Positions 1 through 64,000 of a stretch of 64,000 nucleotides of DNA are shown one piece after another. The stretch covers positions 124,001 to 188,000 of the forward strand of contig CABIVS010000006.1 in the NCBI GenBank assembly GCA_902362375.1, given 5' to 3'. Both the position numbers and the translations under genes were made by a program. Numbering within the stretch: the stretch's first letter is position 1; the number at the start of each line of letters is the position of its first letter. This DNA is from Bacteroidaceae bacterium (GTDB lineage Bacteria; Bacteroidota; Bacteroidia; Bacteroidales; Bacteroidaceae). The notes beneath the pieces were generated by a model, which searched no databases, was not told the origin of the DNA, and was given only the letters and a program-made list of their open reading frames with translations.

Positions 1-82
1 CGTACTTCGTTTACAGATAGAGCAAGCCGGAGATAAACTCGAAATCCAGAAAATAATAGTAAAGCAGGATAAGGGGATTTGA
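1..82 (+). CDS. C-terminal end of an upstream protein (partial)
   Basis: The frame starting at base 2 is open from the window edge to a TGA at 80-82 and encodes about 26 residues ending in KIIVKQDKGI. The composition (alternating hydrophobic and charged residues) resembles the last beta-strands of a secreted enzyme or beta-sandwich domain. The rest lies outside the window, so no family can be named. The following regulator begins only about 40 bases later, so both may belong to the same locus. Confidence 0.4.
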   Translation, partial: VLRLQIEQAGDKLEIQKIIVKQDKGI

Positions 83-107
83 TTTCTCGTTCGTACTTAA
101 TAATAGT
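83..107 (+). promoter_or_regulatory. TTCGTA-type leader element before the HTCS gene
   Basis: The 13-base string TTTCTCGTTCGTA at 83-95, followed by TTAATAATAG, lies about 20 bases before the start codon. The first 11-13 bases recur before the GH97 gene (20142-20155), and a shorter version (TTCGTA then ATAGG) precedes the GH127-type gene and the 23533 esterase. It may be an operator, an mRNA leader element or part of the promoter; this is inference from similarity alone. Confidence 0.35.
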
Positions 108-120
108 ACTACAAAAAAAG

Positions 121-3100
121 ATGGCCATGAAAATTCGAATATGTTTGTTAATCATACTGATGGGATTATTGTATCCGGGTTATATTAGCTCGCAAGAGTC
201 CCCTTATGTATTCCGCCAGATTGGAGTTGTCGAAGGATTACCGGATAACTATGTAAAAAGCGTTTTCCCCATCCCGGACGGACGTATCGGTGTGCGAAGC
301 ACTGTGCTGTTAAGCCTGTATGACGGTGCGAACTATTCAAATTTCCCTTTCAATATTCATGGCGAATATTCGATAGCATATAACCATATCATTCCTGAAC
401 AGTATATTGATGCTGATAAACGTTTGTGGATGAAAGAACGCAAGAGCCTGCGTGTTTTCGATTTGACTACCGAACAGTATATATATAACGTAGATTCTTT
501 ATTCCAACAGTTCGGCTTAAAGGATAAAGTGGCGGATATCATCATTGATTCTGAAAAACACTGTTGGTTTCTGACACCGGGTTCCTCTGTCTATATGTAC
601 GATGCAGAGACAAAATCAATCGAACAGGTTTGCAGGAATGACGAGTTTATGGAATACTATGGAGGATTGCTCGGGGTGGAAAGTCATGGAAAATACAGTT
701 GGATGGTTCATCAGAAAGGAGCTATCCGTTGCTACGATTTGGAAAAGAAACGTTTTGTACAGCAACTTGATTTCCTGAAAGACCAACTGAAACCGGATGA
801 CCGTGTAGTTCTGAAGATACTCGATAATGGTGACTTTTGGCTGATGTGGGATCGTGGAGTAGGCTATTATGATGTCTATAATAAAAAATGGAATCAAATT
901 TCAGGTATCCGACTCGGACACTATTCATGGTTCACTTCTATGGACATTGATAAAGGTGGAAATGCATGGGTAGGAACCGTTATCGATGGATTCTATGTCA
1001 TTGATATGCATAATTTTTCTGTAACCCGGACACAGGACATTCCTTTATTATCAGGTAATACAGTACGTAATGGCATTCAGAGTATCTATTGCGACAAGGA
1101 AAACAATTCTGTTTGGATAGGACTCTATAATCAGGGAATGTGCTATTACCATCCCAGCATGAATAAAATAGTGCTGTACAATAAAAAGATGATAAATGGC
1201 GACTGGAAAGGAGAGGAAATACGCTGTATGCTCGAAACGTCTAAAGGAGAAATTCTGATGGGTACTACACAAGGTGTCTATCGTTATGAACCGGAGACTA
1301 AGAGAATGGACAGATTCTATCATGAATTCAGCCAGAAGAATTGCCGTGTACTCTATGAAGACAGTAAGAAGCGTGTTTGGGTCGGAACATACCACGATGG
1401 ACTCTACTGTATAGATCATGGAAAGGTACGGTCTTACGATTATCCCGATACGGATTATCAGAATGAACTGGATTTCAGTAATATCCGTGTCATGGTCGAA
1501 GACCCTTCCGGTCGGTTGTGGGTAAGTATATATGGTGGTGTAGGATTATTCAATCCGGAAAACGGGCAAATAAACTTATTGTCCGAACAGTTCCCCGAAC
1601 TCAAAAAATACAAAGTAGCCAATGCATTGGCCATAGATAACCAATCCCGGTTGGTCGTAGGCAGTGATAACGGACTTTACATTTACGATCCTGCAACGAA
1701 TAAAATATGGATACCGGAGCAAGACGGCCAGGCTAATTCAATCTTCAATCAGGGAAGTATCAAGTACAACCAAATACTCAAAGACCATGAGGGAACTTTA
1801 TGGTTTGCCACTCAATATGGCTTGAGCGTTTTGACTCACAATGGGCAAAGCTACACATTAGGGAGAGAAGAAGGTCTTTCCAAAGCCATCCTGAACGTAG
1901 TAGAAGATAAGAACCATGATCTCTGGATTTCGACAGTCACTTCTATTTATAAGATAAAAGTAGACAGAAGAGCTGATAAATACGGCTTTCATGTAATCAG
2001 CTGTCTGTCGGAAGATGAAATCCGTCAGGATGATTTATATAGTTTCCCTTCGTTAATGACCAGGGACAATCAGCTTTTCCTGGGGTTGATGAACGGCTTT
2101 ATCGCTTTCTCACCGGAAAACATGATAGATAATCAGTGCCTCAATCGTCCTCTGTTTACCTCATTCCGCTTGTTTAATGTTCCGGTTGTTTCGGGTGAAA
2201 CATATAACGGGCGTGTCTTATTTGGCAAAGCATTGAGTTATTCGGACGAAGTACAGTTGAAATATGATGAGAATTACATTACACTTGAATTCTCCGGCCT
2301 GAACTTCCCCAATCCTTCCCAAACCTTTTTCCGTTACCAGCTGGAAGGATTTGACAAGGAATGGACAGAAACCCTTTTTGAGAATGGACAAGGACGTGTT
2401 GTCTATAATAATCTCCCTTCGGGCGAATACATCTTCCGTGTGTCCGCTGCCGGAAATGACCGGATATGGGGACCGGAGTCTGCATTCAAAATTGTAATTC
2501 ATCCCCCGTTTTGGGATACACTGGCCGCTCGTGTTTTCTATGCAATTTTAGGTATTCTCTTAATCTTCGGGCTGATCTATGTAATAAACCGCCGCAACCG
2601 GCAAAAGATGATTCGTATGCAGGAGGAAGAAGCGTTGAAGCAGAAAGAAGAACTGGATCAGATGAAATTCCGCTTCTTCACAAATATAAGCCATGAACTC
2701 CGCACTCCGTTGACGTTGATTATCACGCCATTGGATATGATGATACGTCGATTGACAGACGATGCGATGAAAAAACAACTGAATACCATCTATAAGAATG
2801 CTCAAAACCTATTGTCATTGGTGAATCAGCTACTCGATTTCCGCAAACTGGAAATGAAAGGAGAGAGGTTGCATCTGATGAACGGCGATATGGAGGAATT
2901 TATTGTTTCGGCCTATAACAACTTCATGCCAATGGCAGTAGAGAAGCATCTTAACTTCGTGAACCAATCGGAACATAGAGCGCTTTATATGTTCTTCGAC
3001 CGGGACAAGGTACATAAGATTGTAAATAATCTCTTGTCCAACGCCTTTAAATATACGCCGGAAGGCGGGACGGTAGACTTACTGCTTGCAACAGAAGAAA

Positions 3101-4203
3101 TAGAAGGAAGAAACTACGTGAGAATATCCGTATCCGACACCGGAATCGGAATATCCGAATCAGATCTTCCCTATATCTTTGACCGTTTCTATCAGGTAGG
3201 AAATGAAGGGGACGAAAAAATAGGCAGTGGCATCGGACTTCATTTGGTAAGGGAATATGTAAATATACATGGTGGCCGCATTAAAGTGGACAGTCAGATA
3301 GATCGCGGATCAGTATTTACCGTTTGGCTGCCGATGGATCTGAAACCGGAACCGGATGAACTGCCGGAAGAAATTGTCGGAACGGAAACAACGGACGTTA
3401 AAGAGAAAGAAACCACTACATCCATAGTTGACGATAACCTGAAGAAACTGTTGTTAGTGGAGGATAATCAGGAATTCCGTACTTTCCTGAAAGAACAGTT
3501 GGAAGATTTCTATCAGATCGTTGAAGCAGCAGACGGCGAGGAAGGAGAGCGAAAAGCGATAGAGGAGAATCCGAACCTGATTATCAGCGACATTATGATG
3601 CCGAAAGTAGACGGTATCGAACTTTGCCGTCGGATCAAGACGAATGTGCAGACTTCCCATATACCTGTGATATTGTTGACGGCCCGCACTGCCGATGATA
3701 TCAAGATCAATAGCTATGAAGTAGGAGCAGACTCTTATATGTCGAAACCCTTCAACTTTGATATGCTCATGGTGCGCATTGAAAAACTGATAGAGCAACA
3801 GGAAAAGAGAAAGCAGGAATTCCGTAAAAACATAGAAGTAAATCCGAGTGCTATCACTATTACTTCAGTAGACGAACAGCTTATACAGAAGTGTCTGGAA
3901 TATATAGAAAAGAACATGGACAATCCGGAATATGGTGTAGAAGAGTTGAGTGGGGATTTGGGTATGGTGCGTATGAGCCTTTACCGTAAGCTACAATCCA
4001 TCACCGGACACACACCGACGGACTTTATCCGCAGCATCCGTTTGAAACGGGCGGCACAGTTATTACAAGGAAGCCAGTTGCCGATTGTTGAAATTGCGAA
4101 CCGGGTAGGATTCAGTTCACCCAGCTATTTCTCGAAGTGTTTTAGAGAAATGTTTGGGGTGCTACCCAAGCAATATGCCGAGGAATCGGGAAGAAAAGAA
4201 TGA
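121..4203 (+). CDS. Hybrid two-component system regulator (HTCS) of PUL 1
   Basis: One-protein sensor, kinase and transcription factor of the Bacteroides PUL type. From the ATG at 121 (a second ATG is at 127) the order is: signal peptide (1-25), periplasmic beta-propeller of reg_prop repeats (to about 700), Y_Y_Y domain (about 716-781), one membrane helix (about 802-825), HisKA with the phospho-acceptor His in SHELRTP (about residue 858), HATPase with N box and DTGIGI / GSGIGL boxes (about 970-1045), receiver with acceptor Asp in ISDIMMP (about 1157) and a C-terminal AraC helix-turn-helix (about 1254-1357). All catalytic boxes look intact. A TTG codon at 79 extends the frame, but the signal peptide fits 121/127. 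Family knowledge: such proteins bind a periplasmic oligosaccharide and activate the adjacent susC/susD operon. It precedes the PUL 1 sigma factor and transport genes. Confidence 0.93.
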   Translation: MAMKIRICLLIILMGLLYPGYISSQESPYVFRQIGVVEGLPDNYVKSVFPIPDGRIGVRSTVLLSLYDGANYSNFPFNIHGEYSIAYNHIIPEQYIDADKRLWMKERKSLRVFDLTTEQYIYNVDSLFQQFGLKDKVADIIIDSEKHCWFLTPGSSVYMYDAETKSIEQVCRNDEFMEYYGGLLGVESHGKYSWMVHQKGAIRCYDLEKKRFVQQLDFLKDQLKPDDRVVLKILDNGDFWLMWDRGVGYYDVYNKKWNQISGIRLGHYSWFTSMDIDKGGNAWVGTVIDGFYVIDMHNFSVTRTQDIPLLSGNTVRNGIQSIYCDKENNSVWIGLYNQGMCYYHPSMNKIVLYNKKMINGDWKGEEIRCMLETSKGEILMGTTQGVYRYEPETKRMDRFYHEFSQKNCRVLYEDSKKRVWVGTYHDGLYCIDHGKVRSYDYPDTDYQNELDFSNIRVMVEDPSGRLWVSIYGGVGLFNPENGQINLLSEQFPELKKYKVANALAIDNQSRLVVGSDNGLYIYDPATNKIWIPEQDGQANSIFNQGSIKYNQILKDHEGTLWFATQYGLSVLTHNGQSYTLGREEGLSKAILNVVEDKNHDLWISTVTSIYKIKVDRRADKYGFHVISCLSEDEIRQDDLYSFPSLMTRDNQLFLGLMNGFIAFSPENMIDNQCLNRPLFTSFRLFNVPVVSGETYNGRVLFGKALSYSDEVQLKYDENYITLEFSGLNFPNPSQTFFRYQLEGFDKEWTETLFENGQGRVVYNNLPSGEYIFRVSAAGNDRIWGPESAFKIVIHPPFWDTLAARVFYAILGILLIFGLIYVINRRNRQKMIRMQEEEALKQKEELDQMKFRFFTNISHELRTPLTLIITPLDMMIRRLTDDAMKKQLNTIYKNAQNLLSLVNQLLDFRKLEMKGERLHLMNGDMEEFIVSAYNNFMPMAVEKHLNFVNQSEHRALYMFFDRDKVHKIVNNLLSNAFKYTPEGGTVDLLLATEEIEGRNYVRISVSDTGIGISESDLPYIFDRFYQVGNEGDEKIGSGIGLHLVREYVNIHGGRIKVDSQIDRGSVFTVWLPMDLKPEPDELPEEIVGTETTDVKEKETTTSIVDDNLKKLLLVEDNQEFRTFLKEQLEDFYQIVEAADGEEGERKAIEENPNLIISDIMMPKVDGIELCRRIKTNVQTSHIPVILLTARTADDIKINSYEVGADSYMSKPFNFDMLMVRIEKLIEQQEKRKQEFRKNIEVNPSAITITSVDEQLIQKCLEYIEKNMDNPEYGVEELSGDLGMVRMSLYRKLQSITGHTPTDFIRSIRLKRAAQLLQGSQLPIVEIANRVGFSSPSYFSKCFREMFGVLPKQYAEESGRKE

Positions 4204-4317
4204 CATTGTGCTTGTATTTGTAGTTTAATTATTACATTTGCGCTGAATAAGTGAGATAATTGTAAGATCTTGTTCACATTGGGGCAGAAGAAGTTTTATT
4301 TTATAATATATATTGAT

Positions 4318-4692
4318 ATGAAAGTATTAGTTTTAATTTCGTTGGTAGGAGGTTTGATGTTATCTTCTTGCGGAGGTAGCAGTTCAAAAAATAATGCGAG
4401 TGGTAAAGAAGTAAATCCGGCAGATACAATCTATTTGGGCGATTTGCGTGAAAAGTTTGCGGATGACAGCATTTTCTTTAAAGTAGTGGCACCGGATTTG
4501 ATGTTAATGGATTATCAGTATCTTTGGGCAGTAACAGAATCGGAAGCGGTAGAGAAAGGACTGACAAAAGAATACTATAAACGTGTGAAGAAAGAAATCA
4601 CCGATACGAATGAAGCGATCAAAAGAGGTGTGATGAAAGGTGCGAACGTAAAACGTATACCGGATTTCCAGACATCGCAGGAAAATAAATAA
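4318..4692 (+). CDS. Small lipoprotein of unknown function
   Basis: A 124-residue protein from the ATG at 4318. The N terminus is a clear SPII signal: hydrophobic MKVLVLISLVGGLML followed by the lipobox LSSCG, then a Gly/Ser/Asn-rich linker. The mature part is charged, with no cysteine cluster or recognisable motif. A longer in-frame extension starts earlier, but the signal peptide fixes the start. It sits alone between the HTCS and the sigma-factor gene and is followed by a strong terminator, so it is its own unit or the tail of the HTCS transcript. No family recognised. Confidence 0.75.
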   Translation: MKVLVLISLVGGLMLSSCGGSSSKNNASGKEVNPADTIYLGDLREKFADDSIFFKVVAPDLMLMDYQYLWAVTESEAVEKGLTKEYYKRVKKEITDTNEAIKRGVMKGANVKRIPDFQTSQENK

Positions 4693-4738
4693 TGAATCCT
4701 TCCGGATGAAAGCTTTCATCCATGCAAATTTAAGAACA

Positions 4739-4774
4739 GGGGAGTCGTCTAATGTAACGGCATCCCCTTTTTTA
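4739..4774 (+). terminator. Rho-independent terminator after the small lipoprotein gene
   Basis: GGGGA at 4739-4743 pairs with TCCCC at 4763-4767, continued inward by GTCGT/ACGGC with one bulged base and a G-T pair, and followed by a run of T. It separates the HTCS/lipoprotein unit from the sigma-factor operon. Confidence 0.75.
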
Positions 4775-4832
4775 TTGGAGTGACCGTTAGATTTATCCCG
4801 ATGAAATGGGACGTTTTTGCAAAAATACACGC

Positions 4833-4865
4833 TTGTTACGATAGTTTTGTTATCTGTTACTTTTG
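4833..4865 (+). promoter_or_regulatory. Candidate promoter of the PUL 1 sigma-factor operon
   Basis: A Bacteroides -7 box TACTTTTG at 4858-4865 has a TTG at 4833-4835, 22 bases upstream. A second TACTTTTG occurs at 4892-4899, 30 bases before the start codon, without a well-spaced TTG. Either or both could start the transcript; the second would give a leader of about 25 bases. Confidence 0.45.
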
Positions 4866-4929
4866 TGATATTTTAGTTCGAAACTTGTTCCTACTTTTGT
4901 ATCATCGTTAAACGGATAAATTTAATGCC

Positions 4930-5460
4930 ATGAATAAACAGCAAGCTACATTTGACGACTTTTTCTCTGAATGCTACCTTAAATATAAGGAGTATATCAA
5001 GAACTACATCGCTATCCGCATTTGCCATCCGCACGAAGCGGAAGATTTGGCGCAGGATGTCTTTGTCCGCTTATGGGAACACAGGGCATTCGTGAACAAA
5101 GATACAGTCTGGTCTTTGCTCTTTACTATCGCCCGCAATATCGTAACTGATAAAATCCGTCGTTATTATAAACAGGAAGATTTTGTCGCCTATATATATA
5201 ATAGGATGGAAGACATCGGTCGGAATACCACAGAAGATGCCGTTCATTATCGTGAACTAAAAAAGATACACGACAAAGTTATGGAAGCTCTTCCTGTCAA
5301 ACGCCGCCAGATCTATGAACTTAGTTTCAATCATGAACTGTCTTGTCCTGCCATTGCAGGAAAGCTGTCCTTATCTCCCCGTACAGTAGAATGTCAATTA
5401 TTGCTGGCTCGCAAAACTGTTCGTACTTGTTTGAAAAATGAATTCTCCAAAGTCGGTTAA
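4930..5460 (+). CDS. ECF-type RNA polymerase sigma factor, PUL 1
   Basis: A 176-residue sigma-70 family protein of the extracytoplasmic-function class. Region 2 is seen in HEAEDLAQDVFVRLW followed by FTIARNIVTDKIRRYY, and region 4 in the C-terminal helix-turn-helix LSLSPRTVECQLLLARK. It lies 49 bases upstream of susC in the same direction. No FecR-like anti-sigma gene is adjacent on either side, and the receptor downstream lacks the N-terminal STN signalling domain that normally drives such switches. It has a paralogue at 33017 in the same position of PUL 2. It presumably directs transcription of the susC operon, but how its activity is held in check cannot be seen here. Confidence 0.93.
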   Translation: MNKQQATFDDFFSECYLKYKEYIKNYIAIRICHPHEAEDLAQDVFVRLWEHRAFVNKDTVWSLLFTIARNIVTDKIRRYYKQEDFVAYIYNRMEDIGRNTTEDAVHYRELKKIHDKVMEALPVKRRQIYELSFNHELSCPAIAGKLSLSPRTVECQLLLARKTVRTCLKNEFSKVG

Positions 5461-5509
5461 ATACCAGATTCGGAAAAACACATATTAACTTTAACAATTT
5501 AATAGTATT

Positions 5510-8500
5510 ATGGAAATTAAATCCAAATTCTTGTGTTCAAAAGGAGTCGCATTGGCTTTTGCCATGCTGCTGGGTGGTTCGCCCGGTGTATTGCTCTATG
5601 CAAATGATTCTGTAGAAGAGAGTTTGATGGTAGCCCAGACAGGCCGTATCATCAAAGGTCTTGTGACAGATGCGAATGGTGAACCATTGATTGGTTGTAA
5701 TGTAGTGGTCGTAGGAAGCAATGCAGGAGTGATTACCGATATTGACGGTCGGTTTACACTGAATATTCCTGCTGATGCCAAACAAATTAAAATTAGCTAT
5801 ATCGGATATGTAGATCAGATCATTAACCTTCATGACCGCTCTGATTTTAAGGTAGTATTAAAGGAAGATAATAATGCATTGGATGAGGTTGTTGTAGTGG
5901 GGTATGGTACACAGAAAAAAGCGACATTGACAGGGGCGGTAGAACAAATAGGTAGCCAGGTATTGGAAAGCCGTGCCATTACCAATGTCGGTGCTGCTTT
6001 GCAAGGAGCTACTCCGGGTTTGGTAGTCACTCGTTCTTCCTCACGTCCGGGTAATGAAGGTTTGAATTTCCAGATTCGTGGTCTGACATCTGTCAATGGA
6101 GGTAGTCCGTTGATTATTGTAGATGGAGTACCTGTATTGAATGCAGAGTCATTCCAAAATCTAAATTCGGATGATATTGAAAATATTAGTGTTTTGAAAG
6201 ACGGTTCAGCTTCCATTTATGGTGCGAAAGCAGCCAATGGTGTTATTTTGGTAACTACCAAAAAAGGTAAGGGCAAGACCACCGTAGATTATGGCTTCAA
6301 TATGCGTTTCACCACTAATGGCATTATGGCTTTCTCTCCCAGTATGCAGGAATATGCCACCATGTGGCTGGAAGCCAATAAGGAAATGCCGGAGCATGAC
6401 TGGTGGGGCTGGGGAGAAGAAAATCTGAAAAAGATGGCTCAAGGCATTGAAGGTATTTATGAGTCGACTGTGGCCGATTGGGGTACGATGTTCGTAGGTA
6501 ATGCCAATCGCCTGGATGAATTGTTTGCCCGTCGTTATTCCTACCAGCATAACTTGAGTGTAGCAGGTTCTACGGATAAATCCGATTACCGTATTTCTTT
6601 AGCTTATGCCGATAACCAAGCCAATCTGGCCACTGCTTATGATGGACAGAAACAGTTGAACTTGCGTTTGAACTACGGAATCAAATTGACCGATTGGTTC
6701 AAACTGGAGACTTCAGCCAGTATGATTAAAACAAATACCGAAACGCCCACACATGGTATCGATCGTACACTCTACGGGAATGATGCTCCATTCTTTCCGG
6801 CTAAGAATCCTTATGGACAATGGTATGCTAACTTCGGTAATGTCGGTGACCGCAATGCGGCAGCAGCTACAACGGATGGCGGACGTGACGAGAGAGAGAA
6901 TCTGACCACTCGTGTTGATTTTAAAGCATTGGTGGATATTTGGAAAGGAATTACTTTCGAGGGTACTGCTTCCTTTCAAAATGAGGAATATCGCAGGGAA
7001 CGTTATTCGCTTCCGGTACAGTGCTACAATTGGTTCGGCGAGCAGACGGCGAAGTTGGTGTATGAAACAACACAGACCCTTAGTACTCCGCAAGATGTGA
7101 TGAATTTTAAAGATTCCCATCAGCCGGGATATCTGGTACAGGCAAACAATTCCCGGTATCAATACTATTCAGGGCTATTGAAATATAAGCGTACATTTGC
7201 CGAAGTACATAACATAGATGCCATGTTCGGTATCAGTGCCGAGAAATGGGTGACTAAAAAAGTGGTTACCGCTCGTGAGAAGTTTGAGGATGTCGGAATT
7301 TACGATCTGAATCTGGCTACAGGTACACAGGGGAACGGGGGAGGAAAGACTCATAATGGTACCTATTCATATATTGCCCGTTTGAATTACAACTATGCGG
7401 AAAAATATATGGTTGAATTGATGGGGCGCCGTGACGGAAACTCCAAGTTTGCTCCCGGTTACCGTTTCAAGAGCTTCGGTTCCGTTTCTTTGGGATGGGC
7501 GTTCTCGGAAGAACAATTTGTAGAGTTTCTAAAGCCTGTTCTTTCTTTTGGTAAGCTGCGTTTAAGCTATGGTAGTTCAGGTAATGATGTTGGGCTGGGC
7601 GATTACGATTATGTATCTACTGTCTCTCTTGGGACGGCCGGTTTTGGAACTATACCTGCCAACCAGGTATCTTCAGGTTTCGGTGGTTTAATTTCTTATG
7701 ACCGTACTTGGGAGAAAGTTTCACAAAAAAACTTCGGTATCGATCTTAACTTCTTCGATAATCGCTTGAAAGCTACATTCGATTATTTTATAAAAGATAA
7801 TACCGGTATGTTGGTAAATGTCACCTATCCGGGCGTATTAGGAGGTAAATCTCCTAAAACGAATAGTGGTCATTTGAATGTAAAAGGTTGGGAGTTTACT
7901 ATCGGATGGCGCGACCAGATTAAAGACTTTTCTTACTATGCCAACTTTAATATTGGTGATACAAAGAGTCTGTTGAAAGAGATGGAAGGAGCAGATTCTT
8001 ATGGGGCCGGTTGGAATGCGGCCGTGAATGGATATCCATTGAATTCGTACTTCCTTTATCGCACAGATGGTTACTTTAAAGATCAGGCGGAAGTAGATCG
8101 CTATTATGCACTTTATGGAGAGGGTAAAGAAGATTTGACTGGTGTAGGAGCAGGAAGTGCAAGCCGGTTGCGTCCGGGTGATACCAAACGTTTGGATTTG
8201 AATGGTGATTATAAGATTTCCGGTGCAGGGAATGAGAATAGCGATTTGCAATACCTCGGGGACTCCAATCCACATTTTGTTTTCGGTTTCACATTGGGAG
8301 GATCATGGAAAGGTTTTGATGTGAACGCGATGTTCCAAGGTGTCGGCAAGCAGTATGTTATCCGTAATGACTGGATGGCTTATCCTTTTCAAACACGTAC
8401 CGCCAATCAGAACCCGACATATTTGGGAAAAACATGGACAGAGAGCAATCCGAATGCGGAATTCCCTCGTCTGACTACTAATGCGAATCTTGCACGCTGG

Positions 8501-8758
8501 AATTATCAGAATAACGACTTTATGATGCAGAATAACCGCTATATCCGTTTGAAGACATTAATAGTCGGCTACACATTGCCGCAGATATGGACGCGCAAGG
8601 TGAAATTGGAAAAAGTACGTGTTTACTTCTCTGGTAATGATTTATGGGAAGCTACCAGTATTCGAGACGGTTTCGATCCGGAAATGGGAGCGGCCTCCAA
8701 TAACAGTGGATACCCGTTTGCACGTACTTGGTCGTTCGGTCTGAACGTCACTTTATAG
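5510..8758 (+). CDS. SusC-like TonB-dependent outer-membrane transporter, PUL 1
   Basis: A 1082-residue outer-membrane oligosaccharide importer. After an N-terminal signal comes a carboxypeptidase-regulatory-like domain (about 46-120, from GRIIKGLVTDANGEPLIG), the SusC signature DEVVVVGYGTQKK at residue 125, a plug domain (about 140-250, with QIRG and ILVTTKKG motifs) and a long beta-barrel ending in an aromatic-rich strand (FGLNVTL). No STN domain precedes the regulatory-like domain. The susD gene follows after 33 bases. Family knowledge: SusC forms the barrel and SusD the lid of one import complex energised by TonB. The sugar specificity cannot be read from the sequence. Confidence 0.96.
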   Translation: MEIKSKFLCSKGVALAFAMLLGGSPGVLLYANDSVEESLMVAQTGRIIKGLVTDANGEPLIGCNVVVVGSNAGVITDIDGRFTLNIPADAKQIKISYIGYVDQIINLHDRSDFKVVLKEDNNALDEVVVVGYGTQKKATLTGAVEQIGSQVLESRAITNVGAALQGATPGLVVTRSSSRPGNEGLNFQIRGLTSVNGGSPLIIVDGVPVLNAESFQNLNSDDIENISVLKDGSASIYGAKAANGVILVTTKKGKGKTTVDYGFNMRFTTNGIMAFSPSMQEYATMWLEANKEMPEHDWWGWGEENLKKMAQGIEGIYESTVADWGTMFVGNANRLDELFARRYSYQHNLSVAGSTDKSDYRISLAYADNQANLATAYDGQKQLNLRLNYGIKLTDWFKLETSASMIKTNTETPTHGIDRTLYGNDAPFFPAKNPYGQWYANFGNVGDRNAAAATTDGGRDERENLTTRVDFKALVDIWKGITFEGTASFQNEEYRRERYSLPVQCYNWFGEQTAKLVYETTQTLSTPQDVMNFKDSHQPGYLVQANNSRYQYYSGLLKYKRTFAEVHNIDAMFGISAEKWVTKKVVTAREKFEDVGIYDLNLATGTQGNGGGKTHNGTYSYIARLNYNYAEKYMVELMGRRDGNSKFAPGYRFKSFGSVSLGWAFSEEQFVEFLKPVLSFGKLRLSYGSSGNDVGLGDYDYVSTVSLGTAGFGTIPANQVSSGFGGLISYDRTWEKVSQKNFGIDLNFFDNRLKATFDYFIKDNTGMLVNVTYPGVLGGKSPKTNSGHLNVKGWEFTIGWRDQIKDFSYYANFNIGDTKSLLKEMEGADSYGAGWNAAVNGYPLNSYFLYRTDGYFKDQAEVDRYYALYGEGKEDLTGVGAGSASRLRPGDTKRLDLNGDYKISGAGNENSDLQYLGDSNPHFVFGFTLGGSWKGFDVNAMFQGVGKQYVIRNDWMAYPFQTRTANQNPTYLGKTWTESNPNAEFPRLTTNANLARWNYQNNDFMMQNNRYIRLKTLIVGYTLPQIWTRKVKLEKVRVYFSGNDLWEATSIRDGFDPEMGAASNNSGYPFARTWSFGLNVTL

Positions 8759-8791
8759 TAGCTATGGAAAATTAAATACAGAATAGAAGAT

Positions 8792-10588
8792 ATGAAAAAG
8801 ATAACGAACTATATATTAATTTGCACCTGCGCACTGGGATTTTCTTCATGCGTGAATACTTTCCTTGACTTGGAACCACTGGATGCCAAGACAGATGTGA
8901 TTTATTTCAAAACTCCGGAGCATTTCCGTGAATATGCTAACGGGCTTTACGGGCAATTATTAGGATGGCAATCTTCTTATGGAAGTATATTCGATCACAT
9001 GGATGCAGCATCCGATCTCTCCACTTGTTTCAGATATTCGTATGGTGTAGGAACCGGTGTGATGGGAGTTCCTAATGACGATAGTCGTTGGGATAATTGC
9101 TATGGTAATATTCGTGCCACTAATCACATGTTTGAGAGGGCAGTTTCTTCCTATACAGGTAATTTGGCGGATATTAAAAAAGAATTAGCCGAAGGTCATT
9201 TCTTCCGTGCCTATAACTATTTTTACTTATTGAAGTTTTTTGGCGGAGTGCCTGTCGTTACGAAAGTTCTCGACGTGACTTCATCGGAATTATATGGAAA
9301 ACGTAATAGCCGTTATGAGGTTGTCAACTTGATTCTCTCCGATTTGGATGAGGCTATCGCAGGGTTGCCGTTGGAACAGAATATAACCTCTGCCGACAAA
9401 GGTAAAATCAGCAAACAGGCTGCACAGGCATTTAAGGCTCGTGTGTTACTTTATGAAGCTACTTGGCGTAAATACAATGGCACTTCTACCGATTTTGAAG
9501 GTTCTGCCGGTCCGGCTTCCGATCAAGTAAATGCTTTCCTGGAAGAATCTCTTCAACTATCCGAAACTGTGATGGGGGATGCTGTTTATTCTCTTTGGAA
9601 TTATAATAATGTAGCAGCGATGAGAAATATGAGTAGCCGTTACCTGTTTAATATTGAAGAAGAAGCTAGCAATCCTGCCGGTGCAGGAAGAGCGACGAAC
9701 AAGGAATTTATCATAGCTTCTGTATATAGTCAGGAAACGCGTAAAGGACAGGTTGCTTTGAATCAGGTGATTTATACGGATATGCGTCCCAGTCGGAAAT
9801 TAATTGATATGTTTTTATGCACCGACGGGCTTCCGGTCAGTATGTCTGATAAATTTCAGGGATATAAGAATCCGGGGGACGAATTTCAGAACCGGGATTT
9901 CCGTTTGACCTCTTATGTGGGTTCATATGCTACGAGTCTGACAGTTGAGAACTGTGGGTATGGTGTTTCCAAGTTTGCTATTACTGATATTCAACGCCAA
10001 AGTAAAGATGAATCGGCCAATTATCCGGTACTTCGGTTGGCAGAAGTATACTTGAATTATGCTGAAGCTGTGATGGAACGCTATGGTGAAATATCAGATG
10101 ACCAGTTGAATAAGTCGATAAATAAAATCCGTGCCCGTGCGGGAATTGCCAACCTAACAAATGCATTGGCAAAGCGAATTCAGGAAGGAGTGCCGGCAAA
10201 TGCGAGTAAGACAGTCAATCAGGTAATGCTGGATGAGATCCGCCGTGAACGTGCTTTGGAACTCTATATGGAAGGTTTCCGTTGTGACGACCTGAAACGT
10301 TGGGGCATTGCGGAAGAGAATCTGAATGAGTCTCGTTGCGGTGCGGTAGTAGGTAATGCCAGCTATCCGACAGCATTTATAGACGAAAACGGGAATGCTA
10401 CCAGTGCTTTCAATCCGGCTATTTTTACGAAAGGGACGGAAGAAGTAGAGACAGGTAAAGGTAAACTACCTTGTGTAGTGCTTCTCAAATCATCCGACTG
10501 TGCATTTACTAAGGGAGATTATTTGTGGGCGATTCCAAGAAATCAAATCAACCTGAATTCAAATCTGGTACAAAATCCGGGATATTAA
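8792..10588 (+). CDS. SusD-like outer-membrane glycan-binding lipoprotein, PUL 1
   Basis: A 598-residue surface lipoprotein with signal and lipobox (FSSCVNTFLD, Cys at residue 20). SusD/RagB hallmarks include the early DLEPLDAKTD region, the helical AEGHFFRAYNYFYLLKFFGG segment and the C-terminal signatures LRLAEVYLNYAEAV and ERALELYMEGFRCDDLKRWG. It ends in the typical NLNSNLVQNPGY. It caps the SusC barrel and binds the glycan. It lies in the operon between susC and the IPT-domain lipoprotein gene (36-base gap). Confidence 0.96.
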   Translation: MKKITNYILICTCALGFSSCVNTFLDLEPLDAKTDVIYFKTPEHFREYANGLYGQLLGWQSSYGSIFDHMDAASDLSTCFRYSYGVGTGVMGVPNDDSRWDNCYGNIRATNHMFERAVSSYTGNLADIKKELAEGHFFRAYNYFYLLKFFGGVPVVTKVLDVTSSELYGKRNSRYEVVNLILSDLDEAIAGLPLEQNITSADKGKISKQAAQAFKARVLLYEATWRKYNGTSTDFEGSAGPASDQVNAFLEESLQLSETVMGDAVYSLWNYNNVAAMRNMSSRYLFNIEEEASNPAGAGRATNKEFIIASVYSQETRKGQVALNQVIYTDMRPSRKLIDMFLCTDGLPVSMSDKFQGYKNPGDEFQNRDFRLTSYVGSYATSLTVENCGYGVSKFAITDIQRQSKDESANYPVLRLAEVYLNYAEAVMERYGEISDDQLNKSINKIRARAGIANLTNALAKRIQEGVPANASKTVNQVMLDEIRRERALELYMEGFRCDDLKRWGIAEENLNESRCGAVVGNASYPTAFIDENGNATSAFNPAIFTKGTEEVETGKGKLPCVVLLKSSDCAFTKGDYLWAIPRNQINLNSNLVQNPGY

Positions 10589-10624
10589 TCATTCAAACGT
10601 TTAACGTATAATACCATAGATTAT

Positions 10625-11818
10625 ATGAAGTTTTTATTCAAATATACATTTCACTTGGCAATACTTGCTTGTGTTTCCGCACTTTTCTCCGGTTGTGAGC
10701 AAGATCCCAAGTATAGAGTTTATGATTATCCTGTGCCGGTAGTGGAGAGCATTTATCCAACGGACGGATATGTCACTACACAGGTAGTTATTACGGGAAC
10801 CAATTTTGGTGACCGTGCAGAAGCTGTGAAGGTCTTCTTCGGTGAAGCTCAATCAAATAAAGTGCTCGATTGCAAAAATAACCGTTTGGTAGTGGAAGTG
10901 CCGGAAACAGCAGTAACAGGCAATCTGTCTTTACAGATTTATAATAAAAAGGTGGAGAATATCGGTTATTATACAGTATTGCCGACACCACGTGTCATTA
11001 CAGTGACCTCTGATAGTGAAGACGGTGAGGGGGTAGCTGATACGGGAGACAGGGTTACTATAACAGGTGAGAACTTTGGTGCGGATCCATCTGATATTTC
11101 TGTCAGCTTCAACGGAACGCCGGCTGAATTTGAACTGGTGGATGAATCTACTATTGTTGCGACAACTCCTGCAGATTATAAGACAGGTAATGTGACTGTA
11201 ACTATTCATGGATATACAATGACAGGTAGTGCAATGTTTAATCCTAACTCAAAGGGTGATGTGACAGTGCTTTACCTCCAAAACTACAAGCAGCCGTTTG
11301 CCAAGGCAAATGACGAAAATTGGAAGAACGGTGAATGGTGGACTCCGGCAGTATGGAATCAGAATAAGGCATCTTTCAATGCAAAAAACAATACTACTGT
11401 TACCGGAATGCAGTATAAAGCAGCAGAGGGCTTCACATTAGCGTTCCAGAATGGATGGGACAAGGAAGCTTATGCGAATGGGAAAATGTGGCAAGTTGCT
11501 ACGCTCCGTCCTGGTAAGTATAGATTGGAAGTTACTTATGCCTATTCGTTGGTAGTAAATGATGCGGGGAATTTTATTTCTGCATTAATAGCTAAAGGAA
11601 ATAGTGAGAGTGATATACCGGATGTGGCTGATATTGAGCAATTAGATGGAGTTTGTGTGGTCTATGATAAAGCTGGTACAAATGATGATTCGGGTACGTT
11701 GGTGACACCTTCGTTTGAAGTGGCGGAGACAACGGATGTTGTCATTGGATTCCTTACTTCTCTGGCCAAAGGCAATTCATACTTTAAGGTAACAGAATTG
11801 AAATTGATTCTTGAATGA
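10625..11818 (+). CDS. IPT/TIG-domain surface glycan-binding lipoprotein 1
   Basis: A 397-residue lipoprotein (lipobox LFSGC, Cys 24) at the position where Bacteroides loci encode SusE/F-like surface glycan-binding proteins. Two IPT/TIG immunoglobulin-like domains follow (about 38-115 and 118-205), each with the V-x-I-T-G-x-N-F-G strand. The C-terminal module (about 215-397) is rich in Trp and begins at LQNYKQPF; it has a clear counterpart at the end of the next protein. Inference: the IPT domains act as a stalk and the C-terminal module binds glycan. The stop codon lies about 50 bases before the start of the next lipoprotein gene. Confidence 0.88.
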   Translation: MKFLFKYTFHLAILACVSALFSGCEQDPKYRVYDYPVPVVESIYPTDGYVTTQVVITGTNFGDRAEAVKVFFGEAQSNKVLDCKNNRLVVEVPETAVTGNLSLQIYNKKVENIGYYTVLPTPRVITVTSDSEDGEGVADTGDRVTITGENFGADPSDISVSFNGTPAEFELVDESTIVATTPADYKTGNVTVTIHGYTMTGSAMFNPNSKGDVTVLYLQNYKQPFAKANDENWKNGEWWTPAVWNQNKASFNAKNNTTVTGMQYKAAEGFTLAFQNGWDKEAYANGKMWQVATLRPGKYRLEVTYAYSLVVNDAGNFISALIAKGNSESDIPDVADIEQLDGVCVVYDKAGTNDDSGTLVTPSFEVAETTDVVIGFLTSLAKGNSYFKVTELKLILE

Positions 11819-11867
11819 TGTGGAAAAAGAAAAAAGAGTAATTCATCGTGATAATATAATTAAGATT

Positions 11868-13907
11868 ATGAAGAAAATATATAACTATCTGTTTCCCGTT
11901 TTCCTCTCGCTTTTCGCATTGGCTGCTTGTGACGAGGATAACGAAGAAATTGTTCCAATGAGTTACACTGATCCTGTGGCAACTGTAACAAAGATAGATC
12001 CTGTAGAAGGATATGTTGGGAATGAGTTTACCGTTAGTGGCAGTGATTTTGGTATCAGAACAGAAGATGTGAAAGTTTTTATCGGTTCCCAGGAGGCAGC
12101 AGTAGTCTCCTGTGTCGACGATGCAATTCTTGCGAAAGTGCCGGAATCTGCAACAAACGGAAAGATAACCGTTGAAGTCTTCGGACAACGTGTAGAGACT
12201 GATCTTGTTTATCGTGTACTTGGTAAGCCGGGTGTTAGTGTAGTGAAACCTTCCTATGGTTTTCCGGGTGCCAGTATTGTTTTCGAAGGACAAGAATTTG
12301 TTTCTTCTAAAGCATTATACACTTTGACTTTTGGAACTTCCACAGAAAAGGCGGAGATTGTGGGTACGCCTACTGATACCGAATTTACAGTCAAAGTTCC
12401 CGAGACAGCTGGCAGTGGAGTCATGACACTTGTTATGGCAGAACAAACGATTGATTTAGCATCTTATCCTTTCACAGTGTTGAAGCATGCAACGCTTGAT
12501 ATTCCTAAGGAAGGCGAACCGGTTCCATCTGGTTTTGCAGGCAGTAAATTTGCAATAACAGGAACCAATCTTGTGCAAGAATTGCTGGATAGGTCTGTTG
12601 AGGGGTTGGAGCCTTTGAAAGTCACTTTCTCTAAAGCTGGCGGAGAACCTGTAGAAGCTGCAATAGATACTGATAATTTGACAGATAAGAGTATTCCACT
12701 CACTGTACCTGTTTCGTTGGAAGCCGGAGATTATACAATTACTGTCATCACTCCGTTTGAAACTATTGGGACACAGTTGAAATATACGGTATTACCGATG
12801 CCGACAGTAACAGGCATTTCAACGAAAGCCGGATATATTAATGCGGAAGTAACGATCATTGGTCAGAACTTTGGTACGAAAGCTGAAAATATTCAGGTCT
12901 TTTTCGGAGAAACAGTTTGTGATAAAGTGACACTGAATGATAAAGGTAATATTGTAGTGAATGTTCCAAAAGGAGTTTCATCTGAAGCTCCGGTGAAGAT
13001 TAAACTGATCATTCAGGGTAGGGAAATAGAGATGGGCGAATCGGGCACATTTGAAGTTTGGGAAACTCCGGAAATCACTTCCGTTGAAACACCGTATATT
13101 TATCCTTATGGTACATTAGTAAAAGCCGGACAGGAAATAACATTTACAGGAAAAGGTTTTGGAACGGATAAGAATTCTGTTACAGTTACTTTTGAGGGAA
13201 TATCCGTACCTGTTGCGGTTAAAGAGATTACTACGACTGCTATAACAGTAACAGTTCCGCAAGGTTTCAATGGTGGAAAAGTAACAATGGTGTTTGAAGG
13301 CATTACACAGCCCGTAGAGAGTGATATATTACAACCTCTGCCGGCGGATGGAGATATTTCTCAATATGTACTTATGAATTATAAACAGCCTTTTGACTAT
13401 GTAAAAGAAGGTGGAGATAATGGATTCCATAAAAAAGGAGAGTGGGCAAAAGCCGCTTATTGGATAGTTCAGAACTCTAACTTGACTGCCGGTGAAGGAG
13501 GTGCTGCTGTTGATTTGGCATTTAAAACGAAATATGGTGATGGAAGTGACGCAGGTTTGGCTTTACAAACAGATTGGGGATTTGACAATCCTAAAAATGA
13601 TGGTAAGGTATATCAGACTTCTCATCTTCAAAAAGGAAAATATAAGTTGACGGCACACGTTTATGAATATGACGGCAGAGGTTTTACCGGTTATGTTGCG
13701 GTTTGTAAAGGCAATGAGATGGCAAATACTAGTGATATACCAAGTAAGAGTCTGGCAAATGCTTCTATTTCCGGTACGGGTGATGTAGTCGTTGATATTC
13801 TTGTGGAAGAGCCTACCGATGTGGTCATTGGTTTTGTCTGTACGATTACAGTAAAACAAGGACGGGCTAAGATAGATAATTTCAAATTAGAGTTAGTAGA
13901 GCAATAA
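11868..13907 (+). CDS. Long IPT/TIG-domain surface glycan-binding lipoprotein 2
   Basis: A 679-residue lipoprotein from the ATG at 11868; an upstream in-frame codon at 11811 overlaps the previous gene, but the signal peptide and lipobox (ALAACDEDNEE, Cys 21) fix 11868. About five IPT/TIG-like domains in tandem cover residues 40-485, several with the VTGxNFG-type strand (SGSDFGIRTEDVKVFIG, IGQNFGTKAENIQVFFG, TGKGFGTDKNSVTV). The final 190 residues repeat the module of the preceding protein: MNYKQPF, GEW, ALQTDWGF, KYKLTAHVYEY and a closing TDVVIGF strand. Inference: a longer-reach version of the same glycan binder, made by adding stalk domains. Confidence 0.87.
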   Translation: MKKIYNYLFPVFLSLFALAACDEDNEEIVPMSYTDPVATVTKIDPVEGYVGNEFTVSGSDFGIRTEDVKVFIGSQEAAVVSCVDDAILAKVPESATNGKITVEVFGQRVETDLVYRVLGKPGVSVVKPSYGFPGASIVFEGQEFVSSKALYTLTFGTSTEKAEIVGTPTDTEFTVKVPETAGSGVMTLVMAEQTIDLASYPFTVLKHATLDIPKEGEPVPSGFAGSKFAITGTNLVQELLDRSVEGLEPLKVTFSKAGGEPVEAAIDTDNLTDKSIPLTVPVSLEAGDYTITVITPFETIGTQLKYTVLPMPTVTGISTKAGYINAEVTIIGQNFGTKAENIQVFFGETVCDKVTLNDKGNIVVNVPKGVSSEAPVKIKLIIQGREIEMGESGTFEVWETPEITSVETPYIYPYGTLVKAGQEITFTGKGFGTDKNSVTVTFEGISVPVAVKEITTTAITVTVPQGFNGGKVTMVFEGITQPVESDILQPLPADGDISQYVLMNYKQPFDYVKEGGDNGFHKKGEWAKAAYWIVQNSNLTAGEGGAAVDLAFKTKYGDGSDAGLALQTDWGFDNPKNDGKVYQTSHLQKGKYKLTAHVYEYDGRGFTGYVAVCKGNEMANTSDIPSKSLANASISGTGDVVVDILVEEPTDVVIGFVCTITVKQGRAKIDNFKLELVEQ

Positions 13908-13917
13908 ACTATAATTG

Positions 13918-13951
13918 GGTACACCGTAATCAATGGTAGATGCGGTGTACC
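13918..13951 (+). other. Intra-operon mRNA hairpin
   Basis: GGTACACCG at 13918-13926 pairs perfectly with CGGTGTACC at 13943-13951 across a 16-base loop, in the 58-base gap between the second IPT protein and the lyase gene. No U tract follows, so it is unlikely to be a full terminator. Inference: it may act as an mRNA stability or processing element that sets different levels for the surface proteins and the enzymes downstream. Confidence 0.55.
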
Positions 13952-13965
13952 ATTAAACCAAAAGT

Positions 13966-15264
13966 ATGATGAAAAAGATATATTACATAGCTGCAGTATT
14001 CGCTACCCTGTTTTTGGCAGGATGTGGTGACGGCATTGACCTTCCGGGTGTCAATGTGGAAACTGATTTGAATAAAATTCCCCTTCCTGATAATAACGTA
14101 AATTTGGAACAGGTTGAACTTAAACCGTCAACAGAACCCATGCTGCATGAAGGGTTGCATACGGAGGCTGATTTCCAGCGTATCCGGGATAAAAAAGCTG
14201 CCGGAGAAGAGCCTTGGGTAAGTGCTTATCAATTATTAGTAGAAAGTCAGTTTTCGCAGAAGACGGCAGATACTTATCCTACGGAATGGATTAAACGTGG
14301 AATTTCCGGTGATGAAAATTATATGAATGCAGCCAGAGGAGCTACTATCGCATATCAGCAAGCGCTTCGTTGGAAGATTGAACAAGATGATGAATATGCG
14401 GCAAAAGCGGTGGAGAATTTGAATAAGTGGGTACAGACTTGCGTCGGTGTAACGGGTAATACGAATTTATCACTTGCCGCAGGACTTTATGGTTATGAAT
14501 TTGCTATTGCCGGTGAATTATTGAGGGACTATGGAGGATGGGACCGTGCGGACTTCGCAGCTTTCCAGAATTGGTTACTTAAAGTGTTCTATCCTGCCAA
14601 TGACGATTTTCTGAAACGCCATCACGATACGAATGCGTTACATTATTGGGCTAACTGGTGTCTTTGTAATATAGCGGCTAAAATGGCTATCGGCATCGTT
14701 ACCGATCGTCGTGATATTTATAACGAAGGTATCGACCATTTGCAGACTGGTGATACAAACGGACGTTTACGTCGTGCTATCTATCACGATTATGCACCGG
14801 ACTATAACTTTGCTCAATGGCAGGAGAGTGGACGTGACCAAGGGCACACGTTGATGTGTGTCGGATTGATGGGAATTATTTGCCAGTTGGCATGGAGTCA
14901 GGGAGACGATTTCTTTGCCTATGATGACAATCTGTTCATGCGGGCTTGCGAATATGCCGCTTGTTGTAATTACACCAATGAGACTGTACCATATACTACT
15001 TATATATGGCAAAAACAGAGTCAATGGGGATATCCGATTCCGGAAGAGCAAACAGCACTTGGTGACGGTAAATGGATCAAACGTGCGATATGGGCGTTGC
15101 CTTACTATCATTACAAAGGGGTAAAAAACATCTCGGATGATAATCTCAAATACACTAAGATTGCTACCGAATATGTAGGAATAGAAGGAGGCGGCGGTTA
15201 TTATGATGCTAATTCCGGCGGATATGATGTACTTGGACTTGGTACATTGATGTATGCAAAATAA
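13966..15264 (+). CDS. Alginate-lyase-fold lipoprotein (putative uronate polysaccharide lyase), PUL 1
   Basis: A 432-residue lipoprotein (lipobox FLAGCGDG) resembling the alginate_lyase (PF05426) alpha/alpha-toroid superfamily that includes PL5 and PL38. Visible features are the N-terminal LHTEADFQRIRDK helix common to the fold, a central HHDTNALHYWANW segment and the strongly conserved QESGRDQGHTLM motif, probably at the active site. A paralogue at 40253 shares all three blocks. Family members cleave mannuronan, glucuronan or related uronate glycans by beta-elimination. The exact PL family and substrate are not decided by reading; a non-lyase role is possible. It is 14 bases before the GH28-like gene and probably co-transcribed with it. 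Confidence 0.78.
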   Translation: MMKKIYYIAAVFATLFLAGCGDGIDLPGVNVETDLNKIPLPDNNVNLEQVELKPSTEPMLHEGLHTEADFQRIRDKKAAGEEPWVSAYQLLVESQFSQKTADTYPTEWIKRGISGDENYMNAARGATIAYQQALRWKIEQDDEYAAKAVENLNKWVQTCVGVTGNTNLSLAAGLYGYEFAIAGELLRDYGGWDRADFAAFQNWLLKVFYPANDDFLKRHHDTNALHYWANWCLCNIAAKMAIGIVTDRRDIYNEGIDHLQTGDTNGRLRRAIYHDYAPDYNFAQWQESGRDQGHTLMCVGLMGIICQLAWSQGDDFFAYDDNLFMRACEYAACCNYTNETVPYTTYIWQKQSQWGYPIPEEQTALGDGKWIKRAIWALPYYHYKGVKNISDDNLKYTKIATEYVGIEGGGGYYDANSGGYDVLGLGTLMYAK

Positions 15265-15278
15265 ATGAACAACTTAAA

Positions 15279-16685
15279 ATGAATAGACTGATACGAATAG
15301 CGTTTACATTTTTACTTGTAATGACTTCAGGAGTTATACAGGCAGAAATTGTCATCTATCCGGTGCCACAAGGTATCTACTATGCCCGTCACAACGACGA
15401 CTACACAGTAAAGGTACGTCAAGTGGGTGAAAAAGATTGGGTAGATCTTTATGAATATAATGTAAAGGTGGATATGGATACCAAGTCGGATGCAACCATG
15501 GTACAGTTTGATTTTTCCGGTAAAGTGGAAGTGCTGGTGCAAAAGAATAACGGAGAACTCCGTTCAGCAGTAGTGCGTCCGTTATCCAAAGGCATTCAGC
15601 CGGAGATAGACGGAAATTTTCTGCTGTTCACATTGGATAAACCGCAAAAGCTCTCTGTAGAGTTCAACGGTGACCGTTTGAATAATCTGCATGTGTTTGC
15701 CAATCCGATCATTGAGAATGTGCCTGATAAGAATGATCCGAATGTGATGTATTTTGAGTCCGGTATACACGAACCCACTGATGTGGCAGGCAAATGCTTC
15801 CGTATTCCTTCCAACACGACTGTCTATCTGGAAGGTGGAGCGGTGCTGAAAGGTTGCCTGACTTGCGACAGCGTAGAGAATGTAAAGATTCTCGGACACG
15901 GTATGTTGCTTGAACCGCAGCAGGGAATATCGGTGGCATACTCCAAGAATGTACTGATTGATGGAATTACAGTCGTCAACTCCCGTCACTACACTGTTTC
16001 CGGTGGGCAATCGCAAGGAATCACTATCAAAAACCTGAAATCATTCAGTTATCAGGGCTGGAGTGACGGATTGGATTTTATGTCCTGCTCGGATGTAGTG
16101 ATTGATGATGTTTTTCTTCGTAATTCAGACGACTGTATAGCCATCTATACGCATCGTTGGAATTATTATGGAGATTCTCGTAATATCCGTGTACTTAATT
16201 CTACACTATGGGCGGATATTGCTCACCCCATCAATATCGGTACACATGGAAATACGAAAACAGGAGATGAAGTTTTAGAAAATATATTGTTCAAGAATAT
16301 CGATATCTTGGAACATGATGAGGACGATCGTGATTATCAAGGCTGCATGACTATCAACGTAGGAGATCACAATCTGGCACAAAACATTACTTTTGAGGAT
16401 ATTCGTGTGGAGCATATTCAGGAAGGACAGTTGTTTCATCTTCGGGTGATGTATAACCAAAAATATAACACAGGGCCCGGCAGAGGTGTCAGAAACATAA
16501 CGTTCCGTAATATTTCATGTATCGGGAAATATATCAATCCTTCTTTGATGGAAGGTTATGATAAGAATAGGAAGGTTGAGAATATTTTGTTTGAAAACAT
16601 CGTGTTGAACGGCAAACGGATCACCTCTTTGGAAGAACTGAATATAGATAAAAAAGATTTTGTAGGGAAGATACGGATAAAGTAG
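15279..16685 (+). CDS. GH28-like right-handed beta-helix glycoside hydrolase
   Basis: A 468-residue secreted protein: signal peptide (1-22), an N-terminal beta domain (to about 160) and a parallel beta-helix with the coil pattern NVKILGHG, NVLIDGI, GITIKNL, NIRVLNS. The GH28-type acid cluster is seen as WSDGLDF, NSDDC (Asp 284/285) and IGTHGN, which parallel the family's N-x-D, DD and G-H-G motifs. GH28 enzymes hydrolyse galacturonan or rhamnogalacturonan linkages, but divergent members act on other glycans, so the substrate remains open. It is the last gene of the PUL 1 operon; convergent uxuA starts beyond a 386-base gap. Confidence 0.8.
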   Translation: MNRLIRIAFTFLLVMTSGVIQAEIVIYPVPQGIYYARHNDDYTVKVRQVGEKDWVDLYEYNVKVDMDTKSDATMVQFDFSGKVEVLVQKNNGELRSAVVRPLSKGIQPEIDGNFLLFTLDKPQKLSVEFNGDRLNNLHVFANPIIENVPDKNDPNVMYFESGIHEPTDVAGKCFRIPSNTTVYLEGGAVLKGCLTCDSVENVKILGHGMLLEPQQGISVAYSKNVLIDGITVVNSRHYTVSGGQSQGITIKNLKSFSYQGWSDGLDFMSCSDVVIDDVFLRNSDDCIAIYTHRWNYYGDSRNIRVLNSTLWADIAHPINIGTHGNTKTGDEVLENILFKNIDILEHDEDDRDYQGCMTINVGDHNLAQNITFEDIRVEHIQEGQLFHLRVMYNQKYNTGPGRGVRNITFRNISCIGKYINPSLMEGYDKNRKVENILFENIVLNGKRITSLEELNIDKKDFVGKIRIK

Positions 16686-16708
16686 CTAACAAATAAAAGA
16701 TTGTGTTG

Positions 16709-16813
16709 ATTTTACCCTCACACTCTCACCCGGCTCTCAATCCCTTTATCCATCGAACTTTCGTGGGTGAGGGTAAAGGTGAGGGTAGTGTGAGGGTAAA
16801 ATTTACCCTCACA
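16709..16813. repeat. Nested long inverted repeat (TTTACCCTCACA family)
   Basis: The 16-base arm at 16709-16724 is perfectly complementary to 16787-16802, and inside it CTCACCC (16725-16731) pairs with GGGTGAG (16765-16771). A further copy of TTTACCCTCACA lies at 16802-16813, and GAGGGTAAAGGTGAGGGTA repeats part of the arm. As RNA this would fold into a large stem on either strand, so it could stop or stabilise both convergent transcripts. Confidence 0.7.
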
Positions 16814-16859
16814 TATGATCATAACTAAAGGCCCGGAGGAATGGTCGTTTCTTGTCTTT

Positions 16860-17034
16860 GAGACTGAATTTTCCAACTTTAGAAACTATAGTTTTCCGCT
16901 TTTGGAACTGGAGTTTCGAGCCTTTGGAACTAAAGTTTCAAGGCGGGAAACCATCAGTTTCAAGTAACGAAACACTTTGTTTCACACCGTGAAACAAAAT
17001 ATTTCCCGCCTTGAAACAAATAACTAGGTTATTG
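16860..17034. repeat. Array of eight 22-base degenerate dyads (GAAAC-N4/5-GTTTC)
   Basis: Units begin at 16860, 16882, 16904, 16926, 16947, 16969, 16991 and 17013, giving steps of 22, 22, 22, 21, 22, 22 and 22 bases. Each opens with G[AG][AG]AC, and most carry GTTTC or TTTCC 4-5 bases later, so every unit is a small imperfect palindrome. In addition 16935-16950 is the exact reverse complement of 17002-17017. The spacing equals two helical turns. It does not fit a CRISPR (no constant repeat, no separate spacers). Function unknown. Confidence 0.75.
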
Positions 17035-17071
17035 CTCTGACGAAGCTCTGTACTGTATCAGTACTGCAAGA

Positions 17072-18259
17072 TTATAATATAATCTGCCGTTCTTTCTCAT
17101 CATCCACCACAGCCATCATTCCTTCTACTTGTGCAAGAGCCAGCATACGTCCGTGGAAAGAATATCCCGGATTGTAGCCTTTATCTTCATCTCCCAGCAT
17201 CATTCGTCCGTGGTCTACACGCATCGGTAATCCCGGATTTTCCTTCTCGAAGATACGGATAAGGTCAATCAGATGTCCTCTTCCCGTAAGATGGGAGCTT
17301 TCAATGAAGTTTCCACTTTGCATGGCAGCCGTGCTGCGCAGGTGTACGAAATGAGTCCTTTTTGCAAATTTCTTAGCCAACTCACGTGTATCGTTATGCT
17401 CGCCTGCACTCAAAGAGCCTGCACAGAAAGTTAATCCATTATGAGGATTATTTATGGCATTCAGGAACCATTCAATATCACTTTCATTGGTAACGATACG
17501 TGGCAAACCTAATACCTGAAATGGAGGATCATCCGGATGTACGCACATATTAACTTCATATTCTTCGCATACAGGCATGATTGCAGATAAGAAATAACGC
17601 ATATTTTCACGCAAAGTATCGCGGTCTATATCTTTGTACAAAGCGAGTAGCCGCTTGAAGATGGCAACCGGATTTTTATCTCCTTCTTTGATATTGCCGT
17701 TGACAAAACCTTGTGTCTTGACGATAATGGTATCAATCAAAGCGTCTTTTTCTGCTTCTGTGATAACCTTATCTAACTCGGCAACTTTCTGAAGTTCTTC
17801 TTCAGTGTAATCTTTTTCAGCTCCTTCACGTTCTAGGATTCGGATATCGAAATAAGCAAAACGGATGCGGTCATAATACAGGGAACTGGTACCGTCCGGC
17901 CAAGGGTATTGCAAGTCTGTACGTATCCAGTCGATAACGGGCATGAAGTTGTAACAAACTGTTTTTATGCCGCATTTACCCAAATTGGCAAGGCTTGTTT
18001 TGTAGTTATCAATTAACTGTTCACGTTCCGCTCCTGCGTATTTGATTGCTTCACAAACAGGAAGGCTTTCCACTACCGACCAGCGTAACCCATACGATTC
18101 GATGTATGATTTCAAATCGTTAATAGCTTCTACTGTCCATATTTCACCATTCGGTACATCATGCAGGGCAGTGACAATCCCTTCTACCCCTATTTGTCGG
18201 AGCATCGGCAAGGTAATCTTGTCTTTCTTGCCGAACCATCTCCAAGTTTTTTCCATCAT
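17072..18259 (-). CDS. uxuA: D-mannonate dehydratase
   Basis: A 395-residue cytoplasmic enzyme converting D-mannonate to 2-keto-3-deoxygluconate (EC 4.2.1.8), the third step of glucuronate catabolism. The start MEKTWRWFGKKDKITLPMLRQIG and the blocks TALHDVPNGEIW, VESLPVCEAIK, CVHPDDPPF, FCAGSLSAG, HFVHLRS and MRVDHGRMM are typical of UxuA, including His/Asp/Cys metal ligands. It lies 30 bases downstream of the SDR gene in the same direction, so the pair is probably an operon. It connects the uronates released by the two PULs with central metabolism. Confidence 0.95.
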   Translation of the reverse strand: MMEKTWRWFGKKDKITLPMLRQIGVEGIVTALHDVPNGEIWTVEAINDLKSYIESYGLRWSVVESLPVCEAIKYAGAEREQLIDNYKTSLANLGKCGIKTVCYNFMPVIDWIRTDLQYPWPDGTSSLYYDRIRFAYFDIRILEREGAEKDYTEEELQKVAELDKVITEAEKDALIDTIIVKTQGFVNGNIKEGDKNPVAIFKRLLALYKDIDRDTLRENMRYFLSAIMPVCEEYEVNMCVHPDDPPFQVLGLPRIVTNESDIEWFLNAINNPHNGLTFCAGSLSAGEHNDTRELAKKFAKRTHFVHLRSTAAMQSGNFIESSHLTGRGHLIDLIRIFEKENPGLPMRVDHGRMMLGDEDKGYNPGYSFHGRMLALAQVEGMMAVVDDEKERQIIL

Positions 18260-18289
18260 AGTTTCTTTTCTTTATTAAGGAGCGATTAT

Positions 18290-19117
18290 TTATACTCCGC
18301 TGAATGCACTGAAACCACCATCGATAGGTAGCATGGCTCCGGTTACGAAGCTAGCGGCTTCACTACACAAGAAATGCACGGCGCCATTCAATTCTTTAAT
18401 ATCACCAAAACGTTTCATAGGAGTTTTAGCCAATACTTTCTTGCTTCTATCTGTCAGTGAACCGTCCGTGTTGATGAGCACACGACGGTTTTGGTCGCCG
18501 ATAAAGAAGCCCGGTGCAATGGCGTTTACACGGATGCCATCACCGTATTTAAGTGCCATTTCGCTTGCCAGCCATTGAGTGAAATTGGCTACGGCAGTTT
18601 TCGCAGCCGAATATCCCGGTACACGGGTGATAGCACTGTATGCTGCCATTGAGGATACATTAATGATACATCCTTTGCCTTGTTTTGCCATTACTTTACC
18701 GAATATCATAGATGGGTAGACTGTCCCGTTCATATTCAGATTAGTCACTTTTTCCCAGCAAGAGATATCCATATCATAAAAGTGCTGATCCGGTTCAAGA
18801 GTAGCTCCCGGCATATTGCCACCGGCAATGTTCAATAGAATATCGATCTGTCCCCATTTGGCTACGATTTCTTCGGCTACTTTCTCCAAGCTGGCGATGT
18901 CAAGTACATTACCGATGATACCGATTACATCGTCACCGTATTGCTTAAGTTCAGCCACACGGTTGTCTAGTTGCTCCTGACGAATGTCAATAGCGACTAC
19001 TTTTGCTCCCTGCTGTACAAAGTGTTGGGCAATATTTCCACCCAGTACACCACCTGCTCCGGTAATAACAGCAACTTTACCGGCAATACTAAATAATTCG
19101 TTCATGGTTTCTATCAA
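18290..19117 (-). CDS. SDR-family oxidoreductase, probable mannonate/fructuronate oxidoreductase
   Basis: A short-chain dehydrogenase of 271-275 residues (Met at 19117 or the better-placed one at 19105, MNELFSIAGKVAVITG). It shows the NAD(P)-binding TGAGGVLGG, NIAGGN and the catalytic Ser with YSAAK. The pairing with uxuA suggests that it interconverts fructuronate and mannonate, doing the UxuB job with a different fold, as seen in many Bacteroidota. Specificity is inferred from context; a 2-dehydro-3-deoxygluconate reductase or similar role is possible. Confidence 0.85.
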   Translation of the reverse strand: MIETMNELFSIAGKVAVITGAGGVLGGNIAQHFVQQGAKVVAIDIRQEQLDNRVAELKQYGDDVIGIIGNVLDIASLEKVAEEIVAKWGQIDILLNIAGGNMPGATLEPDQHFYDMDISCWEKVTNLNMNGTVYPSMIFGKVMAKQGKGCIINVSSMAAYSAITRVPGYSAAKTAVANFTQWLASEMALKYGDGIRVNAIAPGFFIGDQNRRVLINTDGSLTDRSKKVLAKTPMKRFGDIKELNGAVHFLCSEAASFVTGAMLPIDGGFSAFSGV

Positions 19118-19136
19118 ATGTTTTTATGAATTGATG

Positions 19137-19144
19137 CAAAAATA
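19137..19144 (-). promoter_or_regulatory. Candidate -7 box for the SDR/uxuA operon
   Basis: On the minus strand this is TATTTTTG, a match to TAnnTTTG, 20-32 bases before the start codon. No TTG lies at the usual distance. The divergent AraC gene has its own candidate box about 50 bases away, so the regulator could control both directions from this gap. Confidence 0.4.
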
Positions 19145-19192
19145 GCGGGTTTTTATACATGCTATGATGCGTATTTTTGCAAGATATTTACC

Positions 19193-19200
19193 TATCTTTG
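19193..19200 (+). promoter_or_regulatory. Candidate -7 box for the AraC regulator gene
   Basis: TATCTTTG matches the Bacteroides TAnnTTTG consensus 26 bases before the start codon. The nearest TTG is only 13 bases upstream, so the -33 side is weak. Confidence 0.45.
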
Positions 19201-19225
19201 CAAAGGTAGTTTAGAAAGGAGATTT

Positions 19226-20107
19226 ATGAAGAAGATAATGAATGAGAAGTTGACTATTACGACTTCCAATCCCGTCCGTGCCCGCTTTTATGAATATCCG
19301 CGTTTTACGTATCCGTGGCATTTTCATAATGAGTATGAAATTATCTATGTAGAGGAGGGAGAGGGGGATTGCCTGGTAGGTGACAGCATTATCTCTTATT
19401 CAAAAGGTGATTTGATTCTTTTCGGTTCCGAGCTGCCTCATAGTATGCAAAGCCCACCGGATGACGGAGAAGAATCCGATAATGGAGAAAAATCCAAACT
19501 GAAAGTAAAAGGAGTGAATATTCAGTTTGAGAAAGATTTTATGCATTATTCTATTTCTCAATACTCCCAGTTTATTCCTATCAGGAATTTATTGGAAGAT
19601 GCTTGCAGGGGGATTAAATTCACTGTTGTCCACTCAGGGAAAATTATCAAGCTATTAAAACAGATACCTTCTGCCAGGGGAGCGGAGCAAATCATCCTGT
19701 TGCTTTCACTTTTACAGATGATGGCTACCAATAATCACAGGAAATATCTGACTACTTCCCATTATACCCCATCTCCTTCCATCATGCGTAATGAAAGAAT
19801 GGAAAAGGTGATTGCTTATTTGAATAAACATTATACCGAGTCTATCGGTCTGGATGAAATTGCTTCTTACACAGCGATGAACCCTGCTGCTTTCTGCCGA
19901 TACTTTAAAGAAAACACAGGAAAGACATTCAAAGAGTATGTACTTGATATGCGTATCGGATATGCTTGTAAACTATTGAATAGTAGTATGATGAATATAT
20001 CTCAAATTAGTGCTACTTGCGGATTTGAATCACCTGTACATTTTAACCGCATCTTTAAAAGGGTGACAGGAATGACACCGACTTTATATAGAGAGCAGAT
20101 GGAATAA
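19226..20107 (+). CDS. AraC-family transcriptional regulator with cupin sensor domain
   Basis: A 293-residue regulator started by an ATG with a good AAAGGAG upstream. The N-terminal half is a cupin (FTYPWHFHNEYEIIYVEEGEG with paired His, then GDLILFGSELPHS), expected to bind a small effector such as a sugar acid. The C-terminal 100 residues form the AraC double helix-turn-helix (ESIGLDEIASYTAMNPAAFC and ISQISATCGFESPVHFNRIF). It is divergent from the SDR/uxuA operon and 71 bases upstream of the GH97 gene, so both are plausible targets. Confidence 0.92.
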   Translation: MKKIMNEKLTITTSNPVRARFYEYPRFTYPWHFHNEYEIIYVEEGEGDCLVGDSIISYSKGDLILFGSELPHSMQSPPDDGEESDNGEKSKLKVKGVNIQFEKDFMHYSISQYSQFIPIRNLLEDACRGIKFTVVHSGKIIKLLKQIPSARGAEQIILLLSLLQMMATNNHRKYLTTSHYTPSPSIMRNERMEKVIAYLNKHYTESIGLDEIASYTAMNPAAFCRYFKENTGKTFKEYVLDMRIGYACKLLNSSMMNISQISATCGFESPVHFNRIFKRVTGMTPTLYREQME

Positions 20108-20141
20108 GCTTTTTCAGGAAATAAACATTTGAGTATAATAT

Positions 20142-20163
20142 CTTTCTCGTTCGTATATAATAG
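20142..20163 (+). promoter_or_regulatory. TTCGTA-type leader element before GH97
   Basis: CTTTCTCGTTCGTA at 20142-20155 continues into TATAATAGG, ending 15 bases before the start codon. The first part is nearly identical to the sequence before the HTCS gene, and TTCGTATnTnATAGG is shared with the GH127-type gene leader. Role not known. Confidence 0.35.
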
Positions 20164-20178
20164 GAAAGATGAATAAAC

Positions 20179-22134
20179 ATGAACGTAAATAGAAGAATGA
20201 AGAAAAGAATTTTGCTTTTGTTGTTGGTGATACCGGCATTGGTAAAAGCGCAAGATGTGATGACAGAAACCCGCCAGGAACTGATGTCTCCTGATGGAGC
20301 TTACCGCTTTACCTTCTATCAGCGTGCGGTGGGAGAGGATAATGCACAAATGTATTATACCTTGACTTATAAGAACCGTCCGGTGATTGAAGAAAGTAAA
20401 TTAGGAGTTCTGATTGAGAATCAACTGTTTGAGTCGGCGTTGGGCGTTCCGAACGATACTTGTCATTTTTGGTGTGAAAATCTGAAATTGACAGGGACTG
20501 AACAACGAAAGGCGGATGCAACATGGAAGCCTGTATATGGCGAACGTGCGGAAGTACGTGACTGCTACAATGAGATGACTTTGAAATTCAAGAAGGGAGA
20601 AGGGGATGGCAACCGAGACGGTGGCTATGATAAGCGTAAGAATTACTTTATGAACGTTATCGTTCGTGCCTATAATGAAGGAGTTGCTTTCCGCTATCAT
20701 TTTCCGGAAACGACAAACGGACTTTTCTTGCATATCATCGGTGAGCAGACCAGCTTCACAATGCCTGAAGGAACGATGGCATATTACGAGCGTTGGGCAC
20801 AAGGACCTTGCATACTTCGTCCGTTGGAAGGATGGGGCAAAGAGGAGAGTGAGCGTCCTTTGACTTTGAAACTGCCTGACGGATTATCCGTAGCTCTGCT
20901 GGAAGCGGAAATGGTGGATTATGCCCGTGGTAAATTCCGTTTATCGACAGATAAACCTTCCACTTTGGAGACAAGTTTGTATAGTAGCGTCGATATTATT
21001 TCTCCTTACAGTACTCCGTGGCGTGTAATCATGGTTGGCGAACGTCCGGTCGATTTAATTAATAATAATGATATTGTCTTGAATCTGAATCCGGCATGCA
21101 AACTGGCTGATACTTCTTGGATTAGACCGGGAAAAGTATTCCGTTCGGGAGACCTGAAACAGGAAAGAGTAAAAGCTGCCATCGACTTTGCAGCAGAGCG
21201 GGGCATTCAGTATGTGCATATGGATGCCGGCTGGTACGGACCGGAAATGAAAATGAGTTCGGATGCTACTACTGTCTCTCCTGATAAAGACCTTGATATA
21301 CCTGCTTTATGTAAATATGCCGGATCGAAAGGAATCGGACTTATGGTGTATGTCAATCAGCGTGCATTAGTGCAGCAGTTGGATACCCTGTTGCCTTTGT
21401 ATAAGAAATGGGGATTGAAAGGTATCAAGTTCGGTTTTGTACAGATTGGTAATCAGCGTTGGAGTACTTGGCTGCATGATGCAGTCCGTAAATGTGGAGA
21501 ATACGGTCTGATGGTAGATATTCATGACGAATATCGTCCGACAGGATTCAGTCGTACTTATCCTAACCTGATGACGCAGGAGGGTATTCGTGGTAATGAA
21601 GAAATGCCGGATGCCACACACAATACGACTCTTCCTTTCACCCGCTATCTGGCAGGTGCAGGAGATTATACGCTTTGCTATTTCAATAACCGGGTGAAGA
21701 ATACGAAAGCACATCAGTTGGCTATGGCAGCAGTGTATTACAGTCCTTTGCAATTTATGTTTTGGTATGACAGACCGGAATTCTACCAAGGAGAAGAAGA
21801 ACTGGAATTTTGGAAAGCCATTCCGAGTGTATGGGATGACAGCCGTGCGTTAGATGGAGAAATTGGTGAATATATCATTCAGGCACGTCGTTCGGGGAAT
21901 GACTGGTTTGTAGGAGCAATGACAAATACGGAAGCCCGCACAATTACATTGACTACGGATTTTCTGGAACCGGGAAAGAAGTATATGCTTCATCTCTATG
22001 AAGATGATGACAAGCTGAATACACGAACGAAAGTACGTACTACTCATAAGAAGATAAAAGCCGGAGATAAACTTGTTTTGAAGCTAAAAGCAAGTGGCGG
22101 GGCCGCATTGCATTTCACTCTATTGGAAAAATAA
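20179..22134 (+). CDS. GH97 family alpha-glycosidase
   Basis: A 651-residue periplasmic enzyme with a signal peptide (LLLLLVIPALVKAQ). The N-terminal beta-sandwich (SPDGAYRFTFYQRAVGED), the (beta/alpha)8 barrel (AERGIQYVHMDAGWYGPE) and the C-terminal beta domain are in GH97 order. The barrel motif DIHDEYRPTGFSRTYPN (Asp 447) followed by RGNEEMPD (Glu 474/475) resembles the retaining subgroup, which includes B. thetaiotaomicron alpha-galactosidase, more than the inverting SusB alpha-glucosidase. That subgroup call is from memory of the motif. It would remove terminal alpha-galactose (or alpha-glucose) from imported oligosaccharides. Confidence 0.9.
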   Translation: MNVNRRMKKRILLLLLVIPALVKAQDVMTETRQELMSPDGAYRFTFYQRAVGEDNAQMYYTLTYKNRPVIEESKLGVLIENQLFESALGVPNDTCHFWCENLKLTGTEQRKADATWKPVYGERAEVRDCYNEMTLKFKKGEGDGNRDGGYDKRKNYFMNVIVRAYNEGVAFRYHFPETTNGLFLHIIGEQTSFTMPEGTMAYYERWAQGPCILRPLEGWGKEESERPLTLKLPDGLSVALLEAEMVDYARGKFRLSTDKPSTLETSLYSSVDIISPYSTPWRVIMVGERPVDLINNNDIVLNLNPACKLADTSWIRPGKVFRSGDLKQERVKAAIDFAAERGIQYVHMDAGWYGPEMKMSSDATTVSPDKDLDIPALCKYAGSKGIGLMVYVNQRALVQQLDTLLPLYKKWGLKGIKFGFVQIGNQRWSTWLHDAVRKCGEYGLMVDIHDEYRPTGFSRTYPNLMTQEGIRGNEEMPDATHNTTLPFTRYLAGAGDYTLCYFNNRVKNTKAHQLAMAAVYYSPLQFMFWYDRPEFYQGEEELEFWKAIPSVWDDSRALDGEIGEYIIQARRSGNDWFVGAMTNTEARTITLTTDFLEPGKKYMLHLYEDDDKLNTRTKVRTTHKKIKAGDKLVLKLKASGGAALHFTLLEK

Positions 22135-22207
22135 ATTGTTTTTTATGTAAATCAGTAGTTGAATTAGAGTAAAACCGTACGGTTTTGAATTAAACAGGTC
22201 ATAAAAT

Positions 22208-22290
22208 TTAGGCACGGATTACGCGGATTACACGGTAGCTTTGCGCACTCACTACGCTAAAACCGTGAAATCCGTGTAATCCGTGCCTAA
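22208..22290. repeat. Dispersed hairpin element, CGGATTACACGG family, copy 1
   Basis: Arms at 22208-22236 and 22262-22290 (29 bases, starting TTAGGCACGGATTAC) are inverted copies with a few mismatches around a 25-base centre. Nearly the same sequence is present at 63191-63265 and a diverged one at 47474-47528. All three are at gene ends. Confidence 0.75.
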
Positions 22291-22392
22291 TTCCTTATTT
22301 ATAATTTCACTCATAACCGTGCGGAAATGAATGATAGTTTATTTTCAATAGCTGATTCGTAGTATTTTATAATGAGCGCAATTAATGAGACC

Positions 22393-22448
22393 ATCCCCTT
22401 TAACCTTGTCTTTCATGTAATGAAAGTAGCAAAAGGAGTAAAGGGGAT
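22393..22448. terminator. Hairpin between GH97 and the aldo/keto reductase gene
   Basis: ATCCCCTTTA (22393-22402) pairs perfectly with TAAAGGGGAT (22439-22448) around a 36-base loop that can itself fold (CTTTCAT/ATGAAAG). It lies just 9 bases from the stop codon of the minus-strand reductase. The U tract is weak, so it is a probable rather than certain terminator. Confidence 0.5.
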
Positions 22449-22457
22449 TTCATTTCC

Positions 22458-23306
22458 TTATTTACTATAATTAATCAACCACTTCACCATCTCCGGGTCA
22501 TTATGAGAGAAGAAAAGTGTCTTAGCTGTATCAAGTGCAGCGATAGCCGCCATAGCATCTGGTGTTAAAGAAAAATCGAAAACATTGAAATTCTCAATCA
22601 TACGTTCTTTATGAGTCGATTTAGGAATCACGATAATATCGCGTTGAATCAGATAACGTAGTGCGACCTGTGCCACTGATTTGCCATATTCTTTACCGAT
22701 TTCCTGGAGAGTCGGGTTGGTAAAGAAGTCGTTCCGTCCTTCGGCAAACGGCCCCCATGACATAATTTTAGTGCCATATTCTTTCATGACTTCCTGTAAC
22801 TTTATCTGTTGGTTGAAAACATGTGTCTCCACTTGGTTGACGGCAGGAGTGATTTCGCAGAATTCCGCCAAGTCAACAAAGCGGTCGGGATAGAAGTTGC
22901 TGACACCGATAGCACGAACTTTACCGGCTTTGTATGCTTCTTCCATAGCCCGGTAGGTTCCGTAATAATCACCGAATGGCTGATGGATAAGTAACAGGTC
23001 GATGTAATCACTTTTTAATTTACGCAGTGATTCTTCGATAGAAGCTTTGGCCTTTTCGTAACCGGCATTTGAAATCCATACTTTTGTAGTGATGAACAGT
23101 TCCTCACGCGGAATGCCACATTTACTGATTGCATTTCCTACACCCTCCTCATTATGATAGGCTTGTGCCGTATCAATGGAACGATAACCTGCACTGATTG
23201 CATCCAACACGCAACGTTCACACTCTTCAGGCGTAACCTGATAGACACCATAACCTAAAATAGGCATTTCAATGCCATTGTTCAATTTTACTTTTTCCAT
23301 AATCAA
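22458..23306 (-). CDS. Aldo/keto reductase
   Basis: A cytoplasmic NAD(P)H-dependent oxidoreductase of 280-282 residues (starts at 23306 or 23300). The catalytic tetrad is visible: Asp 43 and Tyr 48 in SIDTAQAYHNE, Lys 73 in FITTKVWI and His 106 in DLLLIHQPFG, with the cofactor-binding IPKSTHKERMIEN near the C terminus. The family (2,5-diketo-gluconate reductase-like) reduces a wide range of sugars and aldehydes. Context suggests a sugar or sugar acid, but the substrate is not evident. Confidence 0.92.
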   Translation of the reverse strand: MIMEKVKLNNGIEMPILGYGVYQVTPEECERCVLDAISAGYRSIDTAQAYHNEEGVGNAISKCGIPREELFITTKVWISNAGYEKAKASIEESLRKLKSDYIDLLLIHQPFGDYYGTYRAMEEAYKAGKVRAIGVSNFYPDRFVDLAEFCEITPAVNQVETHVFNQQIKLQEVMKEYGTKIMSWGPFAEGRNDFFTNPTLQEIGKEYGKSVAQVALRYLIQRDIIVIPKSTHKERMIENFNVFDFSLTPDAMAAIAALDTAKTLFFSHNDPEMVKWLINYSK

Positions 23307-23361
23307 TCCTATTAAATTAAAATCGTATTCTAATGTTTTTATTATCTTTATCTCCTGTATG

Positions 23362-23369
23362 CAAAGTTA
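23362..23369 (-). promoter_or_regulatory. Candidate -7 box for the aldo/keto reductase gene
   Basis: TAACTTTG on the minus strand, about 55 bases before the start codon, matches TAnnTTTG. No TTG is found at the expected distance upstream. Confidence 0.4.
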
Positions 23370-23493
23370 GTTTGTAAAAGGTAAACTGTTTTTATATAAA
23401 TTACGGCTTTTGCTACCATTTTCACGGATAACCCTGTCTTTGCATTAAATCTTTCATATATATAGTCGTTTTTTGAGTGTTTTGTTTTCCATA

Positions 23494-23506
23494 TTCGTAA
23501 TATAGG
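23494..23506 (+). promoter_or_regulatory. TTCGTA/ATAGG leader element before the esterase gene
   Basis: TTCGTAATATAGG, 26 bases before the start codon, is a shortened version of the element before the GH97 and GH127-type genes. Confidence 0.3.
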
Positions 23507-23532
23507 AAGTTAAATCAATTAAAAGAAGCATT

Positions 23533-25149
23533 ATGAATAAATATTTTCTTGTTGTTTTGTTATCTCTGTTCATGCAGACTACCCGAGTTGCAGCAGCTCC
23601 TTGGCAGTGGTCAGTAGAAATAAAAGAGCTGATTTCAGAAGAAACAAACGCCCACCCGTCTGCTTATCTGTGGATACCGGAAAACTGCAAACAAGTCCGT
23701 GCCGTCATCGTCGGGCAACATAATATGACCGAAGAGACAATTTTCGAACATTCCGGATTCCGGGAAAATATGGCAAAACTTGGGATTGCAGAGATATGGA
23801 TAACTCCCGGAATAGACCAACGATGGGACGTGACAAAAGGTACCCAGCAAATCTTTGAAACAATGATGAAGAACCTGTCTGAAATAAGCGGGTATACAGA
23901 ACTGGAGTTTGCCCCGGTCATCCCTATCGGACACTCGGCAATGGCTACTTATCCGTGGAACTTTGCCGCTTGGAATCCCGAACGTACATTGGCCGTACTT
24001 TCTATTCACGGTGATTCTCCCAGAACTCATTTGACAGGCTACGGAAGTGCAAATTTGGATTGGGGAAACCATACGATTGAAGGTATTCCTTCATTAATGG
24101 TAATGGGGGAGGACGAATGGTGGGAAGACCGATTGATAACTTCCTTCGATTATCGCCGTGAATATCCGAATGCTCCCCTTTCATTCCTTGCAGATGCAGG
24201 ACATGGACATTTCGATATATCCGATGAATTGATTGATTATCTTTCTCTCTTTCTGAAAAAGGCAGTGCAATACCGGTTGCCAAGCCATTTTCCATCGAAT
24301 ACTCCGGTTCTGTTAATTCCGGTAGAAGCAAAGAATGGATGGCTGGCAGACCGTTGGCGAAAGAATGAAAAGCCTACAGCCGAAGCCGCTTCCTATGATA
24401 AGTATAAAGGAGACAAGACCCATGCGTTTTGGTATTTTGATAAAGAAATGGCAGATGCCACAGAAAAATATTACGCCAATGAGCGTGGAAAGACAGAGCA
24501 GTACATCGGCTTTGAGCAAAAAGGAAAACTGATTACTTTCAATCCGAAATCCCATGTACGTATGTCTCCTTCTTTTCAACCCGAGGCGGACGGAGTTACT
24601 TTCCATTTGAAAGCTGTGTACACAGATACGTTAAGGAACGAATATTCTCAAAAACACAGTACACGTCCCATTCGAATGTCGAGAATCTGCGGTCCGGTGG
24701 AAGTGGTGAATGATACAACTTTTACTGTACGTTTCTATCGGATGGGATTGGATAATCTTAAACGTACAGGAAGCATCTGTCTGATGGCTTCCGTAAAACA
24801 GGATCATAGCTACCGGAGTGCCGTTCAGCAGGTAGAAATTCGTATTCCTTACCGGAATAAGGAAGGAATACCCCAACGTATTATTTTTCCGAAACTATCC
24901 GATGTAAAGGCTTCAGTGAAAGAAATAACTTTGAAAGGAACTGCTGACTCCGGTCTTCCGGTTTACTATTATGTAAAAGAAGGACCGGCAGAAATAAAGG
25001 GGGATAAATTGGTATTGACTAAAATTCCTCCGCGTGCAAAATTTCCGGTAAAGGTGACAGTGGTAGCTTGGCAATATGGACGTAGCGGGGAACCTAAAGT
25101 GCAGACTGCTGAAGCAGTGGAGCGAAGCTTTTACATTACTGCCCGTTAG
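23533..25149 (+). CDS. Secreted alpha/beta-hydrolase, putative carbohydrate esterase
   Basis: A 538-residue exported protein with a signal peptide ending near VAAAP. Residues 30-260 form an alpha/beta hydrolase: AVIVGQHNMTEE oxyanion region, nucleophile elbow GHSAM (Ser 135) and a late His in DAGHGHFD. The remaining 280 residues are beta-rich and look like one or two immunoglobulin-like modules. The size is well above that of a simple esterase. Context (GH97, GH127-type, PULs on both sides) suggests deacylation of a glycan side chain; the acyl group cannot be told. Confidence 0.75.
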   Translation: MNKYFLVVLLSLFMQTTRVAAAPWQWSVEIKELISEETNAHPSAYLWIPENCKQVRAVIVGQHNMTEETIFEHSGFRENMAKLGIAEIWITPGIDQRWDVTKGTQQIFETMMKNLSEISGYTELEFAPVIPIGHSAMATYPWNFAAWNPERTLAVLSIHGDSPRTHLTGYGSANLDWGNHTIEGIPSLMVMGEDEWWEDRLITSFDYRREYPNAPLSFLADAGHGHFDISDELIDYLSLFLKKAVQYRLPSHFPSNTPVLLIPVEAKNGWLADRWRKNEKPTAEAASYDKYKGDKTHAFWYFDKEMADATEKYYANERGKTEQYIGFEQKGKLITFNPKSHVRMSPSFQPEADGVTFHLKAVYTDTLRNEYSQKHSTRPIRMSRICGPVEVVNDTTFTVRFYRMGLDNLKRTGSICLMASVKQDHSYRSAVQQVEIRIPYRNKEGIPQRIIFPKLSDVKASVKEITLKGTADSGLPVYYYVKEGPAEIKGDKLVLTKIPPRAKFPVKVTVVAWQYGRSGEPKVQTAEAVERSFYITAR

Positions 25150-25174
25150 TTTGACAAAGAGATTGTTCAAGGAG

Positions 25175-25570
25175 TCAGAGTACCAATTCCTTGAACAATC
25201 TTTCCAAAGTCTTATCCAAATCAGCGGAGAATCCCGGATGCGGGCGGGATACCTGTATACAGGAACTTTTTACTGCGGTCAGCCAACGAAATCTGTCAGG
25301 AATATCCATATTGGCTATAGCTCCTCCCTCTTTATTTCCCATGCATATCTTGTCAAAGACCTGTAACCCTTCTTTCAGGCAATTAATATCCAGTTCGGAA
25401 GAAAACAGTTTTAGTTTGTTCTCATCTATCGTATAGAGGGATTTCAGGTATTTGGCTTGTTTGGAAAACAATACAATCCCCATATTGATAAACTCCTCCC
25501 GTTCTACTTTAGGAACGAAACGGATGACTGCGTATTCATATAAGTGCCTTTCTTGCATTTTGCGCTTCAT
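25175..25570 (-). CDS. DUF3037 family protein
   Basis: A small cytoplasmic protein of 127-131 residues (Met at 25570 or 25558). The start YEYAVIRFVPKVEREEFINMGIVLF is the DUF3037 signature. Its first codons overlap the end of the HipA-like gene by 23-35 bases, so the two are translationally coupled. DUF3037 proteins are often encoded beside HipA-like kinases, but their role is unknown; partner or substrate of the kinase is an inference. Confidence 0.85.
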   Translation of the reverse strand: MKRKMQERHLYEYAVIRFVPKVEREEFINMGIVLFSKQAKYLKSLYTIDENKLKLFSSELDINCLKEGLQVFDKICMGNKEGGAIANMDIPDRFRWLTAVKSSCIQVSRPHPGFSADLDKTLERLFKELVL

Positions 25571-26318
25571 TTACAAATGTTTCGGAATGCTTAATCCTTT
25601 CTTCTAAGAATCGAATATAAATCTCTCTCAAATCCTGTGGAGTTTCTGTACCTTCCGTCCAGTTCAACCAGTCGTCGGGAATAGCATTGACTATCTCACG
25701 GATTTTATCAGAAGTTAATATCTGTCTGAATTCGATATCTACTTCTTCCAGTTTATCGGCAAACGGCAATAATACATGGTCTTTTATCTGTACAAAAGGA
25801 ACCAGTGCCTGTTTTTGCCAGTTAGTCCAGGAATGGTGGAAATAAAGAGAAGCCCCATGATCAATCAACCATAGTTCTTTGTGCCACATCAGCATATTGG
25901 TATTTTTAATGGTACGGTCTACGTTAGTCAGCAAGGCATCCAGCCATACCACTTGCGAAGCCGTTTTCCCATCTACTTGATGTACTATCGGATCAAAAGT
26001 CAATGAACCGGAAAGGAAATGCAATCCCATATTCAGTCCGCGACTCCATTGAAGTAAATCCTGTATCTCTTCGTCCGCTTCTGTCCGCCCGAAGGCCTCG
26101 TCCAGATTCAGAAAAACTATTTCGGGAACTCTGAAACCCAGTGCACGGGCTATCTCCCCACCAATTAGTTCGGCAATTAGCGCTTTTGTTCCGTGTCCTG
26201 CCCCTCTGAATTTGACTACATACTTAAATTCATCGTCAGCTTCGGCCAAAGCAGGCAATGAACCTCCCTCACGCAGAGGAAGAATATATCTTGTGACATT
26301 TGCCGTACGTAAATCCAT
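25536..26318 (-). CDS. HipA-like kinase-fold protein
   Basis: A 260-residue protein of the HipA/PI3-PI4-kinase-like fold, shorter than HipA (about 440) and without its N-terminal subdomain. Candidate kinase residues are Lys 36 in YVVKFRG, the loop LTNVDRTIKNTNML (Asp 134, Asn 139/141) and the metal Asp 153 in LIDHGAS, replacing the usual DFD/DFG. It is first in a two-gene operon with the overlapping DUF3037 gene, and there is no HipB-like helix-turn-helix gene. Family knowledge: HipA phosphorylates glutamyl-tRNA synthetase; the target of this short type is not known to me. Its biological role (stress control, defence or housekeeping) is open. Confidence 0.82.
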   Translation of the reverse strand: MDLRTANVTRYILPLREGGSLPALAEADDEFKYVVKFRGAGHGTKALIAELIGGEIARALGFRVPEIVFLNLDEAFGRTEADEEIQDLLQWSRGLNMGLHFLSGSLTFDPIVHQVDGKTASQVVWLDALLTNVDRTIKNTNMLMWHKELWLIDHGASLYFHHSWTNWQKQALVPFVQIKDHVLLPFADKLEEVDIEFRQILTSDKIREIVNAIPDDWLNWTEGTETPQDLREIYIRFLEERIKHSETFVNEAQNARKALI

Positions 26319-26400
26319 GTAGCTCCTTTCTTTGATTTGGGGAATAAAGATAGGACGTTTCAGATGAATTTTATAAGAAAGTGGGCTTTAAATTAAAGAA

Positions 26401-26432
26401 TTGTAGCTTAATTAAATAATTTTGTAGCTTTG
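26401..26432 (+). promoter_or_regulatory. Promoter of the GH127-type gene
   Basis: TTG at 26401-26403, 21 bases, then TAGCTTTG at 26425-26432: a good match to the Bacteroides TTG / TAnnTTTG promoter. Transcription should begin near 26439 and give a 44-base leader that includes the TTCGTATCTTATAGG element at 26451-26465. Confidence 0.65.
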
Positions 26433-26450
26433 AGTGTTTGAGGCACCTTG

Positions 26451-26465
26451 TTCGTATCTTATAGG
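26451..26465 (+). promoter_or_regulatory. TTCGTA/ATAGG leader element before the GH127-type gene
   Basis: TTCGTATCTTATAGG lies downstream of the predicted transcription start and 17 bases before the ATG. It matches 13 of 15 positions of the element before GH97 (20150-20163, allowing one gap), which would place the element in the mRNA leader. Confidence 0.35.
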
Positions 26466-26482
26466 TAAAAGATAGAAATAGT

Positions 26483-28414
26483 ATGAATAAGAAAATTTTA
26501 GTTACGGCAATCTTGTTTGGTTCATTGACAGTATCGGGTATAGTGTCAGCTCAATCTGTATATCCCGGTCAACATCAGGGAAAGTTGAAAAAGGAAACAG
26601 TGGCTCCCCTTCAAGCAGAAAGTTTTGATTTGAAAGACGTCTGCTTGTTGCCAAGTCGTTTCCGTGATAATATGCTTCGGGATTCTGCCTGGATGACTTC
26701 AATAGATGTGAATCGCCTGCTGCATAGCTTCCGTACCAATGCCGGTGTATTTGCCGGACGTGAGGGCGGTTATATGACAGTGAAAAAACTCGGTGGTTGG
26801 GAATCTTTGGATTGCGAACTTCGCGGACATACTACCGGACATATGCTTTCGGCACTTGGTTTGATGTACGCAGCTACCGGTAGTGAGATATTCAAGCTGA
26901 AAGGTGATAGCTTGGTCAATGGATTGGAAGAAGTGCAGAATGCATTAAAAAACGGATATTTGAGTGCTTGGCCTGAAGAATTGATAAACCGGAACATCCA
27001 GGGAAAAAGCGTATGGGCTCCTTGGTATACGCTGCATAAACTTTTTTCCGGGCTGATAGACCAATACCTGTATGCGGATAACAAGAAAGCATTGACTATC
27101 GCCACCCGAATGGGTGACTGGGCATACAATAAGCTGAAACCTCTTAGTGAAGAAACACGTAAGCTTATGATCCGCAATGAATTTGGCGGTATCAATGAGT
27201 CATTCTACAATTTGTACTCAATCACGGGAGATGAACGTTATCGTTGGCTGGCGGAATATTTCTACCACAATGACGTAATCGACCCGTTGAAAGAACTTCG
27301 TGACGACTTGGGAACGAAGCATACCAATACATTTATCCCGAAAGTGATAGCCGAAGCCCGCAACTACGAATTAACCCGCAACGAGACAAGCAGGAAACTT
27401 TCGGAATTCTTCTGGCATACCATGATTGACCATCATACTTTCGCCCCGGGATGCAGCAGTGATAAAGAACACTACTTTGACCCGAATAAGTTATCCCAAC
27501 ATCTGACCGGTTATACCGGGGAAACCTGTTGTACCTATAATATGCTCAAACTTAGCCGCCATCTTTTCTGCTGGACGGGCGATTCATCTATTGCGGATTA
27601 TTACGAAAGGGCATTGTACAATCATATCTTGGGACAACAAGATCCCGAAACGGGTATGGTGGCTTATTTCCTGCCTTTGCTTTCCGGTTCTCATAAACTA
27701 TATAGCACAAAAGAGAACTCTTTTTGGTGTTGCGTAGGCAGTGGATTTGAGAATCACGCAAAGTTTGGAGAAGCCATCTATTATCACAACAATCAAGGAA
27801 TATATGTAAATCTGTTTATCCCCTCACAGGTAATCTGGAAAGAGAAGGGACTGACCATCCGTCAAGAAACGGAGTTTCCACAAGAAGAAACAACACGTTT
27901 CACTTTCCGGGCAGAGAATCCCGTTCGCACCACTGTTTATCTGCGTTATCCTTCATGGAGCAAAGATGTGAAAGTGCTGGTGAACGGTAAGAAAGTATCT
28001 GTAAAGCAGAAACCGGGCTCTTATATCGCCATTACCCGTGAATGGAAAGATGGCGATCAAATTTCGGCTACTTATCCGATGCAAATCAAACTGGAATCTA
28101 CTCCGGATAATCCGGACAAGGCAGCTCTGTTATATGGTCCGCTAGTATTGGCGGGAGAACGGGGAACAGAGGGTATGCAGGCGCCTGCTCCTTTCTCTAA
28201 TCCTGCTCTTTACAATGATTATTATACCTATGATTTTCGTGTCCCTGCCCATCTGCGCACTTCTTTGAAACTGGATAAAAAGCATCCCGAACGTGCTTTG
28301 CAGCGGGTAGGAAGTGATTTGAAGTTTACGACAGAACAAGGAGATGTGATTCGTCCGCTATATGATTTGCATCACCAGCGCTATGTCGTATATTGGGATT
28401 TGCAATCAGAATAA
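26483..28414 (+). CDS. GH127/GH146-type beta-L-arabinofuranosidase
   Basis: A 643-residue exported glycosidase (signal peptide to about 23; DUF1680 fold). Zinc-site residues match the Bifidobacterium HypBA1 pattern Glu-x-Cys plus Cys-Cys: Glu 347 and Cys 349 in TGETCCTYNML, and Cys 416/417 in FWCCVGSGFENHAKFGEA, the first of the latter pair being the expected nucleophile. The (alpha/alpha)6 barrel is followed by a beta-sandwich. It would release terminal beta-L-arabinofuranose from plant glycans. GH127 and GH146 are not separable by eye. Confidence 0.88.
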   Translation: MNKKILVTAILFGSLTVSGIVSAQSVYPGQHQGKLKKETVAPLQAESFDLKDVCLLPSRFRDNMLRDSAWMTSIDVNRLLHSFRTNAGVFAGREGGYMTVKKLGGWESLDCELRGHTTGHMLSALGLMYAATGSEIFKLKGDSLVNGLEEVQNALKNGYLSAWPEELINRNIQGKSVWAPWYTLHKLFSGLIDQYLYADNKKALTIATRMGDWAYNKLKPLSEETRKLMIRNEFGGINESFYNLYSITGDERYRWLAEYFYHNDVIDPLKELRDDLGTKHTNTFIPKVIAEARNYELTRNETSRKLSEFFWHTMIDHHTFAPGCSSDKEHYFDPNKLSQHLTGYTGETCCTYNMLKLSRHLFCWTGDSSIADYYERALYNHILGQQDPETGMVAYFLPLLSGSHKLYSTKENSFWCCVGSGFENHAKFGEAIYYHNNQGIYVNLFIPSQVIWKEKGLTIRQETEFPQEETTRFTFRAENPVRTTVYLRYPSWSKDVKVLVNGKKVSVKQKPGSYIAITREWKDGDQISATYPMQIKLESTPDNPDKAALLYGPLVLAGERGTEGMQAPAPFSNPALYNDYYTYDFRVPAHLRTSLKLDKKHPERALQRVGSDLKFTTEQGDVIRPLYDLHHQRYVVYWDLQSE

Positions 28415-28469
28415 AGTCTATTTAAATAAAGTATATCAAGAATTAAGAAACATAAAAACGAATGATAAG

Positions 28470-29444
28470 ATGAACGGTCGCTTATTAATTACTGCTTTAT
28501 TAAATATCTGCTTTCTTACCGTTTCCTCCAAGGGATTATCCGGTCAGGAAAGCCAGGATGTTTTTTCTTCTTTCTATGGTAGTCCGGTTGTTTCACCAAC
28601 AGTTATGAAAGGTAATTTATTAGTCGTAAAACAAGGCCGTATTAACATTGGGAATGGCTTTCTGTATTATGAAGAAGCAGGTCAGGGTGAGCCGATTATT
28701 TTTGTTCATGGTCATTCGCTTGACCATCGTATGTGGGACGAACAGTTTTCGGTGTTTGCGAAAAAGTATCATGTCATTCGCTATGATTTAAGAGGATATG
28801 GTCTTTCTTCTTCCCAAACCGAAGATTATCAATTTACACATGCTGAAGATTTGGTTACGTTGATGGATTCCTTACACATCCAAAAAGCGCATATTGTCGG
28901 ACTTTCTTTGGGTGGCTTTATTACCGCCGATATGTTGGCGTACTTTCCGGAACGAATGTTATCCGCTTTTTTAGCCAGTGGAAACATAAGAAAATCGAAA
29001 GGTCCGAGTGAACCTATGACGAAAGAAGAAGCCATGAGACGTGAGGAAGAGATTGCTGCATTGAAAGAGAAAGGAGTGGAGGTGATGAAGAAGGAGTGGT
29101 TTGAAGGACTGATGAAATCCGGAGGAACCCAACGCGAACGGATGCGTGCGCCTCTATGGCAAATGATTGACGAATGGGATGCATGGCAACCGTTACATAA
29201 GGAAGTGCGCGTGGTAGCTGGTTTGGATGCTATTGAGATGCTGAAAAAGAACCACCCTGCCGTACCAGCTTTGATTGTGGAAGGTCACTCGTCTGGTAAC
29301 CGGTTCTCAAAGGAACCTCAAATTTTGAATTATCTTCCGAATGGAAAGCTGAAAGTGATCGAAGATTGCGGACATATGATGAATATGGAGCGTCCGGAAG
29401 AGTTTAATGCGGCTTTAGAAGATTTTTTATTTAGATTACATTGA
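28470..29444 (+). CDS. Alpha/beta-hydrolase, exported
   Basis: A 324-residue protein from the ATG at 28470 (an in-frame codon at 28362 overlaps the previous gene, but the hydrophobic N terminus LLITALLNICFLTVSSKGLS fits 28470). The alpha/beta hydrolase core starts at YYEEAGQGEPIIFVHGHSLD, with nucleophile elbow GLSLGG (Ser 146) and late His in VIEDCGHMMNMERPEEF. It follows the GH127-type gene by 55 bases and is probably co-transcribed. Esterase or lactonase action on sugar derivatives is plausible but unproven. Confidence 0.83.
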   Translation: MNGRLLITALLNICFLTVSSKGLSGQESQDVFSSFYGSPVVSPTVMKGNLLVVKQGRINIGNGFLYYEEAGQGEPIIFVHGHSLDHRMWDEQFSVFAKKYHVIRYDLRGYGLSSSQTEDYQFTHAEDLVTLMDSLHIQKAHIVGLSLGGFITADMLAYFPERMLSAFLASGNIRKSKGPSEPMTKEEAMRREEEIAALKEKGVEVMKKEWFEGLMKSGGTQRERMRAPLWQMIDEWDAWQPLHKEVRVVAGLDAIEMLKKNHPAVPALIVEGHSSGNRFSKEPQILNYLPNGKLKVIEDCGHMMNMERPEEFNAALEDFLFRLH

Positions 29445-29456
29445 GTAAATAATTTA

Positions 29457-29511
29457 ATCCCTTCGTATTTGTCTATGTGCATATGGTAAATACGAAGGGA
29501 TGACTTTTTTT
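29457..29511 (+). terminator. Strong Rho-independent terminator
   Basis: ATCCCTTCGTATTT (29457-29470) pairs perfectly with AAATACGAAGGGAT (29488-29501), followed by a T-rich tract. It closes the GH127-type/hydrolase unit before the PUL 2 regulator. Confidence 0.85.
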
Positions 29512-29543
29512 ATTAGAAGTACTTCCTTTTGGAGATTTTTATG

Positions 29544-29551
29544 TAAGTTTG
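29544..29551 (+). promoter_or_regulatory. Candidate -7 box of the PUL 2 regulator gene
   Basis: TAAGTTTG matches TAnnTTTG and lies 32 bases before the GTG start; the -33 side is not clear. Confidence 0.5.
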
Positions 29552-29583
29552 TCACATGTTTAATATGAAAAAGCCCATTGTAG

Positions 29584-32316
29584 GTGAAAGACACGATTAA
29601 ATATCTGATTCTTCTAATAATATATTTGGTTTGTGGGGTCAATCTACAAGCCCAGGATTACATGTTCCGTAATGTCGTGATGTCCGATGGCCTTTCCGGG
29701 CTGTTGGTGAATGCTATTTATAAAGATTCAGAGGGCTTTGTCTGGTTAGGAACGGATAATTGTCTCGACCGTTTTGATGGAGTAAAAGTACGCCATTTTG
29801 AATTCCGGGGCATTGAATCAGGAAGAAAGAAACGGGTAAACAGCGTTACAGAAACAGCCAACAGGCAACTGTGGGTGGGAAATGGAATCGGACTTTGGCG
29901 ATTGGACCGTACAAACAGCCAATTGGAAAGAATTGTCCCCGAAAAGATTGATTTTGCCGTGAATGCTTTGTTGGCTAATGAGGATATTCTTTATATCGGT
30001 ACGGAGAAAGGCTTGTTTATTCATAAAGACGGTCAATTACTACAGGTTTTGACAGATCGGAATATGCTTGCCGCCTGTAACAGAATCATGGATATTTGTT
30101 TAAATGAAGATCAAACCGTATTATGGCTGGCTACTGTGCAGGGACTGTTTTCTTATTCGCTGAAAGACGGAAAGATTGATTCCTGGCATTTTCAAGAGAA
30201 TGTGCCCGAAACAGATTATTTCCGTTGTTTGACCCGTATCGGAGAAACGCTCTATCTAGGTACAATGAGCCAAGGTGTAGTACGTTTCGATATAAAAAAG
30301 GAAACATTCTCTCATGCGGTATCTTTAGGCTGTGATGTCATTTCTGATATTTCCAGCGATGGAAAAGAGACCGTATATATAGCTACTGACGGTAATGGCG
30401 TCCATTTCCTCTCACATAAAGACCAACAAGTGACACGCCGCTTCTACCACGATGTCAATGATAAGGAAGGAATTCGCAGTAATTCTATTTATTCCTTACT
30501 TGTAGATGATAGAGGTGCTGTCTGGGTGGGACATTTTCAGGCAGGATTGGATTATTCACTCTATCAGAACGGACTTTTCCGTACGTATGCCTATCCGCCT
30601 TTGTTCAATTCGGCAAACCTCTCCATTCGTTCTTTCGTAAACCGAGGGCAAGAGAAGGTTATCGGTTCACGCGATGGTTTGTTTTATATAAATGAGGTTT
30701 CCGGAGTCGTGAAGAGTTTTGTAAAACCCGTTTTGACTTCGGATCTGATACTGACAATCAGCTTCTATCAAGGAGAATATTATATAGGTACGTATGGTGG
30801 CGGTATGATGGTACTGGATCCGGGAACGTTATCTCTTAAATATTTTGCACAAGGAGATACGGAGCTTTTTCAAAAGGGACATATATTCTGTGTGAAACCG
30901 GATGCAAAAGGAAATCTTTGGATAGGGACTTCACACGGACTCTTCTGTTATAACGGACAGACCAAACAGATCAAACACTTTACCAGTGCTAACTCCCAAC
31001 TGCCGGAGGGCAATGTGTATGAAGTAAGCTTTGATTCTACGGGTAAAGGATGGATTGCTACCGAAACCGGTATGTGTATTTATGATCCGGCTTCTCAAAG
31101 TTTACGTTCTAATGTGTTTCCGGAGGGATTCGTTCATCGGGATAAGGTGCGTACGATCTACGAAGATGCTGAACACAACCTCTATTTTATCCGTGAGAAA
31201 GGGAGCTTGTTTACATCTACTTTAACGATGGATCGTTTCCGGAATCGCTCTATCTTTTCTACTCTTCCGGACAATTCGCTGATGTCTGTTATAGAAGATA
31301 ACCAAGGCTGGCTGTGGGTAGCTTGCAATGATGGATTGTTGCGTATTAAAGAAGAGGGAGAGGAGTATGATGCTTTCACTTTCAATGATGGAGTGCCGGG
31401 ACCAACTTTTACGAATGGAGCCGCTTATAAAGATGAAAAAGGACTATTGTGGTTTGGTAACACCAAAGGACTGATTTATGTCGATCCGAAACGTGTGGAC
31501 GAAGTGCGTGGCAAGGTTCGTCCGATCGTATTTACCGATATACTGGCTAATGGCGTTCCTTTCACCAGCTCCTCTTTGAAATACAACCAGAATAATTTGA
31601 CTTTCTGTTTCACTGATTTTGCCTATGGTCTGCCGTCTGCCTTACTATATGAATATAGACTGGAGGGAGTGGACAAGGACTGGAAACTATTGGCTGCACA
31701 GAACGAAGTTTCCTATTACGGACTTTCTTCCGGAACTTATACTTTCCGTGTACGTCTTCCGGGAAATGAGCAGTCGGAAGCTATCTGCCGAGTGACAGTA
31801 CGCTCTATGATACCCTGGTGGGGATGGGGATTTTCCATTTTATTAATTGTAGGAATTATAGCCTTTATACGATATTATGTCTGGAAACGTATGCGTCGTT
31901 TACTTGCTTCTTCTGCTGTTGAAGAGAAATATAAGACGAATAGACTGACCGAAGAGGAATGTAAAGAACTTCATAAGAAACTGGTGGCTTATGTGGAGAA
32001 AGAAAAGTCATATATCAATCCCGACTTAAAAATGGGTGACTTGGCTTCTGCTTTGGATACTTCTTCACACTCATTATCGTATCTTTTGAACCAGTATCTA
32101 AATCAGTCTTACTATGACTTTATCAATGAATACCGCGTTACCCAATTCAAAAAGATGGTAGCGGATAGTCAATATTCCCGCTATACCTTGACTGCACTGG
32201 CAGAACTTTGTGGTTTTAGTTCACGTGCTTCTTTCTTCCGTTCATTTAAAAAGAGTACGGGAGTTACTCCGAATGAATACATCCGTAGTATAGGCGGAAC
32301 AGCCAAAGAAGAGTAA
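29584..32316 (+). CDS. Membrane-bound propeller/AraC regulator of PUL 2, lacking kinase and receiver
   Basis: A 910-residue regulator with the HTCS sensor but without the phosphorelay: signal peptide (to about 24), reg_prop beta-propeller (about 25-630, many FVWLGT-type repeats), Y_Y_Y domain (about 660-735), one membrane helix (WGFSILLIVGIIAFI, about 748-762), a linker of about 45 residues and a C-terminal AraC domain (about 800-905, with LTALAELCGFSSRASFFRSF). No HELRTP, N box or receiver aspartate exists. The GTG at 29584 is the start: an in-frame TAG directly precedes it and the signal peptide begins there. It would have to act from the inner membrane on nearby DNA. It occupies the place of the HTCS in PUL 1. 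Confidence 0.9.
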   Translation: MKDTIKYLILLIIYLVCGVNLQAQDYMFRNVVMSDGLSGLLVNAIYKDSEGFVWLGTDNCLDRFDGVKVRHFEFRGIESGRKKRVNSVTETANRQLWVGNGIGLWRLDRTNSQLERIVPEKIDFAVNALLANEDILYIGTEKGLFIHKDGQLLQVLTDRNMLAACNRIMDICLNEDQTVLWLATVQGLFSYSLKDGKIDSWHFQENVPETDYFRCLTRIGETLYLGTMSQGVVRFDIKKETFSHAVSLGCDVISDISSDGKETVYIATDGNGVHFLSHKDQQVTRRFYHDVNDKEGIRSNSIYSLLVDDRGAVWVGHFQAGLDYSLYQNGLFRTYAYPPLFNSANLSIRSFVNRGQEKVIGSRDGLFYINEVSGVVKSFVKPVLTSDLILTISFYQGEYYIGTYGGGMMVLDPGTLSLKYFAQGDTELFQKGHIFCVKPDAKGNLWIGTSHGLFCYNGQTKQIKHFTSANSQLPEGNVYEVSFDSTGKGWIATETGMCIYDPASQSLRSNVFPEGFVHRDKVRTIYEDAEHNLYFIREKGSLFTSTLTMDRFRNRSIFSTLPDNSLMSVIEDNQGWLWVACNDGLLRIKEEGEEYDAFTFNDGVPGPTFTNGAAYKDEKGLLWFGNTKGLIYVDPKRVDEVRGKVRPIVFTDILANGVPFTSSSLKYNQNNLTFCFTDFAYGLPSALLYEYRLEGVDKDWKLLAAQNEVSYYGLSSGTYTFRVRLPGNEQSEAICRVTVRSMIPWWGWGFSILLIVGIIAFIRYYVWKRMRRLLASSAVEEKYKTNRLTEEECKELHKKLVAYVEKEKSYINPDLKMGDLASALDTSSHSLSYLLNQYLNQSYYDFINEYRVTQFKKMVADSQYSRYTLTALAELCGFSSRASFFRSFKKSTGVTPNEYIRSIGGTAKEE

Positions 32317-32540
32317 CTTTTCGACTTATTATCTCTGAAATCTATTTTGCACTCATATTCCCTTCACTCCTTCACTTCTCCCTGTTCATCGGGGATAGAG
32401 GGTGAAGGCTCCCGATTCACTAAGTGACTTTCTTTCTTCCGCTTATTTCTTTCCATAATCTATTAATAGATAAGTTCTCCTTCTCCCTATATAAACTTCT
32501 TTTGGTCCTATTGTAAAGTTGTTTTTTATAGGGAGTAATC

Positions 32541-32693
32541 TATAAACGCAAGCTTTGTTTTTATAAATGCAACTTGCGTTTATAAAAACAAAGCTTGCAA
32601 TTATATAATTGAAGCTTGCATTTATAGTTTACCCTTAATCAAATGTAACTTTGCAATAAGTGCAAAGCAAGTTTATCTTTAATGAAATGAAAG
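32541..32693. repeat. Phased dyad array with a 65-base near-perfect inverted repeat
   Basis: The arms 32541-32572 and 32574-32605 (32 bases each, one-base centre) are reverse complements with three mismatches. The region can also be read as small dyads around GCAAGCTTTG, GCAACTTGC, AAAGCTTGC and GAAGCTTGC, with centres near 32552.5, 32573, 32593.5 and 32614.5, spaced 20.5-21 bases. Weaker dyads continue near 32638, 32658 (CTTTGCA/TGCAAAG) and 32685. This is the same two-helical-turn spacing as the array at 16860, with a different core. Confidence 0.7.
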
Positions 32694-32977
32694 TTTTCTC
32701 TTAATGTTTATGTTTCATCAAAGCCGTTGATGAGACAATGAATCGGTAAGATCATGAAATGGTGAGATTGAAAAGGAGAGAAAGGTAAGGGCAAACAGGT
32801 GTAAGTGGAGCAAAAATGCGTAGATTTTAGTGTATGGAGTCTCATTTTATAAAGTGATACTCTATTTGATGCGAATGTAAATTGTTGATAATGAGAAGAA
32901 TGTATTTAAATAAGTCTAACTAGATTCGTTGAGATTGATCTGCTTTATTTTCTGGCTGTTATATCCGAAATCCCCTC

Positions 32978-32985
32978 TATATTTG
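32978..32985 (+). promoter_or_regulatory. Candidate -7 box of the PUL 2 sigma-factor operon
   Basis: TATATTTG matches TAnnTTTG. It would start RNA near 32992, which places the GTG at 32990 outside the transcript and supports the ATG at 33017 as the sigma-factor start. Confidence 0.55.
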
Positions 32986-33016
32986 CATCGTGATCAAAAC
33001 CGAAAAAGATAGTATT

Positions 33017-33532
33017 ATGGAGACAATAGCTAACACTTCCGACAACATTATCACCCGTGCTTATGAAGAATATTATCAGGTGATTCTTACCTATATTACT
33101 TATCGTATCACTCATCGCTACGAAGCAGAGGATCTAACCCAAGATGTATTTGTACGTCTGCTGGACTACAAACAAATGCTCCGTCCGGACACTGTGAAAT
33201 ATTTTCTGTTCACTATTGCCCGCAATATTGTAATCGACTATATCCGTCGTTATTATAAGAAGCAGGAGATAGACAGCTACATCTATGATACTATGTCTAC
33301 TTCTACCAATGAAACCGAAGAAAAAATTATCGGTGATGATTTAATGGCAATGGAACGGACCCGTCTGGCTGCCATGCCCGAACAACGTCGGTTAATTTAT
33401 ACATTAAGCCGTTTTGAAAATAAAACTTCTCCGGAAATCGCTAATGAACTGAATCTAAGTTGTAGGACGGTAGAAAACCACCTATTCCTTGGACGTCGTG
33501 AAATGCGCGAATTCTTCCGAAACTGTATATAA
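33017..33532 (+). CDS. ECF-type RNA polymerase sigma factor, PUL 2
   Basis: A 171-residue ECF sigma factor; the ATG at 33017 is chosen over an in-frame GTG at 32990 because of the promoter position. Region 2 reads YEAEDLTQDVFVRL and FTIARNIVIDYIRRYYKK; region 4 reads NELNLSCRTVENHLFLGRR. It is a close paralogue of the PUL 1 factor at 4930, sharing TIARNIV and IRRYYK. No anti-sigma gene is next to it. The susC gene begins 133 bases downstream. Confidence 0.93.
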   Translation: METIANTSDNIITRAYEEYYQVILTYITYRITHRYEAEDLTQDVFVRLLDYKQMLRPDTVKYFLFTIARNIVIDYIRRYYKKQEIDSYIYDTMSTSTNETEEKIIGDDLMAMERTRLAAMPEQRRLIYTLSRFENKTSPEIANELNLSCRTVENHLFLGRREMREFFRNCI

Positions 33533-33665
33533 TCTTATTCATTAATAAATAAACCCTTTGTGCTTATGGAAAAGGAGTCTGAATTTACAAAGAGGCACCT
33601 GTATGCCTTCCCTTATTTTAGAGAACAAAAATTTAATACTATTTTTAAACCTCAAATTTAATTTT

Positions 33666-36600
33666 ATGAATGATATCTTAAAGTGTTCGCCGAAGAGATT
33701 TTTATTTTCAATGGTGGTTGCTTCTGCGTTATTGACAGGAATACCCCAAAATACCTATGCGGAAGTTGATAGGTCGCAAACTGTTATGCAGACGGTGACA
33801 GTAAAGGGGACTGTGTTAGATGCAAATAATGAGCCGATAATCGGTGCTAGTGTGTTGATGAAGGGGACTACTAATGGTACAATTACGGATATAGACGGAA
33901 ACTTTATACTTAGTAATGTCAATCCGGGAACATTGGTTATTTCTTATATTGGCTATAAAACAAAAGAAGTTAATGTGAACGGTAGCGCACCTGTGAAAAT
34001 TACATTGCAAGAAGATTCTGAAGTATTGGATGAAGTGGTAGTAGTGGGTTATGGTACCCAGAAAAAATCTTCATTAACAGGTGCTGTTGCAGTTGTAGGA
34101 GCTAAAATGCTTCAGGAAAAAGGAGGACTGTCTAGCCCATTGGAAGCTCTACAAGGACAGGTGCCTGGTGTTATGATAACTCGTAGTTCCTCTGCTCCGG
34201 GTGATGAAAGCTGGGGATTAAGTTTGCGCGGATCAGTATCAGTGAACAGTACAGAACCATTAATAATAATTGATGGGGTAGCGTATGAAAGTGTGAATGA
34301 GCTTCGTCTGCTGAATCCTAATGATATTGAATCAATGAACTTTTTGAAAGATGGTGCCGCTGCAATCTATGGTTCTCGTGCTGCTGGTGGTGTTGTCTTA
34401 ATAACTACAAAGAAAGGCGCTGAAGGTAAAGTGAAAGTAGAATATAGCGGTAGCGCTACTTTGAAAACTGTTGGTTTGATGGCTTCTGCCATGAATATTG
34501 ATCAATGGGCAGATGGGGTAATGACAGCATTGACGAACGATAAAAACACGTCTAATGTCTGGTATACTTATGCGGAATTGGCAAAGAAATATAAAGGGTC
34601 ATATCTTGATATGCGCTATAGTCCTAACCCGTTCGGTTCGACCAACTTTACGGATGTTGCAGATTTTGTGTTCACAGATGATGTAAATTGGCTGGATACG
34701 CTTTTTGGTGATACATGGAGTACGGAGCATAGTTTAAGTGTTTCCGGTGGTTCAGAAAAATCATCTTATCGTATTTCGATGAGTTATCTTTATGATGGTT
34801 CTACATTGCAATTTGGTGACAATAACAACAAGCGTTATAACTTTCGTATGAATAATACATATAAGTTTACAAAGAACCTGAAACTGGACTCTTCTATTTC
34901 GTACAATCGGCAGGAACAGGTTGCTCCGACACAGATTGAGTCAGCTTTATCCGCTACTTTGCCTATGCCGGGACTTCCATTTGAGTCCTTAAACGGAAAA
35001 CCGTATGCATGGGGAACATGGGGATCTCCTGCGGCTATTGTTAGTAATGGTGGTAATAATAAACTCTCTGTTTCTGCTATATCATTAAGCGAGACATTGA
35101 ATTATCAGATTTTAGATTGGTTATCCGCTAATGCTAATGTTGGATATAGTACGAGTACGGCATCCCGTAATAAAACAACAAATTCAGTCACTTTTTATAA
35201 TTATATGGGTGATGTAGAAGTGCGGACAGATCCAACGCAAGCAAACTCAACTTACACTCAGACAAGTTCGAGAACTGATTTTTATTCAGTTTCCGGTTAT
35301 TTGGCAGCTAATAAAACATTTGCGCAAAAACATAAGTTGAATTTGACATTGGGTGCACAATATGAATTTAAGGAGTATACTTATTTTGGAGTGATGGTGA
35401 AAGATATTCAGAATGGTATGGAAATAGTAAACGGTTCGGGTGATGTGACTTTGACCGGTGATGAAAAGAAATATCAAAATGCGAATCTTTCTTATTTTGG
35501 ACGTTTTAATTATGATTATGATGGGCGTTACTTGCTGGAACTGAATGGACGTTATGATGGTTCTTCTAAGTTCTTGCCGGAAAACCGTTGGGATCTCTTT
35601 TATGGTGTTTCATTGGGTTGGCGTATAAAAGAAGAATCTTTTTTGCAGAAGGTTGATTGGTTAAGTGATTTGAAGCTACGTCTTTCTTATGCAGAAGTCG
35701 GTAATCAGAGTGGCATTGGAAACTATGACGGAGTACAACTTTATAATTTGGTTGCAGCAGGTGATGATGGCGCATATATAGGTTCTAATAAACTTTCTTA
35801 TATAAAAACGAACGGAACTCTGGCTTCTACAACACGTAGTTGGGAACGCATAAAAAATTATAATGTTGGTGTTGATTTTGGTTTTCTGAATGGTAGTTTG
35901 ACTGGTTCTGTCGAGGCTTTTATGAAGCAGAACAATAATATGTTAGTTAGTGTCACTTTCCCGGGAACGTTAGGAGATTCTGCTCCGAAAGCGAATGCCG
36001 GAAAGTTTAAAGGATGGGGATATGAAGGTCAACTTAACTATCGTAACAGGATTGGAGATGTAAACTATCACATAGGTGGTACTTTTACTTTTGCCCGTAA
36101 TGAATTAGTGGATTACGGTGGTACAACAGTTTTAAAGTCAGGATATGTACAAACACAACAAGGTTATCCTCTGAATTCAATTTTCGGTCTGCGTTACGGT
36201 GGCAAGATTCAGAATGAAGAACAGTTGGCTGCCTACAAGACAAAGTATTATAATAATAATGGAATTGGTATGCCATCGAATTTGCGTGTAGGTGACAATA
36301 TGTATTGTGACGAAAACGGAGACGGTGTATTAGATGAAAAAGACTATATCTATCTGGGCAGTGACACTCCTGAAATCTCTTATTCTTTCAATTTTGGGGC
36401 AGACTATAAAGGATTTGATATCAACGTTGTTTTTCAGGGAGCTGCCAATCGTTTTGTTTATCGTCCGATTGATAATTGGACAGTGCCGTTCCGTAGCAAT
36501 TATACCAATACAAGCACTGCTTCTCTTGGCAATACATGGAGTGAAAATAACCGGGATGCTTACTATGCCCCATATACCAATGAAAGTAATATCAATAATT

Positions 36601-36890
36601 ACAATTATCAGGCATCCTCTTTGACAGCACAAGATGGTCGTTATCTTCGTCTGAAGAATGTAACAATCGGTTATACTTTTCCTGCTAAGTTGTTGAATAA
36701 AACAAAAGTAATATCAGGGGCCCGTATATATCTGACGGGAGCTGATTTGTGGGAAACTACCAAAATAAAAGATGGATGGGATCCTGAAGCATCTGCTCGT
36801 GATACCAATAATACCACTCAGGCAGCTAAGGGGGTGAAACGTTATCCGTTCACTCGTAACTTTACTATTGGAGCTAATTTAACCTTTTAA
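33666..36890 (+). CDS. SusC-like TonB-dependent outer-membrane transporter, PUL 2
   Basis: A 1074-residue receptor from the ATG at 33666; a TTG 36 codons earlier extends the frame but is not followed by a signal peptide. Order: signal (about 1-35), carboxypeptidase-regulatory-like domain (VTVKGTVLDANNEPIIGASV, about 44-115), DEVVVVGYGTQKK at residue 122, plug with RSSSAPGDE and LITTKKG, barrel ending FTIGANLTF. As in PUL 1 there is no STN domain. The barrel differs clearly from the PUL 1 paralogue, so the cargo may differ too. The susD gene follows after 12 bases. Confidence 0.96.
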   Translation: MNDILKCSPKRFLFSMVVASALLTGIPQNTYAEVDRSQTVMQTVTVKGTVLDANNEPIIGASVLMKGTTNGTITDIDGNFILSNVNPGTLVISYIGYKTKEVNVNGSAPVKITLQEDSEVLDEVVVVGYGTQKKSSLTGAVAVVGAKMLQEKGGLSSPLEALQGQVPGVMITRSSSAPGDESWGLSLRGSVSVNSTEPLIIIDGVAYESVNELRLLNPNDIESMNFLKDGAAAIYGSRAAGGVVLITTKKGAEGKVKVEYSGSATLKTVGLMASAMNIDQWADGVMTALTNDKNTSNVWYTYAELAKKYKGSYLDMRYSPNPFGSTNFTDVADFVFTDDVNWLDTLFGDTWSTEHSLSVSGGSEKSSYRISMSYLYDGSTLQFGDNNNKRYNFRMNNTYKFTKNLKLDSSISYNRQEQVAPTQIESALSATLPMPGLPFESLNGKPYAWGTWGSPAAIVSNGGNNKLSVSAISLSETLNYQILDWLSANANVGYSTSTASRNKTTNSVTFYNYMGDVEVRTDPTQANSTYTQTSSRTDFYSVSGYLAANKTFAQKHKLNLTLGAQYEFKEYTYFGVMVKDIQNGMEIVNGSGDVTLTGDEKKYQNANLSYFGRFNYDYDGRYLLELNGRYDGSSKFLPENRWDLFYGVSLGWRIKEESFLQKVDWLSDLKLRLSYAEVGNQSGIGNYDGVQLYNLVAAGDDGAYIGSNKLSYIKTNGTLASTTRSWERIKNYNVGVDFGFLNGSLTGSVEAFMKQNNNMLVSVTFPGTLGDSAPKANAGKFKGWGYEGQLNYRNRIGDVNYHIGGTFTFARNELVDYGGTTVLKSGYVQTQQGYPLNSIFGLRYGGKIQNEEQLAAYKTKYYNNNGIGMPSNLRVGDNMYCDENGDGVLDEKDYIYLGSDTPEISYSFNFGADYKGFDINVVFQGAANRFVYRPIDNWTVPFRSNYTNTSTASLGNTWSENNRDAYYAPYTNESNINNYNYQASSLTAQDGRYLRLKNVTIGYTFPAKLLNKTKVISGARIYLTGADLWETTKIKDGWDPEASARDTNNTTQAAKGVKRYPFTRNFTIGANLTF

Positions 36891-36902
36891 ATAATTGATG
36901 AT

Positions 36903-38627
36903 ATGAAATTAAAACAATATATAAAAGCCGCATGTCTTTTTTCTTTCGTAGCAGTGACAACTTCCTGTATGGATTTGGAACCATTGTCGGATTTGGGAGA
37001 TAATTTGGTGTGGGACAACGCTGCCAACTTTCAGCTGTTTGCTAACCAGTTTTATAGTTGGCCTCATGATTTTGACCGTGCTGTGTCAGATGAACCTCAT
37101 AGTGATTACCGTTCTGATTTAGTGGCAGGTTCATCCATGAATGTATATAGCCAGGGTACAAATGCTATTCCTGCTACAGATGCTAATTACACCAAACTAT
37201 ATAAACGTATTTACTATACTAACCTATTGTTGAAGAATGCAGAAAGTTTTGATGTACCGGCGGATATTATAGTACCTGTAGCCGAAGCTAAATTTTTCCG
37301 TGCATATAGTCATTTCGAATTAGTACAGCTTTATGGTGACGCTATCATTCTTACGGAACCTTTGGACTTGGATTCTGAAAAACTTTACGGCAAACGTAAT
37401 GATCGTGGTGAGGTGATTGACCAGGTGATTAAGGATTTGAAGGATGCAGTTGGCGGCTTACCTGAAACATCATCGGAGGCGGGACGATTGAATAAATATA
37501 TCGCATATGCCATGTTGTCACGCGTAGCATTGTATGAAGGTACTTGGCAGAAATTTCACACTAACGGCAAAGATGCCACCTCAAATACTTCCCGTAGTAC
37601 GGAATTGCTGACTATTGCGAAGGATGCCGCCAATGAAGTAATTAAAGGTGGTAAATATCAGTTGTTCTATAATGAAAAACTGGGTAATGAGAGCTATCGC
37701 TATATGTTCACATTAGAAGATGGTGCACAATGTAATCCGGCAAATCTTTCGAAGAGTGACAATACAGAATATATCTTTGTGAAACGTCATCGTAATGGAG
37801 ATAAAACTGCATGGAACCTGACTCATGGTATGGTGGCAAATGCTTGCTATGTAACCCGTAAATTGGCGAATATGTATCTTTGTTCTGATGGGTTGCCTAT
37901 TGGTAAGTCATCCAAATTCCAGCAATATGCCGGTGTGACTGATGAATTCCAAAATCGAGATAACCGCATGGGAAATAATATGCTATATCATGGACAACAA
38001 TACTGGAATAATGACGGTAAATGGCGCACAACTTGGACGGATGCTGATTTAACAAGTAGCCTGACTGCTAATGTACGTTCGGGTAGTGGATATCAAAACC
38101 GTAAATGGGGTACTGAACGCCAGGTGGAAGATTATTACGAATCTTATGATTTTCCGGTTATCCGGTATGCAGAAGTATTGTTGAATTATGCGGAAGCTGT
38201 TTATGAATTGAATGGTACTATTACAGATTCAGAATTAGATTATTCATTGAATAAGGTTCGTCTTCGTGTCAATCCAAGTATGCCTAAGTTGAGTAGTACA
38301 TTAGTTTCGGCAAACAATCTTTCAATGCGTGAAGAAATACGCCGGGAACGTACTGTAGAACTGGTATTGGAAGGTTTTCGCATTGATGACTTAAAGCGTT
38401 GGGCTACAGCTCCTGATGAAATGCCACAAGATATGCTTGGTGTGCAAGTGACAGATACTTGGTTTGAAACAAACTGGACAGATCATAAACGTTCACTTAG
38501 TTCTGACGGTTGTCTTATTCTTTATAGTGATCGTACTTGGAATGATAAACTTTATCTTTACCCGCTGCCTTCTGACCAATTACAGTTGAATCCGCAGTTG
38601 GAACAGAACCCTGGTTGGAAGAACTAA
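36903..38627 (+). CDS. SusD-like outer-membrane glycan-binding lipoprotein, PUL 2
   Basis: A 574-residue lipoprotein (lipobox VTTSCMDLEP). SusD hallmarks: FFRAYSHFELVQLYGD, VIRYAEVLLNYAEAVYELNG, RRERTVELVLEGFRIDDLKRW and the C-terminal QLQLNPQLEQNPGW. It is the lid of the PUL 2 SusC complex. It shares DLEPL and the general helix layout with the PUL 1 SusD, but the two are clearly diverged. Confidence 0.96.
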   Translation: MKLKQYIKAACLFSFVAVTTSCMDLEPLSDLGDNLVWDNAANFQLFANQFYSWPHDFDRAVSDEPHSDYRSDLVAGSSMNVYSQGTNAIPATDANYTKLYKRIYYTNLLLKNAESFDVPADIIVPVAEAKFFRAYSHFELVQLYGDAIILTEPLDLDSEKLYGKRNDRGEVIDQVIKDLKDAVGGLPETSSEAGRLNKYIAYAMLSRVALYEGTWQKFHTNGKDATSNTSRSTELLTIAKDAANEVIKGGKYQLFYNEKLGNESYRYMFTLEDGAQCNPANLSKSDNTEYIFVKRHRNGDKTAWNLTHGMVANACYVTRKLANMYLCSDGLPIGKSSKFQQYAGVTDEFQNRDNRMGNNMLYHGQQYWNNDGKWRTTWTDADLTSSLTANVRSGSGYQNRKWGTERQVEDYYESYDFPVIRYAEVLLNYAEAVYELNGTITDSELDYSLNKVRLRVNPSMPKLSSTLVSANNLSMREEIRRERTVELVLEGFRIDDLKRWATAPDEMPQDMLGVQVTDTWFETNWTDHKRSLSSDGCLILYSDRTWNDKLYLYPLPSDQLQLNPQLEQNPGWKN

Positions 38628-38664
38628 GATGTGTTATTGTAATAATGAATAAAAGAGAAAACGT

Positions 38665-40218
38665 ATGAAACAGATATTAAAATATGGGCTGGGTTGTCTT
38701 TTTATGACAGCAGTTGTTTCCACATTTTTTTCATGTGATGATAATGATGAGGTATCCCCACTTTCTAAAGCGATTTATCCTGCATCGGTTGAAATGATTA
38801 TTTCTGAAGATTTGCAGCAGTTTATCTATATTGATGATACGAAAGTCAAGGTACTTCCTTTAGTAAAAGGAGAGAAAGTGGAATTGGGATATAGTATAAC
38901 ACCTGATGACGTAACTTATAAGGAGGTGAATTGGACTTCCAGTAATGAAAATGTGGCCACGGTGGATGCCAATGGTACGGTAAATGCCGTCAGTGGTAAT
39001 GGTACGGGCATTGCTGTAATTCAGGTTGCTCCAAGTGTTTATTATTCGGGTAGTGATGTGGCTAGTGCCTTGAAAGTGTTGGTTGTTAATTCATTGGTTA
39101 GTGCGGAAAGCATTACGATTAGTTCTGATGCGGATAATGTATATGCAGGAGAGACATTGCAACTTTCAGCAGCAATTTTACCGTCTTCTGCTACTTATAA
39201 GACAGTGAAATGGTCAAGTTCTGATGAAACTGTAGCTACTGTGGATAAAGACGGACTTGTTACGGGACTGGATAGTGGCAAGGGCGCTGCTGTCACTGTT
39301 ACTATCACTGCCACATCTTTGGACGGTGCAAATGTGATAGCTACTAAAGATATTATCGTGAATTCGATTGTACAACCGGAAGAGATTACCATCGATCAGA
39401 ATTACTCATCAACTAATGGCTATGAATTTGCTATTGCAGAAAAGAGTGTAGCATTGAACTTTACTACAGTGCCGGAAAATTGTACTAAGTCATTGATAGA
39501 ATGGACTTCAAGTGATGAAACAATTGCTACAGTGAAAGCTGGTGTTGTTACTTTCAATAAGAACGGTGTGTTTGGCAAGGTTACTATTACGGCTACCTGT
39601 CCGGAAACAGGAAATACTTCATCTATTGAATTGAATTTGGCAGAAGGTTTAATACGAGAGCTTTTCCGTGATAAAGATAATTGTACATGGTATTATGATC
39701 CAAACCAAGCGGCTTCATGGGAATGGCATGAAGGCTATATTACCATTACTCCTAAGGCGGGTACAAAATGGCGCGGAGACTTTAAATGTTATGAAACATC
39801 CTGGTTGCATGCTGGTAATTATCCTATTTTTGCAATTCGTATGGATGATTTGAAGGATGTTGAAGGAGTGACTGCACGGAATATTAATCTGGATGGATCG
39901 AATGGCTCTTGTGAGGGCGCTAAATTCTCTGGTAATTTAGGTGGAAATAATAATAAGTGGCTGAATGATTATAAGTGCAGTGATGGTAGTCATGTCTTTA
40001 TTTATGATATATCTACTCAGAAATGGGGATCAACGGATATACTACCGACGACTTCTGTTGCATCATTTAGTACTCTTACATTTAAATATGCCGATATAAC
40101 CTCATCTTCTGCTACGCCGGTAAGTTATAATGTTTATTGGATACAGACATTCAAGACTGTACAAGATGTACAAGCATATGTTGAATCGGAAGGATTAACT
40201 TACGAAGTAATAAAATAA
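38665..40218 (+). CDS. Big_2 Ig-like surface glycan-binding lipoprotein, PUL 2
   Basis: A 517-residue lipoprotein (lipobox TFFSCDDND) in the SusE/F position. Three bacterial Ig-like (Big_2) domains follow, each with the repeated W(T/S)SS-(N/D)E-x-(V/I)AT(V) strand (VNWTSSNENVATVD, VKWSSSDETVATVD, IEWTSSDETIATVK). The last 180 residues (from ELFRDKDNCTWYYD) form a different, Trp-rich domain that is the likely glycan binder. PUL 1 uses IPT domains for the same stalk role, so the two loci solved the same task with unrelated spacers. Confidence 0.87.
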   Translation: MKQILKYGLGCLFMTAVVSTFFSCDDNDEVSPLSKAIYPASVEMIISEDLQQFIYIDDTKVKVLPLVKGEKVELGYSITPDDVTYKEVNWTSSNENVATVDANGTVNAVSGNGTGIAVIQVAPSVYYSGSDVASALKVLVVNSLVSAESITISSDADNVYAGETLQLSAAILPSSATYKTVKWSSSDETVATVDKDGLVTGLDSGKGAAVTVTITATSLDGANVIATKDIIVNSIVQPEEITIDQNYSSTNGYEFAIAEKSVALNFTTVPENCTKSLIEWTSSDETIATVKAGVVTFNKNGVFGKVTITATCPETGNTSSIELNLAEGLIRELFRDKDNCTWYYDPNQAASWEWHEGYITITPKAGTKWRGDFKCYETSWLHAGNYPIFAIRMDDLKDVEGVTARNINLDGSNGSCEGAKFSGNLGGNNNKWLNDYKCSDGSHVFIYDISTQKWGSTDILPTTSVASFSTLTFKYADITSSSATPVSYNVYWIQTFKTVQDVQAYVESEGLTYEVIK

Positions 40219-40252
40219 TTGGAATAACAATCAAGGTTCAAAATAGATTCTT

Positions 40253-41647
40253 ATGAATAAAAATATAATAAAGACGATAGGTTTAGCACTGCTGATAGCA
40301 GTGCAAACTTCTTGCCGTGAGAATGAATTCGGAGTAGTGGATTTGACACTTCCGGAAGGAGTATATGTTCCGGTAGAAGCAGAATATACCTATAATCATC
40401 CCTGTGCTATGTTTAATCAGGCTGATTTTGACCGCGTGAAGAATATGTTGGATGATGGGACTGCACCGCAAAAGGTAAAAGATGAATTTGAAAATCTAAA
40501 GAACTCGAGTTATGTTTCAGCTTCTTCATACAATCCGCAGCCGCAAACTAAGATTGTTCGTGGCGATGTGACCGGAACTGGTGTTAGTAATGAAAATTAC
40601 AGTTATGCAATGAAGGATGCCGCAGCTGCTTATCAAATGGCACTTTTATGGAAGTTGACAGGTACTGAACAATATGCAAAGAATGTGATTAACATCTTGA
40701 ATCAGTGGGCTGCGACCTGTACAGAAGTTACTTCCAATGATGCTAATCATAAACTGGCAGCAGGTGCACAAGGATATACTTTTGCCAATGCAGCAGAAAT
40801 TATGCAAACTTACGATGGTTGGACAGAAGCGGATCAAACTACTTTTAAAACATGGATTGTGAAAGTATTCGCTTCTAAAAATAAAGATTTTCTGGACAAC
40901 CACCAAGGTAGTAGTAACTGTGCTTTACATTACTGGTCGAATTGGGATTTGGTTAATATGTGTTCTTATCTGTCTATTGGTATTTTGACTGAAGATGATG
41001 ATATGGTTAATTATGTCGTCAACTATTTTTATAATGGAGCTGGTAATGGAGCTTTAAATAATTTAATCCAGGGCACTCATATTGATCCATTGTCGAATGA
41101 AGAGATATGCCAGAATCAGGAGAGCGGACGTGATCAGGGACATGCTCAAATGTCGGCAGCTGTGACTGCTAATCTTTGCCAGATAGCTTATACATTCTAT
41201 CAGGATAACAAAGATGTTTCCCGACTGGATTTCTTCGCAGCTAACAACAATGCAATTATGAAAATGGGTGAGTATGTAGCGCTTAGTAATGCAACGGATG
41301 GAATGAAGAATGACAATTCAGATGGTACTTGGTTGATTGATATTACAAAAATACCTTTTAAAGAGTATCAGTACTGTATAAATTGTACATGTAAAGATAA
41401 GAATCATGGGCAAAATCATAAAATGGTGTCTGATGATGGTCGTGGTGAAGTTCGTCCCGGATGGGAAATCTTTTACACCCACTATGCAAAGATCAAAGGA
41501 TTAACTAGTGGTTATAAGTATGCTCAAATGCTGGCAGATAAGATGCGTCCTGAAGGTGGGGCAGGAGAGGTTGCTAATCGTTATGGATCCAATAGTGGTG
41601 CTTTTGACCAATTAGGTTGGGCTACGTTGATGTTGTATCGTGAATAG
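40253..41647 (+). CDS. Alginate-lyase-fold lipoprotein (putative uronate polysaccharide lyase), PUL 2
   Basis: A 464-residue lipoprotein (Cys in AVQTSCRENE) and paralogue of the enzyme at 13966. Shared blocks: an N-terminal MFNQADFDRVKNM helix, SSNCALHYWSNWDLVN and QESGRDQGHAQM. These keep the His, Arg and Glu residues expected of a beta-elimination site in the PF05426-like superfamily. An insertion with several Cys and His (YCINCTCKDKNHGQNHKM, about residue 375) is absent from the PUL 1 copy and could bind a metal. The GH88 in the same locus supports a lyase role, because GH88 acts on products of beta-elimination. Confidence 0.8.
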   Translation: MNKNIIKTIGLALLIAVQTSCRENEFGVVDLTLPEGVYVPVEAEYTYNHPCAMFNQADFDRVKNMLDDGTAPQKVKDEFENLKNSSYVSASSYNPQPQTKIVRGDVTGTGVSNENYSYAMKDAAAAYQMALLWKLTGTEQYAKNVINILNQWAATCTEVTSNDANHKLAAGAQGYTFANAAEIMQTYDGWTEADQTTFKTWIVKVFASKNKDFLDNHQGSSNCALHYWSNWDLVNMCSYLSIGILTEDDDMVNYVVNYFYNGAGNGALNNLIQGTHIDPLSNEEICQNQESGRDQGHAQMSAAVTANLCQIAYTFYQDNKDVSRLDFFAANNNAIMKMGEYVALSNATDGMKNDNSDGTWLIDITKIPFKEYQYCINCTCKDKNHGQNHKMVSDDGRGEVRPGWEIFYTHYAKIKGLTSGYKYAQMLADKMRPEGGAGEVANRYGSNSGAFDQLGWATLMLYRE

Positions 41648-41685
41648 AGTTAATATGACTTCTTAGATAAATAGAAAAAAGTTGT

Positions 41686-41715
41686 AAGGGGATTAGGTAT
41701 TTACCTAATCCCCTT
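41686..41715. terminator. Perfect 14-base-stem hairpin after the PUL 2 lyase gene
   Basis: AAGGGGATTAGGTA (41686-41699) and TACCTAATCCCCTT (41702-41715) are perfect complements around a two-base centre. An A-rich run precedes it. With no U tract on the plus strand it may end or attenuate the susC-lyase transcript before GH43. Confidence 0.65.
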
Positions 41716-41866
41716 CGTATATATAAGCAAATAGGTCAGTAAATAGATTGCTTTAGAAAAAGAGATAACATTCAGTTTTCTGATAGATTAGTTTTATATA
41801 AGGTAGAAAGAACCTGTTTTTTAGGAATAACACTTGAATTTAGAAAAGAATTATTAGTTAGGTAGT

Positions 41867-43516
41867 ATGCGTAAAAAGATTCTGTTTTTAGCAGGAATGA
41901 TGGCTTGCTGTTCATTGGCAGGTGCACAAGAAATTTCTAAGACCTGGGTGGCTGATAAGGGAAACGGTACTTATCAGAACCCGGTTCTTCATGCAGACTA
42001 TTCGGATCCGGATGTCTGTGCAGCCGGAGATGATTTCTATATGACAGCTTCCAGCTTTAATTGTATTCCGGGGATTCCTGTTCTTCATTCCAACGATTTG
42101 GTGAACTGGTCGTTGGTGAATTATGCACTACCGGTGCAGGAGCCGGAAGAATTTTTCGATAAGGCACAGCACGGTAAGGGAGTATGGGCGCCTTCTATCC
42201 GTTTCCATAGCGGGGAATTTTATATCTACTGGGGTGACCCGGATTACGGAATCTACATGATAAAGACAAAAGACCCGAAGGGAAAATGGAGTACCCCCGT
42301 ACGGGTAAAGGCTGGAAAAGGAATGATTGACCCGACGCCGCTTTGGGATGAAGATGGTAAGGTGTATCTTGTATATGCATATGCTGCCAGTCGTAGTGGA
42401 GTAAATAGTATTGCCGTGATCTGCGAGTTGAATGCCGAAGGTACGGAAGCTATTTCTGATCCGGTGATGGTATTTGACGGAAATGATGGAAAGAACCATA
42501 CGGTGGAAGGCCCGAAACTTTATAAACGCAATGGATACTATTACATTTTTGCTCCGGCAGGCGGGGTAGCTACCGGTTGGCAGTTGGTTCTTCGTTCAAA
42601 GAATATCTACGGCCCCTACGAATCGAAGATTGTCATGGCACAAGGAAAGACAAATATCAACGGTCCTCATCAAGGCGGCTGGGTAGATACGAACACTGGA
42701 GAATCATGGTTCATTCATTTTCAAGATAAAGGAGCTTACGGACGTGTGATTCATCTGAATCCGATGACTTGGGTAAATGATTGGCCCGTAATCGGAGTAG
42801 ACAAGGATAAAGATGGCTGCGGTGAACCTGTGACTACTTATAAGAAACCGAATGTGGGAAAGACATATCCGGTAACTACTCCACCGGAAAGTGATGAATT
42901 CAATACCCGGCATTTGGGACTACAGTGGCAATGGCACGCTAATAAAAAAGACACTTATGGGTTCACTACTGACTTAGGATATATCCGTCTTTATGCAGGC
43001 AGCCTCTCAAAAGAATTTGTGAACTTCTGGGAAGTTCCTAACTTGTTGATGCAAAAATTTCCGGCTGAAGAGTTTACGGCTACGACCAAGTTGACATTTA
43101 CTGCCAAGCAGGACGGTGAACAAACCGGAATCATTGTGATGGGATGGGATTATAGTTATCTTTCCATTCGTAAGGCAGGAGATCAGTTTATTCTGCAACA
43201 AGCAGTCTGCAAGGATGCGGAACAGCAAAATCCCGAACAAATAAAAGAATTGGCAAACCTTCCGGTGGAACATCTGAAGATGCCGGGAGTAGCAGATAAT
43301 GAGTGGCAAACAGTTTACTTACAAGTAAAGGTTCGTAAAGGAGCCGTTTGTACATTCGCTTATAGTCTGGACGGAAAGAAATATACGACAGTGGGAGAGC
43401 CTTTCACAGCCCGACAAGGCAAATGGATTGGAGCCAAAGTTGGAGTATTCTGCGTAACTTCGAATGACGGTAATCGCGGATGGGCAGATGTAGACTGGTT
43501 CCGGATGACTGAATAA
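41867..43516 (+). CDS. GH43 family glycosidase (arabinofuranosidase/xylosidase type)
   Basis: A 549-residue exported enzyme with a signal peptide to about 20. The five-bladed propeller carries the three GH43 acids: Asp 47 in DYSDPDVC (base), Asp 155 in GMIDPTP and Glu 214 in TVEGPKL (acid). A C-terminal beta-sandwich (about 345-549) is typical of the beta-xylosidase-like subfamilies. It would act on beta-xylosyl or alpha-L-arabinofuranosyl side chains. GH43 subfamily 12 is my best guess but unproven. It is separated from the lyase gene by a hairpin and 219 bases, and followed by GH88 after 89 bases. Confidence 0.9.
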   Translation: MRKKILFLAGMMACCSLAGAQEISKTWVADKGNGTYQNPVLHADYSDPDVCAAGDDFYMTASSFNCIPGIPVLHSNDLVNWSLVNYALPVQEPEEFFDKAQHGKGVWAPSIRFHSGEFYIYWGDPDYGIYMIKTKDPKGKWSTPVRVKAGKGMIDPTPLWDEDGKVYLVYAYAASRSGVNSIAVICELNAEGTEAISDPVMVFDGNDGKNHTVEGPKLYKRNGYYYIFAPAGGVATGWQLVLRSKNIYGPYESKIVMAQGKTNINGPHQGGWVDTNTGESWFIHFQDKGAYGRVIHLNPMTWVNDWPVIGVDKDKDGCGEPVTTYKKPNVGKTYPVTTPPESDEFNTRHLGLQWQWHANKKDTYGFTTDLGYIRLYAGSLSKEFVNFWEVPNLLMQKFPAEEFTATTKLTFTAKQDGEQTGIIVMGWDYSYLSIRKAGDQFILQQAVCKDAEQQNPEQIKELANLPVEHLKMPGVADNEWQTVYLQVKVRKGAVCTFAYSLDGKKYTTVGEPFTARQGKWIGAKVGVFCVTSNDGNRGWADVDWFRMTE

Positions 43517-43605
43517 GTGGTGTATGATTAAGTAACTGATGAATGACTAAGTAATCGACAAAGAGAAATAAAGAATAAGAATTAACGCGAATATATTAAA
43601 CGAAG

Positions 43606-44826
43606 ATGAAAAAGATTGTAGTAGGTCTGGCTGTGATGTTAGGTTTTTGTACGTGTACTCACAAGCCATCCGGTACATTGGATGTGAATAAGGCATTGGA
43701 CTACTGTGCGGCACAAGCACAGCGTACACTTACGGAACTGAAAACAGATTCCGGAATTGACTATACGATGATGCCGCGTAATATCATGGCTGACGAACAT
43801 CACTGGAACTGCCGTAAAGCAACGAAAGAAGAATGGTGTGCCGGTTTCTGGCCGGGGGTGCTCTGGTATGATTACGAATATACACAGGATAAACATATTC
43901 TGGAAGAAGCTAAGAAATTCACGAACTCATTGGAGTTTCTTTCTCAAATTCCCGCCTATGACCATGACTTGGGATTCCTCGTGTTTTGCAGTTATGGAAA
44001 TGGTTATCGTTTGACAAAGAATCCAGCTTATAAGAAAGTGATTCTGGATACTGCCGATTCTTTGTCTGCTCTGTTTAATCCGGTAGTGGGAACAATGCTT
44101 TCATGGCCTCGTGAAGTGGAACCGCGCAACTGGCCTCACAACACAATCATGGATAATATGATTAACCTTGAAATGTTGTTCTGGGCGGCGAAGAATGGTG
44201 GCAATCCTTATTTGTATGATATTGCCGTTTCTCATGCCGACAAAACAATGAAATGTCATTTCCGTCCTGATTATACTTCTTACCATGTAGCAGTATATGA
44301 TACCATTACAGGGAACCTGATTAAAGGAGTCACTCATCAGGGATATGCCGACAGCACCATGTGGGCACGCGGACAAGCATGGGCAATCTATGGATATACC
44401 GTAGTCTATCGTGAAACGAAAGACCCGAAGTATCTTGATTTCGCGCAGAAGGTGACAGATGTTTATCTCGAACGTCTGCCCGAAGACAAAGTCCCTTATT
44501 GGGATTTCGATGACCCCTCTATTCCGAATGCCCCACGGGACGCCTCGGCTGCGGCAGTGGTGGCTTCCTCTTTGCTCGAATTATCTACTTATCTTCCGAA
44601 TGGTACGGGCAAACGTTACAGGGATGCTGCGGTGGAAATGCTGACGAGTCTAAGTTCTGATAATTATCAGAGTGGAAAAAGCAACCCCTCTTTCCTGTTG
44701 CATAGTGTAGGACACTGGCCTGCTCATTCCGAGATAGATGCTTCTATTATTTATGCAGACTATTACTACATTGAAGCATTGCTTCGGTTGAAACGTCTGC
44801 AAGAAGGAAAGAATGTAATTAAATAA
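43606..44826 (+). CDS. GH88 unsaturated glucuronyl hydrolase
   Basis: A 406-residue enzyme with an N-terminal lipobox-like signal (MLGFCTCTH). It hydrates the double bond of the 4,5-unsaturated uronic acid left at the non-reducing end by polysaccharide lyases, releasing it. The two catalytic aspartates are Asp 121 in AYDHDLGF and Asp 183 in TIMDNMIN, 62 residues apart, close to the 61 between Asp 88 and Asp 149 of the Bacillus enzyme. WARGQAWAIYGY and HWPAHSEIDASIIYADYY are further family blocks. Its presence argues that a true lyase acts upstream, most simply the PF05426-like enzymes of these loci. Confidence 0.93.
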   Translation: MKKIVVGLAVMLGFCTCTHKPSGTLDVNKALDYCAAQAQRTLTELKTDSGIDYTMMPRNIMADEHHWNCRKATKEEWCAGFWPGVLWYDYEYTQDKHILEEAKKFTNSLEFLSQIPAYDHDLGFLVFCSYGNGYRLTKNPAYKKVILDTADSLSALFNPVVGTMLSWPREVEPRNWPHNTIMDNMINLEMLFWAAKNGGNPYLYDIAVSHADKTMKCHFRPDYTSYHVAVYDTITGNLIKGVTHQGYADSTMWARGQAWAIYGYTVVYRETKDPKYLDFAQKVTDVYLERLPEDKVPYWDFDDPSIPNAPRDASAAAVVASSLLELSTYLPNGTGKRYRDAAVEMLTSLSSDNYQSGKSNPSFLLHSVGHWPAHSEIDASIIYADYYYIEALLRLKRLQEGKNVIK

Positions 44827-44890
44827 AGAAGATTTATATCGAATAAAACACTATCTTTATCACAGTTATTTAACAATAAATCTATGTTGT

Positions 44891-45448
44891 ATGAAACAGT
44901 GCATTAAAACAAATGGAGTTTTATTCTTTTTTTGTTTGATATCATTAATCATTACTGCACAGGAGCAATCAGTGCAGTCTAATATCAAATGCTTGAATTA
45001 TCCTAGTTCGTTTGAGTTATTGCTTCGGCATTTTAAAGGAAAAATTGTATATATTGATGTAATGGCATCTTGGTGTAAACCCTGTCTGGCAGAACTCAAA
45101 GAATATGAAAAAACAGATGATTTTTTCAAAAAGAATGATATTGTGAGACTTTTTATTTCAATAGATGAACCCAAGGATTGGAATGCCTGTCTGAAAAGAT
45201 TGGATGAAAGATTATTAAATGGGTATTTTGTCACCTATCATCGACCAGAGAATAGTGTTGAGAATAACGAATTTTCTGTTGAAGTGGAGAAGTTGTTTGT
45301 CACTTATGATGAGAAAGGTAATTTCGCCGGGCTTTCAGTTCCTCAGTTTATTATTGTTAATAGGGAGGGAGCTATTGTAGAATATAAGGCACAAAGACCA
45401 AGCAATCCGGAGGAATTGAAGAATCAGTTGAAACAATACTTGGAATAA
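44891..45448 (+). CDS. TlpA-like thioredoxin-fold protein
   Basis: A 185-residue exported protein with an N-terminal hydrophobic signal, then a thioredoxin domain (KIVYIDVMASWCKPC, Cys 62 and Cys 65; cis-Pro in GLSVPQFIIV). The WCKPC site suggests a periplasmic disulphide reductase or isomerase. It is the last gene before a strong terminator and 64 bases after GH88, so it may be co-transcribed and could keep cysteines reduced in PUL enzymes (the PUL 2 lyase has a Cys-rich insertion, and the GH127-type enzyme needs a Cys nucleophile). That link is inference. Confidence 0.85.
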   Translation: MKQCIKTNGVLFFFCLISLIITAQEQSVQSNIKCLNYPSSFELLLRHFKGKIVYIDVMASWCKPCLAELKEYEKTDDFFKKNDIVRLFISIDEPKDWNACLKRLDERLLNGYFVTYHRPENSVENNEFSVEVEKLFVTYDEKGNFAGLSVPQFIIVNREGAIVEYKAQRPSNPEELKNQLKQYLE

Positions 45449-45472
45449 TATGAGGAAAGACTCCCAAAAACG

Positions 45473-45515
45473 AAAAGCTCTGCACAGAACCTTCGTTCTG
45501 TGCAGAGCTTTTTTA
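45473..45515. terminator. Bidirectional Rho-independent terminator closing PUL 2
   Basis: A 17-base perfect stem (AAAAGCTCTGCACAGAA, 45473-45489, with 45496-45512) and a six-base loop CCTTCG, flanked by A and T runs on both sides. It separates the PUL 2 tail from the convergent NlpE-like gene. Confidence 0.92.
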
Positions 45516-45536
45516 CTGGTTAGGGTTAGGTTTATT

Positions 45537-46013
45537 TTATTGTTTTACCTTGATGATGTCATAATTCAGATCACTGACAGCTTCTTGCAAGCTATCGTTC
45601 ACCAGACGAAGAGTGGTGTCATTCACAATCACGAAATACATCGGAGCTTCGCCATCCTTCGGAGTTAACTTAACAGCAGTCACAGGTTTTTTGTTCACTA
45701 CCTTGTGTACAGTTTCTTGTTTTCCTTTTGAAGTGAAAGTCTTGTTTTGTCCTTGACCTTCAGCGTCGAGGTAAGTCATATCCAATGTATACACAGTGTC
45801 CATACCGTCAGTTGCAGCGTTCAGGGTCAGTACATAATCAATACCCGGACCGTCGGCAGCAGGAAGAGTACCTTCATAAACTTCAGTCAATTCGGTAATC
45901 GGAGTCATGGCAAGAGCTAGACTGTCTGCTTGAGCCTCTGCGGCTTTGTTTGCTTTTGATTGGCATGATGCCAAAGCAGCTACGACTGCTGCTAACATAA
46001 TTACTTTTTTCAT
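45537..46013 (-). CDS. NlpE-like lipoprotein
   Basis: A 158-residue lipoprotein (lipobox ALASCQSKAN). The core VYEGTLPAADGPGIDYVLTL resembles the N-terminal domain of NlpE (copper-resistance / envelope-stress lipoprotein), with paired beta-strands through FTSKGKQETVHKVV and MYFVIVNDTTLRLV. The NlpE CxxC is absent, as in most Bacteroidota members. The role is probably at the outer membrane; a stress-signalling function is not shown by the sequence. Confidence 0.75.
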   Translation of the reverse strand: MKKVIMLAAVVAALASCQSKANKAAEAQADSLALAMTPITELTEVYEGTLPAADGPGIDYVLTLNAATDGMDTVYTLDMTYLDAEGQGQNKTFTSKGKQETVHKVVNKKPVTAVKLTPKDGEAPMYFVIVNDTTLRLVNDSLQEAVSDLNYDIIKVKQ

Positions 46014-46069
46014 CGTTAAGTGCTTTAAGTTAATATAAATATAGTGAGCTATTGCTCGTTTTTGCTATT

Positions 46070-47362
46070 CTATTCCTGTTCCTCGTCCCGTTTGATGACA
46101 AGCAGTTTGTCTACTCGTCCGCGGTCCATATCCACTACTTCGAATTGTAAATTCTTGTAGGTGAAGATGTCTCCCGCTTTCGGGATACGGCCAATCAGGA
46201 ACATGGCTAATCCCCCCAGAGTGGTGAAGTCTTCCGATTCCAGATCTTCATAGGATAAAATACCCATTTCCTCCATGAAGTCGTCGATATTCATCGAAGC
46301 TTCCACCAGCATCGAACCATCCTGCCTGGTAACGATTTCTTCTTCTTCCGTTTCATCCTCTTCAAGGATGTCTCCGAAGATACTTTCAGTCAGGTCGTGC
46401 AGGGTGATGATACCCTCTGTGCTGCCATACTCGTTAACAACAACTCCGAACTTGTTTTTGTTCTTCTTAAATAGCTCTAAAACTTTATTTGCATACAAAC
46501 TTTCCGGAATAAAGAGGGGAGGACGGGCTATCTCGCGTAAGTTAAACAGCTTTTTACTGCCTACCATCAGGATAATATCCTTTACGGAAACAACACCGAG
46601 AATTTCGTCTTTCCGTTCGTCCACCAACAGATATTTACTGTAATGTTCTTCTTCGATCGTCTTCATCACCTTTTCCTGCGTATCATCAGGGTGAAGGATA
46701 ATGAGATCTCTGCGATGCGTCATCAGTTCGTTAGCCCGTTTGTCGGAGAAGCGGAACACGTCACGTATCATTTCCGTTTCCTCTTTGTCAATCACACCCT
46801 GTTCCGAACTTTGATGGAGAATCATTTTGATTTCTTCTTGTGTCATAGGGCGTTCTTCGCTTTTCAGGCCGATCAGTTTATTCAGTAGCCGGGTAGAGAC
46901 ACTTAGCAACCATACGAAAGGGTAGGAAACCTTTGTCAGCAGGATCATGATAGGACTGAATAATATCGCATAACGCTCCGGATTACTAAGAGCGATAGAT
47001 TTGGGTACTAGCTCTCCGATAATCAGAGAAAGATAGGTGATGATTGCTACGGTAGTAACCATTGCCAGATTGCGTGCATAGGTTTCCGCTCCCGGGATAA
47101 GGGAAAAGAAAGGAACAAGGTCGTCGGCAATAGCCACACCACCATAGGCACCGGATACGATACCGATCAGAGTGATACCAATCTGAATGGTAGATAAGAA
47201 CTTTTCCGGTTCTTCCAATTGTTTCAAAACTCCGCGGGCTGATTTGTTGCCTTTGGCGACAAGTGTTTCAAGACGTGCTTTGCTGGATGATACCAGCGCA
47301 ATTTCATACATGGCAAAAATGCCATTCAGTACAAGTAAGAGAAGTATGATAAGAAATTCCAT
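46070..47362 (-). CDS. CNNM/CorC-type hemolysin-family membrane protein
   Basis: A 430-residue inner-membrane protein: DUF21/CNNM transmembrane domain (about 1-190, with EKFLSTIQIGITLIGIVSGAYGG and GELVPKSIAL), two CBS domains (about 210-335, with MTHRRDLIILHPDD and GVVVNEYGSTEGIIT) and the C-terminal CorC_HlyC domain. The family is linked to magnesium or cobalt transport. It is apparently monocistronic, 56 bases upstream of the NlpE-like gene on the same strand. Confidence 0.93.
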   Translation of the reverse strand: MEFLIILLLLVLNGIFAMYEIALVSSSKARLETLVAKGNKSARGVLKQLEEPEKFLSTIQIGITLIGIVSGAYGGVAIADDLVPFFSLIPGAETYARNLAMVTTVAIITYLSLIIGELVPKSIALSNPERYAILFSPIMILLTKVSYPFVWLLSVSTRLLNKLIGLKSEERPMTQEEIKMILHQSSEQGVIDKEETEMIRDVFRFSDKRANELMTHRRDLIILHPDDTQEKVMKTIEEEHYSKYLLVDERKDEILGVVSVKDIILMVGSKKLFNLREIARPPLFIPESLYANKVLELFKKNKNKFGVVVNEYGSTEGIITLHDLTESIFGDILEEDETEEEEIVTRQDGSMLVEASMNIDDFMEEMGILSYEDLESEDFTTLGGLAMFLIGRIPKAGDIFTYKNLQFEVVDMDRGRVDKLLVIKRDEEQE

Positions 47363-47473
47363 AAATGGATTAAAATGGTTATAGGGTCGAAATTACAAGA
47401 AATCAAGACACGATGCAAATATGTGTGACAGATTAATGAATATTTAATAATCGTGTTGTCTTTTTAGATGCAA

Positions 47474-47528
47474 ATGACGCGGATAACACAGATCTAATAA
47501 AATGATAGATCCGTGTTTTCCGCGTCAT
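47474..47528. repeat. Dispersed hairpin element, CGGAT family, diverged copy
   Basis: Arms 47474-47496 and 47506-47528 (23 bases, ATGACGCGGAT...) are reverse complements with three mismatches around nine bases, in the 192-base gap between CNNM and M48 genes. It shares the GACGCGGATAACAC layout with the elements at 22208 and 63191. It may also act as a terminator for M48. Confidence 0.65.
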
Positions 47529-47554
47529 CCGTATTTGAAGAGTTTTCTTACTTG

Positions 47555-48337
47555 TTATTTAGCGTAGGTTGCTGCTTTTGCTTTGGCACGCTCGATACGT
47601 TTCATTGTATCCGGGTGTGACGAGAACATCTTCTGCAGATAAGAAGCCTGTGGAGCATCTTTTGACAGTTCGGACAGTTTGGTCAGTGAGTTAGCCATCG
47701 CATACGGATCGATACCATTCTTTACACAGAACTCTACACCGTAATCATCTGCTTCACTTTCCTGTTTCTGCGAGTATTGCGCGCCTGCCAAAGCTTCCGC
47801 CATGGCTCCCAGTTCAGAGTCAGTCAACTTGGCTACTTTATCGTTGGTGGCGCCTGCTGCATTCTTTACAGCTGAACGGAGATAAGCATTCTTCATGGCA
47901 TCTTTTGAGTCTGTGTGAATAACGTGACCGATTTCATGTCCTACCACAGCCATTACTTCTTCATCTGTCATAACATCCATCAGACCGGCACAAATACGTA
48001 CACTACCGTCACCGCAGGCAAAGGCGTTTACGTCTATCACTTCGTATACACCGAAGTTAAGTTTCAGTCCGTCCACTTCTTTGATATGTCCGGTCAGTCT
48101 CTCCAGACGTTTGCCGTATTCGGAATCAGGTTTAGTTAAAGGATTATGAGCATCCATCCATACCATATATTCCTTGCTCATGTTAGCAATGTCCGCATCG
48201 GATAAAGTAACGGCTGATACTACGTCTTTACCGGCTTGTAACGCTTTTCCCAGATTAATCTTCTTGCCGAATTGTGCAGAAGCTGTCATACCCATGCCTA
48301 ACAATACGAAGGCAATCATAGCAATTTCTCTTTTCAT
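47555..48337 (-). CDS. M48-family zinc metallopeptidase, exported
   Basis: A 260-residue protein with a signal peptide (about 1-21) and no further membrane segment. The zinc motif is VVGHEIGHVIH (His 134, Glu 135, His 138), with the third ligand in QESEADDYG (about Glu 197). The layout matches small periplasmic M48 proteases of the LoiP/YggG type rather than membrane HtpX. It lies 31 bases downstream of the TonB receptor gene in the same direction. Role in envelope quality control is an inference. Confidence 0.9.
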   Translation of the reverse strand: MKREIAMIAFVLLGMGMTASAQFGKKINLGKALQAGKDVVSAVTLSDADIANMSKEYMVWMDAHNPLTKPDSEYGKRLERLTGHIKEVDGLKLNFGVYEVIDVNAFACGDGSVRICAGLMDVMTDEEVMAVVGHEIGHVIHTDSKDAMKNAYLRSAVKNAAGATNDKVAKLTDSELGAMAEALAGAQYSQKQESEADDYGVEFCVKNGIDPYAMANSLTKLSELSKDAPQASYLQKMFSSHPDTMKRIERAKAKAATYAK

Positions 48338-48368
48338 ACTTTTTTCTAGTTTGATGTTTTATGTATAG

Positions 48369-50747
48369 TTAATATTCAAATGTTATTCCTAATGTAGGGA
48401 GTAATGTTCCGCTCGATTGTTTGATGCGTTTCATTTTATAGTGTTGGCTATCGGCGGGAGCTTCCGGATTCTCAATAATGCCCGTACTCATCAGTACGTC
48501 CTGCTGTTTCAGTTTGCTTGCTGTGATATTTTGCAAGTCAAGATAGAATCCCAGCATACAATGTTTCAGATAAAATGTCTTGTCGATACGGAGGTCTATC
48601 TGTGCAAAGGCCGGAAGCCGTTCCTTATTGTATCTCGAATAGTCGTAATAGGCTTTGCCTTGTGCATCCCAGGCAGATACCAAGGATGATTTATCTTCAT
48701 CATAAGGCGTATAAGGAGCACCGCCGATGCAACTGACTTTCATTCCGATGCTCCATTGGCGCGGTAGATTGTAGGTTCCCCGTAAGTTGAAGATATATCG
48801 GTTGTCCCATGCAGATGCAATGTATTCACTTTCTTTGTCGTTGCGGTATTCGCTTTTAAATAAGGTAAAGGAAGAAGCCAGATTCAGTTTCTTGGCGATC
48901 AGCCATTTAGCCAGAATCTCCGCACCATACGAGCGTCCCTGGGCGGTAGAGGTCAGCAATTCATTGCCAATTACCCCATAGTCATTCCCTTTGCAAGTAA
49001 GAGGGATGCCGTCTACAACGGAGAGTGGGATTTTATCATAATCTTTGTAGAATCCTTCCACGGACACTTCGAAAGTATCTCCTTTGCGCCAACTGATGCC
49101 CAAGCTTTCCTGGCTGACTTTCATATAGCGGAGATTGTATTTGTTGACATACGTTCCGTTATTATCCTTAAAACCGAGAGCTGTGTAAGGAGGCAACTGG
49201 TAATAAAGTCCTGCATTTCCACTTAGAAACCAGTGATCGGCAAGCTGATAGGAAAGCGATATGCGCGGTGAAAGCTGGTCGGAGAGTGATTTCATCGCCG
49301 ATGAATAATTGTTGGCATCCGCTCTCAATCCCAGAGAAGCTGTGAAGCGTTCATCCATTGAAGAGTAGCTGATAGTGCCGAAAAGTCCCCAGCGCATCAT
49401 TCCCAAATAGGTATGGTAATCAAACGTTTGTGCCTGATTGGTATATGCCTTTTGAAAGGTGGTATTGGTATATTGGCTATAATCCAGATTCACTCCGAGG
49501 TTGACCTTCCAGTTTCGGAGAGAGGAAGTGTTTTCGAAGCGGAATTTTGTTTCCTGTTCGGTAGAGCGGAGACGGAGCATCAAATTCTCCGGAATGCTTT
49601 CATCATTCTGGCGGTATTTGGTGTTGCGATTGTTCAGATAGCTGTGACTGACTACCACCGACTGCACATGTGCGCCTGCATAATGACGATAAACGGCCCC
49701 TAATGTAAATGTCTCCTGCTTGATTTTCGGCAGGTAACTAAGGATGTATTCATTGTCTTCGCTATCCGCTTTCGTGTTCAACCGCATATTGTCGATTCCT
49801 CCGAGTCCCAACACTGTCAACTCGTTCTGTTCGTTAAACCGGGTTTTCAATTTGAACTGCGCATCAGTGAAAGTCGGCAGGAAAGGGAGGTCGAGCATGT
49901 CAAACAGGAACTGCAGATAGGATTGGCGCACGGATACCAGATAAGAGGTCTTTTTCCCGATATGTCCGTTGGAGGCGAGCGAGACTTCGGATGCTCCGAG
50001 GGTAGCCTTTATTGAGTTATGCTCCATATCTCCGTCGCGCAACTTGAAATCAAGAACGGAACTAAGTGCATTTCCTCTATCAGTGGGAAAAGCACCGGTG
50101 TAGAAATTGACTTCACGTATCAGGTCGGCATTGAGGATTCCTACGGGACCGCCCGATGCTCCTTGTGTGCTGAAATGATTGATATTGGGAATTTCCACTC
50201 CGTCCAGATAGAAACGGTTTTCTGAAGGAGAACCACCGCGCACGATCAGGTCGTTGCGGTAACCTATTGGTGAGAAGGCAACTCCCGGATAAGACTGTAC
50301 GATGCGTGAAATGTCCCGGTTGGCTCCCGGACTCTTTTCTATTTCCTGCAATCCGATAATGCGAAGACTGACGGGACTTTCCAGATCACGCCGGAAAGGA
50401 GAAGCGGTGACGGTTACTCCTGCCAGTTCGGTCAGGTTCTCTTCCATCTCTATTGAGATGTTCAGATCTTTGGTCGATAAAATATATTCGGGAGTAGTGA
50501 CACTCTTGTAGCCGATGGCTGTCGCTTGTAGGCGGTAGATGCCGGGAGGCACTTGTTCGATAGTGAAATGGCCTTCCGCATTGGTGACGCCACCTTTGTT
50601 CAGCCCGAGAACCATTACGTTAATGAACTCTAATGGTTGACGGCTGTTTTTTTCAATAACCGTTCCCTTAATTTGGTGTACAGGTTGTGCCTGTAGCAGG
50701 GAAAACAGAAGGTTGGAAAATAGTAGCAGTGTCAACAGTTTTTTCAT
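48369..50747 (-). CDS. TonB-dependent receptor (non-SusC)
   Basis: A 792-residue outer-membrane receptor: signal (1-20), carboxypeptidase-regulatory-like domain (IKGTVIEKNSRQPLEFINVM, about 26-105), plug (about 120-230, NDLIVRGGSPSENRFYLDGVE) and beta-barrel ending TLGITFEY. It is shorter than SusC, lacks the VVVGYGTQ signature and has no SusD partner, so it probably carries something other than a glycan (metal chelate, vitamin or peptide). A weak -7 match (TACTTTCG on the minus strand) precedes it. Co-transcribed with the M48 gene. Confidence 0.92.
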   Translation of the reverse strand: MKKLLTLLLFSNLLFSLLQAQPVHQIKGTVIEKNSRQPLEFINVMVLGLNKGGVTNAEGHFTIEQVPPGIYRLQATAIGYKSVTTPEYILSTKDLNISIEMEENLTELAGVTVTASPFRRDLESPVSLRIIGLQEIEKSPGANRDISRIVQSYPGVAFSPIGYRNDLIVRGGSPSENRFYLDGVEIPNINHFSTQGASGGPVGILNADLIREVNFYTGAFPTDRGNALSSVLDFKLRDGDMEHNSIKATLGASEVSLASNGHIGKKTSYLVSVRQSYLQFLFDMLDLPFLPTFTDAQFKLKTRFNEQNELTVLGLGGIDNMRLNTKADSEDNEYILSYLPKIKQETFTLGAVYRHYAGAHVQSVVVSHSYLNNRNTKYRQNDESIPENLMLRLRSTEQETKFRFENTSSLRNWKVNLGVNLDYSQYTNTTFQKAYTNQAQTFDYHTYLGMMRWGLFGTISYSSMDERFTASLGLRADANNYSSAMKSLSDQLSPRISLSYQLADHWFLSGNAGLYYQLPPYTALGFKDNNGTYVNKYNLRYMKVSQESLGISWRKGDTFEVSVEGFYKDYDKIPLSVVDGIPLTCKGNDYGVIGNELLTSTAQGRSYGAEILAKWLIAKKLNLASSFTLFKSEYRNDKESEYIASAWDNRYIFNLRGTYNLPRQWSIGMKVSCIGGAPYTPYDEDKSSLVSAWDAQGKAYYDYSRYNKERLPAFAQIDLRIDKTFYLKHCMLGFYLDLQNITASKLKQQDVLMSTGIIENPEAPADSQHYKMKRIKQSSGTLLPTLGITFEY

Positions 50748-50869
50748 GTGATTGCAAATTATTGCTGCGAAAGTACAAAAAAAGCATTAAAGAATGATAC
50801 CTTCCGTGAATAAAAATAGAATCACTTCTTATCTGGCTCGTTTTACTTCTTGATAAAGTTAGCCGGATT

Positions 50870-50903
50870 TTGTTTCACATTTCATTTTTATATCTTATTT
50901 TTG
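50870..50903 (+). promoter_or_regulatory. Promoter of the DUF2007 gene
   Basis: TTG at 50870-50872, 23 bases, then TATTTTTG at 50896-50903, a match to the Bacteroides promoter with slightly long spacing; the ATG is 24 bases downstream. Confidence 0.5.
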
Positions 50904-50926
50904 TGGGAAATTAAAACAGATTCCTG

Positions 50927-51361
50927 ATGAAGACTGTAAAATTGATAACTTGTAATGATGCGATGAAGGCGCATATCCTTCAAGGGGCATTGGAGAACGA
51001 AGGTATTGAGTCTATTCTGCACAATGAGAATTTCTCTACTTTGTATAAAAGCTGTGTGAGCAGCATCGCGGGGGTGGATATATTGGTGGCAGATGAAGAC
51101 TATGATAGGGCTGTTCAAGTGTTGAGGGATAACGATAGTTGGCCGGAGGAGTTGACGCTTTGCCCGTACTGCGGTTCATCGGATATCCGGTTGGTTTTGA
51201 GAAAAGGAAAGCGATGGCGTGCGATGGGGGCTGCCATACTTTCGGCATTGATGGTTATTCCTCCGGGAGACAACCACTGGAATTACACTTGTAAGCAGTG
51301 TCATAAAACCTTCGAAATGCCGGTTTCTAAATTTGATCCTTCCGCAGTGACAGAGGAATAA
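50927..51361 (+). CDS. DUF2007 domain protein with zinc ribbon
   Basis: A 144-residue protein. The N-terminal 70 residues (CNDAMKAHILQGALENEGI, then DILVADEDYDRAVQVL) are the DUF2007 signal-transducer-like fold, related to PII proteins in shape. The C-terminal part is a zinc ribbon with two pairs, CPYC and CKQC, separated by a hydrophobic stretch (WRAMGAAILSALMVIPPG) that could insert in a membrane. Function unknown. Confidence 0.85.
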   Translation: MKTVKLITCNDAMKAHILQGALENEGIESILHNENFSTLYKSCVSSIAGVDILVADEDYDRAVQVLRDNDSWPEELTLCPYCGSSDIRLVLRKGKRWRAMGAAILSALMVIPPGDNHWNYTCKQCHKTFEMPVSKFDPSAVTEE

Positions 51362-51386
51362 CTATATCTAACTATAATAACACATA

Positions 51387-52205
51387 ATGAAAAAGAAAAA
51401 ACTTCTATTAATTGTTCTTCTTTTAGTTCTGGTGGCTCCCTCTTTTGCTGCCAAAGTAGATACCTTATTAGTTAAAAGTCCTTCTATGAATAAGGAAGTG
51501 CAAGTGGTGGTGGTAACGCCGGATGCTGCGCTGGGGAAGAAAGCGGTTGCTTGCCCCGCCATTTATTTGTTGCACGGTTACGGTGGAAACGCTAAAACAT
51601 GGATGGGTATTAAACCGGATCTTCCTCAAATTGCGGACGAAAAAGGAATCATATTCGTTTGTCCGGACGGAAAGAATAGCTGGTACTGGGATAGTCCGCT
51701 TAATCCGTCTTATCGTTATGAAACTTTTATTTCATCGGAATTGGTGAAGTATATCGACGGACATTACAAGACGATTGCCGACAGGAAAGGGCGTGCCATC
51801 ACCGGATTAAGTATGGGTGGACATGGAGCGATGTGGAATGCGATCCGTCATAAAGATGTATTTGGTGCTGCCGGAACTACCAGTGGCGGGATGGATATTC
51901 GTCCGTTTCCGCAGAACTGGGAGATGGCGAAGCAGTTGGGAGAATTTGCCGCTAACAAGAAGGTATGGGATGAATATACGGTCATCAATCAGATTGATAA
52001 AATAGAAAACGGGGATTTGGCAATTATCATCGACTGTGGTGAAGCGGACTTCTTCCTGAACGTGAACAAGGATTTGCACAACCGTCTGTTGGCACGAAAG
52101 ATTAATCACGACTTTGTCACTCGTCCGGGTGGGCATACAGGAAAGTACTGGAATAATTCCATTGATTACCAGATTCTGTTCTTCGATAAGTTTTTCAAGA
52201 AATAA
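51387..52205 (+). CDS. Esterase D-family hydrolase, exported
   Basis: A 272-residue secreted esterase (signal peptide to about 22). PF00756-type features: AIYLLHGYGGNAKTW, PDGKNSWYWDSP, nucleophile elbow GLSMGGHGAM (Ser 142), Asp in IIDCGEADFF and the final His in RPGGHTGKYW. Relatives include feruloyl, acetylxylan and S-formylglutathione esterases. It starts 26 bases after the DUF2007 gene. The real acyl substrate is unknown. Confidence 0.88.
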   Translation: MKKKKLLLIVLLLVLVAPSFAAKVDTLLVKSPSMNKEVQVVVVTPDAALGKKAVACPAIYLLHGYGGNAKTWMGIKPDLPQIADEKGIIFVCPDGKNSWYWDSPLNPSYRYETFISSELVKYIDGHYKTIADRKGRAITGLSMGGHGAMWNAIRHKDVFGAAGTTSGGMDIRPFPQNWEMAKQLGEFAANKKVWDEYTVINQIDKIENGDLAIIIDCGEADFFLNVNKDLHNRLLARKINHDFVTRPGGHTGKYWNNSIDYQILFFDKFFKK

Positions 52206-52217
52206 ATCCGGGAATGC

Positions 52218-52248
52218 TTGACTTTGGCTTTTCAATGTCGTATCTTTG
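52218..52248 (+). promoter_or_regulatory. Promoter-like TTG-N20-TATCTTTG just past the esterase gene
   Basis: TTG at 52218-52220 and TATCTTTG at 52241-52248 have ideal 20-base spacing. No gene follows within 300 bases in this direction, but a terminator lies 42 bases on, which suggests a very short transcript. Confidence 0.5.
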
Positions 52249-52254
52249 GATACA

Positions 52255-52319
52255 GAATCATAAAATAGATTGAGGTTAAACTACGATAGAAGGAGGAGGC
52301 GAAAGCTTTCTCCTTTTTT
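52255..52319 (+). ncRNA. Possible small RNA of about 65 nt
   Basis: The predicted start (about seven bases after the TATCTTTG box) and the terminator at 52290-52319 bound a 65-base unit without an open frame. It could instead be only the esterase terminator preceded by a chance promoter match. Confidence 0.3.
52290..52319 (+). terminator. Rho-independent terminator
   Basis: AAGGAG (52290-52295) with CTCCTT and inner GC/GC pairs, followed by TTTTTT. It ends the esterase transcript and/or the possible small RNA. Confidence 0.75.
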
Positions 52320-52407
52320 GTTGTATGCTGCGGTGACGGAGAATCTCACCCCGGCTTGTAGCGGTTGTAAGTCGGTGTATGAAGAGGTTTTAGCTGCCGG
52401 GGGACAG

Positions 52408-52518
52408 GAAATCAGCTGTTTTATCAGGGTAAATCATACGTTCTGTTAAGTATAAACCGATGCTTTGTTAGATGTAAACCGATGCTTTATTCAGTAGAAT
52501 CAGACAGCCTGTTCGGAA
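52408..52518. repeat. Degenerate 22-base repeat array
   Basis: Five units begin at 52408, 52430, 52453, 52475 and 52497 (steps 22, 23, 22, 22). Two successive units share TAAACCGATGCTTTxTT; the others read GAAATCAGCTGTTTT, TAAATCATACGTTCT and GAATCAGACAGCC. The shape RAANC-N4/5-GNTTT resembles the units at 16860. Confidence 0.55.
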
Positions 52519-52608
52519 AAAGGTGGAATAATGGGACTCTTTTGTTAATGATGCGTAAATCTGCGTTTTGATACACTCTCTTCAGTCTATTTGATTCTTG
52601 TTTTGCTT

Positions 52609-54057
52609 CTATTTAATCTTTAGACCGCCGCCTCCGATAAACCGCCTACTTGCGGGACTAATAACACTTTTCTCTATCTTGAATTGTGCTTTTGTAGTTG
52701 TATCTTCTTCTTTTTTCGGGGGATAAGTGCCTTCTATAACTCCGATGGCTACTTTCAGAAGTCTTTCATTGGGATCACCGAATGGCAGGAATTCACTGTA
52801 ATTGGTAATTCCATCAATGGTTGTCTCACTGATTTTAAGATCTGCGTTAGGTACGAAGGAACCGTTTTCATCATGCTTAGAATTATAAACTGTACAAACC
52901 ACTGGATTCACCGACCACAGGAATTCCTCGTTGACAAACTGCTCTGTTGCTACATTTTGCCCTTTAGTGGCACTACCTATGCTTACAACGGGATAGCTGT
53001 CTTTCAAGAAGAGACTCCCTATTAACATTTCCGGTGCTCCGGCTGTAGTTCCACTGGTGATAACAAACAGACCGGGCAGGTTTAAATTAGTACCGCTTCC
53101 TAATATGGTAGGATCAAAGTTGATGGTAGCATCTTTATCCCTGTTCTTGTCGTTGTATTCCAGATAGGCCATTGGCTCGTTTAACCGTGCATTTGATGTT
53201 AAGATTGTGCCTAATAACTGCACACAATCTAATGAACCTCCGGCATTGTAGCGCAAGTCAAGTATGACATACTTCACGCCTGCTGTCTTGAATTCTTGCG
53301 AGATTTGACGCAGTTCGTCATTGTATTTTTCCGGATCAGCTTTTGTCCCGGCGGTGAAGCTGTTGTACATGAGATAGCCGACCTTGATGTCGCTATTGTT
53401 TTCTTTTACCGTAAGTATTTCTGTTTTATGTACCGGATTGTCTTCAACGACTCTTGCAGCAGGTAGTTTTAGTATTTTATCATTCGGAACGACCTTATAT
53501 ACAGTTGTTTCTTCTTCGTCTACTTCCCCTTCTTCAGGCTCAACAGGAACTTCTTTCCATACTCCCATCACTAAATCCCGGGCTTTGGTTCCTTGCAGTA
53601 ATTGAGTCTCGTATTTTTTGCTGATGTAAGAAGTATCGACTTTCATAATCCAGTCACCGCGCACCAATCCGGCCGCTTCTGCCGGTGAACCGGGAATGAC
53701 GTAAGTAATTAATGCATTATAAGCTGTATCAATATCCGCACTTCGAACCAGTGAATAATCAAATCCATAGGTAGGCAGGGGAGTTTCCATCACAGAATCC
53801 ACAAACGAATAACTGTCGCTTTTCGATTTCACTTTAGACAAGAATGAGGCAGGATCCAGAAACAGATTCACATCATTGTAGGAAGGTAGATCTTGATACC
53901 ACAGATAGTTCTGCTGCATGATGTCGTACATCCATGTATCCAGTGCGGTCTGGTGGGCATACTCCGGCCAGCGGTCGACACCACAGGAGAAAAAGCCACT
54001 GATAAATACGATGCTCAGGGCAGGTATGAGGATTATCTTTCTTAATTTCGTCATCAT
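52609..54057 (-). CDS. S41 (C-terminal-processing) peptidase-family lipoprotein, probably inactive
   Basis: A lipoprotein of about 482 residues (lipobox FFSCGVDRW). The start is the Met at 54057/54054: an earlier Met at 54078 falls inside the promoter box. A PDZ-like domain (about 95-175, VIPGSPAEAAGLVRGDWI) precedes the S41 domain (about 220-400, YVILDLRYNAGGSLDCVQLLG). At the nucleophile site the sequence is TSGTTAGAPEM where active relatives have T-A-S-A-S-E, so the Ser is Gly (codon 53038-53040), and the catalytic Lys position downstream (ATKGQNVA, usually T-x-G-K-N-V) seems to be Gln. It may be a binding protein rather than a protease. Alignment is from motif memory. Confidence 0.85.
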   Translation of the reverse strand: MMTKLRKIILIPALSIVFISGFFSCGVDRWPEYAHQTALDTWMYDIMQQNYLWYQDLPSYNDVNLFLDPASFLSKVKSKSDSYSFVDSVMETPLPTYGFDYSLVRSADIDTAYNALITYVIPGSPAEAAGLVRGDWIMKVDTSYISKKYETQLLQGTKARDLVMGVWKEVPVEPEEGEVDEEETTVYKVVPNDKILKLPAARVVEDNPVHKTEILTVKENNSDIKVGYLMYNSFTAGTKADPEKYNDELRQISQEFKTAGVKYVILDLRYNAGGSLDCVQLLGTILTSNARLNEPMAYLEYNDKNRDKDATINFDPTILGSGTNLNLPGLFVITSGTTAGAPEMLIGSLFLKDSYPVVSIGSATKGQNVATEQFVNEEFLWSVNPVVCTVYNSKHDENGSFVPNADLKISETTIDGITNYSEFLPFGDPNERLLKVAIGVIEGTYPPKKEEDTTTKAQFKIEKSVISPASRRFIGGGGLKIK

Positions 54058-54075
54058 AAAAAGCTTTTTACTGTG

Positions 54076-54083
54076 CAAATGTA
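54076..54083 (-). promoter_or_regulatory. Candidate -7 box of the S41-family gene
   Basis: TACATTTG on the minus strand; RNA would start near 54069, which rules out the Met at 54078 as start. Confidence 0.45.
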
Positions 54084-54139
54084 GGAAATACTTTGCTTAT
54101 CTACCACATTTATGGTATAAAAATGCCTTCAATATGTGA

Positions 54140-54170
54140 TTGGCTGTTAGAGATTCTTGCCTTACCTTTG
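54140..54170 (+). promoter_or_regulatory. Promoter of mnmA
   Basis: TTG at 54140-54142, 20 bases, then TACCTTTG at 54163-54170: a full Bacteroides promoter match. The leader would be about 60 bases. Confidence 0.65.
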
Positions 54171-54237
54171 TAGCATAGAAATTTTTAATAGGTATTAGCT
54201 TACATATAGAACGTTATTAATAGACGAATCATTATTC

Positions 54238-55305
54238 ATGGATATAGCTGCATTATTATCAGGAGGTGTCGACAGTTCAGTTGTTGTGCATCTCCTTTGT
54301 GAGCAAGGATATAAGCCCACTCTTTTTTATATTAAGATAGGCATGGACGGAGCGGAATATATGGACTGTTCGGCAGAGGAAGATATTGAATTATCTACTG
54401 CTACGGCACGTAAATACGGTCTGTCTTTGGAGGTAGTGGATTTGCATCAGGAGTATTGGGAGAATGTAGCGGCCTATGCCATTGATAAAATCCGGCAGGG
54501 ACTGACACCGAATCCGGATGTGATGTGTAATAAGCTTATCAAATTCGGCTGCTTTGAACAGCGTGTCGGGAAAGACTTCGACTTTACGGCAACCGGTCAT
54601 TATGCCACCACCTTGCAACGTAACGGTAAAACTTGGCTGGGCACAGCGAAAGACCCTGTGAAAGATCAGACGGACTTTCTCGCACAGATTGATTACCTGC
54701 AAGTTTCCAAACTCATGTTTCCCATTGGAGGGTTGATGAAACAGGAAGTGCGTGAGATTGCCAATAAAGCCGGATTGCCGAGTGCCAGAAGGAAAGATAG
54801 TCAGGGCATCTGTTTTCTCGGGAAGATAAACTACAATGATTTTGTCCGTCGGTTTTTAGGAGAAAAGGAAGGGGCGATTATTGAATGGGAAACCGGAAAG
54901 AAATTGGGTACACATCGCGGCTATTGGTTTCACACAATCGGCCAGCGCAAAGGGCTTGGATTGAGTGGTGGTCCCTGGTTCGTAGTCAAGAAGGATATTG
55001 AAGAAAATACAATCTATGTGTCCCGCGGTTATGGTGTGGAAACACAGTATGGCAATGAATTCCGGATGCATGATTTCCATTTCATTACTGATAATCCCTG
55101 GAAAGGACAGGAGAAGGAGATAGACATCACTTTCAAGATTCGTCACACTCCCGACTTTACCAAAGGAAAACTGATACAGGAAGGGGAGACGCAATTCCAC
55201 ATTTTATCCTCTGAAAAGCTGCAAGGCATTGCTCCGGGACAGTTTGGGGTGATTTATGATGAAGAGGCGAAAGTTTGCGTGGGAAGCGGAGAAATCATCT
55301 GTTAA
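54238..55305 (+). CDS. mnmA: tRNA-specific 2-thiouridylase MnmA
   Basis: A 355-residue cytoplasmic enzyme that thiolates U34 of Lys, Glu and Gln tRNAs (EC 2.8.1.13). The PP-loop ATP site is [11 protein letters not shown] near the N terminus. The two catalytic cysteines are in [13 protein letters not shown] and [10 protein letters not shown], and the tRNA-recognition blocks ATGHYATT and RRKDSQ are intact. The C-terminal domain begins near [20 protein letters not shown]. Bacteroides genomes often carry a second MnmA-like gene, so this may be one of two paralogues. Confidence 0.95.
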
Positions 55306-55353
55306 ATAGTTTATTTTGAAAGGTGAGGATTCGATAATCAGGATAATTTTCAC

Positions 55354-55361
55354 TACTTTTG
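55354..55361 (+). promoter_or_regulatory. Candidate -7 box of the toxin-antitoxin operon
   Basis: TACTTTTG matches TAnnTTTG 33 bases before the antitoxin ATG, after the mnmA stop. No TTG at the usual distance. Confidence 0.5.
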
Positions 55362-55394
55362 TTTCGTAGAATAATAAATAAAGGAGGATTGCTT

Positions 55395-55649
55395 ATGACA
55401 ACGATGGAATTGAAAAGTCTGAAAATGGACTTGGTGGAGGAACTCCTGAGTTTGAATGACAAAGAGATGCTCAATCGGGTGAAGAACTATTTGAAACGAC
55501 TTAAGAAAATGGAAGCAGAGAAAGAAATGGAAGAAATCACAAAAGAGGAGATTCTTGCAGGGATTGATGCAGGACTGAAAGAGGTAAAACTTTCTATGGA
55601 TGGCAAGTTGGAATTAAAGAGTGCAAGGGAGTTTTTGAATGAACTATGA
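55395..55649 (+). CDS. Antitoxin of a RelE/ParE-type pair
   Basis: An 84-residue, charged helical protein from the ATG at 55395, with a strong AAGGAGG 14 bases upstream (an in-frame codon at 55359 overlaps the promoter box). The body is largely predicted helix (LKSLKMDLVEELLSLNDKEM; ITKEEILAGIDAGLKEVKL), with the C-terminal SAREFLNEL typical of antitoxins that wrap RelE toxins. Its last codons overlap the toxin gene by 11 bases. No ribbon-helix-helix or HTH is obvious, so DNA binding is unclear. Confidence 0.82.
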   Translation: MTTMELKSLKMDLVEELLSLNDKEMLNRVKNYLKRLKKMEAEKEMEEITKEEILAGIDAGLKEVKLSMDGKLELKSAREFLNEL

Positions 55650-55980
55650 AATAATAGTTAAGCCAACGTTTCAGCGGGAAGCTAAACGATTGGCAAAACA
55701 TTATTCTTCTTTTAAAGAAGATTTTGCTTCATTGATTGATGAGTTGGAACAGAATCCGCAATTAGGTACCGATTTAGGTCATGGCTTGCGCAAAGTCCGC
55801 ATGAAAATTACTGCGAAAGGGAAAGGAAAAAGCGGAGGTGCAAGAGTTATCACTTTCACTTTGGTTGTTTCCCAGCAAGATGCAATTTTGAATCTTCTCT
55901 ATATTTATGATAAAGCAGACAGGGCTTCTATATCAGACAAGGAAATAGAACAACTTTTGAAACAAAATGGCTTGAAGTAA
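55639..55980 (+). CDS. RelE/ParE-family toxin
   Basis: A 113-residue toxin with the fold markers YEIIVKPTFQREAKRLAKHY at the start, GHGLRKVRMKI in the middle and a C-terminal YIYDKADRASISDKEI. The basic residues in RKVRMKITAKGKGKSGGAR are the likely ribosome or mRNA contacts. RelE members cleave mRNA on the ribosome; ParE members inhibit gyrase; the sequence looks closer to RelE. Coupled with the antitoxin by overlapping codons. Confidence 0.88.
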   Translation: MNYEIIVKPTFQREAKRLAKHYSSFKEDFASLIDELEQNPQLGTDLGHGLRKVRMKITAKGKGKSGGARVITFTLVVSQQDAILNLLYIYDKADRASISDKEIEQLLKQNGLK

Positions 55981-55989
55981 AGCGTATAA

Positions 55990-56649
55990 TCAGATATAGT
56001 ATTCGGCTAAATCCACAATCCCTGCCCTCATCGCATATTTAGTAGCCTCGTGCACATTATTCACTCCCAATTTACGAAAGATATTCTTACGATGGCTGTT
56101 GATCGTATGGAAACTAAGATTTTTCTCTGCAGCAATCTCTTTCGTCGTTTTTCCTAATGCGATTTCTTTTAGGATATTCTTTTCTGTTTGCGTCAGCAGA
56201 TGGTCGTCCATGTTTGACGCTACCAGCGGGGAAGAAGCTCCCGAAAGCAGCAGATTGCTGACATGATTGCAAATATACCGTTGTTTGCGGGTGGCGCATT
56301 GAATGGCGGTCATGATTTCTTCTTTTGAGTTATCTTTCATCACTACCCCGAAAGCCATGCTGCTGAATAATACCTGACGGAGAAAGTTCAGACTCAGTTC
56401 ATCGGAGAATAGAATCCAGTCGGCTTCCTTGAATCTTTCCTGCAAGACAATCAATTCATCTGCCCCGGCAAAATTGAACAAGGTATAGTCCAGTATAATC
56501 ACTGCTTGCGGATACAATCGTAGCTGCTGAATCAGTTCAGCCTTGTTGTCAGCTTCTAAAAGGAGGGACACCTCCTTTTGTTTACTTAACAGGAACATCA
56601 TTCCCGCCTTACTGATATCCTGATTGTCTGCAATGATAAATTCTCTCAT
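55990..56649 (-). CDS. LuxR/NarL-type response regulator
   Basis: A 219-residue protein from the Met at 56649 (an upstream in-frame Met would overlap the promoter box). Receiver-like domain (1-125): ADNQD acidic patch, acceptor Asp 54 in VIILDYTLF, and a Lys in VVMKDN near residue 105. LuxR helix-turn-helix at the C terminus (LTQTEKNILKEIALGKTTKE, then SFHTINSHRKNIFRKLGV). No sensor kinase is adjacent. The gene converges with the toxin-antitoxin operon, with a nine-base gap. Confidence 0.9.
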   Translation of the reverse strand: MREFIIADNQDISKAGMMFLLSKQKEVSLLLEADNKAELIQQLRLYPQAVIILDYTLFNFAGADELIVLQERFKEADWILFSDELSLNFLRQVLFSSMAFGVVMKDNSKEEIMTAIQCATRKQRYICNHVSNLLLSGASSPLVASNMDDHLLTQTEKNILKEIALGKTTKEIAAEKNLSFHTINSHRKNIFRKLGVNNVHEATKYAMRAGIVDLAEYYI

Positions 56650-56678
56650 AAGCCATGCTGAATAAAAAAACTCCGCTA

Positions 56679-56686
56679 CAAATGTA
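56679..56686 (-). promoter_or_regulatory. Candidate -7 box of the response-regulator gene
   Basis: TACATTTG on the minus strand, about 30 bases before the Met at 56649, supporting that start. Confidence 0.45.
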
Positions 56687-56738
56687 CGCATTTTGCGCGA
56701 TTTGCAGCGGAGTTATGATAAGATTCTTAAGATCCGGA

Positions 56739-57329
56739 TTACCAGGAACGTCCTTTGAAGATATTTGACTGGTCAAGCGGAACGATATTTCCGTTCAACG
56801 TCAGGTTATTGTTGTTGAAGTTCGGGCTGATACTAACCGAAGCAGTATTGTTTCCGCTGCTCATATTAATAAATACTTGAGCGGAGATGCCGATACCCTG
56901 AACACTGAATGAGCAGTTCACATTTCCTTTTTTGTCGATATTCATCTTCATATCCGAAGAATTACCATCCACTGTCACACCACCGATTCCGTTAGGACCC
57001 GGGTAAGGAGTATTGAAGGCAGTCTGTACGGTAGCTCTGTTGCCGTTCATCAAGACGAAGTTGGTGTTTGAAGTAACGAATGCACTCATACCGTTACGGA
57101 AAATAACCTGATTGGCTTCCAGTACAAATTGCTTGTTCTTCAAAGCCTGCACAGCTTGTTGATAGGCTGCCATGTCCTGCACCTCTTCTTCGGCACGGAG
57201 TTTTGCTCTCTCTGCATCTCTTTCTGCTTTTCTTTCTGCGCGGCGTGCTGCTGCGTTACTTTCTTGTGCATACATCATTGTGCTTGCACTCACTAATACT
57301 AATGCTAATAATGCAATAAACTTTTTCAT
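56739..57329 (-). CDS. DUF4251 family exported protein
   Basis: A 196-residue protein from the Met at 57329, where a good signal peptide begins (MKKFIALLALVLVSASTMMYAQ); a longer frame upstream overlaps the NhaC gene. A charged coiled segment (RRAERKAERDAERAKLRAEE) leads to the DUF4251 beta domain (QFVLEANQVIFRNG, FVLMNGNRATVQTAF, GIGGVTVDG). The function is not known. It is common in Bacteroides as a short periplasmic protein. Confidence 0.88.
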   Translation of the reverse strand: MKKFIALLALVLVSASTMMYAQESNAAARRAERKAERDAERAKLRAEEEVQDMAAYQQAVQALKNKQFVLEANQVIFRNGMSAFVTSNTNFVLMNGNRATVQTAFNTPYPGPNGIGGVTVDGNSSDMKMNIDKKGNVNCSFSVQGIGISAQVFINMSSGNNTASVSISPNFNNNNLTLNGNIVPLDQSNIFKGRSW

Positions 57330-57396
57330 AACTTTTTTTTGTTTAGGTTTAATACGTTGTTCGTTTATTGCAAAAACAATGTGTATGCCAGATTGT

Positions 57397-58824
57397 TCAC
57401 GAGCGTCGTGCAATTTTATATCCGATGGCTGCCACAGTGATACTCATTAAGGGGCTGATAATGTTGAAAAAACAATAAGGGAGATACACAAGTGTGGGTA
57501 CACTCAAGATAGTGGCTTGGGTCATTCCACAGCTGTTCCACGGGATCAATACGGATGTAACGGTTACTGCATCTTCCGTCGTGCGGCTTAGTAAGCAACT
57601 TTCATATCCTTTCTTGGCATAAATATCGCGAAACATATTTCCCGTCAGAATAATACTGATATATTGATCGGCAGTGGTCAGATTAAGAAACAGCCCGGAA
57701 CAGACCGTCGCACTGACCACGCTGACTGTTTTCTTCATAAAGCGCACAAAGATAGAAGTGATACTTCCCACCATGCCGCTTGCTGTCATTGCTCCGCCGA
57801 AACACATGGCACATAGTATCAGCCAAATCGTATTCAGCATTCCTGACATGCCACGTGTGGCAATTAAATCTGTCAGAACGGCATTATCCGTGTGCAAATT
57901 TGTCTCTCCGTAGATAGTCATCATTAGTCCTTTGAACAATGAATTGAATCCGGAAGCGGCGACTCCTGAAATTTCCTCCACTAAATCAGGCTGAAAGATC
58001 AAAGCAAAAACAGCTGCCAACAGGGTGGACAGGAACAGCGTAACGATAGACGGCACTTTCCGCGCTATCAATATGCCGGTTACTACGGGAACTATCAACA
58101 GCCACGGAGTGATATGAAACTTTTCATTCAGAGCTGCTGCCACTTCTGCGATGTGCTGTGTATTGTTGGCATCATGAGAGAATCCCGCTACGGTGAAAAT
58201 AATCAGTGTAATGACAAGAGATGGAACCGTAGTAATCATCATGTAACGGATGTGACGGAACAGGGGAGTGTCTGTGATGGAAGAAGCCAGAATGGTGGTT
58301 TCGGATAAAGGAGATATTTTATCTCCGAAGTATGCCCCCGAAATAATGGCTCCGGCAATCCAGCCGTCTTCAAAACCTTGCGCCTTTCCGATACCCATCA
58401 GAGCGATACCGATGGTAGCAATGGTAGTCCATGAGCTCCCGGTCATAACGGAAATCAATGCGCAGATGATGCAGGTAGATGCCAGGAAGAAACTGGGATG
58501 GATAATTTGCATCCCGTAGTAGATTAGCGTCGGCACTACTCCACTAATCATCCAGATCCCACTCAACGCACCGATGATTAATAGAATAATAATAGCTGTC
58601 GCCACTCCGGCAATATTGTTGGTTATGGCAAGCTCGTAATCTTTCCAGGGAATTTTATAAAACACCATGCCGATAAGGATACAAATAGCTGTAGTGGTGA
58701 GCAGTGACACTTGGCTTCCGCCGCTTAGGGCATCGCTGCCAAATGTGCGGATAGTGGCAAACAATAATAACACCAGTACAATGATCGGTATCAATGATAC
58801 GAGGGGCGAGGGAGCTTTCTTCAT
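57397..58824 (-). CDS. nhaC: NhaC-family Na+/H+ antiporter
   Basis: A 475-residue inner-membrane protein with about 11 predicted helices. NhaC-type blocks include MTGSSWTTIATIGIALMGIG, GAIISGAYFGDKISPLSETT and LIPWNSCGMTQATIL near the C terminus. It exchanges Na+ for H+, or malate/lactate in some relatives. It runs in the same direction as the DUF4251 gene, which begins about 70 bases after its stop. Confidence 0.92.
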   Translation of the reverse strand: MKKAPSPLVSLIPIIVLVLLLFATIRTFGSDALSGGSQVSLLTTTAICILIGMVFYKIPWKDYELAITNNIAGVATAIIILLIIGALSGIWMISGVVPTLIYYGMQIIHPSFFLASTCIICALISVMTGSSWTTIATIGIALMGIGKAQGFEDGWIAGAIISGAYFGDKISPLSETTILASSITDTPLFRHIRYMMITTVPSLVITLIIFTVAGFSHDANNTQHIAEVAAALNEKFHITPWLLIVPVVTGILIARKVPSIVTLFLSTLLAAVFALIFQPDLVEEISGVAASGFNSLFKGLMMTIYGETNLHTDNAVLTDLIATRGMSGMLNTIWLILCAMCFGGAMTASGMVGSITSIFVRFMKKTVSVVSATVCSGLFLNLTTADQYISIILTGNMFRDIYAKKGYESCLLSRTTEDAVTVTSVLIPWNSCGMTQATILSVPTLVYLPYCFFNIISPLMSITVAAIGYKIARRS

Positions 58825-58880
58825 GTTGATTCTTATAACCTTTTATTTATTTTCCGGCTACTGTTTTGTTTATAGCCGCG

Positions 58881-58888
58881 CAAAGATA
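58881..58888 (-). promoter_or_regulatory. Candidate -7 box of the NhaC gene
   Basis: TATCTTTG on the minus strand, 57 bases before the start codon; no well-spaced TTG. Confidence 0.4.
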
Positions 58889-58980
58889 CAACAAAAAAGG
58901 ATGAAATCTTTTGCTTCAAAACGTCAGGCAATAAAAATTATTATAAGTTTGTATTTGATCGGAATATGTATAAGCCCGGC

Positions 58981-59415
58981 TCAATTGGCGAAAGTCTTAC
59001 GTCTTATCCACCAGTAGCGGATGAAAAGCCCTCCCGTCAGGATGAGGGCAATGGATAATCCGGTATAGAAAACGGAAATGAACGTTTCGGGCAGAAGGTG
59101 GAAGCTACGTATGGTAATTCCCAGAGAAATCATGAAGATCATTGTAATCCAGCTTTTCACATCGAAAAATGAAAACGGGCAATTTCTGTGTTCTTTCTTT
59201 TGTTCGATTCGCTGGGTATGTTTATAATAAAGTCTTCTGAACACCAGAACGAAGAATAACAAGAAAACAACGGTAGCTTCTCCTATTTTGAACATCCAAT
59301 CTTGGGAGGTGTTTAACCATGTTACAATTCCTATTCGCAGAATATTGGCACCGGCTATAATCCAGACGACACCGGCTGTGATAAGTAAGATTTGTCTGTT
59401 AACTCCGTATTTCAT
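58981..59415 (-). CDS. Small membrane protein of unknown function
   Basis: A 144-residue protein with four predicted membrane segments (VVWIIAGANILRIGIV; ATVVFLLFFVLVF; WITMIFMISLGITI; FYTGLSIALILTGGLF) and a basic linker RLYYKHTQRIEQKKEHR in the middle. No motif identifies a function. It lies 47 bases downstream of the MFS gene in the same direction. Confidence 0.8.
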   Translation of the reverse strand: MKYGVNRQILLITAGVVWIIAGANILRIGIVTWLNTSQDWMFKIGEATVVFLLFFVLVFRRLYYKHTQRIEQKKEHRNCPFSFFDVKSWITMIFMISLGITIRSFHLLPETFISVFYTGLSIALILTGGLFIRYWWIRRKTFAN

Positions 59416-59462
59416 TGGCTTATTTTATTGTAATAAACGGTTTGACCGTCTGTTTTGTTGAC

Positions 59463-60638
59463 TTACTTCTTGTAGAAAGTCGTAATTAATAAAGAAATCC
59501 CTGTTAAAACGACTCCGGTACCGATCACTCCGTGCCAACCATACAGTTGCCAGAAGCTGCCCGCCAGAAATGTTCCCATCGAACCGCCAATAAAGTAAGT
59601 AGTCATGAAAACTGTATTGATGCGGTTCGAAGCGCGCGGGTCCAGTTCGAAGATACTTGTCTGGTTGCTAAGTTGGATACATTGCATCCCTATGTCAATG
59701 ATGATGATTCCGGCAATGATACCAATAAAGGTGTTTTCACCGATGAAGAACAGTAACCAGGCAAAGAGAATCAATCCGCAGCCGATAAAGTTGAAGCGGC
59801 GTACACCGACTTGTTTTACATATTTTCCAACAAAAGAGGCAGTCAATGCCCCCGCCACTCCGCAAAGTCCCAGCATACCAATGACGTCGCTGTTGGCAAA
59901 GAACGGAGCTTGTCCCATTTTAAAAGCCAGACAAGACCACATGGCGAGGAGGGAGCCGAAGTTCAATGCCGCCCGGATGGAATAAATCCGTAGTTGCGGA
60001 TATTCTTTCACTAAGGCTAACAGGGATTTCATCAGGCCGCTATATTTCCCCTGAAAGTTGGTCTGAATGTCGGGAAGGACTTTTAGTACAACAATGGCAC
60101 AGATAAGCATCATGCCTGCAGCGATGTGATACATTTCCCGCCAGCCAATCAGTTCACCGATAAATCCGCTGACAACCCGTGAAGCCAGAATACCGGTCAG
60201 TAATCCAGATAAGACAATTCCTACATTCCTGCCTTTATTTTCCGGACGGGAGAACTGGGCGGCTATCGGAATGAATATTTGTGGAATCATCGAACAAACT
60301 CCCGTGAGGAATGAAGCGATAAGTATCAAATGAAAATTGTGCGTCAGGGCGATGGTCAATAGGGAGAATATCAGAACGGTGAAGTTGACCAGGATGATTT
60401 TCTTACGTTGATATAAATCTCCCAGAGGGGTGATAAACAATAATCCTGCCGCATAGCCTATTTGCGTGACCATGGCAATCAGGTTAGTTCTGAACTCTGA
60501 TATGCCAAGTTCATGGCGTATCATATTTAATAGGGGTTGGATATAATAGATGTTGGCTACCGAGACACCGGCCACAATAGCAAGTGTCCAGAGGATAGAT
60601 GCCGGTAGTCCACCGTTTTCTTTTAATGGCTGTTTCAT
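59463..60638 (-). CDS. MFS transporter
   Basis: A 391-residue, 12-helix major facilitator. The A-motif loop is seen as PLGDLYQRKK between helices 2 and 3. The layout resembles drug- or sugar-efflux MFS members (YbhF/AraJ-like). A minus-strand TATCTTTG at 60643-60650 ends only four bases before the ATG, so if used as -7 box the mRNA would be nearly leaderless; otherwise it is read through from pbpC, 26 bases upstream. Substrate unknown. Confidence 0.9.
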   Translation of the reverse strand: MKQPLKENGGLPASILWTLAIVAGVSVANIYYIQPLLNMIRHELGISEFRTNLIAMVTQIGYAAGLLFITPLGDLYQRKKIILVNFTVLIFSLLTIALTHNFHLILIASFLTGVCSMIPQIFIPIAAQFSRPENKGRNVGIVLSGLLTGILASRVVSGFIGELIGWREMYHIAAGMMLICAIVVLKVLPDIQTNFQGKYSGLMKSLLALVKEYPQLRIYSIRAALNFGSLLAMWSCLAFKMGQAPFFANSDVIGMLGLCGVAGALTASFVGKYVKQVGVRRFNFIGCGLILFAWLLFFIGENTFIGIIAGIIIIDIGMQCIQLSNQTSIFELDPRASNRINTVFMTTYFIGGSMGTFLAGSFWQLYGWHGVIGTGVVLTGISLLITTFYKK

Positions 60639-60664
60639 GCGGCAAAGATAATAAAATAAGATGT

Positions 60665-63133
60665 TTATTCGATGAAGAAAGTGGTGGAAACTGTGTTACC
60701 TTCTCCGTCTACTGCCGTCAGGGAATGTTTGCCGGGAGCAGGTCGCAGTGAAATTTTGTGGAAATCCTGTGTCTGTGTCTGATAGGTGTCGTCGAGATGC
60801 CAGAAGATAGTGGCATTGGGATTGCTGTGTGCCAGTTCCACCGTGATAAAGCCTTTGCTGCCGTCCAGTTGCTTGGGCAGCTTGATGTGGGCGTTCATCG
60901 GAGGGTAGATGAACTGCATGGGTTGGAAAGAATCTTCTCCACAGCCGGCTTTGAAAGGTGGCAGCGGTTTATATTCCGGATGATGCTGTTTATAGTACCA
61001 TTCCCATACGGGTGGCAGGGCAAACCATGATTGCTGAATGGTAGGTTCCGTATTTGCACAGTTTTCATAGATGCGGTGGCTTTCGTCGGCGGATAGTGTG
61101 ACGAGATGATGGTAAGGACAAGCCTCTGTCCGTAATCCGACAGGAAGGATCAGTACGGTGTCGGTTTCTTCACAGAAACGTCCTTTCAGATGACCGGATT
61201 GACGGCATATTTCTGCATCAACGAAAACTCCTGTGGGACGTTCGAACCAGGGTGAAGATGGGAGATAATTGAATATATCGAATAATACGGGACCGGCCGT
61301 TTGTGCACCGACCAATCCGGGTTTTCCTTCTCCGGTTGCATTTCCTACCCATACGCCTACTGCATAGCGGGGAGTCACGCCAACGGCCCAGGCGTCACGG
61401 AATCCGTAACTGGTTCCGGTCTTCCATGCGATAGTCTGCATGGAAGGAATTGATTTCCAGTCAATCTCTTCAGGCCGGTTGACTTCTGTTAAGGCGGAAA
61501 GGGTGAGCCAGGCTGCTCCTGCCGAAATAACTTCTTCTGAAATAACTCCTTCTGGAATAACCTCTTCAGAAATAGCTCCTTCTGCTATTATTCTTTCTGA
61601 TATAGCCTTTTCCGAAGTTGTCTTTCTTGAAATTGTCTTTCCTGAAGTAACTTTTCTTGAATCATCTCTTCCCGAAACAGTCTTTTCTTCTGTTCCCAGT
61701 AGTATCTGTACTTCCTTTTCTTGGGGAAGATTGTTGGAATGATTGTTGGAGAGGCTTCGTCCCATTTGTGCATAGGCATTCGTTACATCCCATAAAGTAG
61801 CTTCAGCGCCTCCTAAAATGAGTGATAATCCGTAATGGGAAGCTGATCGGTTGATAGTCTTGAATCCCATTTGTTGCAGCATGTGATGAAATTTGGGTAC
61901 TCCATACCTTTGTAACATGGTGACAGCCGGGATATTCAATGAGCGGGCAAGAGCTTCGGAAGCGGGGACGGCTCCTTCAAACTGCATGCTGAAGTTTTGT
62001 GGAGTAAAGCCGTTGATGTTGACGGGTACGTCCGGTAACAGCATTTGCGGTAATAGACTTCCTTCCTGTAGCATGGCACTATAGAGAAAGGGTTTTAAAA
62101 TACTGCCTGTACTTCTGGGAGCTTGAATCACGTCTACTTGATTCCCCCCTTGTTTGCGGTCGAAATGTACATTTCCGCAGTATGCTACCACTTGATTGGC
62201 GGGAATGTCTATAATTAGGATAGCCAGGTTACGGATATCACTTCGATTAAATTCATTGCTCCACCGTTCCGCCAAACTCTCTATATGGGTTTGTATTCCT
62301 TTATCAATGGTTGAGCGGGTATATAATCCGTTTCTTTCCTGATAGAAGCGGGTAACCAGATGTGGGGCTGTTTGAGGAAGAGGATGTGGTTCGTCGGGTA
62401 ACGGTTCGCTAATAGCCAGTTCATAGGTGGACGCATCAATAATCTCTTCTTCAAAAAGTTGTTTCAATAGACGGTTGCGTTTGGAAAGAAGTGTTTTTCG
62501 TCCTTTGGATAGATGAATCATGGCGGGGGCATTGGGCAGGACGGCCAGCATGGCTGATTCCGCCCATGATAAATCTTCGGCAGAATGACCGAAGTAACGC
62601 CAGGCAGCAGCATCCAGTCCTACCACATTTCCTCCGAATGGTGCATGAGAGACATACATGGATAAGATTTCCTCTTTGGAAGTCCGGAACTCCAAACGGG
62701 TAGCCCAGATCATTTCAATGACTTTCTCTCCGATAGTTCTGGGTTTGTTTCGGGCGAGACGGATGGTCTGCATGGTAAGGGTACTACCTCCGCTTACAAC
62801 ACGTTTATTCTTTAAATTCTGATAGAGTGCCCTTCCGGTAGATAACGGATTAACTCCCCAATGGTGGTAAAAGTGTTTATCTTCAAAGGTAATAAGGCAT
62901 TGCTTGATTTTATCAGGTGTTGTCTTTCGGGGAGGAAACCGCCATTGACCATCCGAAGCGATACGTGCTCCCAGTAATTCTTCGTTTCGATCAGTCACAA
63001 CGGTGGAGTAGGGTACATGAAACAGTTGCTGGGGAAGGCAAAAGATGTATCCTATCGTCAAAAGGGTAATGCTTATTGTCATTACTTTCTTAGTGACAGA
63101 TAATCGTTTGAAGAATTTATATATCGGGTTCAT
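60665..63133 (-). CDS. pbpC: Penicillin-binding protein 1C with a pentapeptide-repeat insertion
   Basis: An 822-residue bifunctional peptidoglycan synthase: N-terminal membrane anchor (about 15-38), GT51 glycosyltransferase (about 60-230, catalytic Glu in TFEDKHFYHHWG, then STLTMQTIRL), transpeptidase with SxxK in STGSILKPF and KTG in AWKTGTSYG, and a C-terminal BiPBP_C domain (FIYPPMNAHIKLP onward). Between the SxxK and KTG motifs, at residues 484-538, is an insertion of eleven five-residue repeats of the [KEG]-[VAT]-I-S-E kind. It follows an alpha-2-macroglobulin gene as in many Gram-negatives, where the two cooperate in envelope defence and repair. Confidence 0.94.
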   Translation of the reverse strand: MNPIYKFFKRLSVTKKVMTISITLLTIGYIFCLPQQLFHVPYSTVVTDRNEELLGARIASDGQWRFPPRKTTPDKIKQCLITFEDKHFYHHWGVNPLSTGRALYQNLKNKRVVSGGSTLTMQTIRLARNKPRTIGEKVIEMIWATRLEFRTSKEEILSMYVSHAPFGGNVVGLDAAAWRYFGHSAEDLSWAESAMLAVLPNAPAMIHLSKGRKTLLSKRNRLLKQLFEEEIIDASTYELAISEPLPDEPHPLPQTAPHLVTRFYQERNGLYTRSTIDKGIQTHIESLAERWSNEFNRSDIRNLAILIIDIPANQVVAYCGNVHFDRKQGGNQVDVIQAPRSTGSILKPFLYSAMLQEGSLLPQMLLPDVPVNINGFTPQNFSMQFEGAVPASEALARSLNIPAVTMLQRYGVPKFHHMLQQMGFKTINRSASHYGLSLILGGAEATLWDVTNAYAQMGRSLSNNHSNNLPQEKEVQILLGTEEKTVSGRDDSRKVTSGKTISRKTTSEKAISERIIAEGAISEEVIPEGVISEEVISAGAAWLTLSALTEVNRPEEIDWKSIPSMQTIAWKTGTSYGFRDAWAVGVTPRYAVGVWVGNATGEGKPGLVGAQTAGPVLFDIFNYLPSSPWFERPTGVFVDAEICRQSGHLKGRFCEETDTVLILPVGLRTEACPYHHLVTLSADESHRIYENCANTEPTIQQSWFALPPVWEWYYKQHHPEYKPLPPFKAGCGEDSFQPMQFIYPPMNAHIKLPKQLDGSKGFITVELAHSNPNATIFWHLDDTYQTQTQDFHKISLRPAPGKHSLTAVDGEGNTVSTTFFIE
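61520..61684. repeat. Minisatellite of eleven 15-base units inside pbpC
   Basis: On the coding strand the unit encodes pentapeptides: KTVSG, RDDSR, KVTSG, KTISR, KTTSE, KAISE, RIIAE, GAISE, EVIPE, GVISE, EVISA. The reading frame is kept throughout. Units diverge from one end to the other, consistent with old expansion by slippage. Confidence 0.8.
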
Positions 63134-63190
63134 TTAAATGTTAAAAGCTAAGAGACATATCTTTTTGAAACATGATTAGGGAAGAAATAA

Positions 63191-63265
63191 TTAGGCACGG
63201 ATTACACGGATTTCACGGTTCTACTCGTTAACCAAAACCGCGTAATCCGTGTAATCCGTGCCTAA
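63191..63265. repeat. Dispersed hairpin element, CGGATTACACGG family, copy 2
   Basis: Arms 63191-63220 and 63236-63265 (30 bases) pair with two mismatches around a 15-base centre, in the gap between the alpha-2-macroglobulin and pbpC genes. Its outer arm TTAGGCACGGATTAC is identical to the copy at 22208. Confidence 0.78.
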
Positions 63266-63268
63266 AAT

Positions 63269-64000
63269 TTATCGACTGACAGTTGTTCTTCCCGCTTTGC
63301 TGCGTGCCTGTACGTTTACATCATACATTGCTTCACATTGAACGGCAGGAAGAATAAAGTTACCTGCATAAGTCGCTTGCAGTCTGACAGTGAATACTTT
63401 CGTTTCACCACGACGCAAATTGAAATAAGTCAATACTCTGTCATCGCGTATATCCAGATAATTATATTTGCTGACGGACTTACCGGAACCGTCGGCTGCT
63501 ACGCTTTCCGTTTCGGGGGCAACCATTCTTTCGTTGTATATTTCCCAACCGGACGGTATGATATGCGTCAGTGCCAGATTGGTGTAGTCGGAAGTTCCGC
63601 TAATATTGGATATGGAGGTGATAGCCATAAAGTCAGTTCCCTGTATAATATCATTGACAGAGATCGGTGTACCGTTCAGGTTGGCATATCTTATATCCAT
63701 GCGAAGATTGTCGCTGATGGCCGGTAATGTATCGTTCAACAACTGTGTGCGTGTGATAAGGTCTACGCTAAGCGCTCCTTTTCCTTGATTTTTCACAGCA
63801 ATCATACCGGATTTGGGAGTGGTGGCTATTTCCTTCTCAAACACAGCCTTAGCTGATTTCACGGCAGGTTGTTGTTTGTCGTTCCATGTCCATACGAAAT
63901 CCAGTGTGCCTGACAGCTTTTCGGCCAGACGTCCCATTGCCATAAGAGCAAAAGCGGTGGATTGGGTACTGAACCACTCCTCTTGTGACAGATTCTTTGA
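63269..64000 (-). CDS. Alpha-2-macroglobulin family protein, C-terminal part
   Basis: The frame is open to the window edge, so only the last 243 residues or so are present. Matching the end of bacterial alpha-2-macroglobulins: LSQEEWFSTQSTAFALMAMGRL (helical thioester-domain end), then the beta-rich receptor-like end with TSISNISGTSDYTNLALTHIIPSGWEI and YLDIRDDRVLTYFNLRRGETK. Family knowledge: the protein traps proteases in the periplasm and is often encoded beside PBP1C, as here. The thioester motif itself would lie outside the window. Confidence 0.9.
   Translation of the reverse strand, partial: SKNLSQEEWFSTQSTAFALMAMGRLAEKLSGTLDFVWTWNDKQQPAVKSAKAVFEKEIATTPKSGMIAVKNQGKGALSVDLITRTQLLNDTLPAISDNLRMDIRYANLNGTPISVNDIIQGTDFMAITSISNISGTSDYTNLALTHIIPSGWEIYNERMVAPETESVAADGSGKSVSKYNYLDIRDDRVLTYFNLRRGETKVFTVRLQATYAGNFILPAVQCEAMYDVNVQARSKAGRTTVSR

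Follow-up and report, generated by a model that had tools for sequence, protein, structure and literature searches.

The window, by which we mean the whole stretch of 64,000 nucleotides that was analysed, contains a row of short palindromes repeated every 22 bases in the gap between two convergent genes. The features of this region, in window coordinates and with a strand for the genes only, are as follows:

15279..16685, plus strand: left convergent gene, glycosyl hydrolase family 28 (GH28; PF00295, E 6.8e-13)
16709..16813: neighbouring palindromic repeats GTGAGGGTAAA/TTTACCCTCAC, a separate element beside the array
16838..16859: extra in-phase unit upstream of those previously reported, GGAATGGTCGTTTC plus an 8-base spacer, 22 bases before 16860
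16860..17012: array of phased 22-nt palindromes (GAAAC-N4/5-GTTTC), seven units
16872..16874: TCC in a GTTTC-type half-site, homologous to the point of an IS3-family insertion in genome G047 (locus L220), where TCC is duplicated
16935..16950: left arm of a 16-bp inverted repeat that extends over three units
17002..17017: right arm of that inverted repeat, pairing with 16935..16950
17013..17033: terminal GAAAC half-site followed by a small hairpin
17072..18259, minus strand: right convergent gene, mannonate dehydratase uxuA (PF03786, E 5.9e-116)

The eight unit starts given in the preliminary description of this DNA (16860, 16882, 16904, 16926, 16947, 16969, 16991, and 17013) all lie where it placed them, and the step that it called nearly invariant is 22 bases throughout except for one of 21, from 16926 to 16947. 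Its count of eight units over 16860-17034 holds for these starts but misses the in-phase unit at 16838. Likewise, the mini-dyad GAAAC-N4/5-GTTTC that it assigned to every unit is found in the seven units from 16860 to 17012 but not in the last, which has the GAAAC half only and then the small hairpin (AATAAC-TAG-GTTATT, 17019-17033). A close match to this terminal half-site and hairpin ends an array beside another gene in L084. The units take two forms, GAAAC-N4-GTTTC with an 8-base spacer and GAAAC-N5-GTTTC with a 7-base spacer. The periodicity is far above chance: identity at lag 22 is 0.608 over 16860-17034, a value reached by 0 of 5000 dinucleotide-preserving shuffles, in which the identity at the best lag from 10 to 59 averaged 0.348 (SD, 0.020). 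Another intergenic region of the window (32541-32720) holds a second, sequence-unrelated row of palindromes with a period of about 21 bases and AAGCTTGC and TTTATAA words, which at half-period 10 fell just under threshold in the sequence-blind scan described below. A short 22-base direct repeat, TGTTAAGTATAAACCGATGCTT, is present in 2.4 copies at 52444-52496.

Similar arrays are present in related genomes. An exact two-unit motif with a free gap of 0 to 30 bases was searched in 158 genomes from the genus to which G001 belongs (G001 being the source of locus L001, Bacteroides finegoldii). It was present in 24 of them, and the reversed-pattern control gave 0 matches in the same set. The gap placed the units at 22 or 44 bases in 55 of 61 places, the other six being at 21, 23, or 42; a free-gap search of four genomes with a strict pattern gave 61 of 67 strand matches at 22 or 44, some places being counted on both strands. 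With three mismatches allowed, all of the 14 chosen genomes had 10 to 62 matches per strand, and the reversed control fired in 1 of the 14. An order-wide draw searched with two mismatches yielded 8 positive genomes of 393; its reversed control matched in one genome, G052, which was itself positive. Half-sites of the GGCAC/GTGCC type are mixed with GAAAC/GTTTC in some positive genomes of this draw. Five loci in genomes G503 and G437 (L164, L166, L170, L174, and L176) combine GGCACT and GAAACT half-sites in one array and have a 10-base junction with GGGG or CCCC in or beside the arrays. Viral contigs gave a single exact two-unit match (IMG/VR contig L133), and the plasmids searched for the motif gave none. 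Rfam gave nine matches, all below threshold, of which seven were to microRNA hairpins from plants or animals; we took them as chance hairpin matches, and the best had an E value of 0.0019 and 24.2 bits against a cut-off of 66. We found no printed description of these 22-base arrays in open-licence full texts, in which six unit-variant strings matched only one Streptococcus paper.

The array is seldom present at the junction that it occupies in the window: of 80 uxuA loci, three or more GAAAC-type units were found in L039 and L004 alone, and those of L039 are not beside uxuA. At the same junction, the relative L003 lacks an array but has a terminator-like hairpin, the hairpin of L001 is only a weak one, and L017 (Bacteroides reticulotermitis) carries, on the same uxuA side at about 11354, a 22-phase row with GAGAA/TTCTC half-sites. 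The placement between convergent genes described earlier is correct here (GH28 on the plus strand, uxuA on the minus strand) but is not a general trait: 17 of 55 non-redundant arrays lie between convergent genes, 32 between tandem genes, and 6 between divergent genes, compared with 15, 24, and 6 of 45 baseline gaps of at least 250 bases. This set leaves aside orthologues and arrays with no gene call on one side, and its contexts rest on longest-ORF calls rather than annotation. Orientation to the genes showed no clear preference relative to ordinary gaps, the upstream stop being the nearer in 20 of the 32 tandem contexts. An ORF of 110 amino acids or more is overlapped by 4 of the 55; arrays are thus nearly always intergenic, in ordinary gaps. 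Many related arrays adjoin GTGACAG/CTGTCAC repeats where the window array adjoins GTGAGGGTAAA/TTTACCCTCAC: of 58 arrays (duplicates collapsed), 24 have at least three such motifs no more than 400 bases away, compared with 6 of 100 distant segments from array loci and 0 of 13 other gaps.

Unit geometry was measured in 48 parsed arrays (299 units, duplicate arrays collapsed). The step is 22 bases in 209 of 251 cases and 23 in 19; by unit form, it is 22 in 172 of 201 steps with a gap of 4 and in 37 of 50 with a gap of 5. Two geometries (4+8 and 5+7) share one period, which indicates that the period is held rather than the geometry. The constant phase with drifting sequence first noticed in the window is borne out by these steps and holds more widely, in sequence-unrelated families with a 22-base step (see below).

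Conservation was compared in 15 hand-chosen array pairs. Half-sites differed at 45 of 1000 positions (4.5%), spacers at 138 of 666 (20.7%), cores at 57 of 427, coding flanks at 189 of 2601, and intergenic flanks at 715 of 4736 (15.1%), the last figure being inflated because one pair, L101/window, includes unrelated flank (141 of 286). At one locus (L124, L126, and L127), spacers differ by 43 to 54% and half-sites by 2 to 3%. In a six-genome alignment, 9 of 80 half-site columns were variable compared with 23 of 88 core and spacer columns (P = 0.018), and the comparison with flanks (97 of 489) reached P = 0.087 only. The constraint on half-sites is partly biased, because the arrays were retrieved by their half-sites. 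The earlier suggestion of a fast-evolving element therefore fits the spacers and the unit number, which turn over, but not the half-sites, which change less than spacers and flanks.

An insertion sequence is repeatedly found at these arrays. A terminal motif first seen beside four arrays led to 22 copies of an element in 6 of 22 genomes, of which 21 were readable once one masked copy (L186/L216) was left out. In 17 of the 21, a phased array begins 3 to 38 bases beyond the element end, which is far beyond chance because arrays make up well under 1% of those genomes (a rough estimate from four genomes). L182 and L184 appear to be a single orthologous insertion, which leaves 16 independent array-associated copies. 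The readable copies without a phased array are L187, which by eye abuts a variant row, L196, which adjoins another copy of the element, L195, and L201. The transposase beside the terminal motif in L099 belongs to the IS3 family (NF033516, above the NCBIfam cut-off; rve domains). A 3-base target duplication was present in 15 of the 17 copies examined for it among the 22, and in 10 of the 17 rejoined sites a unit runs across the cut, which falls after base 11 to 15 and so within the GTTTC half or at its end; four of those ten units are weak, with 3 mismatches. In G047, the element interrupts the counterpart of the window's array at the position homologous to 16872-16874 (L220), a site that is uninterrupted in the window. 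Three copies in G047 (L211, L212, and L220) are 2821 bases long compared with about 1587 elsewhere; the gene arrangement of the long copies fits a nested IS110-family transposase, with a Pfam identification in L101 only. L206, also in G047, holds two IS3-family copies in tandem.

The 22-base period is not confined to GAAAC-type units. A sequence-blind scan, which requires only six dyads at a fixed spacing, was run at ten half-periods with a score cut of 32 on 339 intergenic segments from uxuA loci (by record title, chiefly from Bacteroides, Phocaeicola, and related bacteria; the window was excluded). At half-period 11, 7 of the 339 segments scored at least 32 (shuffles, 0.1), and the other nine half-periods gave 0 to 2 segments each. 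Several of the top matches carry quite different palindromes, and some weaker ones are AT-rich or have a period of 23. The scan revealed no excess across the order, where 1 of 165 sampled segments reached the cut (shuffle, 0.2), and no match in 45 Escherichia coli segments, whose 18 kb give it little power. Three new words were searched in eight genomes with the step fixed at 22, many places being counted on both strands. The matches per strand numbered 36+32 in G553 for CACACG..CGTGTS, with 1 in the other genomes; 86+90 for AAACGYACTTRCGTTT, all in G554; and 97+98 in G555 for GACTGTAYAGTC, with 2 in the other genomes. When the gap was left free from 0 to 30 bases, 32 of 32 rows in G554 fell at 22 or 44 and 18 of 18 in G555 at 22 (44 being out of range). 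The 22-base step is therefore not imposed by the search in three of the four families (GAAAC-type, G554, and G555). Units in G554 consist of a 16-base palindrome plus 6 bases, and the G555 arrays at six aligned loci (L074, L288, L291, L293, L294, and L295) lie inside a larger repeated element with a conserved leader and tail. These are three separate multi-copy families, in three other species, of unrelated sequence and the same architecture, each confined, or nearly so, to one genome of the eight.

Both units and whole arrays vary in number. In-array gaps in four orthologous pairs measure 22 and 66, 22, 22, and 22 bases; two more aligned orthologous pairs have no in-array gap, and the small or terminal gaps of these alignments fall in the flanks. 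Over the part of the array shared with G047, the window has one extra 22-base unit, and some arrays contain near-identical tandem unit copies (for example, in G014 from 3324835). Whole-array paralogues occur within one genome at L147, L148, and L152, where homology ends near the array and one copy lacks exactly 22 bases, and at L141 and L149; L134 duplicates an array whose orthologues are present in six other genomes. By eye, no terminal repeats or target duplications of the arrays themselves were seen in the alignments of whole-array copies. Such copies could also arise by gene conversion between arrays.

On the basis of these results, we consider it fairly probable that the window's array belongs to a set of dispersed repeats, non-coding and non-autonomous, that resemble REP and MITE elements: palindrome arrays of 22-base step whose length changes one or more entire units at a time and which are copied from one intergenic site to another. 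The conserved property is best read as the 22-base spacing of the dyads, not their sequence. Units would multiply in register by recombination or slippage, and whole arrays would be mobilised by trans-acting machinery whose recognition differs from lineage to lineage. A gauge of two helical turns, either a bound protein dimer or the copying process itself, may keep the period while the sequence changes, and the arrays might bring the host some benefit. A mobilising enzyme was not found, PF01797 being present in only 4 of 13 array-rich genomes.

Could the arrays instead be binding sites, as in the cooperative DNA-binding array that the preliminary description raised? A protein could bind each palindrome as a dimer, with neighbours on the same face, two turns apart, touching one another; such rows would organise the chromosome or act as decoys, and recognition would drift while the spacing of 22 stays. 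This is a possibility of some weight that we nevertheless judge unlikely. The period is kept across geometries (4+8, 5+7, and the 16+6 of G554) and across unrelated sequences, half-sites are better conserved than spacers, and the IS3-family element goes to a half-site, all as a bound protein would predict. A step of 21 bases fits B-DNA as well or better, yet 22 is far commoner (172 versus 19 of the 201 gap-4 steps); moreover, whole arrays copy like repeats, and no candidate binding protein was identified.

A role in RNA is less likely again. Transcripts from either neighbour would form long hairpins at their 3' ends, blocking 3'-to-5' decay or terminating transcription. The two strands of 16860-17034 have strong predicted folds (-57.9 and -60.0 kcal/mol), the window contains a 16-bp stem, some arrays almost fill a convergent gap (L264 and L274), and L003 has its terminator-like hairpin at the junction that lacks an array. 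In 52 arrays, with duplicates collapsed and arrays under five units left out, shuffling the spacer letters gave a mean z of about -0.8 on either strand, so the spacers add a little pairing. Despite this, permuting the spacer order gave a mean z of +0.28; folding is not favoured by the order, which rules out a giant hairpin of ordered design. Compensated changes did not exceed those in shuffles either within units (3 versus a mean of 9.2) or across spacers (5 versus 7.4). We also rejected an RNA hairpin with G-U pairs: an excess of GGAAC over GTTCC within arrays resembled strandedness, but other pair positions disagreed (P = 0.79), and the signal was dropped because the retrieval pattern favours GGAAC and the other positions were null. 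Also counting against transcript ends, 16600-17200 contains no intrinsic terminator (a hairpin followed by a T-run), and divergent genes flank 6 of the 55 arrays. The dispersed-repeat reading and its rivals are not exclusive: an element that moves could at the same time be bound by a protein or function in RNA.

A plain minisatellite, in which a chance palindrome spreads by slippage without selection or mobility, has little to recommend it. It would account for the 22-base steps in unit number and for near-identical tandem copies such as those in G014, but not for whole-array copies at unrelated sites, for a period common to unrelated multi-copy families, or for the conserved half-sites. GTTTC and GAAAC resemble the ends of some CRISPR repeats, and CRISPR arrays are alike in setting palindromic repeats in a row with short spacers; a CRISPR-like or other defence array can nonetheless be practically dismissed, as the preliminary description had done, since the repeats are not constant in the 48 arrays and the 7- to 8-base spacers recur between loci.

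If the dispersed-repeat reading is extended beyond the window, Bacteroidaceae may hold a class of repeats set by metric rather than by sequence, with dyads every 11 bases (period 22), its own word in each lineage (GAAACT..AGTTTC, CACACG..CGTGTS, AAACGYACTTRCGTTT, or GACTGTAYAGTC), and unit pairs numbering in the tens in a genome; a trans-acting factor particular to each lineage, with a conserved 22-bp ruler, would probably read them. We offer this extension tentatively, as a claim not far short of even chances. If the ruler is kept while the words are replaced, these common gut bacteria contain a factor that gauges DNA or RNA two turns at a time and whose recognition sequence varies between species; a constant ruler with a species-specific word would make the factor findable by genome comparison. 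As landing sites of an IS3-family element, the arrays shape where insertions accumulate, mostly without gene disruption. They may also mislead short-read assembly, repeat callers, and CRISPR callers.

Among known systems, REP/BIME elements and REPINs (with RAYT) are alike in being many short, clustered intergenic palindromes that form genome-specific sequence families and serve as IS targets (PMC3733652, PMC3116915). The arrays here differ from REP/BIME in forming rows at a fixed 22-base step. By eye, no GTAG or CGTC tag and no constant tetranucleotide stands beside the units of 48 arrays. A RAYT-linked REP origin was rejected because the RAYT partner (Y1 transposase, PF01797) is sparse, with the 4 of 13 genomes given above, and a three-unit array was found at 0 of 9 PF01797 loci, 5 of them in array-rich genomes. 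IS1397 and IS621 are insertion sequences that target REP palindromes. In the work of Tobes and Pareja (PMC1525189), repeated intergenic palindromes are likewise IS landing sites; here, the element is of the IS3 family, the genomes are of the Bacteroides genus, and the site is the GTTTC half of a 22-nt phased unit.

BrickBuilt of Porphyromonas gingivalis is reported to be a minisatellite-bearing MITE with 23-nt direct repeats, a leader and tail, and IS5-like ends GAGACC...GGTCTC; the paper also mentions 22-nt repeats in strain W83 without their sequence (PMC4596501). It shares with our arrays its order (Bacteroidales), intergenic location, variable unit number, near-helical period, and predicted stem loops, and the G555 arrays also lie in a larger element with conserved flanks. 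The arrays differ from that account in their period of 22 and palindromic units, a distinction drawn from the description rather than from repeat letters. Within 300 bases of 73 arrays (duplicates collapsed), the IS5-like ends (2 mismatches allowed) gave 3 single matches, none paired; given this and the prevalence of the 22-base over the 23-base step, we rejected a BrickBuilt origin. The relevant passages of a B. thetaiotaomicron transcriptome paper (PMC7366714) hold nothing on such arrays; they name a near-palindromic promoter motif, PM2, whose letters are given in a figure. The nearest functional parallel is with REP/BIME repeats and their IS targeting, and the nearest within the order is with BrickBuilt. 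We class the arrays among dispersed palindromic repeats, as a variant not previously described in the open-licence texts searched.
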